Shown: positions 1 through 64,000 of the stretch, one piece after another
Position numbering within the stretch: position 1 is the stretch's first letter
How the letters are laid out: the number at the start of each line of letters is the position of its first letter
Assembly (NCBI GenBank): GCA_963576475.1
Contig: OY754979.1
Location: 34,819,778-34,883,777 of the forward strand
Length of the DNA: 64,000 nt
Direction of reading: 5' to 3'
Origin: Molanna angustata
Taxonomy: Eukaryota > Arthropoda > Insecta > Trichoptera > Molannidae
Position numbers and translations under genes: made by a program
Notes under the pieces: model-generated
The model's database searches: none
What the model saw: only the letters and a program-made list of their open reading frames with translations
What the model was told of the DNA's origin: nothing

Positions 1-1019
1 TATGAAATGTATTATTTATCATCAATACAATCTTATGTTTTATATTTTGAGTTGAATTTAATATGGTGGCACATTGTAGTACATTCCCAAATGGATCTTG
101 ATGCCAAATGATGTAGTATATTTGTTAATGGATGCCAAAACTTGAAATAAAATTATAATTCCATATTCCTAGCCCCAAAGAATAGATAATTAATTCTGTA
201 ATGACTATAGATTGGTATGACATGTATTGATCATAGATTTTTATTATTATATACTAGATGTCGTAGTTGGTAAATTTTGTATGAATCCAAGTGAGGCATT
301 AATCCGGGGGATTTTTGACTTTGGTTGGCAAACCACATCGTTTTTCTAAAGTGAATAACGACTATTGTGAATTGTTTTCTGATTTATTTTTCCAAAAAAA
401 CACTGTTTATTAAGATTTAGAGAACAGTTATCTAGGATATGTTGAAATGTAAGGAAAACTGAAATATGTTGATGCCAACTAAAATATCAAAGGTACGATA
501 TTCCATGACTCACTTTTTGCACGGAGTACTACATCTAGTATATTATCTATGATATTAATTGGAGTATGAAGTCACGGAAGTTGTTGATGAATTTGAATAA
601 TTGAATGTTTCCATAGTTGAGAAAAACATCTCTACTAACAAATGTTATTTCATTCTTTGAAATTGAACTTTATTATTATTTTGAGAAAACTTATTCTTGA
701 TTCTCAGAAACCCTCAATCTTTGCATGAAAACTCAGTTTATGAAAGTTGGTAAAGTAGGTTAGGTTAGGTGTCTCTGTCTTTCTAAGCATTGAAAGTAAA
801 GTACCCTTTCCCATAGTGAACATGTTACCACTAGTAAATTTGATGAGCATAAAGCTCAATATATTGAAAGCTGTCATGTTAACATTCCACTCAATCAATC
901 AATCAATATAATGTTTATATATCTTTTTTATAATTACACAAACTTTTTAAGAATAGTGGAAGTATGTAATTATCTCATATGAAAGAATATGGTTCATTTC
1001 ATATAAATAATAATAATAA
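1..1019. other. AT-rich intergenic DNA
   Basis: No convincing coding region, RNA gene or terminal repeat is visible. A short AGGTTAGGTTAGG stretch occurs near 757-770, too short to be more than chance or a small interstitial telomere-like motif. Confidence 0.5.
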
Positions 1020-1823
1020 ATTGACTTTGTATAAACCACTCTATTGACAACTCTATTGTCTGTCTACATGTTTCTCTTCTTCAGGACAACATGTGTACTA
1101 ATTAATTAAATATTAATCATAAGTATAAGTATATAATAGAAAAAGACAGACCAGCGTTGATAGCTGTAGAAGAAGGGGGTGGAGTTAAGTTAAGAAGGTT
1201 CGTGTAACAATCTGTAAAGGCGACATTATTATTAAAAAAATAAATAAATCTATATACTTACCTATACATTTACAACAAATATTCATTATAACAGAAAATA
1301 TAATTAATAATGGGTATTAACTAAATATTGCATTTTTCCTTATTTATAATAAGTATTTTGAGTTTTGTTGTTTGACCCGTGTACAGAATTTTTATACCTT
1401 CGTTTACATAAAATAAATTATTTATATCAATTAAATGATTTGCAAACTCCAAATAGTTATCCCTATGAAGGCAATTTAAATGTTCCCTAACCCCTATTTC
1501 TAATTACATATATAGAAGTTATCACAATATAATCACTGATAATATAATCTGAGGTACTCCACAATTATTCATGGATCCTTGTTATTTACTTGATGTATTA
1601 TTGTAAACTTATTGTTTGTATAAAACCTAACACCACCCTCTTTTTCTTCTTGTACTGCTATCACCTCTGGTCTGCCTCTGGTCTGCCTTTTTCCATTATA
1701 CATATATTAAGTTTAATTTAATATTTAATTAATTAGTACACTTGTTGTCCTGAAGAAGAGAATATGGTTCTCGAAACATGACATGTAGACATTAGTCAAT
1801 AGAGTGGTTTATATAAAGTCAAT
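1020..1823. mobile_element. Non-autonomous element with long terminal inverted repeats (MITE/foldback-like)
   Basis: The left end (1020-1200) and right end (about 1625-1823) are imperfect reverse complements over roughly 180 bp. Both begin ATTGACTTT(G/A)TATAAACC and share the segments CTTCTTCAGGACAACA and GGCAGACCAG in opposite orientation. The interior has no open reading frame of note. No clear target duplication was found, so the superfamily is not assigned. Confidence 0.75.
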
Positions 1824-3367
1824 CTGTTTTTATTATTTATTAATGCATTAAATAATGTCGTTCATTTCATTTAATAATATTTTATTTGTCATGTTGAATG
1901 TTCAACTTATGTAAAATTACATATTATTTATATAGTTAGTGCTTATTACTTGTGTTTATATAAAAATTACATATTTGCTTAATTTAGATTTGTGAGTCGT
2001 CAAATTTCAAGGAAAAATTTGCTGATATATTTATTTTTATTCCCAAATGGTCCTTAAGATTGAACGGTAATTGTAAATATTACTTTGACTGACTATGCTT
2101 GCATTGGTAACTTTTATGTCAAATCAACAAATTGGAAACAACTTGTTGATACATAGTATTGATTAAATAATTATTTATCATCATATTGCATATATGTAGA
2201 AGTATGTAAGTATATTTGAATTAAAGTCTTATTGTAGGCAGACACATATATATCTATAGTACATATTATGTAGGTATATGTAAATGTGTTCTGTGCCAAA
2301 GTGTGTACACCAATGACTGACTGACTGACTGACTGACTGACTGACCGACTGATTGGCTATTATTATTTTTGTGTATGATTGACATTGCATGTGTTGCCTG
2401 TTGTTATTTTAATGAGTGTTTAGTTTTACAAACGTTCAATTTATCATTGACTGTCTGTTACTTTAGGTTAGGTTAGGTTAGGTTAGGTTAGTTAGGTTAG
2501 TAATATGTGCCATGCATTGAAGAATGTCATGTGTAGGCAGTTAGGGAATGCCACCTAAATAGGTACATTAAGTTTGTGGGGGATTGTCATGTTGCGCGTT
2601 ACCTTATCACCAATATTTACCATATTATATACTTGATTTACTTATTGTTGCACATACTTACATACCTACATCAACATTGCACACTGAGTGAGTGTACTTA
2701 TAGTTTGTTTGTTGAGGAAGTGATTGAATCATTTGATTATAAGAAAGCTAAGAAATGTAGGTATGTGTATGTGTTGTTACACCAACACTTTTAGTAAATA
2801 CAATTTTCCAATATTTATTTTGTATTTGCACATGATTCATTTTAACACTCACGGTGCAATATGGTATGATTATTTTGTTTGTTGCTTATTTGATTACCTA
2901 ATATTAATATGTGCCTACCCTACCATGTATGTATCTCATTTATTTGTGCGAGACTAGTTCTTTTTACATAGGTATTATGTACATGTTGACATACTTGTAC
3001 TGAATATATATATAATTATATTGGAAGGGTAATCCTCAGGTAGCTTCACTTGGATCTTGACTTGTGTGTTGAACGGGTGTGCAAAAAGAGAACTCCCCTT
3101 GATAATTGACAGAACTATTTGTCGGAAACTTTGGGTGGGTTACCCTAGAAAATAAGTTGGAGATAACCTGCATCAGATTCTGATCCTTGTTTCACCTTCA
3201 TCTTCAGGGCCTTGTTGATTAATTTCCGTCTCGAGGGATGGTGCACTTACGTCCATTGTAGTCTGAAGTTTACTTGGTGATTAGATTTTATAACTTTACA
3301 AGAATTTGGTTTAATTATATCTTGAAAAGTGTATTTTAATAATTTGTTCTTATATCAGTGAAAGGAG

Positions 3368-3370
<3 letters not shown>
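1824..3370. repeat. Noncoding DNA with simple repeats, including (CTGA)n and a short TTAGG run
   Basis: A (GACT)n tract lies at about 2315-2345. About eight TTAGG units lie at 2465-2503, in the same orientation as the large arrays at the right end of the window but isolated from them. The rest is AT-rich with no recognisable gene. The 3000-3280 segment is less AT-rich than its surroundings but matches nothing I recognise. Confidence 0.5.

Positions 3371-3420
<50 letters not shown>
3371..3420. repeat. (TA)n microsatellite
   Basis: Uninterrupted alternating TA over about 50 bp. Confidence 0.95.
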
Positions 3421-3425
<5 letters not shown>

Positions 3426-5148
3426 TAACATTTGTTTGAGACTTAAAATGAACGCAATACTGAATATAACCTCATTATAACAAAGTTCAACGTAACTCTT
3501 CAGGTAGAGGTGAGGTACCAAATTGAGTATTTGTCTCTTTTATTTATTCATAAGATTGTATTTTATTTAATATTTCATTAATCAGGGTAATACCATTTTA
3601 TAAAATAGTATTCAAATGTACTATAAGTAATATTATAAATTACCAAGTCCGGAATTAATATCATTAATATCGTACATAAAACATTAATACATATTTAATA
3701 AAACCCTTTGAAAGAATAATTTCCTGCATTTTTATATTATTTCTGTAAAACCTATAATGTTAAATTATATTTATTGTATGTAATATTTGACATTTACCTA
3801 ACATTAATTTAGTGGACAATTCTGTGTGAGTTAATCAAGATTGATTTTCAGTTTGTAATGTCAATTTCTTTGAAGTGTTTGAACAATGCATTAACTTGAC
3901 TAAGTTTCCTATGAAAATGTAAATTGTGGGTTAGGTATATAATATATACCTACTACTGTTGTATTATACATATATTGTAGTAAAATGATGAAATTGTTTA
4001 AGTAAATGAAGGAACCAATATTGATATAATATATAACCATTGTGTTTGTAACATAGAATCTTATGATAGTTTTCTAGTCAAAATTCATTCCATTAATTAC
4101 CAGATGAAGGTTTAGGTTTGTTTTTATTGTATCATATCATATTCACATTAACATACTATATATCATAATACTGTATCATACATACATACATACATACATA
4201 CATACATACATGTTCCAGCTGATGATCTGTATTACCTGTAGTATGTATACATACACAATTCAACTGTATACATTGTAATTAATATAAGTTACTGTTTATT
4301 GTATAGGACATACATTACGAGGCAACTATTGAATACTTGTAAATTGGTTTCATTTTTCTAATGATTGATAAAGTGCCTCCTACATGTTTATATTTACTGA
4401 ATCAATTGATTTGTGAAACAAATTTACATTCATTCATACCATCATGCCATCCCACCACCAACAGGTGTGCGACAATATATAGGTACCTACATTGTATAAC
4501 AGTCCTGGGCAAACTGAGACTCGCCAACAATATGGATGGCAAAAAACATTTTTTTTCTAAAAAAAAAAACCTTCAATATTTTCAGATAGATCGCACTGCA
4601 ATCGAAATAATATTCACACAATGTCACCGAAGTGAATAAAGTCAGTATTGATATTGTCAGCATTATTGGAATGAGTGAGAATCAAAAACTGATTTATTAC
4701 AAAGTTAGTATCAAATATAACTTTGTTCAAAATTATAATTAATTCATCTACTTATTTGAAATAAAATATTTTCATTACTATTTAATCATACAAAATAGTG
4801 TATTTTTTAATTTATACACATAAAATGATTTGTATTTTAAAAAGTTTAAAAAAAATGTGACTGAGCTGCCAAATATAAGTAAGATGAACTTGTACTTTTA
4901 ATGAAGTGTTTTGTATCTTTTACTTGTGTAGTTCACATTGAATTTCTCAATTTGTCCCAAAAGTTTGCCCACCCCTGTTCTGATGTATGAATACATTGTG
5001 ATTATACCTATAGCAAAAATCACGATTATTGTCAATCATAGATATTGTTGTAATATTATTTGATACACAAACATGTTATTAATTTGATATGTGTTAGTCA
5101 GACAGGCATTATGATGATTGGTCGAGGTATTTGTTATATTGATTAAAT
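3421..5148. other. AT-rich noncoding DNA with (CATA)n tract
   Basis: A (CATA)n run occupies about 4178-4210. The remainder shows no supported gene. A 92-codon open frame at 4361-4639 has no recognisable domain and ordinary intergenic composition. Confidence 0.5.
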
Positions 5149-5177
5149 CAACACACACACACACACACACACATACA
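5149..5177. repeat. (CA)n microsatellite
   Basis: A run of alternating AC, followed by a few imperfect units. Confidence 0.9.
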
Positions 5178-5193
5178 CATCTACACGTACTTA

Positions 5194-5495
5194 CAGTGAA
5201 ACCTCTATCTATCGTTTTTGAAGGGACGTAATGAAAAAAATACATATCAGTTTTAATTAGTAAAAATTAAATTGAATGTGGATGCTAAGATTCCTAAATG
5301 CTCGGTGTCATATCGATGTGTTTAATTTTTCTACTTCCTCAATAATTATCACTAATTATTATGGGATGATTCTTAAGGCTCAAAAGTGTAATTTGCTACG
5401 TAATTTAAACAGGGAACGGAACGATCAATGTGATCTATTTTTGTATGAAATTAATTTGAGAGAAAATAATAAATTGATAGATAGAGGTTTGACTG
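5194..5495. mobile_element. 302-bp MITE, pogo/Tigger-like ends, TA target duplication
   Basis: The left end CAGTGAAACCTCTATCTATC is answered at the right by GATAGATAGAGGTTTGACTG, an inverted repeat with one mismatch. Both sides are flanked by TA (5192-5193 and 5496-5497), the hallmark of Tc1/mariner/pogo insertion. The start CAGTNAAACCTCTAT resembles pogo/Tigger termini. The interior has no transposase. Confidence 0.85.
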
Positions 5496-5655
5496 TACAT
5501 ACATTTATAATATATAAGTTAAGTATATACATACATATATAGTTGTCTTATCCCCTCTGTTTGTATCCCCTCTGTGTAACTAATGTAATGTTCGAATATT
5601 TTTATTATTGCATATGCGCAAACATTGGATTTTTTTCCCTGTCGGGAGTCAAAGA

Positions 5656-5982
5656 TATTTTTTAACAGATTTTTTATTATCTCAATAGAGACGACGTAAG
5701 ATTGTTGTTCATAATTTCACCCATAGATGGCTGTAGTAAAAATTCCTTATTTTCAAGCGAAAAGAATTTCAGTATTACAATATATAGAACTTTCAAAATT
5801 GAATTGATAGGGATCTCATTAAAAGGCATAATTGGTGAACGTTGCGCAAGCGCATAAAGTGATCACGTAAACCAGCCGATGACAGGTCGTAAGCCCTGTA
5901 GGTGCCTTGATTTCCCGGTTTTCCTACAATAAATTTTCCAACTTCGTCTCTATTGAGATAATAAAAAATCTGTTAAAAAATA
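5656..5982. mobile_element. About 327-bp MITE with about 40-bp terminal inverted repeats
   Basis: Both ends carry TATTTTTTAACAGATTTTTT followed by ATTATCTCAATAGAGACGA(C/A)GT in opposite orientation, nearly perfect over about 40 bp. No coding capacity. Superfamily unassigned. Confidence 0.85.
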
Positions 5983-6060
5983 ATGTAATGTTGTTTTAAT
6001 AATAGAGAGATGGTGGTTAATGGAAGTGCAATCAGACAATTCTTTAATCAGGTATCTACC

Positions 6061-6098
6061 ATATATATATATATATATACACTATATACTAACCTACC

Positions 6099-6134
<36 letters not shown>
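6061..6134. repeat. (TA)n and (CA)n microsatellites
   Basis: A short (TA)n run at about 6061-6079 is followed by (CATA)n and (CA)n at about 6100-6134. Confidence 0.9.
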
Positions 6135-6655
6135 TATCACACTCTTACATGTATATACAAAAGTGTTTATATTATTTACGTATCTTAGGACATGTTGCTT
6201 TTTTGTTTTTAAATATTTTTATATTGTTTTGTTATATAACATAGAGTTACGTATAGAGTTTGTTTGTTTGTTCGCATCTTCTGTTGTTTAATTTTACCAA
6301 CAATTCTATTTTATAAATATTACACACGGAGTGTTAACATTTAAATATAAATACATATATAAATATATAATGGTTAGAATAAAGAGTATTTTGTACCACA
6401 TTGAGGTGTTGCGTGTGTTATTGCATTCGTCATAGACGCATGCGCGCCATCCCTGTGCTGAAGAATAGTGAATGCACTTCCACTACACACTTAACTTAAC
6501 TTATTGTAATTTGAATAGTTTATTTGATAAATACCAACCAATACATACATACGTAGTCCCTCCCGCCACTCTTAACTGCCGTTGGAGAAGCGCGGGCGTC
6601 ATCTTCCAGTACGTGGTTCACTATTGTTCGGCACAAATATTGTCCTATCTCCCCA

Positions 6656-6706
6656 TCTCCTTCCTTCCTTCCTCCCTCCCCTCTCTGTCTCTCTCTCTCT
6701 CTCTAG
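6656..6706. repeat. Pyrimidine-rich (CCTT)n/(TC)n tract ending in AG
   Basis: CCTTCCTT and TCTCTC runs end at CTAG near 6706. It could act as a splice-acceptor polypyrimidine tract, but the following sequence does not match the expected first PHD finger of the downstream d4-type gene. It is therefore listed only as a repeat. Confidence 0.6.
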
Positions 6707-6831
6707 TAGTGGTAGTGTCTAGTAGTGGTGCTCTTCAATATTTGTGCCTTACAATGGAAGGTGACGGTCGCCTCTTCCTGGAAGCAGGCAGATGGCAGGA
6801 CTCAGCGTCCCATATATCTCTGTGTGCGTAG

Positions 6832-7193
6832 GTCACCCAACTTGTCTGCAGTTCACTGATAACATGGTGGTGTCTGTGCGCAAGTATAGATGGCAGTGCA
6901 TCGAGTGCAAGTGCTGTTCTGTCTGTGGTACCAGTGATAATGATGTAAGTACATAAACTCTCATTTTATGAACATTACCTAACTTGAATACATAATATTA
7001 TTGTCTGTTAATGAATTAATGTAAATATGTATGTAAATATGCATAATTAATTTATTAGGATCAACTTCTGTTCTGTGATGACTGCGACCGCGGCTACCAC
7101 ATGTATTGTCTTGCACCACCATTGGCTGCTCCTCCTGAAGGATCTTGGTCATGTCAACTTTGCATACAAGAGTTCCATACACCTAAACCATAA
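6832..7193 (+). CDS. d4/requiem (DPF)-type double PHD finger protein, C-terminal two exons
   Basis: Seen: exon 6832-6944 follows a pyrimidine-rich acceptor ending TAG. It encodes [20 protein letters not shown] and then the CxxC start of a PHD finger. It ends in frame at a GTAAGT donor. After a 114-bp intron, exon 7059-7193 encodes [17 protein letters not shown], then GSWSCQLC, and stops at TAA (7191-7193). Known: this order (end of PHD1, then a complete PHD2 with a [10 protein letters not shown] core and C4HC3 zinc ligands) is the C-terminus of the d4/DPF family. These proteins read acylated histone H3 tails as part of BAF-type SWI/SNF complexes in the nucleus. Inference: the nuclease-like N-terminal domain, C2H2 finger and first half of PHD1 must be encoded upstream. 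I could not find those exons in 1-6831, so they may lie before the window. The two exons contain no stops or frameshifts, which argues against a processed pseudogene. Confidence 0.85.
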
Positions 7194-8404
7194 TAATATC
7201 ACATGTACAAGTATCTGGTTATTATTTAATTACATACCTACTATTATATTACATACATATTATATAGAGGACATATGTAACATTAACTTTGGGGCACATT
7301 TTAAACAAATTATTACTATTTTTTTCAATAATCTCACATAAATATGTATAAATAATATAATATCAATGCAAGTGTTATTTAACATCCATAAAATATCTAA
7401 ATAGTTTGAAAAAATGACCAAATTTCTCTTGTTATTAAATTCATTATTTTTCTCTAATGAAATTAATGTATGAAATTATTTCTAGGATGGATATTGGATA
7501 GGTATATTTATTTATATATATCTGTATTATTTCAATATGTTCATCTAATTTGTAGTCTTATTTCCCTAACAAATATTATTAGTTGAACCAGATACATTAT
7601 TTACTTACTAACAATTCAATTACAACTAAAAAGTGTATGTATATGAAGTTAACATTGTGGAAATTTACATTTTATAAGTTTTTATTTGGTAGGTATAATT
7701 TTTTTTATTATGTAATTTTCTTCTTTGTATATAAATTTCTATTATGGTCTGATATACCTAATAGAAAAATCAAAATATACATTTATTTTAATAATGAGTG
7801 ATAGTTTTCAGTCAAAATACTCTTTGTCATAACTACAAACTCCTGATGGCTATAAAAATAATCTTACATATACATATACATATATACACTGGTTAGATTA
7901 GGTTATGTAGGTTTATTTAATTAGTGATGTGAATAAATATCTTTATTGATACATACATACATACATATATATCAATGTAAATGATTATTACAAAAAATTA
8001 ACGTTAGCCTCTCCCACTAGGAATGTCCTATGTCAGGAGAAGCAAACTCATAATTTAATTCAATACAAAAATATCACCCGACATCACATAACTTGTAACT
8101 CTGCAATTGGCATTAATATAGGTACTTATATTAATTTGTAACATTACCATTTTTCTTTATTGTTTACTGTGAACAAAATTACACCACACAATTTTTGATA
8201 ATGAAATTTTTTTATATATTCTGTAAGTTTTATCTTTATTCTTATTTTTGAAATATTAGATTGAATGATTTATGAATGTAAAACTTATGAAAGATAAATA
8301 ATAAATGGCAAAAAAAGAAAATTAATCTTATTTGTCTATTTAATTACTGAATTGTTCAAGATGTAGACACTGGGAAGTAATGCTAATTTTTCTGCAATAA
8401 TAAT
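7194..8404. other. AT-rich 3' flank of the PHD gene
   Basis: No gene is seen. AATAAA-like hexamers are frequent because of base composition, so no polyadenylation site can be singled out. (CATA)n units lie near 7951-7967. Confidence 0.4.
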
Positions 8405-8407
8405 AAT

Positions 8408-8545
8408 AATAATAATAAACAATCCCTTGCACCCTGCGCGAGTTGCGACTTTATTTCTTCCTACTAACCAGAGAAGGAAAAATTGCATGAAAAATGAATA
8501 TTAATAAATTTCTCCTCTGCCGGAGATCAAAATAAATTGATCTAT
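8408..8545 (-). mobile_element. SINE fragment (3' part)
   Basis: The segment with CCTTGCACCCTG, the (A/T)ACTAACCAG block and TTTCTCCTCTG matches, in the same order, the larger tRNA-derived SINE at 27680-27900. The tRNA-like head is missing here, so this is a truncated copy on the minus strand. Confidence 0.65.
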
Positions 8546-10137
8546 AGTTTCAAAATGTGTAATGCCAGCATATTAAAATATGAAGAGCTGCAAATGCCAG
8601 ATAATGAATGCATCATGAAATGTAGTGAAATGTAGTTTATAGCATTTACTTCCAGATTGTGTGTTTAAAGAAAGAGCACAATAGTGGTTTACAGCATCTA
8701 TTGATATATTGATTAGTTAGTAACATTTATTGGCAGTACACATATTGCAGATGCAGGTAGGTAAGAGATGGTTTGATGTCAGTGAGGTTGTGTTAAATGT
8801 AAGATGGCCGCATATCCGGGAATAACTGATTCTTTCTTAACAAATATACCTACTTTATAGGTACCATCACAAAGGATATCATAATTAGATAATTAGAATA
8901 TACCTATTTTATAGATAACAATTCCCTATTTCACTATTGCATCCTAATTTTTATTGTTAATTGGACTTTCATCAAACTGCAATGTCAGATCTGAAACCTT
9001 TTATATTCCATGTTGAAACAGAGGATCTGCTACTTACAGCATTTTGAAATTAACATTGTCGGATATGGTACCTAGTTAAAGAGAAAGTAAATTAGCATTT
9101 GTTTTAATTATTTTTACCTCTACATTCATTTAATTAATTGAATTATTTAAAAAAATGTCATAAATATTCAATTGAAGGTTCAAATAACATTGTTGTAACT
9201 AGCACACTGCATAACTCATACAAGGATATATTGTTATTATTACGAATACACCTGTAGGCTAAGGTGCAATCCCTATAACATGGATGGAAGTGGTACATAC
9301 GCACACAACACTAGGGTGATTTCGCGTCTAACAATATCAGATTTTAAAATACATCATTACTATCTGGACTCAGTACAGATCCAAAGTTGTTATTTTATAA
9401 AATATATGAAATTGTAAGTTTTTATTTTTACAATGGCTACATGTAAATATAATTAATTCTATGCAATGAAAGCATTTTTTCCAAAATGAAAGTTCCGACA
9501 TTGTAACTAGGGCATAACAATTTATGGTATGGTATGGTTATGGTACATGTAATTTAGAATGTGTGATGCCACCAAACTATATGAAAAGTTAAATCTCACA
9601 CAAAAATAAATAATTTTAAATGATAATATGATAAGAATATTGTATTGATTTGGGAGGTTGTAAAGTTAAATATAAATACTGGGGTAGAATGTTTGTAAGC
9701 GTAAATAATGATGCATTATGATATGTGATATAGAATGTAAAATGGTTATTATAAATACATAATATATGTAGGAGGTAATGAAATGTTAGAAAGATAATCC
9801 CGGATTGAGCAGCTACTTTTTGTTAGGTAGGTATACTATACTATAAATACTATAATGTTACTTTGTTCAGACATACACATATTTTATTCTTGCAAGTATA
9901 GTAAATTATGTATTATTCTTTTCCTTACAAAAGCTTATTAAATTTTGTTTCAATACGCTATTATTGTTTTTATTTATTTATGGGTATTTTTTAAATGCAT
10001 TATTTTCAAAACAAAATAATTATTGTTTTTCTTAAAAATGGTAAAAAACTGCCATCACTATAATTATTATGAAATAAAATTATAATGACTAAAACTTATA
10101 AAACTTTACTTGACTCTGACCTAATACATAATGCGTG
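8546..10137. other. AT-rich noncoding DNA
   Basis: No gene, RNA or clear transposon end is recognised. Confidence 0.4.
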
Positions 10138-10603
10138 TCCGGACATTTGACCGTGGACAATTTACCGTACGCCCTTTTTACCGTATGGACAATTTACCGT
10201 CAGGACAATTTACCGTGGGGACAATTTACCGTATGAACAGTTGACCGATGGGACAATTTACCGTATGGACAATCGACCGTGAGGAGAATTTATCGTATGG
10301 ACAATTGACAGTGCGGAGACTAATTTTTGTATCAGAAATTTTTTTCCTTTTTTCGTTCAAGTTAAATAAAGTGCGCGAATAAAAAAATGTTCGTTTATGG
10401 CGACGGACCGATTGCCTAATATTTTTTATTTCAAAATATTACGAGAAATCCAATATGTCGACAGTGATTAAAACGAAATTTTACAAAATAAGCGGTTATT
10501 ATGTAGTTGTAATTTGCTATATTTTGAGAATTAAGAAGACGTCTGTTCTTAAACTTCTTCTTGTTCTTTTTTTGATTTTTTGAGATGGATATCGATTTAT
10601 ACT

Positions 10604-13600
10604 AATTAGAAGGTGTAGATTTCACAAGCTTTATCACAAAACAAATACCAGTATGTAACCACTGCAAAAAGAGAGGGCACAAGAAGGAAGAATGCTGGTT
10701 TAACCCAGAGAAGAGAGAAAAACAAAACAACTAGGTACAAGAAAGGACACCTCGTAAAAAACAAGAGACAATCCTCAAATGTAGCGATTAATAATGAGGA
10801 TTTTTCACTTCTTTGCGAGAATTCAAAAAACAAATCTTTATGTACAAAACGGACCATTGAATGGGTCATTGACTCAGGATCCACGGAACATCTCATAAAA
10901 AATGAACATACAAAATACATGACAGAGTTAATAGAAACGGAAGATATAAAAATATTCATAGCTAATGGTCAATACTTGACTTCTAAATTGAGAGGTAGAA
11001 TAAAGATGCAATACAAGGGCAGAAATATAGATCTTGAAGCATTAGTTGTAAAAAAACTTGTCATTCAATCTACTGTCTGTGAAGAAAACAATTACAAAGG
11101 GTTTTAATGTCACATTTAAAGAAAATTTTGTACAAATTTATGACCAAAAATCAAGACAAAGTATCTATGGAATGTGTATTGAAAAATTATTTACTATTCA
11201 GATGAAATTCACTGAGATATCTACAGAAACATGCAATGCAACAGTAAGCTCGCTCGATTTATGGCACAAGCGGCTTGGACACCTAAACAGGAAATATCTG
11301 CACCTGATGAAGTTACCGGTTAGCACAGGTTAGTGCACGTCATGCATTCAAGGAGGTAAATCAATAAGATTACCATTCTCAAAATTACCTAAACTAAGAT
11401 GAAGCCATGTTGGCGAACTACTGCACACAGACAGATATATCAGGACCTATATATATATATATATCTATATATGCATGCTAAATGATGAAATCTATTTCCA
11501 AGTCATAATTGATGATTATTCACACTTCACAACAGTAGGTATATCTATTAAAAGACAAAAATGAAGCTACAGAAAACCTAATTTACTTACTATATAAAAC
11601 AAACAACTGGAAAGACAAACAAAGAATGAAGTGAAACACATAAGGTGTGATAATGGAGGTGAATTTAAGAATAAAATAATAAATAGTTTCTGTAACAACA
11701 ATGGCATCTATTATATTGAATACACACAACCTTATTCTCCGCAGCAAAATGGAGTAGCAGAGAGAATGAATCAATCGGACATTGATGAACCAAGTCCGAA
11801 CATTACTCGCTGAAACAAATATCCCAAAATATCTATGGGGTGAAGCTATACTATGTAGTACGTATCAACTTAATCGCTGGCCATCGTCAGCTGTAAATTA
11901 TAAGACACCTGCAGAAATATTTACTGGACACAGATCTATCAAGATTGAGAATATTTGGTAGTAAATCCTATGTAGTGCAAGTACCGAAGGGAGTAAAACT
12001 TAATAAAAGAACCAAGCAGATGAGATTCGTAGGATATTCACCAAATGGATACAGACTATGGAATCAAGACGACAATGAAATTGTAGTATCACGAGATGTT
12101 CGAATTGACGAAACAGACTTCAAGTATGAAGAAAAGGGCCACAAGGACCAGAATGAAACAAACTATGTACAAGGAGTTCACAATGATACCAGACACACCA
12201 AGTGATTCTATTGATTCAACAGAAAGCAATGAACTTCAAGATCCAGAAGTAGAATCAGAGGAAGATCAATATACAACAAGGGCTGGAAGGAGAATTATAA
12301 AACCTAATAAATTTCAAGACTACGCTCAATCGGACCTATGACGAAGCTGTAAAAAGCCCTGAACGTAAACAATGGGAGAAGGCTATAGCTTCGGAGAAGG
12401 AATCCTTATATAATAATAATACATGGGATATTGTGGAAAGAGAAGAAGCAAAAGGTAATAAAATACTATCTAATAAATGGATTTTTAGAGTCAAGGATGA
12501 TGGCACCTACAAAGCGAGATTAGTTGTTTGAGGATTTGAGCAAAATGGCATGGACCTTGGCGAAATCTACAGCCCCGTGCAATTGCAGCCTGTAATAATT
12601 TTCAGATTGTCACATCACGGACGTAAAGACAGCTTTTCTATATGGAGAGTTAACCGAGCATATTTATATGAATAGCTTTACCTTTAGGCTATAAAAATGA
12701 AAGTAATAAAATTTGTCGTTTAAATAAAGCCTTGTACGGCATAAAACAGGCTCCAATTACATGGAATAATACATTTACTAAAACAATATTAGAATTAGGT
12801 TTAGAACCTATCAAAACTGATCGTTGTGTATTCACAAATAATAATGATAAAACTATTATAATTACAATATACATATGCTGATGATGGACTTGCTATAGCT
12901 AAAAACAACAATGATTTAATTTATATTCTAAACTGTTTAGAAAGCAAATATGAAATTAAAATATTTAATTTTCCCAAAAGCTTCATCGGCATAGAAATTA
13001 ATCAAACAGAAAAAGGTATAAAATTAACTCAAAAGAATTATACAAAAATGTTTCTTGAAAAATTTTATTTGTATAATGCAAAATCCTGTGATATTCCAGG
13101 AAATACGGATAAAATCATGGATAAGAGGTTAGCGCGCTGGGTTAGTAATCCAGTCGTCGCGAGTTCGAATCCTGCGTCGACCGATTTCGTTCACCTATAG
13201 CACATGCATTTATTTGCTTATTTTAATGAACGTAGGAAGATGTATGTATATGTACTTGTTTAACAAGGACATATTCATTTTTTATAAAAAAAAATGATAA
13301 TGTATCTGAACAGTGTAAATTTCCTTATAGAGAATTAGTGGGTGGATTACTATACTTATCTACAAGAACCAGACCAGACATTCAGACATAGCTCATGCTG
13401 TGCATGAAGCAAGTAAGAAAGTAGAAAATTTTAACAAAACAGATGTTATAACCATTAAAAAAATATTGAAATACTTAATTGGTACTTCAAATACAGGCAT
13501 CTTCTATAAAAGGGGATCTGATTTATCAATTTTAAACGCATATAGCGATTCTGATTATGCAAATGATATTCAAACTAGGCGCAGTACAAGTGGATATGCT

Positions 13601-14145
13601 ATAATGTATTGTGACGGACCTATTTCATGGTCGTCTAAAAGACAACCTATCGTTGCCTTATCCTCCACAGAAGCAGAGTTCATAGCTGCAGCTGAATGTT
13701 GTAAAGAAATATTGTACTTAAAATCCTTGCTGAATGAACTATTAATAATAAAAATAAAACCAATTATGCATATAGATAATCAAAGTTCTATTCAGATAAT
13801 AAAAACAGGATCCTTTAGTAAACGTTCAAAACATATTGATGTTAGATATCACTTTATCCATGAAAATTATATCAATGGAAAAATCAATGTGATTTATTGT
13901 CCTACTGAAAAGCAGTTAGCTGACATTCTAACATTTCTAAATTTAATGTACATTTTCAGAAACTGTGTCACTGTTAATGTTGTTATAATATGTTAAGTTT
14001 AATTCATTTCTTAAAAATTAAAAAAGGTTGGTTTACTTAAACTGATAAGTAATAAAAGTACTATTTGATTTGTAAGATTATTATATTAAAAAAAAATTTT
14101 TTTTTAGATCCTACTGTTTAAAAATTTCACAAAAATAGGAGAAGG
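10604..14145 (+). pseudogene. Ty1/copia retrotransposon, decayed gag-pol
   Basis: Domains appear in copia order but in changing frames and with stops. There is a zinc knuckle CNHCKKRGHKKEEC (about 10650-10695), and a protease core WVIDSGSTEHL (about 10860). A GAG-pre-integrase motif LWHKRLGHLNRKYL follows (about 11260). The integrase core has CDNGGEFKN and YSPQQNGVAERM (11650-11770). RT pieces include NKWIFRVKDDGTYKARL and YADDGLAIAK, and the RNase H has WSSKRQPIVALSSTEAEFI and KHIDVRYHFI (to about 13940). One in-frame TGA follows the RT KARLVV segment. No gag upstream of the knuckle and no 5' LTR were found. A SINE interrupts RT at 13121-13300. The element is dead. Confidence 0.9.
13121..13300 (+). 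mobile_element. tRNA-derived SINE inserted in the copia RT region
   Basis: An A-box-like GGTTAGCGCGCTGGG and a B box GAGTTCGAATCC have tRNA spacing. The anticodon-arm equivalent (CTGGG, loop TTAGTAA, TCCAG) reads AGT, suggesting a threonine tRNA ancestor. A tRNA-unrelated body and an A-rich tail follow, and ATG(G)ATAA-like sequence flanks both sides as a possible target duplication. The acceptor stem is not closed, so it is not a functional tRNA. Confidence 0.75.
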
Positions 14146-14271
14146 TGTCGGAGAAATAAAATGCTGGCCACACTCAGTACTGTGGCAACACTCAATTGAA
14201 CTATGACAGTTAAATAGATAAAGGAAAAAGATTGTGCAAAAATGTGGTGTTAAATAAGGAATCATTAAATA
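14146..14271 (+). repeat. Partial 3' LTR of the copia element
   Basis: A polypurine tract (AGGAGAAGG) ends at 14145 and is followed by TGTCGGAGAAATAAA, a typical LTR start (TG). The LTR appears cut by the repeat that starts at about 14272. No partner LTR was found, so this call rests on the tract and start only. Confidence 0.5.
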
Positions 14272-15263
14272 TAACTAGTTGCATGTAACACATGAGATCC
14301 AACTGTCGATAGCGATAGTATGTATAGTTGAAGAATATGTACCAAACTATAAACCCATAAATACAAATTATTGAATATTTTCAGATATTTTGTTTTCTAT
14401 ACAACATATGTAGGTATGTATGTCAAGATAGGATAGTATGGAGGATGATCCTTTTTTCCTACCCAGAATATGAAAATAGCATGATGGTATGTATGTATGT
14501 TTGGAGATGAAGTATCAAACTATTAAGTCTTCTTACATATTGTGTATAGGCGACTGCCATACAAAATGTATGAAGCGATGTCGTCACTAAATTCAATTTT
14601 TTAAAAAAAGGTTAAAAAAAATTGAGATCTTTTACTACAATTTAAATATTTTTTTATAGAAAATTAAATTATCTAGTTGGGGTGTTTCGGCTTTTTTCGA
14701 TAATTGTAAAAGTTTTGGCAGTTAAACTCATAAATTTATCATAAAAAAAATATTTTTCTTAATAAAAAATGTTTGAGAAACCCTGGAATTTTTTTGAAAA
14801 AACTAATTTGAGATTTTGTATTTTTCTATATTTGTACAAATTTTCAGCGTTCTAGCTTTTATGGTTTCTGAGATATATGGAAAAATAAAGTAAAAATTCA
14901 AAAGTTGATAACCCCTGATTAAAACAAAAATTCGAAATTCTGAGTATAAAAGTTTTGTAAGCCTATAACTGTTTATATATTCTTAAATTTTGGGCTCTGT
15001 AAATTGAGCGGATCAAAAGTTATAAGGGGGGGGGTGACACAGACACACACACACAGACACACGAAATGTTCTACTCCGAATTCTGAGTAAATCCGTGTAT
15101 GGAACATATATGCTGCGAAGCCTCTAAGTTGGTGTTTTTTGACTTCAAAGTTGGAAAAGCCGTGAAAAAAGTAGACCTCTGCATACAATTCTCGCGTATC
15201 CTGGCTTGAAACATTGTCGATATGTTAAGAGAACAAAGTTCTCCTGAACAAATCGACAGTTGG
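14272..15263 (+). mobile_element. Interspersed repeat family A, longest copy
   Basis: Begins ACTAGTTGCATGTAACACAT and contains CCAACTGTCGAT at 14299, whose reverse complement ATCGACAGTTGG closes the right end at 15252-15263. Other copies are at 18498-19395, 22012-22366 (minus), 32805-33526 and, rearranged, at 20180-20505. No coding potential is visible. It behaves like a non-autonomous DNA transposon, but no target duplication was identified. Confidence 0.7.
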
Positions 15264-15514
15264 AAAATATTATCAGTGTTTCATTTGAACAAGATAAAAT
15301 AATAACATAACCTCTTCATCGCGGTCAATTGTCCGTACGGTAAATTGTCCCGACGGTCAACTGCCCATACGGTAAATTGTCCTCACGGTAAATTGTCCAT
15401 ACGGTAAAAAGGGCGTACGGTCAATTGTCCACGGTCAATCGGCTACGGTAAATTGTCCGGGAATCTACTCAATGATTATGTTTGATTTTTCCGATATTTT
15501 TATAGTTTTCTGCT

Positions 15515-15665
15515 ATCCAGGCCGGAGACGAATCCAACAAATAAGAGACTGCTGATCCAATAGTCCTAGGTTCAATTCCCGATGGAGACACACTTTTTAA
15601 TTGTGTTTTCAGTCTGGATCTGTGAGACAATATTAACTTTAAGTCTCCAGAATGTGGCAACTTGT
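15515..15665 (+). mobile_element. Second tRNA-like SINE
   Basis: A good B box (GGTTCAATTCCC, about 15571) follows a tRNA-like stretch with GAGACTGCTGATCCAATAG. A non-tRNA body follows. The A box is weak, so the tRNA origin is only likely. Confidence 0.5.
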
Positions 15666-16331
15666 TATTGGGTGCGTGTTAAATTAATATTTGACATGGT
15701 ACTTGTTAGGTATCCGAGAAGTTATATAAAATAAAATTAATATGTGAAGTGAAAATTTAAGATTCCTTTTTAAGCAAACCAACGGAAACAGAAAAATCAA
15801 TTAGCGTTTCTAGATGTCTTGGCAATAAAAAGGAAGATGGAACTCTGGGCTCGACCATATTATGGTGTTTAGATAAGCGACACACACAAATCTTCATTCA
15901 TCATCCAACCACCATCCGGCACAGATTGCATCAGTGGTGAATACCCTGGTTATGCGGTCCATGAGGATAGCTGATTGGTATCATTATATAGAAGGAGAAC
16001 TAAAATAGGTATGTGAAGAACGCGCTAAGGTGTTGTGGCTTCTGAAATTTTATTATTGACAAAGCCCTTGAAAACCATTCCAAAAATATTAACAAAGATA
16101 ACTAAGAAAAACCTATAGCAAGAACATTTTTACCCTTTAACGAAATATGGTATCATTTACAAAATTTTATGGTAGGTACCTACCATTATAAATATCTGTT
16201 TTGGATTCAGCATAACTTACTTTTTCCAAATGTCGATACGTGGTAATACCAGAAATTGAAATCGTGGTCTGTCAGACGGTATGATGTCAATGCACAAAAT
16301 AAAATAATTTAAATCAGTCTTCAATTAATCA

Positions 16332-16524
16332 GGGGGGCAAGTCTGGTTCGACCGGCGAAATCAAAACCCCAGTGATTGGATTACCCATATCATGGATATA
16401 ATTATAGGTAGTATGGAGTTCTATGACATCTAAAGATATTGTACAACTCCATATAATAATTATATCCATGATATGGGTAAACAAGGAGGGTTTTCATTTC
16501 GACGGTCAACCAGACTTGCCCCCC
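16332..16524. mobile_element. About 193-bp palindromic MITE starting GGGGGGCAAGTCTGGTT
   Basis: The two ends are reverse complements over more than 60 bp with mismatches: GGGGGGCAAGTCTGGTT at the left, AACCAGACTTGCCCCCC at the right. The arms also share ACCCATATCATGGATATAAT. The transcript would fold into one long hairpin. Confidence 0.85.
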
Positions 16525-17279
16525 AGAATTAGGACATCACAATATTGAGATGATAATAATAATAATAAAGGATATGTGACAAATTAAATGTACAATTGAA
16601 ACACAATAATTGTCAATAAATAAAATCACAGTTAAAATATCACAGAAAAATTAGTATGGCAAACTAACTAGGAATTCCTGTTTTAAGATGGCCAATATGT
16701 ATACAGCAGTAAATTTTATTATAGACTGAAAGGTAAGTAAGTACCTACTGATAATAATAAATTGATTTAAAGCTTCAGCATATGTAGTTCATATCAAGAA
16801 AGGTATGACTGAAATATGTGGAGAATTTACCAACAAACGCCCATGAACTTACTGCCTGAGGTGGTCATGCATCTACCGCGCAGTTGGCTGCAAGCCCTAC
16901 CTTAGAAGCTGAGCGTAGCGATGCTTCTCAGCTAGTTAAAAATATTTTTTCTTCATACGTTGCTATAACTAATATTTTAAACTATGTATACATTTTTAAA
17001 GAAAACTAGACATTGTTCGTCAGTAGAAATATTGTTTGTTTACGAGAGTTATACATATTGTGTAATTACAGGAGTAATGACAAATATGAAAAAAAGTATA
17101 TTTCCATAAAAAAACTATTCATTTACATGATCAAATAATGGTGCATAGATAAAATATACAATAAGATATGTAAAATGCTTCAATGTAAGTTATGAAAAAA
17201 TGAAATATAAAATAAAAAAGTATTAATATGTAGGTACTTAGTATAGGTAGGTACCTAGGTACCTATGTATATATGTTAT
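16525..17279. other. Upstream flank of VGAT
   Basis: AT-rich, with a less AT-rich hairpin-forming segment at about 16850-16935 (GAAGCTGAGCG...GCTTCTCAGC). No gene is seen. Confidence 0.4.
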
Positions 17280-17650
17280 GGAGTGCAGCCACATCCTGTT
17301 TTACCGACACAACACAACGTAAAGGAGATCGATTTTATGGCGCCGGCGCTTTAGACACACGGAGGCTGCGGGCTGGACCACTCATTACTTTAGCAGCAAC
17401 CTTCACCGCCGAGATGGGAGACATCGGAGGACTCCACCGTTACTAGAACTGCACACCCTTCCATCAATCAGCCCTCGCACACCGCACCACATCACACAAA
17501 GCCACACACCCATCTCGGCGGCCGCCGTCAGGGGGCACCCGCCACCCTTGGTGACTATTTAAAGACATCTACAAATTGTGATCGTATCGAAGTGCTTCCA
17601 ATAGTTAGTTAAGTTAATAAGTTTAGTGTTGAATACAATTCAAGGGAGAG
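17280..17650 (+). promoter_or_regulatory. GC-rich promoter / 5' UTR of VGAT
   Basis: This roughly 370-bp island is clearly richer in G+C and CpG than its AT-rich surroundings and directly precedes the VGAT start codon. TATTTAAAG at 17556-17564 could serve as a TATA element, with transcription starting around 17585-17600. The position is inferred; no initiator consensus is decisive. Confidence 0.5.
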
Positions 17651-20600
17651 ATGGTTCATCTCCCGGGAGGGTTTAAGGTCCCGGGCCCTAGTGCTGTTCT
17701 GCAGGTCGCTTTACAGACCGTCAGACAGCAGATTCCATCAGCGGGAGCAACAGCAGAGCACATCCCCAGACAGGGAGTCAGGTTCGCTAGACAGAGTGAG
17801 TAATTATCTATGTACATATCTATCTATGTATATTAGGTATATCTTCCTAAATACCTAATATCACGTATCACGATACCTATAGGTAGGTATCTACCTACTT
17901 CTGTACCTATATTCATCAATATTTTTTATTATAAAATATACATAACGTACCTATTTGCAAATTACTAGTAGGTACCTAATGTAAAATTATATAGGTAATT
18001 TAATTCAATTATTACATAATAAAGTTATATAAAGGTTGACAGATAGTCCTTGTATATAAATGACGTTAGTATAAAAACATGTTAATACAATAAAAAAGGG
18101 GATAAAATAATAATTAATTATCTATCAAGCCTTCATACAATCATTACAGAAAATCAATTAATGAACATAATTTGTAACATAAATTAAAAAAATGCTGACT
18201 AATTTAGTGAAAGAATTTGCACCTATTCAACTACATACATCGATCATATTATTATTAACAAATAGCATACCTACATAATCTGAAAATAACATTTTATACT
18301 AATTTTTTTTGTTTTGCGAAATTTAAATTTCTGATGAAATTTATTGCGTATAAGGAAAAACATTTTAGATTAACTAGATGATATCTTATTACCTACATTA
18401 GGTATGATAAATACTAACAAATGAATACTACATAATAATAGGTATTATCTTCAAACCTGACACCTCACATAGGTACCTAGATCTACTATCAACCTATACT
18501 AGTTGCATGTGACACATGAGATCCAACTGTCAATGGCGATAGTATACATAATTGAAGAAAACGTACCAAACTATAAACACTTAAACACTAATTAATAAAT
18601 ATTTTAAGATGTTTTGTTTTCTATTTATAACATTAGGTATATATGTCAGGATAGGATAGTATAGAGGTCAATCTGTTTTCCTACCCAGAATATGAAAACA
18701 GCACGTTGGTATGTATGTAGGTACCTATGTATGTTTGGAGATTAAGTATCAAATTATTGAGTCTTCTAAGATATTGTGTATAGGCCACTGCCATACAAAT
18801 TGTATAAAGCGATGTTGTCATAAATTCAATTTTTATAAAAATTGTTAAAAAAAGTTTGGGATGCACTACAACTATGTTCATATTTTTTATAGAAAATTAA
18901 ATTTTCTAGTTGGGGTGGTTCGGCTTTTTTCGATATTTTTAAAAACTTTGAAAATATAGGCAGTTAAACACATAAATTTATCATAAAAAATATTTTGAGA
19001 AATTCTGGAATTATTTTGAAAAAAATTCATTTGAGATATTGTATTTTTCTATATTTATACCAATTTGCAGGGTTCTAGCTTATATGGTTTTTGAGATATA
19101 TGGAAAAATAAAGCAAAATTTCAAAAGTTGATAACCCCTGACTGAAACAAAAATTCAAAATTCTGAGTATAAAAGTTTTGTAAGCCTGTAAATATCTATA
19201 TATTCTGAAGTTCTGGGTTCTGTGAATTGAGCGGATCAAAAATTATACGGGACGGACGGACACACACACACATTAAATGTTCTACTCTGAATTCTGAGTA
19301 AATCCATATATATAGAACATATATGCTGAGAAGCCTCTAAGTTGGTGTTTTTTTACTTCAAAGTTGGAAAAACCGTGAAAAATATAGACCCTAAATTCAA
19401 TTTTCATAAAAAATATTTATTACTAGTTATTATCGGCGTTGTTCAGAAGGTAAATGTGAAGCAATAAAAAAAGAAAAAAGTTTTCTTAATTTTGAACTGT
19501 TTATTTGTTATGATAAATTCAGAATAAGTAAAAAATACCCAATACAATAAATAAAAATTAACAAAAATAAGTTAGTTTTTTAAAAAACAGTCCCCTCCGT
19601 CCCTTCAGTCCCTCCATCCGTCCATTCCCTTCAGTCCTTACTGTCCCTTCAGTTTCAAATAATGTAAAGGGAAGTGGTTTGACATTTCAGTAGGATTGGA
19701 TTGGGAATGAAATTTCAGCAAGACTGGAGTTTAAAAGTGGTTTCATAATTTGATTGAATTTAAGCATTATGAAGAGTTTATTGTTGGCCATAACCCCCAT
19801 GTTCTTATATAATAATATATTGCTATTAGGTACATAAGTGTGAAAAGAGTATTTCAAACTTCCGCTTGGATCGTTAAATGAATTCCAAGTACCTACTTAC
19901 TTTTTTACTAATTCCCGTTGTAGGTTGTTTTCTTAATAAACAGTGGAATTAAGTTATAAACGTTTTTTTTATATTTTTAATGTTTATTAAAATTTTTTTT
20001 TAATGGAATTCGATGAAATTAATTGTTTAAAAAAATTAAATCTAACATTGTAGTCTAATTAGACAGTAACTGTCAAAAATTATCATACTATCGGACAGTT
20101 AAAATAGTTCTATAATATCGCCGATAGTAATATTCACTTTAGTAACATCCATCCGTTAGTAAATCGTAAACATACTCACGAATTTTCGGTCTTTCGTTTA
20201 TAAGACCAGCCCTTAGGTGTCTGTGTCCTCTCCCCCTTATAACTTTTGATCCGCATAATTCACAGAACCCTTAATTTCAAAATATATAGATGGTTATAAG
20301 CTTACAAAAATCTTAATAAAAAAATGTTTGAGAAACTCTGGAACTTTTATTGAAAAACAAATTTGAGCTTTTATATTTGTTTATATTCGTACCAATTTTA
20401 AGCGTTTTAGATTTTATAGTTTTTGGGATATATGGAAAATAAAGTAAAAATTCAAAAATTGATAACCCCTGACTGAAACAAAAATTCGAAATTGTGAGTA
20501 TAAATTGTACAGAGTATTTTTAGAATTGTATAAAACATCACCAAGTTATGTACATATATATGTAGGTACATAGGTACATAGGTATGTAGGTACCTACTAA

Positions 20601-23600
20601 AATTCATTTGAGCTCTTTAGTTTCATTTAATTATTTTGGTAAACAACAAATCACTTTATCTTTTCAAAAGAATGTTTGTCTTAATATAAAATTGTGTTTT
20701 TTATATTTCGAAAGTAAAGTGAGACAATTTTATATCCAATTTTTTTGATTAATCATTAAAAAATACATTCTAGTCAATGTAATAAAAAATACGCTTAAAT
20801 ATATCTACGTATGTATAAGTGTTTAAAAATCATATTCTATTTTTAGTCGTTCGTTTTATTCGCAAATGATATTAAAATAAAACATTTTATTTGCCATTGT
20901 AATTACATACATTAAGTTCCGAAGATCCTAGGATCGCCCCTGGATGGTAGGTACATATTATGTAATGATATGTAGGTACATAATGTATACGTATGTTTTT
21001 ATGTACAGATACAGATGGCGAGAGCTGTGAGATGTCAGCGATGTGTGAGGGAGGTGGAGGAGGTGGTGGTGGTGGTGGAACCTACCAGTCGACAAATCCA
21101 ACCAACCCATTCCTTCAGCAACCGCAGCAAACTGGCGGTGGACAACATCAAGCGGAGGACTCCTTCACAACATCATCTTATCAACTTCAAGACGGTACCA
21201 AGCATGACAGGTACAGGTACCTACCTACCTACATATATGTATGTATAAACATAACTCTACATCCGTGTACGGACAATTCACTATACCCTATTTTTACCGA
21301 ATGGATCAATGGTTCCCAAACTTTTAATTTCGCGTACCACACACGAAATTATAAATCAGTAGCGTACCACTGAACTGTAACCGTTAAAAAAAACCTTAAA
21401 AATTGTAAAGTAATAAAAACTGCAACAACTGTTTATGAGAACATTATCATTTATTAATTATAGGAAAAAATACAATATTCTTAGTGCGAAAAATGGTGCT
21501 GCATGTTAGAGACAAGATAGGAAATATCTGGCTCAGTTGTACTTAATTTTAAGCGCAAATTGGGGTTTACGTTAAGCTTATTACGATATTTGTTTTTTAT
21601 TATCAACATAGCAGAAAATCCGCTCTCACAGAGATACGTGGTTGTAAATGGAATCAGAAACAGTAATGCTTTTCTGAACAGCGATGGATATTAATTTTTA
21701 ATTTTTAGCCAAAATTCACACAGCTCTACTTTGTTGAATTCCGCATGCAAACCTCCATTGCATAATAGTTCTATCAGAGATTCCACACTTCACTCACACT
21801 ATCCAAATCCGAAACGAATGCATACAATGATTTCCGTGACAATGTTTTTGTGCGTATAGTGTATTGTGAAAACTTTTGTCCTCTGGTTATCTTATATTTG
21901 TTTAAGAATCTATTAGAAATGTACTTTATAAAAATGCATTTAAAGATTGTCAACATTTCAAAAAGAAAAAAAATGAACAATTACCTACCTACTATGTTGT
22001 AGAGAGTTTAGTGTTGGTTACGTTTTTTTTAATTTTGATAAAAATTGAATTTAGTGACGACATCGTTTCATACAATTTGTAAGGGAGTAAACACTACACA
22101 TCTCACCCACAATAGTTTGATACCTACATACATAGGTACATCATACTGCTTTCATATTCTGGATACGTAAAACAGACTGACCTCCATACTATCCTATCTT
22201 GATATACCTATGTTTTGGTTTCTACATGTTTTATATAGAAAACAAAATAAAATCTTAAAATATTTATTAATTTGTGTTTAAGTGTTAATAGTTTGGAACA
22301 TATTCTTCTATTATGCATTCTATTGCCATCGACAGTTGGATCTCATGTGTTACATGCAACTAGTGAGTATCAGAAATATACCTAGTTATTTTTGTTATGA
22401 TATAGTTCTTCCGCACGGTGAATAGTCCATTTTGTGAATTTCATGAGGACATTTTATCGTCACACGATAAACTATCCTCGCGGCCAACTGTCCCCACGGT
22501 AAAAAGTCTGCGAGGTGAATAATTTATTGTGTCCACGGTCAATTATCCATTCGCTAAACAGGGCGTACGGTCAATATGCGGTCAATCGGCTACGGTCAAT
22601 GGTCTCTAGGGAATCCTCTACTATTGGGTTGAAGTTGTATTTGGACAATAACATTGTATTTACCCGTGTAGTTAAATACATAATATTACTTACCTATACC
22701 TGCTATGTAGGTTATATTTTCTGGATTGAATATGTGGTACATTTTTTAGCAATTTGATAAGATTATAGAAAGTTGTCGTCCGTCCTGACGAAGAAGCGGT
22801 CACATTTAAATCAGGCGTTGATCAAAATAAAGTGATACAATTGTACATAGATAAAATAGTGATACAATTGTACATAGATAAATTTATTTATTTATTTTTT
22901 GTCAACAATTATAATGGAACATAAAAAAACATAACAGTCAATCATCTCACTAGGGTTGAACCTGTATCGAGATGAGCGACTTTACAACAACGAGTGAAAT
23001 TTGAACAATATTATAATTTTAGAATAACAAAACAAACAAAAACATTAACAAACACTAAGTCAAAAAATTTTTTTTTTAACAAATACTACGTTACAATATT
23101 GTCTACAGTTGGGCACAAGGAAGATATCTGTGACAATAATATCTATGCAACCAACACACAGACAACTAACACAAAAGAACATGACATGTATAGGGTGACC
23201 ATACACTTCAAAGACCACCAAAAATATATTAAAATATTAAATTATTTGTAGAAACTTTGTAGATTATTTTTGAGGCGTACAATGCGTGTTATGTTTTTAT
23301 GAATAACATGGAGGAGGTACCTACTTTAGAAGCAGATTCAGATTTAGTATAATATAAGATATAGGTACCTACAATAGTAGGTATATATTATGCAGTGGCT
23401 ACTTGTATTGACAACAATAATGTTTGTTGCAGGCAAGCTAGTATGCAGAGTGTGGACTTCTATGCTTCATCAGAGGAGGGATGTGAGGGTGAAGGTGGAG
23501 GTCGTCATGGAGCTAAAATAAATGAATGGCAAGCTGCATGGAACGTTACGAATGCTATACAGGTTACATACATACATATATGTATATCTATTACGACAGA

Positions 23601-24850
23601 TACCTACCTACAATTACCTAATGTACGACACTATAATGTATATATTATGTAAAATATTGTTACAGGGAATGTTCATCGTCTCTCTGCCATTTGCTGTGTT
23701 GCGCGGAGGATATTGGGCCATAGCAGCCATGGTGGGTATAGCTCACATATGTTGTTACACGGGTAAGATATTGGTGGAGTGTCTGTATGAGGATGATCCA
23801 GTCACAGGACAGAAGGTGAGAGTGAGAGACTCGTACGTTAGCATCGCCAAGGAGTGCTTCGGACCTCAGTTTGGCGCTCGAGCAGTCAGTGTGGCTCAGA
23901 TAATAGAACTTCTAATGACATGCATCCTATACGTGGTTGTCTGCGGAGATCTCATGATCGGAACTTTTCCCGACGGAGCTATCGACACACGTTCCTGGAT
24001 GATGCTCATAGGTGTTTTTCTCATTCCTCTAGCTTTCCTCAAGTCCTTACAGTCAGTGAGTATGTTGTCTTTCTGGTGCACTATGAGCCATCTCTTCATC
24101 AACGTCGTCATCGTGGGCTACTGTCTACTAGAGATCGGGGATTGGGGTTGGGGGAAAGTAAAGTGGACCATCGACATGGAGAACTTCCCCATCAGTCTGG
24201 GGGTGATTGTGTTCTCGTACACCTCGCAGATATTTCTGCCGACTTTGGAAGGTAACATGGAAGATCGCTCAAAGTTCAATTGGATGTTAGATTGGTCACA
24301 CATTGCAGCCGCTGCGTTCAAGTCTCTATTCGGATACATCTGCTTCTTGACTTTTCAGAACGACACACAACAGGTCATAACAAATAATTTACACTCGGCC
24401 GGATTCAAGGGAATGGTGAACCTATGTTTAGTGGTAAAGGCGGTTCTGAGTTATCCGCTGCCATACTACGCCGCTTGCGAGCTGTTGGAGAGGGCGCTCT
24501 TCAGAGGACGTCCCCGTACTCCATTTCCCTCAGTGTGGGCGTTGGACGGAGAACTCAAGGTGTGGGGTTTGGCTTGGAAGATTGGCGTTATCGTCTTTAC
24601 TATATTGATGGCAATCTTCATACCGCATTTCTCCATTCTAATGGGTTTCATAGGAAGCTTCACAGGTACTATGTTAAGTTTCATATGGCCTTGTTATTTT
24701 CATCTGAAACTCAAGGGAAATGTTTTAACGACACAAAATCGCGCCTATGATTATTTTATTATTGGTTTAGGAATGTTGTTTTGTGTTATTGGAGTATATG
24801 ACTCAGGATCGGCACTAATCAAAGCCTTCGAAATCGGTTTACCATTTTAA
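17651..24850 (+). CDS. VGAT: Vesicular GABA / inhibitory amino acid transporter (VGAT, SLC32 family), four exons
   Basis: Exons are 17651-17795, 21009-21210, 23433-23562 and 23666-24850, all with GT..AG borders. Phases fit (codons for N49 and R116 are split), giving 553 residues. Residues 1-158 form the cytosolic N-terminus, with a ten-glycine run near 63-72. The membrane core starts at WNVTNAIQ/GMFIVSLPFAVL (about 152-171) and continues with YTGKILVECLYE, VRVRDSYVSIA, QIIELLMTCILYVVV, SYTSQIFLPTLEGNM and LSYPLPYYAACELLERALF. These are signatures of VGAT within the amino acid/auxin permease group, with about nine or more membrane segments. Known: VGAT loads GABA and glycine into synaptic vesicles using the proton gradient. 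Introns 1 and 2 hold transposon fragments, and intron 3 is only 103 bp. The start ATG lies in exon 1 beside the GC-rich island; a shorter isoform cannot be excluded. Confidence 0.93.
18498..19395 (+). mobile_element. Repeat family A, copy in VGAT intron 1
   Basis: Starts ACTAGTTGCATGTGACACAT and follows the 14272 copy colinearly, including the AATTGAGCGGATCAAAA block, to about 19395. The right terminal ATCGACAGTTGG is missing. Confidence 0.75.
19396..20179. other. VGAT intron 1 DNA with degenerate CCCTTCAGTCC repeats
   Basis: At about 19588-19655 there are imperfect direct repeats of CCCTTCAGTC/CCGTCCC type. The rest is AT-rich with no gene. Confidence 0.45.
20180..20505. mobile_element. Rearranged fragment of repeat family A
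   Basis: 20180-20310 matches family A in reverse orientation (ATAACTTTTGATCCGC is the complement of the GCGGATCAAAAGTTAT block). 20315-20505 then matches it in direct orientation (GTTTGAGAAACTCTGGAA, TGATAACCCCTGACTG). It marks an inversion or two adjacent insertions. Confidence 0.6.
21255..21310. repeat. Diverged fragment of the 10138 element terminus
   Basis: GTGTACGGACAATTCACTATACCC and TTTTTACCGAATGGA resemble the subrepeats at 10138-10320. Short and decayed. Confidence 0.4.
21481..21690 (-). pseudogene. hAT transposase C-terminal remnant (ZBED/SCAND3-like dimerisation region)
   Basis: The minus strand reads TTTYLCESGFSAMLIIKNKY, then RNKLNVNPNLRLKLSTTEPD, ending QHHFSH and a stop at 21481-21483. 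The CESGFS, KN(K/R)YRN(R/K)LN, (D/N)LR and terminal HxSH pattern is the hAT C-terminal dimerisation domain, as in ZBED5/SCAND3-type transposases. Upstream minus-strand sequence (to about 21980) is degenerate. It lies inside VGAT intron 2, antisense to the gene. Confidence 0.75.
22012..22366 (-). mobile_element. Repeat family A, reverse-orientation fragment
   Basis: Ends (plus strand) with ATGTGTTACATGCAACTAGT, the exact complement of the family A start, with CCAACTGTCGAT-type sequence just before it. Only the 5' third of the element is present. Confidence 0.75.
22405..22615. repeat. Second fragment of the 10138 element terminus
   Basis: Repeated TCCNCACGGTAAA, GTCCACGGTCAATTATCC, GGGCGTACGGTCAAT and CGGTCAATCGGCTACGG units match the right end at 15330-15475 in order and orientation. 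It is followed by AGGGAATCCTCTACT, the same outer flank type as AGTAGATTCCC there. Confidence 0.65.
22830..22892. repeat. Two-copy 27-bp direct repeat
   Basis: GTGATACAATTGTACATAGA followed by TAAA occurs twice in tandem. Confidence 0.7.
22893..23432. other. Distal part of VGAT intron 2
   Basis: AT-rich. It contains a stretch (22905-23250) that resembles a transposon tail but matches nothing I can name. The splice acceptor TTTGTTGCAG ends at 23432. Confidence 0.4.
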
Positions 24851-24990
24851 ACTCGGTTTAACAGTTGGTATATTTATGTAACTAAGTATTGATTGATACT
24901 AGGTAGGTTAGTATAATGTATTGGCGAGTAACATCCGCTTCTTTATACTTTATGGTGCGTTAGTAATCGTCGCTATAACAAACATTTGAA

Positions 24991-25027
24991 AATAAATGTA
25001 ATTTAAACGAAAACAATAACAAATAAA
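24991..25027 (+). promoter_or_regulatory. Candidate polyadenylation signals of VGAT
   Basis: AATAAA occurs at 24991-24996 and again at 25022-25027, about 140-175 bp after the VGAT stop. Because the region is AT-rich, this is suggestive only. Confidence 0.4.
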
Positions 25028-25497
25028 TGTATTAATACCATGTTCATATTAAGTAAGTACCTACTAAAGTAAGGTTAAGTTGGGTATGTTACTATCATTC
25101 CATTAGCAGCAAATTTATACCTACATACATTGCATTTTAACCAATCACCTTCAATAACATATTTTCATGAAACATTTTATTTATATACATATAATGTATG
25201 TTTGTAAGTACCTACGTACCTATATATTTTAAACGGGTACTTATAAACAAACAAATAATTGATGACTGTAAATATTTTTTTTAAATAAGATTGATGCTAC
25301 AGTAGACTTCAAAAGACAATACTTATATAGTACCTACCTATTTATTTATTTATTATAAAAATATAATTGAATTATGATGTATGAAGAGTTCAGAAACATC
25401 TTATAGCCAGGTCTATCTACTTATACATATGTATAAATATGTAGGTTAATACATTAATAGTATAATTAAACCTATATAGAGATGTACATAATATATA

Positions 25498-25500
<3 letters not shown>

Positions 25501-25582
<82 letters not shown>
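25501..25582. repeat. (AT)n microsatellite, left block
   Basis: Alternating TA, almost perfect. Confidence 0.95.
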
Positions 25583-25588
<6 letters not shown>

Positions 25589-25774
25589 AGCTACTTTTCC
25601 GGGCTATCCGCTCGTTTTCGTCCTGAAAAGGACGGTTTTGCCGACGTTTCAACCGAATATCATCGGTCATTATCGAGGCTGGTCGGTTCGCAAACGTAGA
25701 CACGGTGCGACTGACCTCCTGAAAAGGACGGTTTTGCCGACGTTTCGGACCTCCGGAAAAGTAGCTATACATAT
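25583..25774. mobile_element. About 190-bp inverted-repeat element lodged in an (AT)n tract
   Basis: Ends are perfect inverted repeats (ATGTATAGCTACTTTTCCGG at the left, its complement at the right). The interior carries a direct repeat of about 30 bp starting CCTGAAAAGGACGGTTTTGC (near 25624 and 25720). It sits between two long (AT)n blocks and is strikingly GC-rich compared with them. Confidence 0.8.
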
Positions 25775-25804
25775 ATCTCTACAATCCGCGAAAATTTATA
25801 TTTA

Positions 25805-25995
<191 letters not shown>

Positions 25996-26505
25996 TACGA
26001 TGGAAAGAATATAATATTATAGTCCACATATAACATACATACCAATATGTTCACATCACATTGACTAGATAAGTCGAATATAGAAAAACAAATTAGGAAA
26101 CTTAAACAATATTTGTTATAACAGACATATTACTTGTTATTTGTTAGTGGATATTGTATTGGATATGTTCCTACCACCTACACTACATATTATATTAGTT
26201 TGTTTGTTTATTTCGGCGACTAACTTTCACTTTCTGTATCTCAATAATTCTACTGTATGTATGTAAATATCTACCTATAATTCTATTTCAATGAACGAAG
26301 GAAATTAACATGAATGGTTGAATGATATCCAATAACAAACAAAACAATATACCTACCTAAGTAAAATAACGGTGTTGTATGGTATAAAGGTCCTGATCGA
26401 CGATCGAGTAAAACCGCGGTAGGTATAGGCTCTTACATACGTCGATCACCCACTTTACGGTGACTTCCTTCAATAAATTGTTCATTAGGTATACCTAACT
26501 ATTTA

Positions 26506-27952
26506 GCAGTGGCGTGTGAGGAGTTCTTCAGTAGGGGATGCCCCAACAAACATTTCATTCTCTATTTAGTCAGCCTCCATATCCTTCCTACATATTATGT
26601 ATTATGCACATAGCACAATTTACAAGCATTGTGTGAAGGTTGGAGCAAATAATCAAAATTGCATAATATTCTTGATATTTCAAATCTATTAATGAACAAA
26701 AAATTGCTTAGAATTATTCACAGATATCTATGTAGTGTCTCTCCAACCATTATCACAATCAAATTTACTAACACAAATTGTTTTCATCCTTTATTAATTT
26801 GTTCATAGATGTCGTGATATATTACATTAACATGTTAACGCAAAGGTGTATATTCTTATATTTAAATAATATTTATTTATGAATATCCTTACAAATTATA
26901 CATATCGTTATTTAAAAATCTTTATGAAATTCTTTACAAATTTTATAAAGTGTTATGACTTCGATTTTTGTATGAATAGAAAATGCAAAAAACGAATAAT
27001 CTTTTAAATATTCTATGAAATTTAATTATTACAATACAAAATATTCACTGTCCTTTTTGTTTCCCGACATTTTAAATTCAAACGATACATTCGGTATTAT
27101 TCGAATCAAAACAATGCAATATGCTAGCGCCAAACATCTTACAGCTAAATGAAAGTAACAGAATCTAGCGGTCACTTTTATAAATATCATGCTTAACCAA
27201 AACCATCAAAATATTCTTGCACCCATACATACAAACTGTTTAAGAGGCTTTCTAATATGCCTGGCATAAATTTTACTTTGTTTAACTTTGTTCATTTAAC
27301 CATAATAATATATGGTATGCTTAAGTGTATCGGACATACTGCTTTGAATACCTATTAATGACAAAAGTAAAAAGAGATTCACAGTTTGTAACAAAACAAA
27401 TTGAGAACGATAGAGGTGTTCTGACATTTAGCTACCGTTATCGCTATCAAAATTGTCAATGTTTCTTCCTTGGAAGCAATGTTACAAATGTATCAAAGTC
27501 AGTGTTGCAAATAAACAAAAATAATTACAGGCAAATTGAGCCTATAAAGGACAATTTTTAATATCCGTTAATATTTGCGCTGAAAAAAATCGAAACTTTT
27601 TTATAATTCGTGATAAACGTTCTTTAATTTTCTCATATTGAAAAAAAATCATACAACTATTTTTATTTAATTTTCTTTTAATAATAAACAATTCCTTGCA
27701 CCCTGAACAAGTGGTGAGTTTATTGCCATATGGCAATTTCTTCCAACTAACCAGTGTTTCCAGCCCAGAGAAGCAATATTTGCGTGAAAAATTAAATGAA
27801 ATAATTTTTCCTCTGTTGGGGATCGAACCCAGGACGCCCGTAAATAACACAAACGGCTTTCCAACTGTGACACGGCGGACGGCATTTTGTTATTTTTTTG
27901 GATTTCGATAGTCATGCCGGGCATAAAGGCATGTATGACTCGCATGCCACTG
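26506..27952. mobile_element. About 1.45-kb element with CAGTGGC termini, containing a SINE
   Basis: The left end CAGTGGCGTGTGAG is complementary to the right end CGCATGCCACTG with two or three differences. The 8-bp flanks (CTATTTAG / CTATATTT) are partly alike, as for a decayed hAT target duplication. No transposase is recognised. The inverted repeat is short, so the borders are moderately supported. Confidence 0.5.
27680..27900 (-). mobile_element. tRNA-derived SINE
   Basis: On the minus strand it starts with an A-box-like TGTCACAGTTGGAAAGCC and a perfect B box GGGTTCGATCCCC. The body contains CTGGTTAGTTGGAAGAAATT and ends CAGGGTGCAAGGAATTG. The same body occurs at 8408-8545. Confidence 0.8.
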
Positions 27953-28646
27953 CTATATTTGTACGTACCTATCATTCCAGTCAATTAGAGAATTAGGAAT
28001 ATCTACAAGTAAATATGATAACAGCAATTAAGAGAAACATTAATTTATCAATAACTAATTATTTGATTACTTTTATTATAAAAAGTACTTCATAATTATT
28101 ACGTGATAAGTTGTCACACATTTGCCCATTGAAATAATATACCCAGGTATAATGGGATACAAATATGTATATATAACTTACATAGTTTATAAAGAAAGAC
28201 AATAATACTAATGTTATTTACATACATACATAATATATTTAGTGGTTATATTGGTATGGTTGTATTTGGTGTTGTTACGCGTTAAAGACGGGATATTCCC
28301 TACAAGTAGGGATTTTTTTTTCTTTTTTTATAATTTTTGTAAAAGTTATTTCTGTTGTCTGCACAAAACGTTAAAACAGTAAGTACCAATGTTTTTTTTA
28401 ATAATTATAGAAGACATGTTTCATTACATCATATAAATTAAAATAGTTTTTTTTTACAATTTCCTATTTGTCATATAGTTTTAAATATTAGATTAGACGA
28501 AGTTAATTTGGAGTTATGGCAACATTATTTAGTTTATTTGACCGACTGACAGTCATACCAATATTACCATGAAGTGCAGTGTAACTCTGAATAGTGAATA
28601 GTTACATGAAAACATAGTGAAAATAATATTGATATAAGGTTGGTTA
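27953..28646. other. AT-rich intergenic DNA
   Basis: Nothing recognised. Confidence 0.4.
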
Positions 28647-28700
28647 CACTGAAAAAAATAATACTATGACCGAACTGACTACTTGCATTTTAGCCAAACT

Positions 28701-29040
28701 GTTTGTTATTAGTAGTAAAGGTTTGTTATTAGTAATAAAGGTTTGTTATTAGTAATAAAGGTTTGTTATTAGTAATAAAGGTTTGTTATTAGTAATAAAG
28801 GTTTGTTATTAGTAATAAAGGTTTGTTATTAGTAATAAAGGTTTGTTATTAGTAATAAAGGTTTGTTATTAGTAATAAAGGTTTGTTATTAGTAATAAAG
28901 GTTTGTTATTAGTAATAAAGGTTTGTTATTAGTAATAAAGGTTTGTTATTAGTAATAAAGGTTTGTTATTAGTAATAAAGGTTTGTTATTAGTAATAAAG
29001 GTTTGTTATTAGTAATAAAGGTTTGTTATTAGTAATAAAG
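28701..29040. repeat. 20-bp minisatellite, 17 copies
   Basis: Unit GTTTGTTATTAGTAATAAAG, virtually identical in all copies; only the first has one substitution (GTAGTAAAG). It lies inside the MITE at 28647-29157. Confidence 0.97.
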
Positions 29041-29077
29041 GTTTATCTATTTATGACTGTGCTGCTTGACTGAGTGC

Positions 29078-29113
29078 ACAAAACATTTGGTTGCACAAAA
29101 CCAAATGTTTTGT
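29078..29113. other. Perfect hairpin
   Basis: ACAAAACATTTGGTT and AACCAAATGTTTTGT are exact complements separated by a few bases, inside the MITE. Confidence 0.8.
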
Positions 29114-29159
29114 AGTCACTATAGTTCGGTTGATTTTAACATTATTTTTTTTCAGTGTA

Positions 29160-30556
29160 CGTACTACATATGTATATAAAATATCACCACACGTAACACA
29201 ACTTGGTATATCGAATTGGCCTTTTGTTGTGTTATAAATAATAGGTATATCCAATAGATTATGGTACCTACATATGTATATATGTACATAGGTGGTGAGG
29301 ACATATGTAGATGTTGTATTTATATCATATTAGGTATAAAATTACGATATTATTACATACATATGTACCTACCTGTTATATTACACAGGTACGAGACTAC
29401 ATACATGCGATGTAGGTAAACAAATAGGAAAAAAAAACGATTTTACAAAGTATCAATAATCAGGTATGTAACTTGTAGGTTTGTTAAAATACTTGTCCTG
29501 GCAGTCTCGTACTATTGTATGTTATGTATGTATGTACATATGTATGTATGTAGAATTAGTACATAATATTATCTTCCACAGAAATGTTGTCTTCCCGTGA
29601 CTTTATATTATTATGTAGGTATATTTACTTATGTTATATATAGAAAATTATTTACATGTTGTGTATATTATGAAACTATGTATTTACTATCTAACAATGT
29701 ATGAAAGTCTTCCATGAAACTTGTCATAATAGTTATTATACTTACATACATATTATACCTATTCATGTTTTGTTTAGAAATAATGTTAATATGAATCATA
29801 TTTTTTGTAATTCTCTTGTCTTTGTATAATAAAACAAACCTATTCTATCATTAGGTACATATATTTATACTTAGGTACCTACATTATTACAATGGTCACA
29901 CACTGTTACCTACTACTGATACCTATATACCTACTTATTATGTACCTACCTATTTATGACATATTATGTAATATATGTAATATAATGGTTTTGAAGAATG
30001 TCAAATAATGTGACGGTATTGAGTGTTTAGTCTATGTAGTGACAATGAAAGTAATCCAAGTCTTCCAACAATTACTTAATGTTTGTTATTTATTTATTTG
30101 TATATTATGTATGTAAAATCATATTTAATTGTGTCTAGTAGGTATATGAGATATATGTAATATGTTATTATGGCATAATAATATTAGGTACGTCAATTGA
30201 TTTGATTAAATAATAAATAAATAAAATGCGTTTTTTCAGTCCTCAGAAGAAAAGAAATGTTTGTTCTTGGAAAGAGAGACATTAGATTGATTGATATTTA
30301 CCTACATCAACTAAATATAACTACATATCATATACCTACCTATGTAACTATATAGGTACTTGATAGAGTCAAGTATATAAATGCTATGCAATCATAAAAT
30401 ACTTTTCGTGAAATGATATTTCAAAAATTAAAGAAAATTTGTGAAGTACCAGAAAAATACATATATTTGGAAAATATCATAAAAAATGCAGTCGAAAAGT
30501 ACTGAAGCCTGTGTAAACATTTCTGTTTTCACAAAAAACGAAAGCTTATTTTCAAG
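29160..30556. other. AT-rich intergenic DNA with TAGGTA/TACCTA-rich simple sequence
   Basis: Many GTATGTA and TACCTAC words, no gene seen. Confidence 0.4.
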
Positions 30557-31060
30557 ATATGATAACAAACACAGAATGTACTGCAAAAATGTGTCCCTAT
30601 ATTAGGAAAACTGAAGATTGTATCAACACAGAACGTGCAACAGAAATGTGCCCTTTTATTAGGAAAACTGAAGATTGTATCAACACAGAACGTGCAACAG
30701 AAATGTGCCCTTTTATTAGGAAAACTGAAGATTGTATCAACACAGAACGTGCAACAGAAATGTGCCCTTTTATTAGGAAAACTGAAGATTGTATCAACAC
30801 AGAACGTGCAACAGAAATGTGCCCTTTTATTAGGAAAACTGAAGATTGTATCAACACAGAACGTGCAACAGAAATGTGCCCTTTTATTAAGAAAACTGAA
30901 GATTGTATCAACACAAACGCACTACAGATATGTGCCCCTTTAAAATTAGGAAAAACTGCAAATTGTATCAACACAATTGTAAATTAGGAAAACTGCAAAT
31001 TGTATCAACACAGAACGTACTACACATATGTGTCCCCTTATTATGAAAATTGCAGATTGA
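30557..31060. repeat. 57-bp minisatellite with open reading frames
   Basis: About seven to eight copies of a 57-bp unit (for example AACTGAAGATTGTATCAACA), identical in the centre and decayed at both edges. Because 57 is a multiple of three, long frames stay open on both strands. The 142-codon plus frame (30559-30987) starts at an ATG and repeats MCPFIRKTEDCINTERATE. There is no known domain and no evidence of splicing or a promoter, so I do not call a gene. Confidence 0.85.
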
Positions 31061-31234
31061 TTCATTAGAGAATATTGGCAAGTCACTACTTTTGAGAAAT
31101 TAAATTTCGTAATTTTGTTAATTTACTGGAAGAATTATCACACAAAATGAACATATGTATGTATGTGTGTAATAAAATAATATTACATACATATGTTCAC
31201 CACACAAACCAATATTTTTGACACATCATACCAA

Positions 31235-31394
31235 CTATGAACTGAGCCTACATATGTATTACCTATCTATGAACTGAGCCTACATATGTATTACCTATCT
31301 ATGAACTGAGCCTACATATGTATTACCTATCTATGAACTGAGCCTACATATGTATTACCTATCTATGAACTGAGCCTACATATGTATTACCTAT
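31235..31394. repeat. 32-bp tandem repeat, 5 copies
   Basis: Unit CTATGAACTGAGCCTACATA plus TGTATTACCTAT, exact in all five copies. Confidence 0.95.
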
Positions 31395-31593
31395 CTAAAT
31401 TAATTACTGCAATACATTCATCTCATTGTTTGTTATTTAAATATTGATCGATGTGCAACAATAGAAATAATCTTCTTTAATAATATGTATGCCAGGAACT
31501 GTCACAGGTTTTTATTTACATAGATCGACGATATTGATATAATGTAGGTTATATAAATGCAAGTGTCGACTGATCGAATGGCGAATGAATTGG

Positions 31594-31686
31594 TTCATTG
31601 CAATTACATAAGTAAATCTTACAATAATAACATAATGGCAGTTCATAGTAATTACATAACTAAATCTTACAATAATAACATAATAG
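31594..31686. repeat. Two-copy direct repeat of about 47 bp
   Basis: GTTCAT(T/A)G followed by AATTACATAA(G/C)TAAATC and the ACAATAATAACATAAT block occurs twice back to back. Confidence 0.75.
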
Positions 31687-32804
31687 AATATGATAGCAAA
31701 TAGTGATCGTTCAGAGGTGGAAATTCGAACGAAATTAATTTATTTTTTATGTTTGAAAAGTCATTGGACCTGATCTATGTCAATGTAAGAATCACGTGTG
31801 TAACAACAAAACGGTTTAAAGTTTCCTTTTCACATATTATTGCAAAGTGTATGTTGTTAAAGTACCTACCATTTATATTATTTCATAGTATATTATGTAT
31901 TCTTCTTTAACATGTTCTATATTTGAATTGAAAACAACTGCGTTTGACATTGGCAGTAGCCAGTATGAAAGTAAACGATCAATGGTTTAACGTGAAATGT
32001 TTTTTTATTTAATTAAATGTATTTATAACAGAAAATAAATATTATCTTTCTGCACTCCTCCTCCATATAAACTTTATCTACAAGATATCTTTCACAAACA
32101 GTTTGCTTAAAAATGAGTCCGAAGTTTTGTCTGTAGGTGTATCTAAGTATATTTTATATAGATTTGACAAAATATTTTCGTTTCAACTGTTAAATGGCTA
32201 ATTATGATAATATATATATTTTACATATATACACAGTGACAGTAAAATGTATTTCCAAAAATGTCAAATTAATAATTTAAAACATGATCTCATTATGTAC
32301 CTACAAGGTACCTATGTATGATGATTTCCTAAAAACACATACATATATGAATAAACATTTTGTCAATTGTTAATTTCACCATAAATTGATTTATAATAAT
32401 TATTATTATTATAATGAAGCCTAACGAGAATCCAGCTAATTATAGGGCTAATATGACAATAATGAAATGTAACAATAAATAAGTACATATATTATATAAA
32501 TATATGTATGTAGGTATGTAAAATATCTACTTAAGTTGAATAATAATAATAATATTAATTTACGCTATTGTTGTTGTTGAAATTCAATGTGATTGTTTTA
32601 TGGGAAAGTTACGGAATATTGATTGCAATAGATGTCTAATCAAAATAAAATGTTAAATTACTTGTTCATTGTCTATTTTCATACCCTTCCACCCTTCACA
32701 TTTCCTTGAGAACATAAAGTTAAATGGGATTTCAAAAAAATGTACATGCACTTTAAAATATGACAAAAATTTCCAAAACTTTCTAGCATCCTAGTCTTAT
32801 TTTA
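31687..32804. other. AT-rich intergenic DNA
   Basis: Nothing recognised. Confidence 0.4.
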
Positions 32805-33526
32805 TAACTAGTTCCATGTAACACAATAGATCAAACTGTCGATAGCGATAGTATGTATAGTGTAAGAATAAGAATCAAATTATAAACCCATAAATCCAAA
32901 TTATTGAATATTTTAAGATATTTAGTTTTCTATACAACACATGTAGGTATGTATGTCAAGATAGGACAGTATGGAGGTCAGTCCTCTTTCTCTACCCGGA
33001 ATATGAAAACAGCATGATGGTATGAATATATGTTTGGAGATTAAGTATCAAAATATTAAGTCTTCTTAAATATTGTGTATAAGCGACTGCCATACAAATT
33101 TTATGAAGCGATGTCGTCACAAAATTCAATTTTTATAAAAATTGTTAAAAAATAATTGTGATGTACTACTACAATGTTTATTTTTTTTATAGAAAATTAA
33201 ATTATCTAGTTGGGGTGTTTCGGCTTTTTACGATATATTTAAAAACTTAGGAAATATAGGCAGTTAAACATAAATTTATCATAAAAAAATGTTTTTCTTA
33301 ATAAATGCACACGGATATACGGATTGTATACGGATTTACTCCGAATTCTGAGTAAATCCGTATACAGAACATATATGCTGCGAAGCCTCTAAGTTGGTGT
33401 TTTTTTACTTCAAAGTTGGAAAAACCGTGAAAAATATAGACCCTGCATAAAATCTCGCGTATCCTGGCTTGATACTTTGTCGATATGTTAAGAGAACAAA
33501 GTTCTCTTGAACAAATTGACAGTTGG
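32805..33526 (+). mobile_element. Repeat family A, internally deleted copy
   Basis: Colinear with the 14272 copy from AACTAGTTCCATGTAACACA, with an internal deletion near 33300. It resumes at ATGCTGCGAAGCCTCTAAG and ends at AATTGACAGTTGG. Confidence 0.75.
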
Positions 33527-34009
33527 ATTATTTTTAAAAAAATATCCACAACAATTGGAGATTCATATTACATATTTACAATATAGGGCTACTAAATACA
33601 TGAATTTTAAGAATTTTAAGTGAGTAGCCACAATACAGTGGCCAATTTTCATTCTCGTTAAACAGAAAATGTCTCTTCTGGAAAACCCTCTTCCCTGAAA
33701 CCAAGGTTTTGAGGGGATCGTGGGCTGGATTCCAGCGTAGAACGTTCCTGTTCAAATACGAGTCACTGACAGGTGATCATTCCATCAACGCATCTTAAGG
33801 TTTTAGACGGAACAAACGCAATCAAAAGTTGGGATCTGCAAATGGGATAGGTTCACACCAGAAGAGAAATTTAATTTTGCTAATATTCGATGCTAAGGTG
33901 GACAGGAATCCAGGCCAAGGATATGTCGTGATTATCAGACTTAAGTTTAAACAATTTTTATTTTATAGAACATAAATTGAACATAAAAGATAATCTACAG
34001 GGTTGACAA

Positions 34010-35290
34010 TGTTAAAAGAATTTTTTTGGAATGCACTAAGAGAGTTTGACAAAATCACAGCATTAGATATTTTATATAAAAATTGTCGTCTTATTATTAG
34101 TAGAGATTCCACGCATTCCACTTGAAGAGCACTTGATAGGGGAACTCTTCATCGCCCCCAAAATGATTCTCAATGACTTGGATTGAATCACGCCAAGTTT
34201 TTTAGCCAGGTGTTTAGGAAATGGGTCAAAGAGGATTGATCCATAATCAAGATGACTACGCACAAGTGCATTAAACATTATTCTAAGAGTAGATGGCACA
34301 CCACCATACTCTAGCTACTGCTCTCATAATATTGAGACCTAATTCACATTTAGTCACAATTTTTTGAATGTGAGGCAACCAGGAAAGTTTGTGATCAAAT
34401 ACAAAGCCGAGAAACTTATGTCGTGTGACAATTTCAGAAGGTACACTTTCAAATTTAATTGATAAGGGTGGGATGAATCGCTTCCGAGAAAATATTTGAG
34501 CCTTGTTTTTAGTAGATGATAGTTTCAAGCCATTATTGACAATCCAAGAATTCAAATATTGTAGAGCACTTGAGATATGATGAGCTGCTTGAGTTAAATT
34601 GTTAAGAATGATATAGGTTATTATGTCGTCGATAAAATACAGCCTTTTAATAAACAGTGGAATTGAACTATCCATATCATAGGTATATAAAATAGGGCTT
34701 ATTACAGAATCTTGGGGCAGACCTCTGCATAATTTTCTATTGAAAGTTTTAGAGGATGTTTAAATAATGATGGTTCTTTCAGTTAGGATATTTCAAAGAT
34801 GCCGGTTTCAAACATAAAATTTATCAAGGAGAGGAAATAATCAGAAGCAGAGACAGAAAAAGCTCTTAAAAAACAAAATTGTCCAGCAGAGAAGTAATTA
34901 CAGATTTCAATTCATCTAATGTAAATGGAGAGTCTAACCAAGAGGAATGAGAAGTGAATTTGTCTTGTGTGGGAATATCATCTGTGGCAGGGGCTGTTTG
35001 GGGAGCTAATTTGTCAATAAATGCTGAAATGACTTCATCTGAAAATTTTCTAGCCCTAGGAGGGAAAAATACGGATCCAAACTTCCGGATGCTGGTCCAT
35101 ACGGATGATATCGAAGAGCAAGGCGATAAAGATTCACAAAAACTGCGCCAACTTGGTCTTTTTTTCTTTTTGAGGATACGCTTAGCGTTCACTTGATCTT
35201 GTTTTGCTAAAAGATAAATGAATCTAAGGTCAAATTTTTACGGTACATGTGAAAAGATTTTTTACGAGCATGCACAATTTGGGAACATTC
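34010..35290 (-). pseudogene. Decayed non-LTR retrotransposon ORF2 (reverse transcriptase)
   Basis: Minus-strand fragments in RT order are an RT N-terminal/linker piece with SSWLDSPFTLDELKSVITSL (34866-35192), a palm piece with QDSVISPILYTYDM and YFIDDIITY (34283-34730), and a thumb piece with LVRSHLDYGSILFDPFPKHL (34072-34299). The catalytic FADD box is altered to IDD. Frames change and stops intervene. It differs from the telomeric elements to its right and resembles I/Jockey-group RTs. Its 5' side abuts the first TTAGG array. Confidence 0.8.
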
Positions 35291-35401
35291 GTTAGGTTAG
35301 GTTAGGTTAGGTTAGGTTAGGTTAGGTTAGGTTAGGTTAGGTTAGGTTAGGTAAGGTTAGGTTAGGTTAGGTTAGGTTAGGTTAGGTTAGGTTAGGTTAG
35401 G
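35291..35401 (+). repeat. Telomeric (TTAGG)n array 1
   Basis: About 22 TTAGG units with one variant (GTAAG near 35350). It marks the left edge of the telomere-like domain. Confidence 0.97.
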
Positions 35402-35439
35402 TTTTTTTTTTTTTTGGATTGTTAGTCTGTTATTGTCTC

Positions 35440-35645
35440 CCTTGCTTATAACAATACAAGATTGTGTTCATATTTAATTTTGTTGAGAGTCTTAGTAGTT
35501 ATTTGTATTGTGTTTATTGTGTTTGTGTTGGGATGGGAGGGATGACGGCTGCGGCCTTATTCGGGACCTTCTCCGCATTTGCGTTACTGACAAGGGAACC
35601 ACAGAAAACCTTGTCGGAGAAGCTGACCTATCTAGGTCTTCCGTG
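35440..35645 (-). promoter_or_regulatory. TRE1 conserved 3' UTR RNA module
   Basis: Holds CCTTG (35440) with CAAGA (35457; one pair lost compared with TRE4). The two-part stem is CTTCTCCG (35568-35575)/CGGAGAAG (35615-35622) with ACAAGG (35590-35595)/CCTTGT (35609-35614). The hairpin is GACCT (35625)/AGGTC (35634). Coordinates are plus strand; the element RNA is the complement. Confidence 0.7.
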
Positions 35646-35979
35646 ATGTTATGGTACTGACATCCGGCATTTTTGTGTGTAGTGTGTGGGTATGTTTATT
35701 GTGTATTGCGTGATTAAGTTTGTGAATATTTGTGAGTGTATGTGCTGCTGTTGTTTTGTTTTGTTGTGGTGTATTTTTTTTTTTTTTTTAGACATGTGCT
35801 GTGTTTGGGAATTCAAATTGTTATAGGTATGAAATAAAGGAGTATGTTTTATTTAATTTATTTAATTTGGCTGCCTTCTGGAAAGTAAATTGATTAAAGA
35901 AAAATAAAATTGATTAAAGAAAGATAAATAAAATAGAATAGGAAATAAATTGTTGTAAAGGAGTAAGTGTTGTCTGATA

Positions 35980-37622
35980 TCATTTATTTAGTTTGGCCAC
36001 CTTCTGTGCCACTAATTCCAAAAATTCAATGTATTGTGGATTGTTTATTGCTTCTGTTCTATTTTTGGAGTTTATGTTTTTTCTTTGAAGAAGCATTTGG
36101 ATGCTCCATCGCTCTCTTTGGAACATCGGACAATTTTCGATTATATGGTCTATGGACTGTTCGCTGGTGTCATCGCATTGGCATAGGGCGTCATCTACTT
36201 TTTTGAAGCGATGTAGGTATAATTTGTTCGCTCCGTGCCCTGTGAGCATCTGTGTGAGGAAGTATGAGATTTTGTTGTATTTCCTGAATGTATGTGCTTG
36301 TTGTAAGTTGTTAAAGAATGTCTTAGTGACTTTGCCAGTTTGCGATTCAGCATATCTCTGTTCCCATTTGCTCAGGAGGTGTTGTCTTATAAGCCTTTTT
36401 GCGTGACTCAGCGGAAATTTATCATATATTTTAACAGTCTTTGTTTTTGTTGCTGCATCTTTTGCAAGTTGGTCAGCTCGTTCGTTGCCCGGTATTCCAG
36501 AGTGTCCTTTAATCCAAGCAAATGTGCACGTTGTGCCGTTTTCTTTCAAGCCTTTGCAGGTGTTTTGTATGGAAAAAACAAGCCGGTTAGTCGGGGCTCC
36601 GTTTTCGAGCGCTTTTATTGCAATTTTGTAATCCGATAAAAGTTTAACCTGCGAGTGCTTTTGTCTTTGTTTCGTTAGCCATTCTAGCGATTCTCTGATG
36701 GCTACGAGCTCAGCCTGAAAGACGGTGCAATGGTCTGCCATGGGAAGCTTTTTGGTGGCTATCTCTTTATTATCATGGTCAAAGGTAACAAAAGCTGCTC
36801 CAACTTTCCCTTCCGTTTTGCTACCATCTGTATAGATGTATAGGGTATCGGCGTCAGTTGTCGAAGACTGCTCGATGTTGCCGAGGTATTCGGTTTTCAC
36901 CCCTATTTGTTCGGTTGGGTGCGGGAGTTCTTTAATCTTTACCTTGTTCTGGAGCCTTACGTCCGAAGGGAGTAGCTCTTGGATGGTACCTTTTATTTTG
37001 GTGTCGTATATTAGTGACAGCTCTTCCACCTTCAAGTCCAGTGGCATGACTCCTGTTATTGCTTGGACGGACGTGAGCGATGTTGTTCTGTATGCCTTGC
37101 ATATTCTCAGTGCGACCGCCCGTTAGACGATGTTGAGCTTCTTGCGGATGTTTTGCCTTTTCGCAGCGTCCGCCCAGACGCTGGACGCATAGGTCACTAC
37201 TGGCTCTGTAATGCCATGGTATATGGTTTTAATAGCTTCAGGGGGCAGTCCCCATGTGGCTTTTGCCATGGTCGTTAATTTATTAGTGATGCCAGTAGCT
37301 TTTTTCAAATCGTGTCCACGTGTTTGCTCCAGTTTAACTTGTGATCAATAGTGACCCCTAGTACTTTGGCGTCTTCAGAGAGGGGGAGTGGCTGGCCATT
37401 CATAATAATCTTTGGTTCTCTCACTCTCCTCTTAGTCATGAAGAGCGCCTTTGTTTTTGCCTCTGAAAATGAAAGCTTTACTTTTGTTCCCCATTGGGAG
37501 ACCGTATCGAGAGTTACGTTGGCGATCGTTTCCAGAGTTGGAGTGTCAGCTGCTTCAATAATGAGGAAGACATCATCCGCGAAGGCTTGGATGTGTACGT
37601 TGGGATGGAAAGGCAGTTGAAG
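35980..37622 (-). pseudogene. TRE1 ORF2 fragment (end of RT, RNase H, C-terminal zinc motif)
   Basis: Starts in the segment before FADD and runs to the TAA at 35980. Compared with TRE4 there is a CAA to TAA nonsense change at about 37122-37124 and a one-base deletion in the poly-T stretch near 37305. The downstream frame is open (355 codons) and keeps the RNase H motifs YTDGSKTEGKVGAAFV, QAELVAI and GNERADQLA, and the CQCDD...DHIIENC motif. The third acidic motif reads LLSDYKIAI against LLSDCKSAI in TRE4. It cannot make a functional ORF2 protein. Confidence 0.9.
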
Positions 37623-37645
37623 GGTTAGGTTAGGTTAGGTTAGGT
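37623..37645 (+). repeat. Telomeric (TTAGG)n mini-array between TRE1 and TRE2
   Basis: About 4-5 TTAGG units separate the broken 5' end of TRE1 from the A-tail of TRE2. Confidence 0.9.
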
Positions 37646-37674
37646 TTTTTTTTTTTTTTTAATTGTGTTTTACA

Positions 37675-37807
37675 CCTTGCTTATAATGAACAAGGTTGTA
37701 ACGAAGATCAACTTTATTGTATGTGCAGGATGGGAAGGATGTCGGCTGTGGTCTGCAAATAGGACTCCCCCCGGCATTCGCCTTATGATAAGGAAACCAC
37801 AGAAACC
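37675..37807 (-). promoter_or_regulatory. TRE2 conserved 3' UTR RNA module, distal half (rest at 41721-41749)
   Basis: CCTTG (37675)/CAAGG (37691) is the terminal hairpin. CCCCCCG (37767-37773) and ATAAGG (37788-37793) pair with CGGAGGG (41727-41733, one mismatch) and CCTTAT (41721-41726) on the other side of the insertion. The last hairpin is GGCC (41737)/GGCC (41746). The 14-base spacing inside the stem equals that of TRE3 and TRE4. Confidence 0.7.
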
Positions 37808-37882
37808 TAATAATTAAACACAGAAACCACAGAAACCTAATAATAAACAAAAATAATTCAATTAGAAAGCACTTTAAATAAC

Positions 37883-38353
37883 ATGGAGCAGTTCTCCAGA
37901 AGGGATAATTTAGAAATTTTTGGCATACCTGAAAATAAAAGTGAATCACCAGTTGACATTATGAAGAGCATCGCCAAATGTTTAAAAACTAATCTAAATG
38001 ATGATGACATAATTTATGCCTCGAGGATACCTGCAAAAAATAATTTTCCAAAACCACTAATAGTTAAATTAAAAAACAACAACCTAAAGAACACGATCAT
38101 ATCATCCATTCGGAAAAACAAAGGCCTTCGAACAGGAGATATTGGACTGTCTGGCGAGCCTAGACAAATATATATCAATGATCACCTGACTCCAAGAAAT
38201 AAATTACTATTAAGAAAAACACGAGAAGCCACTAAAGAAAAATCTTTTTTGTATGTCTGGACACGAAATTGTCGGATATGGGTTCGAAAAAACAACACTT
38301 CTCCTGCGCTGCTCATACAAACCGAAGAGGACATCACCAAGAAAATTATATGA
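37883..38353 (+). CDS. CR1/Jockey-like ORF1 protein, N-terminally truncated
   Basis: 156 codons from an ATG. QFSRRDNLEIFGIPENKSES near the start is the RRM-like core found in ORF1 proteins of L1/CR1/L2-type retrotransposons. A basic C-terminal region follows, with KSFLYVWTRNCRIWVRKN. The usual N-terminal coiled coil is missing because the element is 5'-truncated, so the frame begins inside the domain. Known role of the family: RNA binding and chaperoning within the retrotransposition particle. Confidence 0.75.
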   Translation: MEQFSRRDNLEIFGIPENKSESPVDIMKSIAKCLKTNLNDDDIIYASRIPAKNNFPKPLIVKLKNNNLKNTIISSIRKNKGLRTGDIGLSGEPRQIYINDHLTPRNKLLLRKTREATKEKSFLYVWTRNCRIWVRKNNTSPALLIQTEEDITKKII

Positions 38354-38576
38354 CTTTCCACAATCTCATCCTTCCCAACCCCTATTCACACCAAATCCTA
38401 TCCTCCCAATTCACCAAACACCCAAAAAATATCTTTATTATCTTCATCATAATACTCTTAACTTATACTCACGTTACTGATTTTACTGATATATACGTAG
38501 ATACCTACCTCTCAAAACTTTCATACATACTGCTAAATTATTTCACCAAGTCATATTTCACTGTTAAGAACATAAA

Positions 38577-41447
38577 ATGATTTCGATACTTTACCAAAAC
38601 TGTAGAGGCTTGCGTACTAAATGTAACACTTTTTACCAAAATATTCTGCTTAATGACATATACAATATAATTGGCATAACCGAAACATGGCTACCTGATT
38701 CCATTTCAGATAGTGAACTTTTACCTGTCAACAAGTATGACGTTTTTCGCAAAAATAGATCATACAATCTTTCCAACAAAACTATGGGTGGTGGCGTGAT
38801 GCTTATACTGGAAAAAGACTTCCATGCATGTGCACATGAACACAATTATGATATAGAATGCATCTGGGTCTCCATACCTAAATCTACTCTTGCCTACAAT
38901 GTATCTTTACATGTTGTCTGTGTATATTTACCTAGAGGAAAAAACTACTCATCGGCGGTGAGTAACTTTTTTGATTTATTGAAACACATAAATGAAATGT
39001 ACCGTGAAGATAAAATTTTAATCTTGGGTGATTTTAATATGCCAAATATTCAGTGGGTATCTAACCATTACTCTAACACTTTAACACCACATATTACAAA
39101 TACTGATCCCAACGTTTTAATTCTGATTGATACTATGTCATACCTGAATCTAAACCAATATAATTACATACTTAATTCGAATCAACGTATTCTGGATCTA
39201 GTACTATGTAACATAGAATGTAAAATTTCTCGTTGTGACTCCCCACTCGTAGAAGAGGATTTACATCACCCCACTCTTCATATTGACATACCAACTCAGC
39301 AAATGATAATGCTACCAGCTGGCATCAGAGAAATAATTCTTTACAAAAAAGCTAATTATGATATAATTAATATGCATCTCTCGGAAGTTAATTGGAATCA
39401 CCTCGAACGTCATGACGATATTAACATTGCAGTCGACGAATTCTATTATAAATTACGCACTATTATAAGACAACATATCCCTCGTAAATTAATAAACCTT
39501 TCAAATTACCCCACATGGTACAGCCCTGCACTAATCAAAGTTATCAAAGAAAAACATAAGTATCACAACAAATGGAAACGTTTCCACAACCCATGCGACT
39601 ATTCGTCATTTTCTCTACTTCGAACCCGTCAAAAATCACTTCAACGTCACTGCTTTACCAAGTATATACAAGTAATCGAAAATAATATTCAAATCAACCC
39701 GAAAAACTTTTTCACATATATTAAAAATAAAACAAAATCGCACAATATTCCACAAACTATGTATTATCGTAATATCACATGCCATGGCAATGAGGAAATC
39801 TGTTCACTTTTCTCCGATTACTTTAAATCTGTTTTCATAGACTCATCAAAAACTCACAGCAATCTCCACTCACATAATAATCTTTCTACTCAGTTGTTTT
39901 CTAATAACATTGGACATATTCGAATCACTCAGTCTGAAGCAAATAAATACTTGAAACAAATTGATAAAAACAAAGGATCCGGAAGTGACGAGATTAGTCC
40001 ATACTTTGTATTTCAATGTGCTGACCAATTAAGTATACCAATTTCAATTATTTTTAATAAATCAATGAAGGATGGCAAATTTCCAACAATATTCAAAGAA
40101 GCCCTTATAACACCCATTCATAAATCAAAATCAAAAAATGACATCGAAAATTATCGCCCCATATCTATATTATCTGTATTTAGTAAAATATTTGAAAAAA
40201 TTGTACTTGATCAAATCTACCCAACGATTTCTCCATACATTAGTAATCACCAACATGGATTTTTAAAAAAACGCTCAGTTCTTTCAAATCTACTTGACTT
40301 CACGGAATATGTCTCACAAAAAATGAACAACCACTTACAAGTCGATACTATTTATACAGATTTTTCAAAGGCGTTTGATCGGGTCGACCACAATATACTC
40401 ATTCATAAGCTCTATAGTGTAGGCATTCACGGTGACCTTCTCCGATGGTTTGACTCATACATAAGAAACAGGCAACAGGCGGTGGTTTTAGGGAGCTGTA
40501 AATCTAATTTCACTTATATTCCGTCGGGTGTACCCCAGGGTTCACATCTAGGACCTATTCTTTTCAATATTTATATATATGATATTCAATTTTGCTTCCA
40601 ATCCTCATATTTTTCAGGGTTCGCTGACGACTTGAAAATTTACAGAACTATTAACAACATAAACGACTGTTTCGATTTGCAAAATGATATCAATAGGCTA
40701 AGTACATTTTGTTGTGATAATAAACTTGACATCAACGTGTCCAAGTGCGCCCTTTTAACTTTTTCCCGCAAGAAAACGCTAATATCATATGATTATTCAA
40801 TTAATGGTTCTGCATTAAAAAAAGTCGACAGCATAAGGGATTTAGGAGTAACATTGGATTCTAAATTGATGTACGATAAACATATTGAATCAATAACCTC
40901 CAAAGCCTACCGAATGCTGGGTTTTATCATCCGCACCGGAAAACAATTCAACAACATGTACACTTTAATAACACTTTATCTTTCATATATTCGCCCTCAT
41001 CTAGAATTTTGTACACCAATTTGGAACCCGCACTATAAAATCCACAGCAACCGTATTGAAAACATCCAGAAAACTTTTTTTAAATATTTAGAGAGACGAC
41101 TATTCATAGAACATACTAATTATAAATTATCTACAGAATTCTTCAAATTAAACACATTGCAAGACAGAAGGACCTTATTCGATCAACTGTTACTGTATAA
41201 AATATGCAACAACCTTATTGACTCCTCCGATTTACTAAGCACTATATCACTCCATGTACCAAACAGGCACACCCGTTCGAAAAATTTATTTCATCTACCT
41301 ATTTGCCATACTAATTACAGATATCACTCGACTATTTACAGAATTCAACGTGACAATAATCTAAAATTTAAACACACTGACATTTTCCATGACTCCATAG
41401 AAACTTACCGTAAACAAATAAAGATATTTTTCAACCCAGTTCCCTAA
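38577..41447 (+). CDS. CR1/Jockey-group ORF2: AP-type endonuclease and reverse transcriptase
   Basis: 956 codons, uninterrupted, starting at an ATG. The N-terminal endonuclease has ILYQNCRGLRTK, ITETWLPDS and LILGDFNMPNIQW. The reverse transcriptase has ENYRPISILSVFSKIFEKIV, QHGFLKKRSVLSNLLDF, YTDFSKAFDRVDHNILIHKL, PSGVPQGSHLGPILFNIYIY (about residue 650) and the catalytic GFADDLKIY (about 682). There is no RNase H or C-terminal zinc motif of R1 type. The protein nicks target DNA and copies its RNA by target-primed reverse transcription. The open frame suggests a recent insertion. The exact clade (CR1, Daphne or Jockey) needs a tree. Confidence 0.92.
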   Translation: MISILYQNCRGLRTKCNTFYQNILLNDIYNIIGITETWLPDSISDSELLPVNKYDVFRKNRSYNLSNKTMGGGVMLILEKDFHACAHEHNYDIECIWVSIPKSTLAYNVSLHVVCVYLPRGKNYSSAVSNFFDLLKHINEMYREDKILILGDFNMPNIQWVSNHYSNTLTPHITNTDPNVLILIDTMSYLNLNQYNYILNSNQRILDLVLCNIECKISRCDSPLVEEDLHHPTLHIDIPTQQMIMLPAGIREIILYKKANYDIINMHLSEVNWNHLERHDDINIAVDEFYYKLRTIIRQHIPRKLINLSNYPTWYSPALIKVIKEKHKYHNKWKRFHNPCDYSSFSLLRTRQKSLQRHCFTKYIQVIENNIQINPKNFFTYIKNKTKSHNIPQTMYYRNITCHGNEEICSLFSDYFKSVFIDSSKTHSNLHSHNNLSTQLFSNNIGHIRITQSEANKYLKQIDKNKGSGSDEISPYFVFQCADQLSIPISIIFNKSMKDGKFPTIFKEALITPIHKSKSKNDIENYRPISILSVFSKIFEKIVLDQIYPTISPYISNHQHGFLKKRSVLSNLLDFTEYVSQKMNNHLQVDTIYTDFSKAFDRVDHNILIHKLYSVGIHGDLLRWFDSYIRNRQQAVVLGSCKSNFTYIPSGVPQGSHLGPILFNIYIYDIQFCFQSSYFSGFADDLKIYRTINNINDCFDLQNDINRLSTFCCDNKLDINVSKCALLTFSRKKTLISYDYSINGSALKKVDSIRDLGVTLDSKLMYDKHIESITSKAYRMLGFIIRTGKQFNNMYTLITLYLSYIRPHLEFCTPIWNPHYKIHSNRIENIQKTFFKYLERRLFIEHTNYKLSTEFFKLNTLQDRRTLFDQLLLYKICNNLIDSSDLLSTISLHVPNRHTRSKNLFHLPICHTNYRYHSTIYRIQRDNNLKFKHTDIFHDSIETYRKQIKIFFNPVP

Positions 41448-41857
41448 TTCCTTCAAACAAGCTCTATCCTTCACTCCAATAATCCCTCCTTTTCCCCATT
41501 TTATTTTCATTATGTATTGTATTTTTTTTATTATCAATTGTTTTTTTTTCTTCTCTTATAATTGTTATTCTTTTACCTGCTGCTCAGCATACTAGTTTAT
41601 TTGTAATTCATTAATTTAAATAGAAGAAAACAATATTGGCTTGTAATAATTTTAAAAGCACCAAATGTAACGAAACAATTAACAAAGCTGTAGTTTTCTG
41701 AAATAAAATAAATAAATAAACCTTATCGGAGGGAACGGCCATGCAGGCCTTCCGTAGTATAGTTATTTACTCGGCATTATGTTATCAAGAATTATAAATG
41801 CATTAAAAATTACTGAATTACACAGAATGATTATATTAAGAAAGAAAAGAAAAATGA

Positions 41858-43434
41858 TTATTGAGTGTCTATTCTGCCCGTTGATTCATTCTCCAGCCTG
41901 ATGTGGTTCCAGATCTTACTCATCAGTTCGATTACAGGCTTCCGAGCTTTCTCGCACATAAATACTTTGTGAAGGTCGAGTAGCGAGATTCCTTCTCTCG
42001 TGCATATGCGTGCAATCCTATGCCTATCTCTGCTGAATCTAGGGCAGTCCAGCAGTAGGTGGGGAACAGTCTGCGATGTAACGTCGTCGCACGGACAGGC
42101 TTCGTCGTCTCGCAACCTAAATCTTTTAAGGTACTGGCGGAATGATCCGTGTCCCGTGAAGAATTGCGCCATGATGAAATTTATGCCTTCTGACTTCCTG
42201 TATTTTGAAGCATCTATCGGCTTTTTGAAGAACAGTTTGGTTGTTGCTCCTGTTGCGGATTGCTCAAAAGTCTTTTGCCACGCTTCCATAGTTCCGCGTC
42301 TGATTACTTTTTTAGGTGAGCGGAAAGCAGTCGTAAACGGGTGCGGTCTTCATGCAGGTTGCCGCTCTTGCCAATTCATCCGCACGCTCGTTGCCTTTTA
42401 TGTCTGTATGGCCCCTAATCCATAGTACCTTAACGCCTCTACCTTCTTCCTTCAAGAGTCGAAGAGTGCTCTGGATCTCCGCGACTAATGGATTCACAGA
42501 GCACACGTCCGCGATACTGCTAACTCCAGACATACAATCGGTGAGTATTCCCAGTTTTGACCATCTGTTTTTTGGTTTTTTCTTTATCCAGAGGAGCGCC
42601 TCTTTTATGGCAAAGAGCTCCGCTTGGAATACTGAGCAGTAGTCTGCCAATTTGAACTTGCGACCCGGTAATTCCCTGACTCCTTCATATGGGACAAAGG
42701 CCGCCCCCACTTTGTCGTTCAATAGACTACCGTCTGTGTAGATCCTTAGTTCGTTCCTATCCGGAGCTGGTGGGTCTCTCTCTATAAGATCAGTATCGTA
42801 TTTGGGTATGGTTGCTGGATGTGGAAGGCTGTAGAACTCCTTGACGCCTTGATACTTCCTGTCGCTAGGCAGCTCGTCAGTGATTCCCTCTGTTTTAACC
42901 CTTCTTAGTTTGATGACTTCCTCAATTTGGAGATCCAGGGGTATAAAACCAGATAATACCTGTGCGGAGGTGAGTGATGTGGTGCGGTATCCCTTACAAG
43001 CTCTTATGGCGAAGGTTCTTTGAACTCTGTCAAGTTTCCTTTTGTTCCCTTTCCTTTTGGCTGCTCCACCCCATATCGACGCGGCATACGTTATGAGGGG
43101 TACGATGGCTCCTTTATATAGCGTTTCTAGTACCGCATGTGAAGCTCCCCAGGTGGGCTTGGCTGCTCTTATCAACTTATTTGTGAGATCCGATGCCTTC
43201 TTGCAGGTTTCGTCTATGTGCGTAGACCAGTTCAGGTTTTTGTCGATGTAAACGCCCAGTATCTTGAAGTGGTTAACTGGTATTAACTGTTTTCCGTTCA
43301 TCGATATTGTGGGATTGCAAACCTTGCGCTTGGTCAAGATCATAAGATGCGTCTTTTCTTCGGAGAATTTGTGTGTTCCATTGAAGAATTTTGATGGTTT
43401 TTGCAGCTGGTAAATTTGTGTTTGTAGAAGCCAT
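41858..43434 (-). pseudogene. TRE2 ORF2 remnant: endonuclease start fused to late RT, RNase H
   Basis: The ATG at 43432-43434 opens an endonuclease start (MASTNTN, then IKILQWNTQ). At about 43366-43372 it jumps to the post-catalytic RT segment FSEEKTHLMILTK in another frame, so about 700 residues (most endonuclease and the RT palm) are missing compared with TRE3. The RNase H region is kept (IYTDGSLLNDKVGAAFV, FQAELFAIKEAL, WIRGHTDIKGNERADELA). A one-base shift at about 42300 (FPLT then stop) breaks the link to the C-terminal part (41858-42289). That part has the CPCDDVTSQTVPHLLLDC zinc-like motif. Confidence 0.88.
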
Positions 43435-43435
43435 T

Positions 43436-44623
43436 TTAAAAGTCTATCCTTTCCAGAGTACGCTGCAGTATCCAGGAACGATAAGGACAATTCTTGTCGT
43501 TAGCCCTGTGTTTGGTGGTCTCAGTACTGCCTTTGGCCATTTTGACGCAGTTCCAGCAGCGGGTTTCTTCGGGTTTGTCCTTTTTGGTGCATAGTATGGA
43601 TTTGTGGTCCCCTGCGCAGTGTAAGCAGCGATTCTTTGTTTCAGTGCACCTGACCGAAGAGTGACTATATCCCATACACTTAAAACACTGCATTATGGGG
43701 CAGCTATCCTCGACGCGCACCCTCTGGAAGCCAACATTAACGCGTTCCTGCTGCAGCATGATAGAGCGCACCTCGTTCTTGACGACGAGGATGACGTTCC
43801 TCAGCCTGTTGCTCTTTCTGTTTTCTGTTATTCTATGCAGTCTAATTGCGTCCTTGTCGTTGCCGGCAGCCTCCAGTATAGCGTCGTTCTGTTGGAGGAT
43901 CATATCGATTATTTCAGTGTCCTGGGTCTCCTTTTCGACGCCCTTTAAAATGACTGAAGGCTTTAGACGCCTTCCCTCACTGGCGACCAGGTTACCTTTT
44001 GTCAGTTTCGGGAGTGCTGTTCGGATGGTGTCGGCATCTGTGTGAGTAGGGCATTTGATGATAACTTTATTGTCTTTTCCAGCGATCATGGCACTCACGC
44101 CCACTTTTAGTTCAGCTGGCTTGACGTTTTGCCTCAATGTGGCCTTGATATCGGAAGTCGTTTGTATCTTGTCTGTGGCACTGACTATGACCGCATGTGA
44201 CGGTACACTGGAAGCCGCGACTGATGCAAAATTGAGGGTCGGTTGAGAGACTCCCGCGGTTGCGTTGGCTGTCTTCTGGAGCAGAGAGATTTTTTCCTTA
44301 AGAAACGATGTTTCACGTTGATGCACCTTTTTAGTGAGTACTGCAGCCATATCTATTATTTCGGTAAATATTTCCATGAGACTTTCACGGGTCTCGCGTG
44401 TGATGTTCCCCTTCAGAGGGTCCACTAAGCGCTGTCCCCTGGTGGACAGATTAATTACTTCGAGAGACAGTTCACTAATATTTTTCTCCGGATCTGGTGA
44501 GTCTAATAGCTCAGTGTCCGCAGAGCTCGGCACGAGGGGAGGAAAGTCCTCCAGGTGATCCTCAGTCAGACGTTGTGAGTTGGGCAGCTGGGCGTCTGGG
44601 CCAGACTCCAGAGAGGGAGTCAT
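43436..44623 (-). CDS. TRE2 ORF1: Gag-like zinc-knuckle protein
   Basis: 395 codons from the ATG at 44621-44623. Open frame extends upstream without ATG and has a stop at 44717-44719, so this start is preferred; it also gives a length close to TRE3 and TRE4 ORF1. The C-terminus has three zinc-binding motifs: CFKCMGYSHSSVRC (serine in place of the usual glycine), CLHCAGDHKSILC and a CWNC...H...C motif. It ends CPYRSWILQRTLERIDF. Known: R1-clade ORF1 proteins bind element RNA and, in TRAS/SART, localise to telomeres. The stop and the ORF2 ATG are one base apart (TAAAATG), suggesting coupled translation. Confidence 0.85.
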   Translation of the reverse strand: MTPSLESGPDAQLPNSQRLTEDHLEDFPPLVPSSADTELLDSPDPEKNISELSLEVINLSTRGQRLVDPLKGNITRETRESLMEIFTEIIDMAAVLTKKVHQRETSFLKEKISLLQKTANATAGVSQPTLNFASVAASSVPSHAVIVSATDKIQTTSDIKATLRQNVKPAELKVGVSAMIAGKDNKVIIKCPTHTDADTIRTALPKLTKGNLVASEGRRLKPSVILKGVEKETQDTEIIDMILQQNDAILEAAGNDKDAIRLHRITENRKSNRLRNVILVVKNEVRSIMLQQERVNVGFQRVRVEDSCPIMQCFKCMGYSHSSVRCTETKNRCLHCAGDHKSILCTKKDKPEETRCWNCVKMAKGSTETTKHRANDKNCPYRSWILQRTLERIDF

Positions 44624-45508
44624 ATTCGGTGGCGTTTTCGGTGTTTCCTTTCCCCCTTCTTGGGTTCCCCGATGTAGTGACGGTACTGGCTTCAATGTTT
44701 CAGCTGGGCGCAGAGATTATTTCTGTTTAGCGGGCTGCGATGCTTTTAGTTGCTTTGCTTTAGGTGGCTGTGTCGTCTTCTTTATGGCCTGACGCAGCCT
44801 TGGGGCCGCTTCTGTAGTGATCAGCTCCTGATTGCTGTTGTGCCTCAGAGTTGACGGCGGTGACCTAGGAGTTCTTACAGATCGTCTGAAGGCTTCGCCG
44901 TCCCCAGTTGGTGTGCGCGCCTCCAAGCCGCTGACGTGACAGGAAGAAAGAAGAAAGATACGCGATGTCCCAGTCGTGAGATCACAGGTTCATATAGATT
45001 AGAGTATAGAACAGAGTTGCTTAATACAACGGATGAGAGAAATAAGAACTGTAAAATTAAACTTAACCTACCTACGATTAATACAAAAAGAAGAAAATAA
45101 CTTAAATTAATGTTATAAGTAAGTAAGAACTAGAATAATAATAATTATCATACCACTTGTACAAAAAGAAGAAAAAGGAAATATCTTAAATTAAGTGCTT
45201 AAAATAGTTGATTTACAAAGATTACTTAAATTTAAACCTTAGTAGCTAAATAAAATTAATAAAAGTAATTAATAAATAAATAACTTAGTAAAAAATTGGT
45301 AGAGATAGATTAAAAATAAGTACCTTAAATTTAAAAATTAAGTAAATAAGAAATAAATAAATATGTAAATTAGTAAATATATCTTATAAAAAAAAAATAT
45401 CTTAATAAGTTAAGTAAGTAAGTTATAAATAAATGTAATTAATAGATAAATAGCTTAATAGTTAAAATGTGTAATAATAAACTTAAAATAAAAAAAAAAA
45501 AAAAAAAA
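44624..45508 (-). other. TRE2 5' UTR with A/T-rich low-complexity DNA and poly(T) tract
   Basis: 45000-45490 is built of TAAGTAAG/AATAAATAA-type low-complexity sequence. A T-run in the sense strand (plus-strand A18) lies at 45491-45508, next to the first monomer. No ATG-initiated ORF of note. Confidence 0.6.
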
Positions 45509-46060
45509 CTTCGATACATTGGCGATTCTTTACAGTTTTTGACACGAGAGTAGCAAAACATGCAAATCAAATAGCCGTTAACACTCGCGCGAGATAGATT
45601 TTTAATTTTTTTTTTTCGGGAAAAAGTGAGTAATTAACGTCTGAAAATTTCTCATACAATGTTGATCCGCGCCATCTTGAATTTAAAAAAAAAAAACTTC
45701 AATATCTTGGTGATGCCTAAGTGTTTTTTACGCACAATTGCAAAACAGGTAATTCAGTAGCCGTTTACTCGCACGAGTGTTAGTTTTTTATAAAATTATG
45801 CAAGGAACAGTGAATAATTATTGTTTAAAAATTCCCCATACAAAATAAATAAACGCCATTTTGAATTTTTAGAAACTTCAATATTCTGGCGATTATTAGA
45901 GTTTTTTACGCAGAAAAGTTATAAAACAGGTAAAACTCACTGCCGTTTACACGCACAATTGTTGTTTTTTCAAAGATATAAAGAAATTAGTGAGTTATTA
46001 TCGTCTGAAAAGTTCCCCATACAAGTTTGTTCAAATGTCACCGTGAGAATCTTAAAATGT
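45509..46060 (-). repeat. TRE2 5' tandem monomers, about 185 bp, 3 diverged copies
   Basis: Copies begin at CTTCGATACATTGGCGATT (45509), CTTCAATATCTTGGTGAT (45697) and CTTCAATATTCTGGCGAT (45876). Each continues with a TTTTTTACGC, AAAACAGGTAA, AGCCGTTTAC, CGCAC, GTGAGT and CCCCATACAA series, and the first two end in CGCCAT(C/T)TTGAATTT. Spacing is 188 and 179 bp. They occupy the same place as the 452-bp and 741-bp monomers in TRE3 and TRE4. Confidence 0.75.
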
Positions 46061-46232
46061 CCACCACGTCCACAGTTTACAAGAAAACAATCCACAAACA
46101 CTTATGCACGTAGATCGAACACTTGTGTACACGATTGTGTAAGTTTCAGCAGCGTAACTGTTAAAATTCCGGAGAAAACGATTTTTGAAAATTGAGCGGC
46201 GACGACGCGTGTGCAATTTGCAAACGTCAGTT
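46061..46232 (-). other. TRE2 5' terminal unique segment
   Basis: Less AT-rich sequence between the monomers and the TTAGG array, containing ACGTAGATCGAACACTTG and GCGGCGACGACGCG. It is probably the true 5' end of the element. Confidence 0.5.
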
Positions 46233-46656
46233 GGTTAGGTTTGGTTAGGTTAGGTTAGGTTAGGTTAGGTTAGGTTAGGTTAGGTTAGGTTAGGTTAGGT
46301 TAGGTTAGGTTAGGTTAGGTTAGGTTAGGTTAGGTTAGGTTAGTTTAGGTTAGGTTAGGTTAGTTTAGGTTAGGTTAGGTTAGGTTAGGTTAGGTTAGGT
46401 TAGGTTAGGTTAGGTTAGGTTAGGTTAGGTTAGGTTAGGTTAGGTTAGGTTAGGTTAGGTTAGGTTAGGTTAGGTTAGGTTAGGTTAGGTTAGGTTAGGT
46501 TAGGTTAGGTTAGGTTAGGTTAGGTTAGGTTAGGTTAGGTTAGGTTAGGTTAGGTTAGGTTAGGTTAGGTTAGGTTAGGTTAGGTTAGGTTAGGTTAGGT
46601 TAGGTTAGGTTAGGTTAGGTTAGGTTAGGTTAGGTTAGGTTAGGTTAGGTTAGGTT
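46233..46656 (+). repeat. Telomeric (TTAGG)n array 2
   Basis: About 85 units with a few variants (GTTTAGG) near the left end. Confidence 0.98.
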
Positions 46657-46684
46657 GTTTGGAGTTGGGAGTATCTGAGGTTCT

Positions 46685-46945
46685 ACCTTGCAAGTTACAC
46701 ACAAGGTGTTAGTCTACTTTGGTTTTGGTTATTGAGCCTTGCTTATCGCGGACAAGGTCTCCTGTCCTTTCGGGTGTTCTATAATTTGTGTTTTATTTGA
46801 TATTATTGTGTATGTGATCAGTGTGTGTGTGTTATGTCGGGATAGGCAGGATGGCGGCTGCGGCCTGATTTGGGACTCTCCCCGCATTTGCTTGATTGAT
46901 AGGGAAACCGCAGAAACCCTATCGGGGAGACTGGCCGCATCGGCC
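46685..46945 (-). promoter_or_regulatory. TRE3 conserved 3' UTR RNA module
   Basis: Terminal hairpin CCTTG (46737)/CAAGG (46753), plus an extra similar one ACCTTG (46685)/CAAGGT (46702). The two-part stem is TCTCCCCG (46877-46884)/CGGGGAGA (46923-46930) and ATAGGG (46899-46904)/CCCTAT (46917-46922). The last hairpin is GGCCG (46933)/CGGCC (46941). Sequence differs from TRE4 at paired positions while pairing is kept. Confidence 0.75.
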
Positions 46946-47052
46946 TTCCGTGACGTAGTGACGTCCGGCATTTTTGTATTGTTAGTGTTTGTGTGTAGTC
47001 TTTTCGTGAACCTGAAAAGTGTGAGAAAGTGTTCATATTGCATGTTGGCGTG

Positions 47053-50000
47053 TTACGTTTGGTTTGGAATTTCGCTGTTTTCGTTAATTTCTTTAATTTT
47101 TTGATTCGCTGTTTTTAGGAATTTTGTGAAGCTTTTGCTGGTATTCTTGTTGTTCCATATTTTCATTCTCTCTTCTGGTGTTGTTCCTTCCTTTCTTAAT
47201 TCGTATTTTAATTTGTGCCTTTCTTTCTCTAATAGTTGGCAATTTTCTATTACGTGCAGGCTGTCTTGTGGGGTGGCATTATCACATGGGCATGCTGGGT
47301 TATCCTTAATTTTGAATCTTTCTAGATAAGCTCTAAAGCAGCCGTGGCCTGTTAGCATCTGTGTTGTGTGATAGTCGTTTCCGTTTTCTTTATATCTTTT
47401 AATTGCGCTGTGTATATCGGGCATAATTTTTTTCGTTGTATGGCCTGTGGTTTCTTCTAGGTATCGAGTGTTCCAAAGGCGTTGCGTTTTGATTTTGAGT
47501 TCTTTCTTGGCGAAACTGAGTGGAAACTTGTCATAGTCTGCCCGTTTTTTAAGGAGTCTTCCCTGTTTAGCTGCCTCATCAGCTTTTTCGTTTCCTTCTA
47601 GACCCTGGTGCGCTCTTACCCATTGGAATTTTATGTCAACGTTGTTCTTTCGCAGTTGTTCGAGGAGATATGTGCATTTTCGGGCTATTTCGTTAGTGCT
47701 GCCTGGGTCCTTCAGGGTGTGCAGTGATGCTTGGCTGTCGCTGTTTATTGTGATCTTCGTGTTTCTAAGTTTCCTCTCATTTATCCACTCGATTGCCTTT
47801 TGTATGGCCAACATTTCTGCTTGATATACTGAGCAATAGTCTTCTAGTTTATACGATTTCATTGTCCATTTCGTGTCTTCTTTTATTACTATGCCCGCCC
47901 CGACTTTGTTGTCTTTTCTGCTGCCGTCTGTGTATATTTGAATGCCTTCGTTATTGTATTGTTGAATTTTATTTTCTATGGAGCATATTGGAATTTTCAT
48001 TTTAGCTGGGTGCGGAAGGTCTGTTACGCTCGTGGGTGCCATGAGCTCTCTGTCTTGCGGTAGGATGCCTGGGAGAAGTTTGCTCTGTTTCGTTAGGTAT
48101 AGTTCCTGGATTTCCTTTATTTTGATGTCGATTGGCGGGGTTGCAGCTATGGCTAAAACCGAGGTCGTCGAAGCTGTTCGGTATGCTTTGCATATTCTTA
48201 TGGCAAATTGTCTCTGTACGCTGGTAAGTTTCTTTCTGTTTTTCTTTTTGGAACAGGCGTCTCCCCATACGCCAGCGCCGTATGTAAATATCGGCACAAT
48301 AGCCCCTTCGTAGATTGTTTTTATAACCTCTGATGATATTCCCCATGTGGGTTTGGCCGCTCTGCACAGCGATTTGAATATGCTGGTGGTTTTGGTGCAG
48401 ATGTAATCTACGTGTTTGTTCCAATTCAATTTGTTGTCAATTATCATACCGAGGATCTTCATGTTTCTCACTGGAGTCAGTTCTTTTCCGTTCATTTTAA
48501 GGGATACTTGTTTTTCTTTCAGCTTCGTCATGATCATGAATTGCGTTTTTTCCTCTGAAAATTCGAGTTTGACGCTCTTTCCCCATTGGTTGATCTTATC
48601 CAATGTTTCGGTTGTTAATTTGACTGTAGCTGGTAGGTCTTTCCCGTTAATGATAACTAGAACATCGTCAGCGTAGGCTTGTATGTATACTTTAGGGCCA
48701 AATTCCATAACTAGAAGCTCGTCCAAGGTAATGTTCCAAAATACCGGTCCTCCGTTGGAGCCTTGTATGCATCCTTTACTTATATTTTTCCGCGCTGTGT
48801 TGTTTCCTACTTTAGTTGAGACCGATCTGTCCTCTGTGTAGCTGCGTACTAAATTGACCAGTCTGGAGGGACACTCCTTAAAAATGAGCTGTTTCAGTAG
48901 CTGTGGCCACCATGCGTTATCGAATGCTCCTTTAATGTCTAGTGAGACGACAATCACTTCTTCATTTTTTCCCATGTGTTCTTTAATAATTTTTGATGCT
49001 GTGTACATTGCGTCCTCGGCAGACTTTTGCTTTGTGAATCCGTATTGTTTACTGCTCAATCTGTTTCGTGTTGTTAAGTTCCAGTTTATTCTTTCGACCA
49101 TGACTTTTTCAAGCGCTTTCCCTAAGACGGGTAATAAACCTATAGGTCTGTAGTTTCCCAATGTGACGTAATTTTCTTTGCCCGGTTTTGGAATTATTAT
49201 AACCTTTGCATCTTTCCAAATTTTGGGAAAATATCCTTTGACGTGGCATTTGTTGAAAAGGTTTGTGAAGACTTCAGGAAATATTGTGTTGAAGTGGACG
49301 AGGATGTCTGCGGTGATGCCGTCTTCTCCAGGGCTTTTTTTTGGGTCCATTGACTCTAGAGCTCTCCTGATTTCATCCTTCGTTAAGTCCGGTTCTTTAT
49401 CATTTTCTATGTCCCTCTTGGATATGTTTCTTATTTCCTGTTGTTGTAGGCTTTCGTTGCTTTGGTTGTCGTCGGGAAAGAAGTGGTCGAGTATTTCGTT
49501 GGCAGTTTCATCTGGATTGTCTTTTCTAAAGGTTGATATGGGTATGTCATTCTTTGTTGTCGATAGTATCCTGTAAATAGATGACCATGTGGTTTCCTTT
49601 GTTTGTTTTTTGCAGAAGTCTTTCCAACTTGCAATTTTTGATGCTATAATCGCTTCCTTAAATTTATGTTTTGCTTCGAGGTAAATCGGTAAAGTTATTT
49701 CATGTCTTCTCTTTTCGGTCGAATTTTGGAGTTTTCTTTTTGCCTTGGTGACTTCCTTCTTAAGTTCCCCAAGTTTTTCATTCCACCACGGGCAGCTTTT
49801 CCTCTTACCCCCAGATTTGGGTATTGCTTTGTCGGAGCAGGTTTTAATTATTTCCGTTAGTGTTTGAATTTGGGATTCGAGCTCTTCGACGTTATCTGAG
49901 AATATGGGCTGTTCGTAGTTTATGTTATGTTTCGCGAGTTCTTCCTTTGCGATCTTATCGAATTTATTCCAGTCAGCTAAATTTGTGCGGTATCGTTTTG

Positions 50001-50697
50001 CGTGTTCAGAGGCAACTGGTTTTGAGCGAATCTGAAATGAGATTTCATTATGGTCCGATAGCCCAGTCCTCTCTACTTTCCAGTCGGCTATTCTATCGAT
50101 TACGTTCTTGGAGCAGAATGTTACGTCAATGTGAGATGAGATGATGGTATTAGATCTCAGCGTTTCGTATGTAGGGATGTCTCCTTCGTTCAGAATATGT
50201 GCTCCCATTTCCGATATCGCCTCAGCTAGTTCTTCGCCTCGTTTGTCGGTTTTTTGACTACCCCACCATGGGCTCTTCGAGTTAAAGTCGCCTCCAATTA
50301 TTAGATCTTTGCCAATATTCTGACACTTTTCGCTGAGACGGCGTATATTCTGTAGGTGAGGTGTTATTGGTTCGGTGGGCTCGATGTATATTGACCCTAT
50401 GACGATTGTCCCGGCTACGCATTTGATTTCGATGTATGTCCCATTCGCCGTGGTGGCCGAGGTCATCATGATTGCTGACAGGTTGTTTTTGACTATTATC
50501 GCGGTTTTGTTAGGGTTTTCTCTGTTGCCCTTGGTAGACTGAAAAACTTGTCCTGTATTCGACTTCATTTGCCCATTTTTTCCTGTATATGGTTCTTGAA
50601 GAAGAGCTATGTCATATTCATTATCGTTGATGATGCTGTCTGTTGCTGTTTGGCACCTTTGAGCATTCCATTGTTTAATTTTTACAGTGCTTGCCAT
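47053..50697 (-). CDS. TRE3 ORF2: endonuclease, reverse transcriptase, RNase H
   Basis: 1214 codons from an ATG. The APE-type endonuclease (about 1-225) has IKQWNAQRCQ, ALLQEPYTGK, GGDFNSKSPWWG and SDHNEISF. The reverse transcriptase (about 440-760) has GNYRPIGLLPVLGKALEKVM, SLDIKGAFDNAWWP, KGCIQGSNGGPVFWN and the catalytic AYADDVLVI (about 675). The RNase H (from about 920) has IYTDGSRKDNKVGAGIV, YQAEMLAIQKAIEW and VRAHQGLEGNEKADEAAKQG. The C-terminal zinc-like motif is CPCDNATPQDSLHVIENC. Domain order, zinc motif and location in TTAGG repeats point to the R1 clade, TRAS/SART type. The enzyme would nick the telomeric repeat strand and copy element RNA into it. All catalytic motifs appear intact. 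Confidence 0.95.
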   Translation of the reverse strand: MASTVKIKQWNAQRCQTATDSIINDNEYDIALLQEPYTGKNGQMKSNTGQVFQSTKGNRENPNKTAIIVKNNLSAIMMTSATTANGTYIEIKCVAGTIVIGSIYIEPTEPITPHLQNIRRLSEKCQNIGKDLIIGGDFNSKSPWWGSQKTDKRGEELAEAISEMGAHILNEGDIPTYETLRSNTIISSHIDVTFCSKNVIDRIADWKVERTGLSDHNEISFQIRSKPVASEHAKRYRTNLADWNKFDKIAKEELAKHNINYEQPIFSDNVEELESQIQTLTEIIKTCSDKAIPKSGGKRKSCPWWNEKLGELKKEVTKAKRKLQNSTEKRRHEITLPIYLEAKHKFKEAIIASKIASWKDFCKKQTKETTWSSIYRILSTTKNDIPISTFRKDNPDETANEILDHFFPDDNQSNESLQQQEIRNISKRDIENDKEPDLTKDEIRRALESMDPKKSPGEDGITADILVHFNTIFPEVFTNLFNKCHVKGYFPKIWKDAKVIIIPKPGKENYVTLGNYRPIGLLPVLGKALEKVMVERINWNLTTRNRLSSKQYGFTKQKSAEDAMYTASKIIKEHMGKNEEVIVVSLDIKGAFDNAWWPQLLKQLIFKECPSRLVNLVRSYTEDRSVSTKVGNNTARKNISKGCIQGSNGGPVFWNITLDELLVMEFGPKVYIQAYADDVLVIINGKDLPATVKLTTETLDKINQWGKSVKLEFSEEKTQFMIMTKLKEKQVSLKMNGKELTPVRNMKILGMIIDNKLNWNKHVDYICTKTTSIFKSLCRAAKPTWGISSEVIKTIYEGAIVPIFTYGAGVWGDACSKKKNRKKLTSVQRQFAIRICKAYRTASTTSVLAIAATPPIDIKIKEIQELYLTKQSKLLPGILPQDRELMAPTSVTDLPHPAKMKIPICSIENKIQQYNNEGIQIYTDGSRKDNKVGAGIVIKEDTKWTMKSYKLEDYCSVYQAEMLAIQKAIEWINERKLRNTKITINSDSQASLHTLKDPGSTNEIARKCTYLLEQLRKNNVDIKFQWVRAHQGLEGNEKADEAAKQGRLLKKRADYDKFPLSFAKKELKIKTQRLWNTRYLEETTGHTTKKIMPDIHSAIKRYKENGNDYHTTQMLTGHGCFRAYLERFKIKDNPACPCDNATPQDSLHVIENCQLLEKERHKLKYELRKEGTTPEERMKIWNNKNTSKSFTKFLKTANQKIKEINENSEIPNQT

Positions 50698-50740
50698 TCT
50701 AGTAAAAGAAAATCTGTTCGCCCTTTATGCCTTTCCTGAT

Positions 50741-51895
50741 TTATTCGAAATTTGTATTTTCCATTGAAATTCTTAGCTCTCTTCTATACAGGGGACATTC
50801 TTCTGATCCGGCTCGGTGCCTAGAGGATGTCTTTATTTTTACAGTCCTGTTTTCATTTGTGCACGACGCGCATTTCTTTGTCTCTGGATTGTCCCTGTTT
50901 TTGCACTCTGTAACTTTGTGTTTGCCGGCGCAGTGCCAGCATCTTGTCTCGCTGTTGCAGTCTTTTTTGCGATGTCCATAGCAAAGACAGTTCATGCATT
51001 GCATGACTGTAACAACGTTCTCAACTTTTACCCTTTGGTACTCTATGTTCACTCTTTCTTTTGCGACCATTATTCTCCACAGTTGCGGGGTCGTTTCCAT
51101 CACAATGTTTTTTAAGTGAGGACTCTTATTTTTTGTGGTGTACAGCACTTTGGATTGTCCTGAAAATCCTTTTAGATCCTCGTTTTGATTTTCAATCATT
51201 GACCCGATCTCTTCCACATTTATGTGGTTTTGCACTCCTTTGAATATTAATTTTGGGTTTCGTTTTTTCATGCTTGTGGCATCCATGTTTCCACATTCTT
51301 TGATGGCTTTTGCTACTTTTTCTGCATCTTCTCTTGTTACTAATTTTACGATTGCGCCTCCATTTGATATGGGCTTGATGTTGTTTACGCCGATTTTCAT
51401 CGTGCAGGGGTTTATTTTGTTTTTAATTTCTTTCACGATGTCCGCATTGGGTGCCTTCAGATCTTTGTTCCTGATTATTACCGCGTGACTAGGTGGAGGG
51501 AGAGGAGGGAAGTTTTTGTCTGCCAGATTGCCGGTAATTATCGTATCAGAGCATTTCCATGGCCGCGTGGTTATCGTCTGTTCTATGCGATCAATCTTCC
51601 CAGAGATTCCGTTGAGTATTTCGACTATACTTCCATCGTTTTGATCAGGGGCAGAGAGTGGGGTTCTAGACACCAGGGACTTTATTTCTTCAGCTGCGCT
51701 AATGATGTCTTGTGACTTGGATTTTTTTAATATGGTGTCGCAAAGGTTCGTTATTCTTTGGTTTACAGGAATTTCTTTTTTGGCAAATGTGGGCCTGAGG
51801 TCGATGAGTTGAGACGTACTTGGGGAGGCGTCAAAAGTCGTATTCAATGACCTTCTAGTATCTGCGGAGTTTCGGGTTACGGGGGTATGCAACAT
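50741..51895 (-). CDS. TRE3 ORF1: Gag-like zinc-knuckle protein
   Basis: 384 codons from the ATG at 51893-51895. The frame is open further upstream, but that part translates the poly(T) tract as a phenylalanine run, has no ATG in the right place, and would be longer than the ORF1 of the other elements. The C-terminus has CMNCLCYGHRKKDC, CWHCAGKHKVTEC and a CASC...H...C motif, ending PLYRRELRISMENTNFE, the usual R1-clade arrangement. The middle (DLKAPNADIVKEIKNKINP) resembles the ORF1 of TRE2 and TRE4. The stop lies 43 bp before the ORF2 ATG. Expected role: RNA binding and delivery of the particle to telomeres. Confidence 0.9.
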   Translation of the reverse strand: MLHTPVTRNSADTRRSLNTTFDASPSTSQLIDLRPTFAKKEIPVNQRITNLCDTILKKSKSQDIISAAEEIKSLVSRTPLSAPDQNDGSIVEILNGISGKIDRIEQTITTRPWKCSDTIITGNLADKNFPPLPPPSHAVIIRNKDLKAPNADIVKEIKNKINPCTMKIGVNNIKPISNGGAIVKLVTREDAEKVAKAIKECGNMDATSMKKRNPKLIFKGVQNHINVEEIGSMIENQNEDLKGFSGQSKVLYTTKNKSPHLKNIVMETTPQLWRIMVAKERVNIEYQRVKVENVVTVMQCMNCLCYGHRKKDCNSETRCWHCAGKHKVTECKNRDNPETKKCASCTNENRTVKIKTSSRHRAGSEECPLYRRELRISMENTNFE

Positions 51896-51910
51896 CTTCA
51901 GGAGGAGAAG

Positions 51911-51934
51911 AAAAAAAAAAAAAAAAAAAAAAAA
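51911..51934 (-). other. Poly(T) tract (sense) upstream of TRE3 ORF1
   Basis: A plus-strand A24 run sits 16 bp before the ORF1 ATG, followed on the 5' side by a GC-rich inverted repeat (GCCGC...GCGGC). TRE4 (61669-61697) and TRE2 (45491-45508) have comparable runs. Confidence 0.8.
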
Positions 51935-51984
51935 CCTTGCCGCCGCGCAGCGGAGCGAAGCGGCACACCTAATTTTCGGTCCCA

Positions 51985-54900
51985 AGGTCACTAAATTCAA
52001 TAAAAATTCGCGATCAAAATCTAAAAGATGAACGCGGCGCTGTATAAAATACTGGTAATGATGTATAAAATACCGATGTATAAATATTAACTATGAAAAT
52101 ATATAAGAATTGATTTTTTTTATGTAAAATAAGACTCACTCGATAGGACTTCTGTGCAGAAAAGTTGCTTGATTGGTACTAAATTCTGAAAAGACGCTAT
52201 GAATAAAATGGCGAGCAAGATGGCGGCGCTTCGCGGCGCGATCCTATCGGCTGATGGAGGAATGAAAGACAAGTCAAATGCGAGAAAAAAGAACGAGGAA
52301 ACGAAGAAATATATGGTCAATACAGCGTGCTTGTATTTATCGATGAATTGAGAAAAAGAAAAACTAAATTAAATGGCGTGACGTTATTTGAAGGTGTATA
52401 AATGAATATAAAAAAAAGCGAAAATATGTATGAAAGTTTTGACGAAATTCAACAAAAATTCGCGATCAAAATCTAAAAGACGAACGCGGCGCTGTATAAA
52501 ATACTGGTAATGATGTATAAAATACCGATGTATAAATATTAACTATGAAAATATATAAGAATTGATTTTTTTTATGTAAAATAAGACTCACTCGATAGGA
52601 CTTCTGTGCAGAAAAGTTGCTTGATTGGTACTAAATTCTGAAAAGACGCTATGAATAAAATGGCGAGCAAGATGGCGGCGCTTCGCGGCGCGATCCTATC
52701 GGCTGATGGAGGAATGAAAGACAAGTCAAATGCGAGAAAAAAGAACGAGGAAACGAAGAAATATATTGTCAATACAGCGTGCTTGTATTTATCGATGAAT
52801 TGAGAAAAAGAAAAACTAAATTAAATGGCGTGACGTTATTTGAAGGTGTATAAATGAATATAAAAAAAAGCGAAAATATGTATGAAAGTTTTGACGAAAT
52901 TCAACAAAAATTCGCGATCAAAATCTAAAAGACGAACGCGGCGCTGTATAAAATACTGGTAATGATGTATAAAATACCGATGTATAAATATTAACTATGA
53001 AAATATATAAGAATTGATTTTTTTTATGTAAAATAAGACTCACTCGATAGGACTTCTGTGCAGAAAAGTTGCTTGATTGGTACTAAATTCTGAAAAGACG
53101 CTATGAATAAAATGGCGAGCAAGATGGCGGCGCTTCGCGGCGCGATCCTATCGGCTGATGGAGGAATGAAAGACAAGTCAAATGCGAGAAAAAAGAACGA
53201 GGAAACGAAGAAATATATGGTCAATACAGCGTGCTTGTATTTATCGATGAATTGAGAAAAAGAAAAACTAAATTAAATGGCGTGACGTTATTTGAAGGTG
53301 TATAAATGAATATAAAAAAAAGCGAAAATATGTATGAAAGTTTTGACGAAATTCAACAAAAATTCGCGATCAAAATCTAAAAGACGAACGCGGCGCTGTA
53401 TAAAATACTGGTAATGATGTATAAAATACCGATGTATAAATATTAACTATGAAAATATATAAGAATTGATTTTTTTTATGTAAAATAAGACTCACTCGAT
53501 AGGACTTCTGTGCAGAAAAGTTGCTTGATTGGTACTAAATTCTGAAAAGACGCTATGAATAAAATGGCGAGCAAGATGGCGGCGCTTCGCGGCGCGATCC
53601 TATCGGCTGATGGAGGAATGAAAGACAAGTCAAATGCGAGAAAAAAGAACGAGGAAACGAAGAAATATATGGTCAATACAGCGTGCTTGTATTTATCGAT
53701 GAATTGAGAAAAAGAAAAACTAAATTAAATGGCGTGACGTTATTTGAAGGTGTATAAATGAATATAAAAAAAAGCGAAAATATGTATGAAAGTTTTGACG
53801 AAATTCAACAAAAATTCGCGATCAAAATCTAAAAGACGAACGCGGCGCTGTATAAAATACTGGTAATGATGTATAAAATACCGATGTATAAATATTAACT
53901 ATGAAAATATATAAGAATTGATTTTTTTTATGTAAAATAAGACTCACTCGATAGGACTTCTGTGCAGAAAAGTTGCTTGATTGGTACTAAATTCTGAAAA
54001 GACGCTATGAATAAAATGGCGAGCAAGATGGCGGCGCTTCGCGGCGCGATCCTATCGGCTGATGGAGGAATGAAAGACAAGTCAAATGCGAGAAAAAAGA
54101 ACGAGGAAACGAAGAAATATATTGTCAATACAGCGTGCTTGTATTTATCGATGAATTGAGAAAAAGAAAAACTAAATTAAATGGCGTGACGTTATTTGAA
54201 GGTGTATAAATGAATATAAAAAAAAGCGAAAATATGTATGAAAGTTTTGACGAAATTCAACAAAAATTCGCGATCAAAATCTAAAAGACGAACGCGGCGC
54301 TGTATAAAATACTGGTAATGATGTATAAAATACCGATGTATAAATATTAACTATGAAAATATATAAGAATTGATTTTTTTATGTAAAATAAGACTCACTC
54401 GATAGGACTTCTGTGCAGAAAAGTTGCTTGATTGGTACTAAATTCTGAAAAGACGCTATGAATAAAATGGCGAGCAAGATGGCGGCGCTTCGCGGCGCGA
54501 TCCTATCGGCTGATGGAGGAATGAAAGACAAGTCAAATGCGAGAAAAAAGAACGAGGAAACGAAGAAATATATGGTCAATACAGCGTGCTTGTATTTATC
54601 GATGAATTGAGAAAAAGAAAAACTAAATTAAATGGCGTGACGTTATTTGAAGGTGTATAAATGAATATAAAAAAAAGCGAAAATATGTATGAAAGTTTTG
54701 ACGAAATTCAACAAAAATTCGCGATCAAAATCTAAAAGACGAACGCGGCGCTGTATAAAATACTGGTAATGATGTATAAAATACCGATGTATAAATATTA
54801 ACTATGAAAATATATAAGAATTGATTTTTTTTATGTAAAATAAGACTCACTCGATAGGACTTCTGTGCAGAAAAGTTGCTTGATTGGTACTAAATTCTGA

Positions 54901-55324
54901 AAAGACGCTATGAATAAAATGGCGAGCAAGATGGCGGCGCTTCGCGGCGCGATCCTATCGGCTGATGGAGGAATGAAAGACAAGTCAAATGCGAGAAAAA
55001 AGAACGAGGAAACGAAGAAATATATGGTCAATACAGCGTGCTTGTATTTATCGATGAATTGAGAAAAAGAAAAACTAAATTAAATGGCGTGACGTTATTT
55101 GAAGGTGTATAAATGAATATAAAAAAAAGCGAAAATATGTATGAAAGTTTTGACGAAATTCAACAAAAATTCGCGATCAAAATCTAAAAGACGAACGCGG
55201 CGCTGTATAAAATACTGGTAATGATGTATAAAATACCGATGTATAAATATTAACTATGAAAATATATAAGAATTGATTTTTTTTATGTAAAATAAGACTC
55301 ACTCGATAGGACTTCTGTGCAGAA
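51985..55324 (-). repeat. TRE3 5' tandem monomers, 452 bp, about 7.4 copies
   Basis: Units repeat every 452 bp (one is 451) with almost no differences, for example ATGAACGCGG in the first copy against ACGAACGCGG in the rest. Each contains a GC-rich core AAGATGGCGGCGCTTCGCGG (first at 52217) and a 66-codon minus-strand frame. The array is cut within a unit at CTTCTGTGCAG, where TTAGG repeats start. Position upstream of ORF1 suggests monomer-type promoter repeats. Confidence 0.95.
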
Positions 55325-56187
55325 GTTAGGTTAGGTTAGGTTAGGTTAGGTAGAAGGTTAGGTTAGGTTAGGTTAGGTTAGGTTAGGTTAGGTTAGGTTA
55401 GGTTAGGTTAGGTTAGGTTAGGTTAGGTTAGGTTAGGTTAGGTTAGGTTAGGTTAGGTTAGGTTAGTTAGGTTAGGTTAGGTTAGGTTAGGTTAGGTTAG
55501 GTTAGGTTAGGTTAGGTTAGGTTAGGTTAGGTTAGGTTAGGTTAGGTTAGGTTAGGTTAGGTTAGGTTAGGTTAGGTTAGGTTAGGTTAGGTTAGGTTAG
55601 GTTAGGTTAGGTTAGGTTAGGTTAGGTTAGGTTAGGTTAGGTTAGGTTAGGTTAGGTTAGGTTAGGTTAGGTTAGGTTAGGTTAGGTTAGGTTAGGTTAG
55701 GTTAGGTTAGGTTAGGTTAGGTTAGGTTAGGTTAGGTTAGGTTAGGTTAGGTTAGGTTAGGTTAGGTTAGGTTAGGTTAGGTTAGGTTAGGTTAGGTTAG
55801 GTTAGGTTAGGTTAGGTTAGGTTAGGTTAGGTTAGGTTAGGTTAGGTTAGGTTAGGTTAGGTTAGGTTAGGTTAGGTTAGGTTAGGTTAGGTTAGGTTAG
55901 GTTAGGTTAGGTTAGGTTAGGTTAGGTTAGGTTAGGTTAGGTTAGGTTAGGTTAGGTTAGGTTAGGTTAGGTTAGGTTAGGTTAGGTTAGGTTAGGTTAG
56001 GTTAGGTTAGGTTAGGTTAGGTTAGGTTAGGTTAGGTTAGGTTAGGTTAGGTTAGGTTAGGTTAGGTTAGGTTAGGTTAGGTTAGGTTAGGTTAGGTTAG
56101 GTTAGGTTAGGTTAGGTTAGGTTAGGTTAGGTTAGGTTAGGTTAGGTTAGGTTAGGTTAGGTTAGGTTAGGTTAGGTTAGGTTAGGT
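55325..56187 (+). repeat. Telomeric (TTAGG)n array 3
   Basis: About 170 units, nearly perfect. There is one interruption (TAGAAGG) at about 55350 and one shortened unit (GTTAGTTAGG) near 55466. Confidence 0.98.
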
Positions 56188-56227
56188 TTTTTTTTTTTTT
56201 TTTGGATTGTTAGTCTGTTATTGTCTC

Positions 56228-56426
56228 CCTTGCTTATAACAATACAAGGTTGTGTTCATATTTAATTTTGTTGAGAGTCTTAGTAGTTATTTGTATTGTG
56301 TTTATTGTGTTTGTGTTGGGATGGGAGGGATGACGGCTGCGGCCTTATTTGGGACCTTCTCCGCATTTGCGTTACTGACAAGGGAACCACAGAAAACCTT
56401 GTCGGAGAAGCTGACCTTTCTAGGTC
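56228..56426 (-). promoter_or_regulatory. TRE4 conserved 3' UTR RNA module
   Basis: Terminal hairpin CCTTG (56228)/CAAGG (56245). The two-part stem is CTTCTCCG (56356-56363)/CGGAGAAG (56403-56410) and ACAAGG (56378-56383)/CCTTGT (56397-56402), with a 14-base bulge on one side. The last hairpin is GACCT (56413)/AGGTC (56422). Confidence 0.75.
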
Positions 56427-56760
56427 TTCCGTGATGTTATGGTACTGACATCCGGCATTTTTGTGTGTTGTGTGTGGGTATGTTTATTGTGTATTGCGTG
56501 ATTAAGTTGTGAATATTTGTGAGTGTATGTGCTGCTGTTGTTTTTTTTTTTGTTGTGGTGTATTGTTTTTAGACATGTGCTGTGTTTGGGAATTCAAATT
56601 GTTATAGGTATGAAATAAAAGAGTATGTTTTATTTAATTTATTTAATTTGGCTGCCTTCTGGAAAGTAAATTGATTAAAGAAAAATAAAATTGATTAAAG
56701 AAAGATAAATAAAATAGAATAGGAAATAAATTGTTGTAAAGGAGTAAGTGTTGTCTGATA

Positions 56761-59700
56761 TCATTTATTTAGTTTGGCCACCTTCTGTGCCACTAATTCC
56801 AAAAATTCAATGTATTGTGGATTGTTTATTGCTTCTGTTCTATTTTGGAAGTTTATGTTTTTTCTTTGAAGAAGCATTTGGATGCTCCATCGCTCTCTCT
56901 GGAACATCGGACAATTTTCGATTATATGGTCTATGGACTGTTCGCTGGTGTCATCGCATTGGCATAGGGCGTCATCTACTTTTTTGAAGCGATGTAGGTA
57001 TGATTTGTTCGCTCCGTGCCCTGTGAGCATCTGTGTGAGGAAATATGAGATTTTGTTGTATTTCCTGAATGCATGTGCTTGTTGTAAGTTGTTAAAGAAT
57101 GTCTTAGTGACTTTGCCAGTTTGCGATTCAGCATATCTCTGTTCCCATTTGCTCAGGAGGTGTTGTCTTATAAGCCTTTTTGCGTGACTCAGCGGAAATT
57201 TATCATATATTTTAACAGTCTTTGTTTTTGTTGCTGCATCTTTTGCAAGTTGGTCAGCTCGTTCGTTGCCCGGTATTCCAGAGTGTCCTTTAATCCAAGC
57301 AAATGTGCACGTTGTGCCGTTTTCTTTCAAGCTTTTGCAGGTGTTTTGTATGGAAAAGACAAGCCGGTTAGTCGGGGCTCCGTTTTCGAGCGCTTTTATT
57401 GCACTTTTGCAATCCGATAAAAGTTTAACCTGCGAGTGCTTTTGTCTTTGTTTCGTTAGCCATTCTAGCGATTCTCTGATGGCTACGAGCTCGGCCTGAA
57501 AGACGGTGCAATGGTCTGCCATGGGAAGTTTTTTGGTGGCTATCTCTTTATTATCATGGTCAAAGGTAACAAAAGCTGCTCCAACTTTCCCTTCCGTTTT
57601 GCTACCATCTGTATAGATGTATAGGGTATCGGCGTCAGTTGTCGAAGACTGCTCGATATTGCCGAGGTATTCGGTTTTCACCCCTATTTGTTCGGTTGGG
57701 TGCGGGAGTTCTTTAATCTTTACCTTGTTCTGGAGCCTTACGTCCGAAGGGAGTAGCTCTTGGATGGTACCTTTTATTTTGGTGTCGTATATTAGTGACA
57801 GCTCTTCCACCTTCAAGTCCAGTGGCATGACTCCTGCTATTGCTTGGACGGACGTGAGCGACGTTGTTCTGTATGCCTTGCATATTCTCAGTGCGACCGC
57901 CCGTTGGACGATGTTGAGCTTCTTGCGGATGTTTTGCCTTTTCGCAGCGTCCGCCCAGACGCTGGACGCATAGGTCACTACTGGCTCTGTTATTCCATGG
58001 TATATGGTTTTAATAGCTTCAGGGGGCAGTCCCCATGTCGCTTTTGCCATGGTCGTTAATTTATTAGTGATGCCAGTAGCTTTTTTACAAATCGTGTCCA
58101 CGTGTTTGCTCCAGTTTAACTTGTGATCAATAGTGACCCCTAGTACTTTGGCGTCTTCAGAGAGGGGGAGTGGCTGGCCATTCATAATAATCTTTGGTTC
58201 TCTCACTCTCCTCTTAGTCATGAAGAGCACCTTTGTTTTTGCCTCTGAAAATGAAAGCTTTACTTTTGTTCCCCATTGGGAGACCGTATCGAGAGTTACG
58301 TTGGCGATCGTTTCCAGAGTTGGAGTGTCAGCTGCTTCAATAATGAGGAAGACATCATCCGCGAAGGCTTGGATGTGTACGTTGGGATGGAAAGGCAGTT
58401 GAAGGAGTTGGTCTAGGATTATGTTCCAGAACATAGGTCCGCAGGCCGATCCTTGAATGCAACCTTTGTTGCTCTCTTTCCATACTTTTACGCCTGCGTA
58501 GACGGTCTCGACAGTTCGATCACTCAGGTAGTTCTTTATGAGTGCGAAAGTATTGCGGGGGCAGCTCTTATCGGCCAGCTGGCTGAGCAGGAACGGCCAC
58601 CACGCATTGTCGAACGCCCCTTGGATATCTAAGGAGATAGCTAGCACTACGTTTCCTTTTCTTTGGGCGGTCTTGATCCTTCTGACCGTGTCGTAGAGAG
58701 CGTCTTCAGTGCTCGTTTGGGGCGTGAAACCAAACTGTCGTAAGCTGAGTCTTTCCTCACTTATGAGTCTCCATTGTGTACGGGATGCGATCAGTTTCTC
58801 GAGTGTCTTTCCAAGAACGGATATCAATCCGATCGGACGGTATGACGATATGTCCTCGTAGTCATCTTTACCCGGTTTGGGGATGATTTTGATTCGGGCA
58901 ATTTTCCACGCTCTCGGGAAACATCCGAGTCTGAGGCAAGCATTGTAAATGGCTGTCAACTCTTTCGGGATCGCTTCGAAGGCTTGTAGACATATGTCAG
59001 AGGTGAAGTGGTCACTTCCTGGGGCTTTGGATGGATTCATGGACACGATTATTTTTTTGACCTCTTCCTGCGTAAAGGGCTGTTCGTCTTCGAGGGAAGG
59101 CGTGGAGCGTGAGTTAATTCGAATGTTGGTCTGCTCGGTCGTCTCGTTGTTCGTGTCATCATCCGGAAAGAATTTCTCGAGGAAGGCTTCCGCAGATTCT
59201 CGCGCCGTGTTTGTGAATCCTTTTGCAGTTTTGACAGTCTCGGGTGGTTTGCGACTGTAGGGTTTCAAGATTCGTTGGACGCAGCTCCAGACGGTTTCGT
59301 TTTCTTGGATTTGACAGTATTCTTTCCAACTTTTGGTTCTTGCAACCTGGATGGCCTCTTTGAACTCCTGTTTGGCTCTAATGTATTCTGGAAGCGTAAT
59401 TTGGGTTCTCCTCGCGATGGCTGAGTTTTTGAGTCTTCTTTTAGAGGCTATGGCCTTCTTCTTTAACGACTCTAGCTCAGAGTTCCACCACGGGCACTTC
59501 TTTCGCTTAGCAGGTCTGATGGGTGGTATCGCTGCTCTGCAGGATTCGTGGATACCATCCGTGATGGATTGAATCTGTCTTTCCAGTATCACAGTTTGGT
59601 CGTTTTCAGAAATTCTTTCCTCGTTGATCTGTTTACTTTCCACGTGAGCTATTAGTTTCTTTTGGAACTTCGTCCAGTTAGCTTTGGCTGTTTTATACAA

Positions 59701-60408
59701 AAACGTGGAGTCTTCTATCGAACCAGGCGTTGTTTGTCTCTCAATGTCAAATGTAATTGCGTTATGATCGGAGAGTGGAGCTATTTCCCTGTCAACTTTC
59801 CAATGACTGATTTTGCTGAGTAGGTTTTGCGTACAAACTGTAACGTCAATTACGCTCGATATATCGATGTTATTGCGCGTAATTTCGAAGGTTGGTGTAT
59901 TGCCTTCGTTTAAGACGTGGAGTTGATGTTGAGATAAGAAGTCTATGACTTCTTCTCCTCTTTTGTCAGTTCGCGCGCTGCCCCACCAGATGCTTTTAGC
60001 ATTTGCATCAGCACCAAAAAGGACGGTATGCTTTTTGTCCGAATTCATAATTTTATCGACGCAGGAAACGTTCCTTTCAACGCTTTCTCCTGGTTCGCAG
60101 TATACAGATCCAACGACCAACTTAATTCCGCCGAGTGTCATCTCCACAAACACGCACGCGTGATCGGAAAACTGCTGTAACATGATGCTGTCATTCGCGG
60201 TCCCTTTGGCCACTAGAATTGCCGCCTTGACCACATGGTCTTTTTGCGGTTTCTGGAAGGTCAGTCCATCAAAGATCTTCTTGTTGACCTTTCCTTTATT
60301 CCCAGTGTAGGGTTCTTGTAGAAGAGCAACATCATAGCCTTCCTCGGAAAACTTATCAATGAAGCTCAACGTTGCCGCTTCGCACCTCTGGAGATTGACT
60401 TGAGCCAT
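56761..60408 (-). CDS. TRE4 ORF2: endonuclease, reverse transcriptase, RNase H
   Basis: 1215 codons from an ATG. The endonuclease has VNLQRCEAAT, LLQEPYTGN (QEP 31-33), FGADANAKSIWWG (131-143) and SDHN (213-216). The RT has SSYRPIGLISVLGKTLEKL (521-539), AISLDIQGAFDNAWW (590-604), KGCIQGSACGPMFWN (648-662) and the catalytic AFADD (681-685). The RNase H has acidic residues D934 (YTDGS), E973 (QAEL), D999 (LLSDC) and D1052 (NERADQ). The C-terminal CQCDDTSEQSIDHIIENC motif (about 1145-1165) is the R1-clade zinc-like motif. The protein aligns throughout with TRE3 ORF2 but is clearly a different family. All catalytic motifs appear intact. It would drive target-primed insertion into telomeric DNA. 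Confidence 0.95.
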   Translation of the reverse strand: MAQVNLQRCEAATLSFIDKFSEEGYDVALLQEPYTGNKGKVNKKIFDGLTFQKPQKDHVVKAAILVAKGTANDSIMLQQFSDHACVFVEMTLGGIKLVVGSVYCEPGESVERNVSCVDKIMNSDKKHTVLFGADANAKSIWWGSARTDKRGEEVIDFLSQHQLHVLNEGNTPTFEITRNNIDISSVIDVTVCTQNLLSKISHWKVDREIAPLSDHNAITFDIERQTTPGSIEDSTFLYKTAKANWTKFQKKLIAHVESKQINEERISENDQTVILERQIQSITDGIHESCRAAIPPIRPAKRKKCPWWNSELESLKKKAIASKRRLKNSAIARRTQITLPEYIRAKQEFKEAIQVARTKSWKEYCQIQENETVWSCVQRILKPYSRKPPETVKTAKGFTNTARESAEAFLEKFFPDDDTNNETTEQTNIRINSRSTPSLEDEQPFTQEEVKKIIVSMNPSKAPGSDHFTSDICLQAFEAIPKELTAIYNACLRLGCFPRAWKIARIKIIPKPGKDDYEDISSYRPIGLISVLGKTLEKLIASRTQWRLISEERLSLRQFGFTPQTSTEDALYDTVRRIKTAQRKGNVVLAISLDIQGAFDNAWWPFLLSQLADKSCPRNTFALIKNYLSDRTVETVYAGVKVWKESNKGCIQGSACGPMFWNIILDQLLQLPFHPNVHIQAFADDVFLIIEAADTPTLETIANVTLDTVSQWGTKVKLSFSEAKTKVLFMTKRRVREPKIIMNGQPLPLSEDAKVLGVTIDHKLNWSKHVDTICKKATGITNKLTTMAKATWGLPPEAIKTIYHGITEPVVTYASSVWADAAKRQNIRKKLNIVQRAVALRICKAYRTTSLTSVQAIAGVMPLDLKVEELSLIYDTKIKGTIQELLPSDVRLQNKVKIKELPHPTEQIGVKTEYLGNIEQSSTTDADTLYIYTDGSKTEGKVGAAFVTFDHDNKEIATKKLPMADHCTVFQAELVAIRESLEWLTKQRQKHSQVKLLSDCKSAIKALENGAPTNRLVFSIQNTCKSLKENGTTCTFAWIKGHSGIPGNERADQLAKDAATKTKTVKIYDKFPLSHAKRLIRQHLLSKWEQRYAESQTGKVTKTFFNNLQQAHAFRKYNKISYFLTQMLTGHGANKSYLHRFKKVDDALCQCDDTSEQSIDHIIENCPMFQRERWSIQMLLQRKNINFQNRTEAINNPQYIEFLELVAQKVAKLNK

Positions 60409-60424
60409 TTTGATGGAGGGGCCC

Positions 60425-61594
60425 TTAGCAAAGGTATTCGACCATGTCCCTGTACCGTTTTAGATACCTTCTGTATATTGGGCACTCTTTGGTTTGGTCT
60501 TTGTGCCGAGTCGGTTGTGTTTCCTTGTATTTTTTATTGCTCTCCAAGCAATGTGCACATTCCGACTGTTTACCTTTGCATTCATTAGGTGGGTGACTTT
60601 GGCAGCACAGTCTGCACGTTTCCTCCGGTGCATTGCACTTTGCTGCATAGTGGCCGTACCTCTGACATTTCCTGCATGTCAGGGACCCAATGTGTTCGTC
60701 GACCTTCACCTTAAGGAACCCGATGTTGACAGATTCCGCTCTCAAAAGCTCATCGAATAGCTGAGGAGATGTTGAAATTACCACCTTTTTAAGCAAGTTA
60801 TTTCTCCTAAATCTTGCCATGTACACAATTTTTGTGTCCTTATCGAGACCCTCTTTGTATTTATTTGAGATCGAGGGATTCTGTTTCCACAGTCCCTCGA
60901 GTATCTCCTCCTCTGTCAGGTGCTCTTCGACACCGATAAGGATTATTCTGGGTCTCAATTTGGGTTTTTCGATTGTGGTTATATTTTCTTGGCTGGCTAA
61001 GATTTTACGGAGTTTTTCGATATGCTCAGCTGTGTCGCACTGAACAGCGACCTGATTTCCGGTCTTTTTCCATATTTTGCTCACTCGCAGTCCCGATTTA
61101 ATAGGGTTTACCTCTTTCTTAATTTGTTTGAGAATGTCTTCAGAGGCCATCGGTTTTTTGCCTGTAACCACTATTGTTTGGGCGCGAGGAATGGTTTTTG
61201 CTGCTTGGCGAGATGTTGAGGGAGAAGGTGGTGATGATCGTGGTGTTGGAGTAAGCAGGGCGGGCCAATCGTGCGCTTTTAAGGCGAAAGCATTTGTGTG
61301 CCTTATTTCTTGTTCCAACAGTTTTTGTGTGTTGGAAAGGCGCTCTTTATGTAGGTCTTCTTTACTCGAAAGGACCCGCTCGGCAAGTTCCTCTGCGCAT
61401 ACCGATATTGAGTTGAGGCTATCCTTAATCTCCTTTTTGATTTGTTTGTGGATATTGCCACTCCTATCAAGAGCTGTGAGAGCGGTGGTGATGAATGCCA
61501 AAATTGGTCTTAAAAGGCTTTTGCAAGCCCTGGGTGTCTCTTCAGAGGTGCTTGGGGTTTGTGATTGGGTGGCGGCGGCTGGTGATTTTGACAT
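60425..61594 (-). CDS. TRE4 ORF1: Gag-like zinc-knuckle protein
   Basis: 389 codons from the ATG at 61592-61594. The N-terminus is Ser/Thr/Pro-rich with a possible coiled coil (about 40-100, KEDLHKERLSNTQKLLEQEI). The middle contains SEDILKQIKKEVNPIKSGLR, comparable with the other ORF1 proteins. At the C-terminus (305-389) are CRKCQRYGHYAAKC, CRLCCQSHPPNEC and CAHC...H...C zinc motifs. The stop is 16 bp before the ORF2 ATG. Expected to bind element RNA and support telomere delivery, as shown for Bombyx SART1/TRAS1 ORF1. Confidence 0.92.
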   Translation of the reverse strand: MSKSPAAATQSQTPSTSEETPRACKSLLRPILAFITTALTALDRSGNIHKQIKKEIKDSLNSISVCAEELAERVLSSKEDLHKERLSNTQKLLEQEIRHTNAFALKAHDWPALLTPTPRSSPPSPSTSRQAAKTIPRAQTIVVTGKKPMASEDILKQIKKEVNPIKSGLRVSKIWKKTGNQVAVQCDTAEHIEKLRKILASQENITTIEKPKLRPRIILIGVEEHLTEEEILEGLWKQNPSISNKYKEGLDKDTKIVYMARFRRNNLLKKVVISTSPQLFDELLRAESVNIGFLKVKVDEHIGSLTCRKCQRYGHYAAKCNAPEETCRLCCQSHPPNECKGKQSECAHCLESNKKYKETQPTRHKDQTKECPIYRRYLKRYRDMVEYLC

Positions 61595-61667
61595 GGTAAA
61601 GTTGAAACAAATCAGGTAGAAACTGAAAACAGAAAACTGAAACAGGGGTGAAGAATGGCCTTGACAG

Positions 61668-61668
<1 letters not shown>

Positions 61669-61697
<29 letters not shown>
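61669..61697 (-). other. Poly(T) tract (sense) upstream of TRE4 ORF1
   Basis: A plus-strand run of about 29 A separates ORF1 (75 bp away) from the first 741-bp monomer. Confidence 0.85.
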
Positions 61698-61699
<2 letters not shown>

Positions 61700-61702
61700 A
61701 GG

Positions 61703-63757
61703 GCACTCTAGTGTGAATGAATAAATATGATATGTATAGGTATGTATATATGTAGGTATGTAAAATGAATAAATATAATATGTATAGGTATGTATATGGG
61801 TGCTGTGTCAAATTTTTGAAACAATAAAATATAATATCGATAAATAAAATAAATATAATATGTATAGGTATGATATGGGTGTTGTGAAATTAAAATATAT
61901 AATATGTATGTATGTAATGAAAGTATATAATATGTGTTTGTGTAATGAAAATATATAATATGTATTTGTGTAATTAAAATAAATAATATGTAGGTATTTG
62001 TGTGATGAAAATATAAAATATATGATAGGTAGCTATGAATTGAGAGTTATAGCAGAAACTAATGAGAATATAAGAATTAAGAAAATTATGTATATGGATT
62101 TAAAAATAAATGCAAATCAAGGCTCGGAATCGAACTTTGCCTAGAAGTTTTGTAAATACTTAGAGAATTTATACCTATTTGAAATTTAACAATTTGAAAA
62201 TATAATATTTAAAATATCGAACCAATCTTCTCAAGAAGTGTGTGTGTCTTCAGCGGCTACTTGACTAACAATGGGTGGTCCCGTGCTTCCGCAGATTACA
62301 CGTGATGTGTGAGTGGTTTGAACGCTTTGTTGGTTAGAAACAGTCAAATTTTAATACAATGTTCACGTGATGTTTGGATGATCAAATTTGAAACAAAGTT
62401 GATATTCTATGTGTGTGTATAAATTAATAAAAATTATATATGTGCACTCTAGTGTGAATGAATAAATATGATATGTATAGGTATGTATATATGTAGGTAT
62501 GTAAAATGAATAAATATAATATGTATAGGTATGTATATGGGTGCTGTGTCAAATTTTTGAAACAATAAAATATAATATCGATAAATAAAATAAATATAAT
62601 ATGTATAGGTATGATATGGGTGTTGTGAAATTAAAATATATAATATGTATGTATGTAATGAAAGTATATAATATGTGTTTGTGTAATGAAAATATATAAT
62701 ATGTATTTGTGTAATTAAAATAAATAATATGTAGGTATTTGTGTGATGAAAATATAAAATATATGATAGGTAGCTATGAATTGAGAGTTATAGCAGAAAC
62801 TAATGAGAATATAAGAATTAAGAAAATTATGTATATGGATTTAAAAATAAATGCAAATCAAGGCTCGGAATCGAACTTTGCCTAGAAGTTTTGTAAATAC
62901 TTAGAGAATTTATACCTATTTGAAATTTAACAATTTGAAAATATAATATTTAAAATATCGAACCAATCTTCTCAAGAAGTGTGTGTGTCTTCAGCGGCTA
63001 CTTGACTAACAATGGGTGGTCCCGTGCTTCCGCAGATTACACGTGATGTGTGAGTGGTTTGAACGCTTTGTTGGTTAGAAACAGTCAAATTTTAATACAA
63101 TGTTCACGTGATGTTTGGATGATCAAATTTGAAACAAAGTTGATATTCTATGTGTGTGTATAAATTAATAAAAATTATATATGTGCACTCTAGTGTGAAT
63201 GAATAAATATGATATGTATAGGTATGTATATATGTAGGTATGTAAAATGAATAAATATAATATGTATAGGTATGTATATGGGTGCTGTGTCAAATTTTTG
63301 AAACAATAAAATATAATATCGATAAATAAAATAAATATAATATGTATAGGTATGATATGGGTGTTGTGAAATTAAAATATATAATATGTATGTATGTAAT
63401 GAAAGTATATAATATGTGTTTGTGTAATGAAAATATATAATATGTATTTGTGTAATTAAAATAAATAATATGTAGGTATTTGTGTGATGAAAATATAAAA
63501 AAATTTATGATAGGTAGCTATGAATTGAGAGTTATAGCAGAAACTAATGAGAATATAAGAATTAAGAAAATTATGTATATGGATTTAAAAATAAATGCAA
63601 ATCAAGGCTCGGAATCGAACTTTGCCTAGAAGTTTTGTAAATACTTAGGGAATTTATATTTGAAATTTATCAATTTGAAAATATAATATTAAAAAATATC
63701 GAACCAATCTTCTCAAGAAGTGTGTGTGTCTTCAGCGGCTACTTGACTAACAAATTG
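61703..63757 (-). repeat. TRE4 5' tandem monomers, 741 bp, about 2.8 copies
   Basis: GCACTCTAGTGTGAATGAAT recurs at 61703, 62444 and 63185, exactly 741 bp apart. The units are nearly identical, with a few changes in the last one near 63496-63505 and 63650-63690. The minus strand of each has AGTTCGATTCCGAGCC, a match to a Pol III B box. The last copy is cut at TTGACTAACAA, where TTAGG repeats start. Confidence 0.95.
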
Positions 63758-64000
63758 GTTAGGTTAGGTTAGGTTAGGTTAGGTTAGGTTAGGTTAGGTT
63801 AGGTTAGGTTAGGTTAGGTTAGGTTAGGTTAGGTTAGGTTAGGTTAGGTTAGGTTAGGTTAGGTTAGGTTAGGTTAGGTTAGGTTAGGTTAGGTTAGGTT
63901 AGGTTAGGTTAGGTTAGGTTAGGTTAGGTTAGGTTAGGTTAGGTTAGGTTAGGTTAGGTTAGGTTAGGTTAGGTTAGGTTAGGTTAGGTTAGGTTAGGTT
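63758..64000 (+). repeat. Telomeric (TTAGG)n array 4, runs off the window
   Basis: About 48 perfect units to the last base. If the G-rich strand follows the normal polarity, the chromosome end lies to the right. Confidence 0.98.

Follow-up and report, generated by a model that had tools for sequence, protein, structure and literature searches.

Telomeric elements of the window

The window analysed here, a stretch of 64,000 nucleotides from Molanna angustata, lies near the right end of its contig (C15) in a genome of 995 Mb assembled in 131 contigs. The elements TRE1 to TRE4 are found on its minus strand, interspersed with TTAGG arrays; TRE1 and TRE2 are incomplete or broken. (CCTAA)n follows the 3′ ends of all four, which places them in the TRAS orientation, and the arrangement typical of SART elements, an A-tail followed by GGTTAGG, is seen in none of them. 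The elements of the window are thus TRAS-type in orientation, not SART-type. Genome-wide, A8(CCTAA)4 is matched at 182 places, as against none for the reversed control. Two long open frames are retained:

56761..60459, minus strand: TRE4 ORF2 (EN, RT, RNase H), open frame of 1232 aa
47053..50724, minus strand: TRE3 ORF2 (EN, RT, RNase H), open frame of 1223 aa

The two ORF2 products are 40% identical. Endonuclease comparisons, which cover the TRE4 and TRE3 ORF2, gave the TRAS1 enzyme (1wdu) as the top match of both (E 1.3e-36 and 129 bits for TRE4, E 4.2e-42 and 147.2 bits for TRE3), the R1Bm endonuclease (2ei9) being weaker (E 3e-6 and 2.4e-7, respectively). The likeness to TRAS1 and the TRAS family of the R1 clade extends to the orientation (A-tail then CCTAA), the TTAGG target and the EN-RT-RNase H layout of ORF2, although the endonuclease match, while nearest to 1wdu, is moderate.

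Tandem arrays make up the 5′ parts of TRE3 (452 bp × 7.4, window positions 51993-55324) and TRE4 (spacing of about 741 bp, about 61869-63516); they reach or almost reach the TTAGG repeats, as if the 5′ UTRs consisted of repeated units. A plus-strand LINE (about 37811-41717), with a 959-aa frame for RT and endonuclease, sits in the inner stem/apical loop region of TRE2, adjoined by a 30-bp tandem duplication.

Anatomy of the 3′ UTR domain

An earlier note on this DNA had described in the 3′ UTRs of these elements an outer and an inner stem (S1 and S2) separated by a one-sided bulge of 14 nt, an apical loop and a following hairpin (H1). TRE4, TRE1 and TRE3 have all these parts on their sense strand, the minus strand of the window, where H1 lies 5′ of the stems. 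The description was incomplete, since three parts had been missed: a covarying hairpin upstream of H1 (H0), a probable pseudoknot and, ahead of the A-tail, a terminal hairpin. The extent given for it, 56228-56426, does span the region from H1 to the end of the terminal hairpin; it omits the upstream hairpin at 56455-56429. The features are as follows:

56429..56455, minus strand: TRE4 H0, 8-bp hairpin upstream of H1, arms 56455-56448 and 56437-56429, bulged A at 56432
56413..56426, minus strand: TRE4 H1, GACCT/AGGTC
56356..56410, minus strand: TRE4 S1 (56410-56403/56363-56356) and S2 (56402-56397/56383-56378), with the 14-nt bulge on the 3′ side (56377-56364)
56385..56392, minus strand: TRE4 probable pseudoknot, 5′ arm CUGUGGUU, within the apical loop
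56337..56344, minus strand: TRE4 probable pseudoknot, 3′ arm GGCCGCAG, 3′ of S1
56228..56249, minus strand: TRE4 terminal hairpin CCUUG/CAAGG, loop U..AUAAG
56187..56203, minus strand: TRE4 A-tail, then (CCTAA)n on the minus strand
35540..35670, minus strand: TRE1 domain copy (terminal hairpin 35440-35461, A-tail 35402-35415)
46848..46971, minus strand: TRE3 domain, 144 bits (H0 46968-46948, H1 46945-46933, S1/S2 46930-46877)
46913-46906 and 46865-46858, minus strand: TRE3 arms of the probable pseudoknot
46686..46757, minus strand: two TRE3 terminal hairpins (46757-46737 and 46706-46686), no long A-tail
41718..41777, minus strand: 5′ half of the TRE2 domain, cut by the LINE
37737..37810, minus strand: 3′ half of the TRE2 domain (terminal hairpin 37695-37675, A-tail 37645-37660)

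The inner positions of TRE3 were taken by hand from the alignment described below (A3). The TRE2 domain of the window lies in two halves, 3.9 kb apart, because the plus-strand LINE inserted into it. That TRE2 has the same architecture is therefore seen not in the window copy but in uninterrupted copies elsewhere in the genome (14 matches, which share one identical core). Its outer stem does exist, although the letters first reported for it had been read on the plus strand, where a C.A mismatch occurs; in the sense direction, the stem is CCCTCCG/CGGGGGG, with one G.U pair.

The spacers are fixed in five families: 14 nt for the bulge, 12-13 nt for the apical loop, as claimed before, and 2 nt both between H0 and H1 and between H1 and S1. 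The figure of exactly 14 nt depends on how one pair is drawn, since G56 could pair with the invariant C82 (alignment columns), extending the inner stem to 7 bp and leaving a bulge of 13 nt.

A terminal hairpin, usually also an A-tail, lies downstream of the domain in TRE1 to TRE4. TRE3-type copies (window 46657-46757; L133-L135) carry the terminal hairpin twice and lack a long A-tail; they end in ..CCAAACAA followed by CCTAACC. In TRE5 (L125-L130), short GC-rich repeats come after the domain, and inspection by eye of the stretches read showed no terminal hairpin. Two interstitial TRE3-like copies (L131, L132) have some pairs broken, as expected for dead copies, and one of them adjoins degenerate telomeric repeats.

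Searches for known relatives were negative. Rfam gave no match over the window at the gathering score and, at E<=10 within 56180-56760, only two matches, neither better than chance and both on the opposite strand; a ribozyme or another Rfam family was thus rejected as the identity of the domain. The ORF2 peptides and the UTR pattern found no relatives in viral contigs. Ten places with the UTR pattern in bacterial genome contigs were judged to be chance, with no CTGYGG within 140 nt upstream.

Covariation of the helices and the probable pseudoknot

A profile built from four seeds gave 116 core matches (40 unique, 112 distinct places) in the collected loci of the same genome. Eighteen distinct cores of the 40, picked to span families and variants, form alignment A3, in which all lineages thus come from one genome. 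The structure scored (H0, H1, S1, S2 and six pairs of the pseudoknot) comprises 594 pair cells, of which 95.6% are paired, as compared with a column-shuffle mean of 87.4% (reached by 0/500); with partners slid by 1-3 columns, this fraction falls to 38.7-51.5%, with 0-3 pairs changed on both sides. Fourteen pairs are changed on both sides in A3 (shuffle mean 10.8, reached by 15/500), and the covariation score is 0.351 versus 0.190 (0/500). H0 shows both-side changes in 5 of its 8 pairs across the 18 rows; the innermost pair of H1 is not conserved. RNAalifold, run without a given structure, predicts H0, four pairs of H1, S1 and S2; at the pseudoknot site this tool, which draws no pseudoknots, places a local 3-bp hairpin.

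A second test took phylogeny into account, the structure being fixed on TRE4 and substitutions being shuffled per tree branch over 33 rows. The compensatory changes noticed earlier are borne out here: 171/216 changed cells are still paired, versus a null mean of 36% (0/5000 shuffles), and compensated double changes occur in 13 pairs versus 4.95 (0/5000). The gaps of TRE2c could have been placed only with the structure as a guide, for which reason this row is absent from A3; the test was run with and without it. With TRE2c added, 184/231 cells and 14 pairs were obtained, reached by 0 and 1 of 5000 shuffles. Helix by helix, the observed paired fraction was reached by 23 (H0), 1 (S1), 21 (S2), 60 (pseudoknot) and 1387 (H1) of 5000 shuffles, and the double-change count by 10 (H0), 116 (S1), 1214 (S2), 830 (H1) and 5000 (pseudoknot). 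H1 by itself is thus not significant in this test, mainly through its innermost pair.

Our own structure-free all-pairs test, similar to R-scape and of low power with 33 or 34 rows, gave no pair at E<=0.05. Its best pair is 49-103 in S1 (E 0.105 without and 0.0725 with TRE2c); H0 9-24 changes from 0.765 to 0.158 when TRE2c is added, and 34-99, which lies outside the structure, ranks second or third (0.55 without, 0.565 with). The evidence is therefore strong for the helices jointly and weak for each single pair. A covarying 3′ UTR structure common to diverged telomeric elements is real. Strand asymmetry was dropped as a sign of selection at the RNA level, 568 cells being paired in sense versus 563 in antisense, of 594; the z-scores of four folds range from -2.2 to -5.3 in sense and from -2.2 to -3.1 in antisense.

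Complementarity between the apical CUGYGGUU and a downstream GGCCRCAG suggests that these segments probably pair as a pseudoknot. Six family representatives were scanned in 7,140 windows of six pairs each; 12 of these windows were paired in at least 95% of cells and four in every cell. Three of the four are alternative registers in which the apical loop pairs with the segment lying 3′ of S1, and the last is 64-69 with 96-101. The three former have one covarying pair each, as against none for the latter, and merge into eight pairs, CUGYGGUU/GGCCRCAG, paired in 99.3% of cells. The covarying pair (C-G, U-A or U-G) is the only pair of the pseudoknot in which both partners change within the alignment, and the branch-shuffle test over 33 rows counted no compensated double change from TRE4 in the pseudoknot. 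All six core pairs are kept in 108 of the 111 scored core matches, among which some places are counted twice; the five others of the 116 were four short pieces and one that is cut off.

The GGCC boxes also permit competing folds. Folded as single sequences, TRE2 and TRE2b favour a helix that closes off the entire domain, and TRE3 favours yet another pairing. This closing helix, GGCCUGCA/UGCAGGCC, is predicted in the TRE2 clade; as a general alternative it was rejected, not being predicted for TRE4. From these predicted folds, it is possible that the GGCC boxes act as a switch.

Telomeric junctions and a proposed recognition of the RNA

Telomeric junctions were defined as A7 or more followed by (CCTAA)4, which gave 115 distinct places in the collected loci, and the terminal hairpin as CCTYG...CRAGG, or an allowed one-letter variant, within the last 110 nt. 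Under this strict pattern, the hairpin is present at 112/115 junctions; the three others are TRE1 of the window, with a G.U closing pair, a copy with a single broken pair and a copy with a deleted UTR. Its 13 variants are paired in 96.9% of 65 cells, versus 31-58% when slid. Only one pair is changed on both sides and, as this change is split exactly by the presence of the domain, it may be a single event.

The domain is found within 700 nt upstream of 90 of the 115 junctions. The 25 junctions lacking it, which have the same insertion site, are the deleted-UTR copy and 24 in the families TRE6 to TRE8, where the terminal hairpin takes the CCTCG form. TRE6-8 (L042, L047, L050, L060) have the TRAS orientation and AT-rich 3′ UTRs without the domain, the terminal hairpin and the target site being common to them and the other families. 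The covariance model found no domain in L042, L045, L050, L059, L060, L075 and L101; its matches in L047, L019 and L100 belong to adjoining TRE4-type copies. The upstream ORF2 ends of TRE6 and TRE7 are of the same kind (39% and 38% identity to TRE3), TRE6 reaching 44-48% to the TRE2 clade, and no ORF2 was seen for TRE8 within the stretch examined. In a tree of seven ORF2 C-termini, in which TRE7 is only 38% filled and TRE3 and TRE4 sit on long branches, TRE6 and TRE7 form one branch whose position is weakly resolved, so that loss and gain of the domain both fit.

Elements of the opposite orientation share these telomeres. SART-type junctions, with A8 followed by GGTTAGG repeats, occur at six places in the genome; at five of them, the 720-754 nt retrieved include sequence similar to the ORF2 of TRE3 or TRE4. 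In these same stretches, the six ends match neither the covariance model at E<=10 nor the sequence profile, two of them being truncated in the UTR; the domain is thus seen in the TRAS-type kind only. Among the SART-type copies L143 and L141, one breaks off prematurely within the 3′ UTR and carries an A-tail at that point, as internal priming would leave it, and one is 5′ truncated to its final part.

The earlier note had proposed a recognition structure for telomere insertion. Since members of TRE6-8, which have no such domain, insert at the same site, and the six SART-type ends also lack it in the stretches read, the domain is not a general telomere-insertion signal: related enzymes, as TRE6-8 show, do not need it for entry at the telomeric site. 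The other half of the proposal fares better, as the covarying structure, the ORF2 endonuclease nearest to TRAS1 (R1 clade) and a position fitting recognition by the ORF2 protein for target-primed reverse transcription all agree with it. From sequence and by analogy, the domain is most likely a self-RNA recognition module of the TRE1-5 lineage. The ORF2 protein would bind it as a tag marking its own RNA, the terminal hairpin and tail would bring the 3′ end of the RNA to the active site, and a TT/AGG nick in the TTAGG strand would supply the primer for cDNA synthesis, yielding the junction of A-tail and CCTAA. Binding, priming and specificity are transposed here from SART1, a stem-loop survey, zebrafish LINEs and R2, as far as the available text of these reports goes (PMC7265360, PMC5135761, PMC4176376, PMC10499050, PMC12222951, PMC12180492). 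Taken as a whole, the 3′ UTR of TRE1-5 holds an RNA domain that forms a unit of its own, about 120 nt long and composed of H0, H1, S1, S2, the 14-nt one-sided bulge and the probable pseudoknot; this domain probably serves the recognition of the element's own RNA.

The terminal hairpin and tail could alone be the signal for reverse transcription, the domain doing another job in cis for the RNA of TRE1-5, such as packaging by the ORF1 protein, nuclear export, translation or stability. The counts lean this way, with the hairpin at 112/115 junctions (plus TRE1 if G.U is allowed) and the domain at 90/115, as does the varying distance from the domain to the A-tail (89 junction records, falling in bins between 70 and 150 nt). 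The hairpin has, however, that single double-change pair, which splits with the domain and may be one event, and stringent LINEs are known from the accessible parts of two reports to use 3′ UTR structures for recognition by the RT (PMC5135761, PMC4176376). We thus regard this explanation as unlikely.

The domain might also be the TRAS counterpart of a structure already studied in SART1 of the silkworm (R1 clade), and thus a known structure in new elements. SART1 is likewise a telomeric LINE with a structured 3′ UTR and an A-tail, and its proteins require this 3′ UTR in trans (PMC7265360). The consulted parts of the literature describe, for SART1, a central stem-loop essential for retrotransposition and a GGUU downstream of a second stem-loop (PMC5135761, PMC7265360), and call an asymmetric internal loop or bulge characteristic of such LINE stem-loops (PMC5135761); the SART1 fold is known here by description. 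The orientation of SART1 is nevertheless opposite to that of TRE1-4, and the comparison with SART made earlier is not supported, on three counts: TRE1-4 face CCTAA, the two ORF2s compared (TRE3 and TRE4) are nearest to the TRAS1 endonuclease, and the six SART-type ends of the same genome, two of them truncated, are devoid of the domain in the 720-754 nt read. A common identity with the SART1 stem-loop is accordingly improbable. In the literature searched (titles and abstract openings, older papers on SART1 and R1Bm 3′ ends lying outside its scope), no description of a TRAS 3′ UTR fold was found.

The domain of TRE4 and TRE3 is 77.2% identical, versus an ORF2 mean of 51.5% (codon alignment) and 65.0% for the best 123-nt ORF2 stretch, and is thus shown to be conserved above any equally long stretch of ORF2; the values are 65.6% for TRE4-TRE2 and 68.3% for TRE3-TRE2. 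A recent exchange of 3′ UTRs between families, with an irrelevant fold, would account for this excess and for the UTRs of TRE6-8 without the domain, but is very improbable given that 171/216 changed cells stay paired versus 36% expected, and that the internal spacers do not vary whereas the A-tail lies at differing distances from the domain.

As a self-recognition module, the domain would resemble in principle what is found in R2. According to the portions available, the protein of A-clade R2 elements recognises a pseudoknot-hinge-stem in the 3′ UTR, with compensatory mutants tested (PMC12180492, PMC12222951); there, as would be the case in the TRE elements, a pseudoknot precedes a 3′ stem and a tail that leads to the RT. 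The likeness goes no further than principle, these elements being of another clade and endonuclease type; the R2 parts are moreover contiguous in about 65 nt, whereas the TRE4 pseudoknot would lie 87 nt from the terminal hairpin. R2Bm also has a small structured core (P1/P2) within a longer 3′ UTR (PMC10499050), described without a pseudoknot in the text available (PMC12222951), unlike the probable one of the TRE domain.

We put forward, tentatively, that the TRAS-type lineage may have independently evolved a pseudoknot-plus-stem tag like that of vertebrate R2, possibly with a GGCC-box switch between H1, the closing helix and the pseudoknot, and that TRE6-8 may have lost or replaced this tag while keeping the target. 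The same genome would then hold natural enzymes with and without the domain. The way in which a LINE enzyme selects its own RNA is understood at the structural level for R2; to our knowledge, little is known about this choice in telomeric elements of the R1 clade. A compact, covarying and probably pseudoknotted tag, together with related families that lack it, would allow a direct test of self-recognition, and the domain is a candidate tag for telomere-directed insertion tools.
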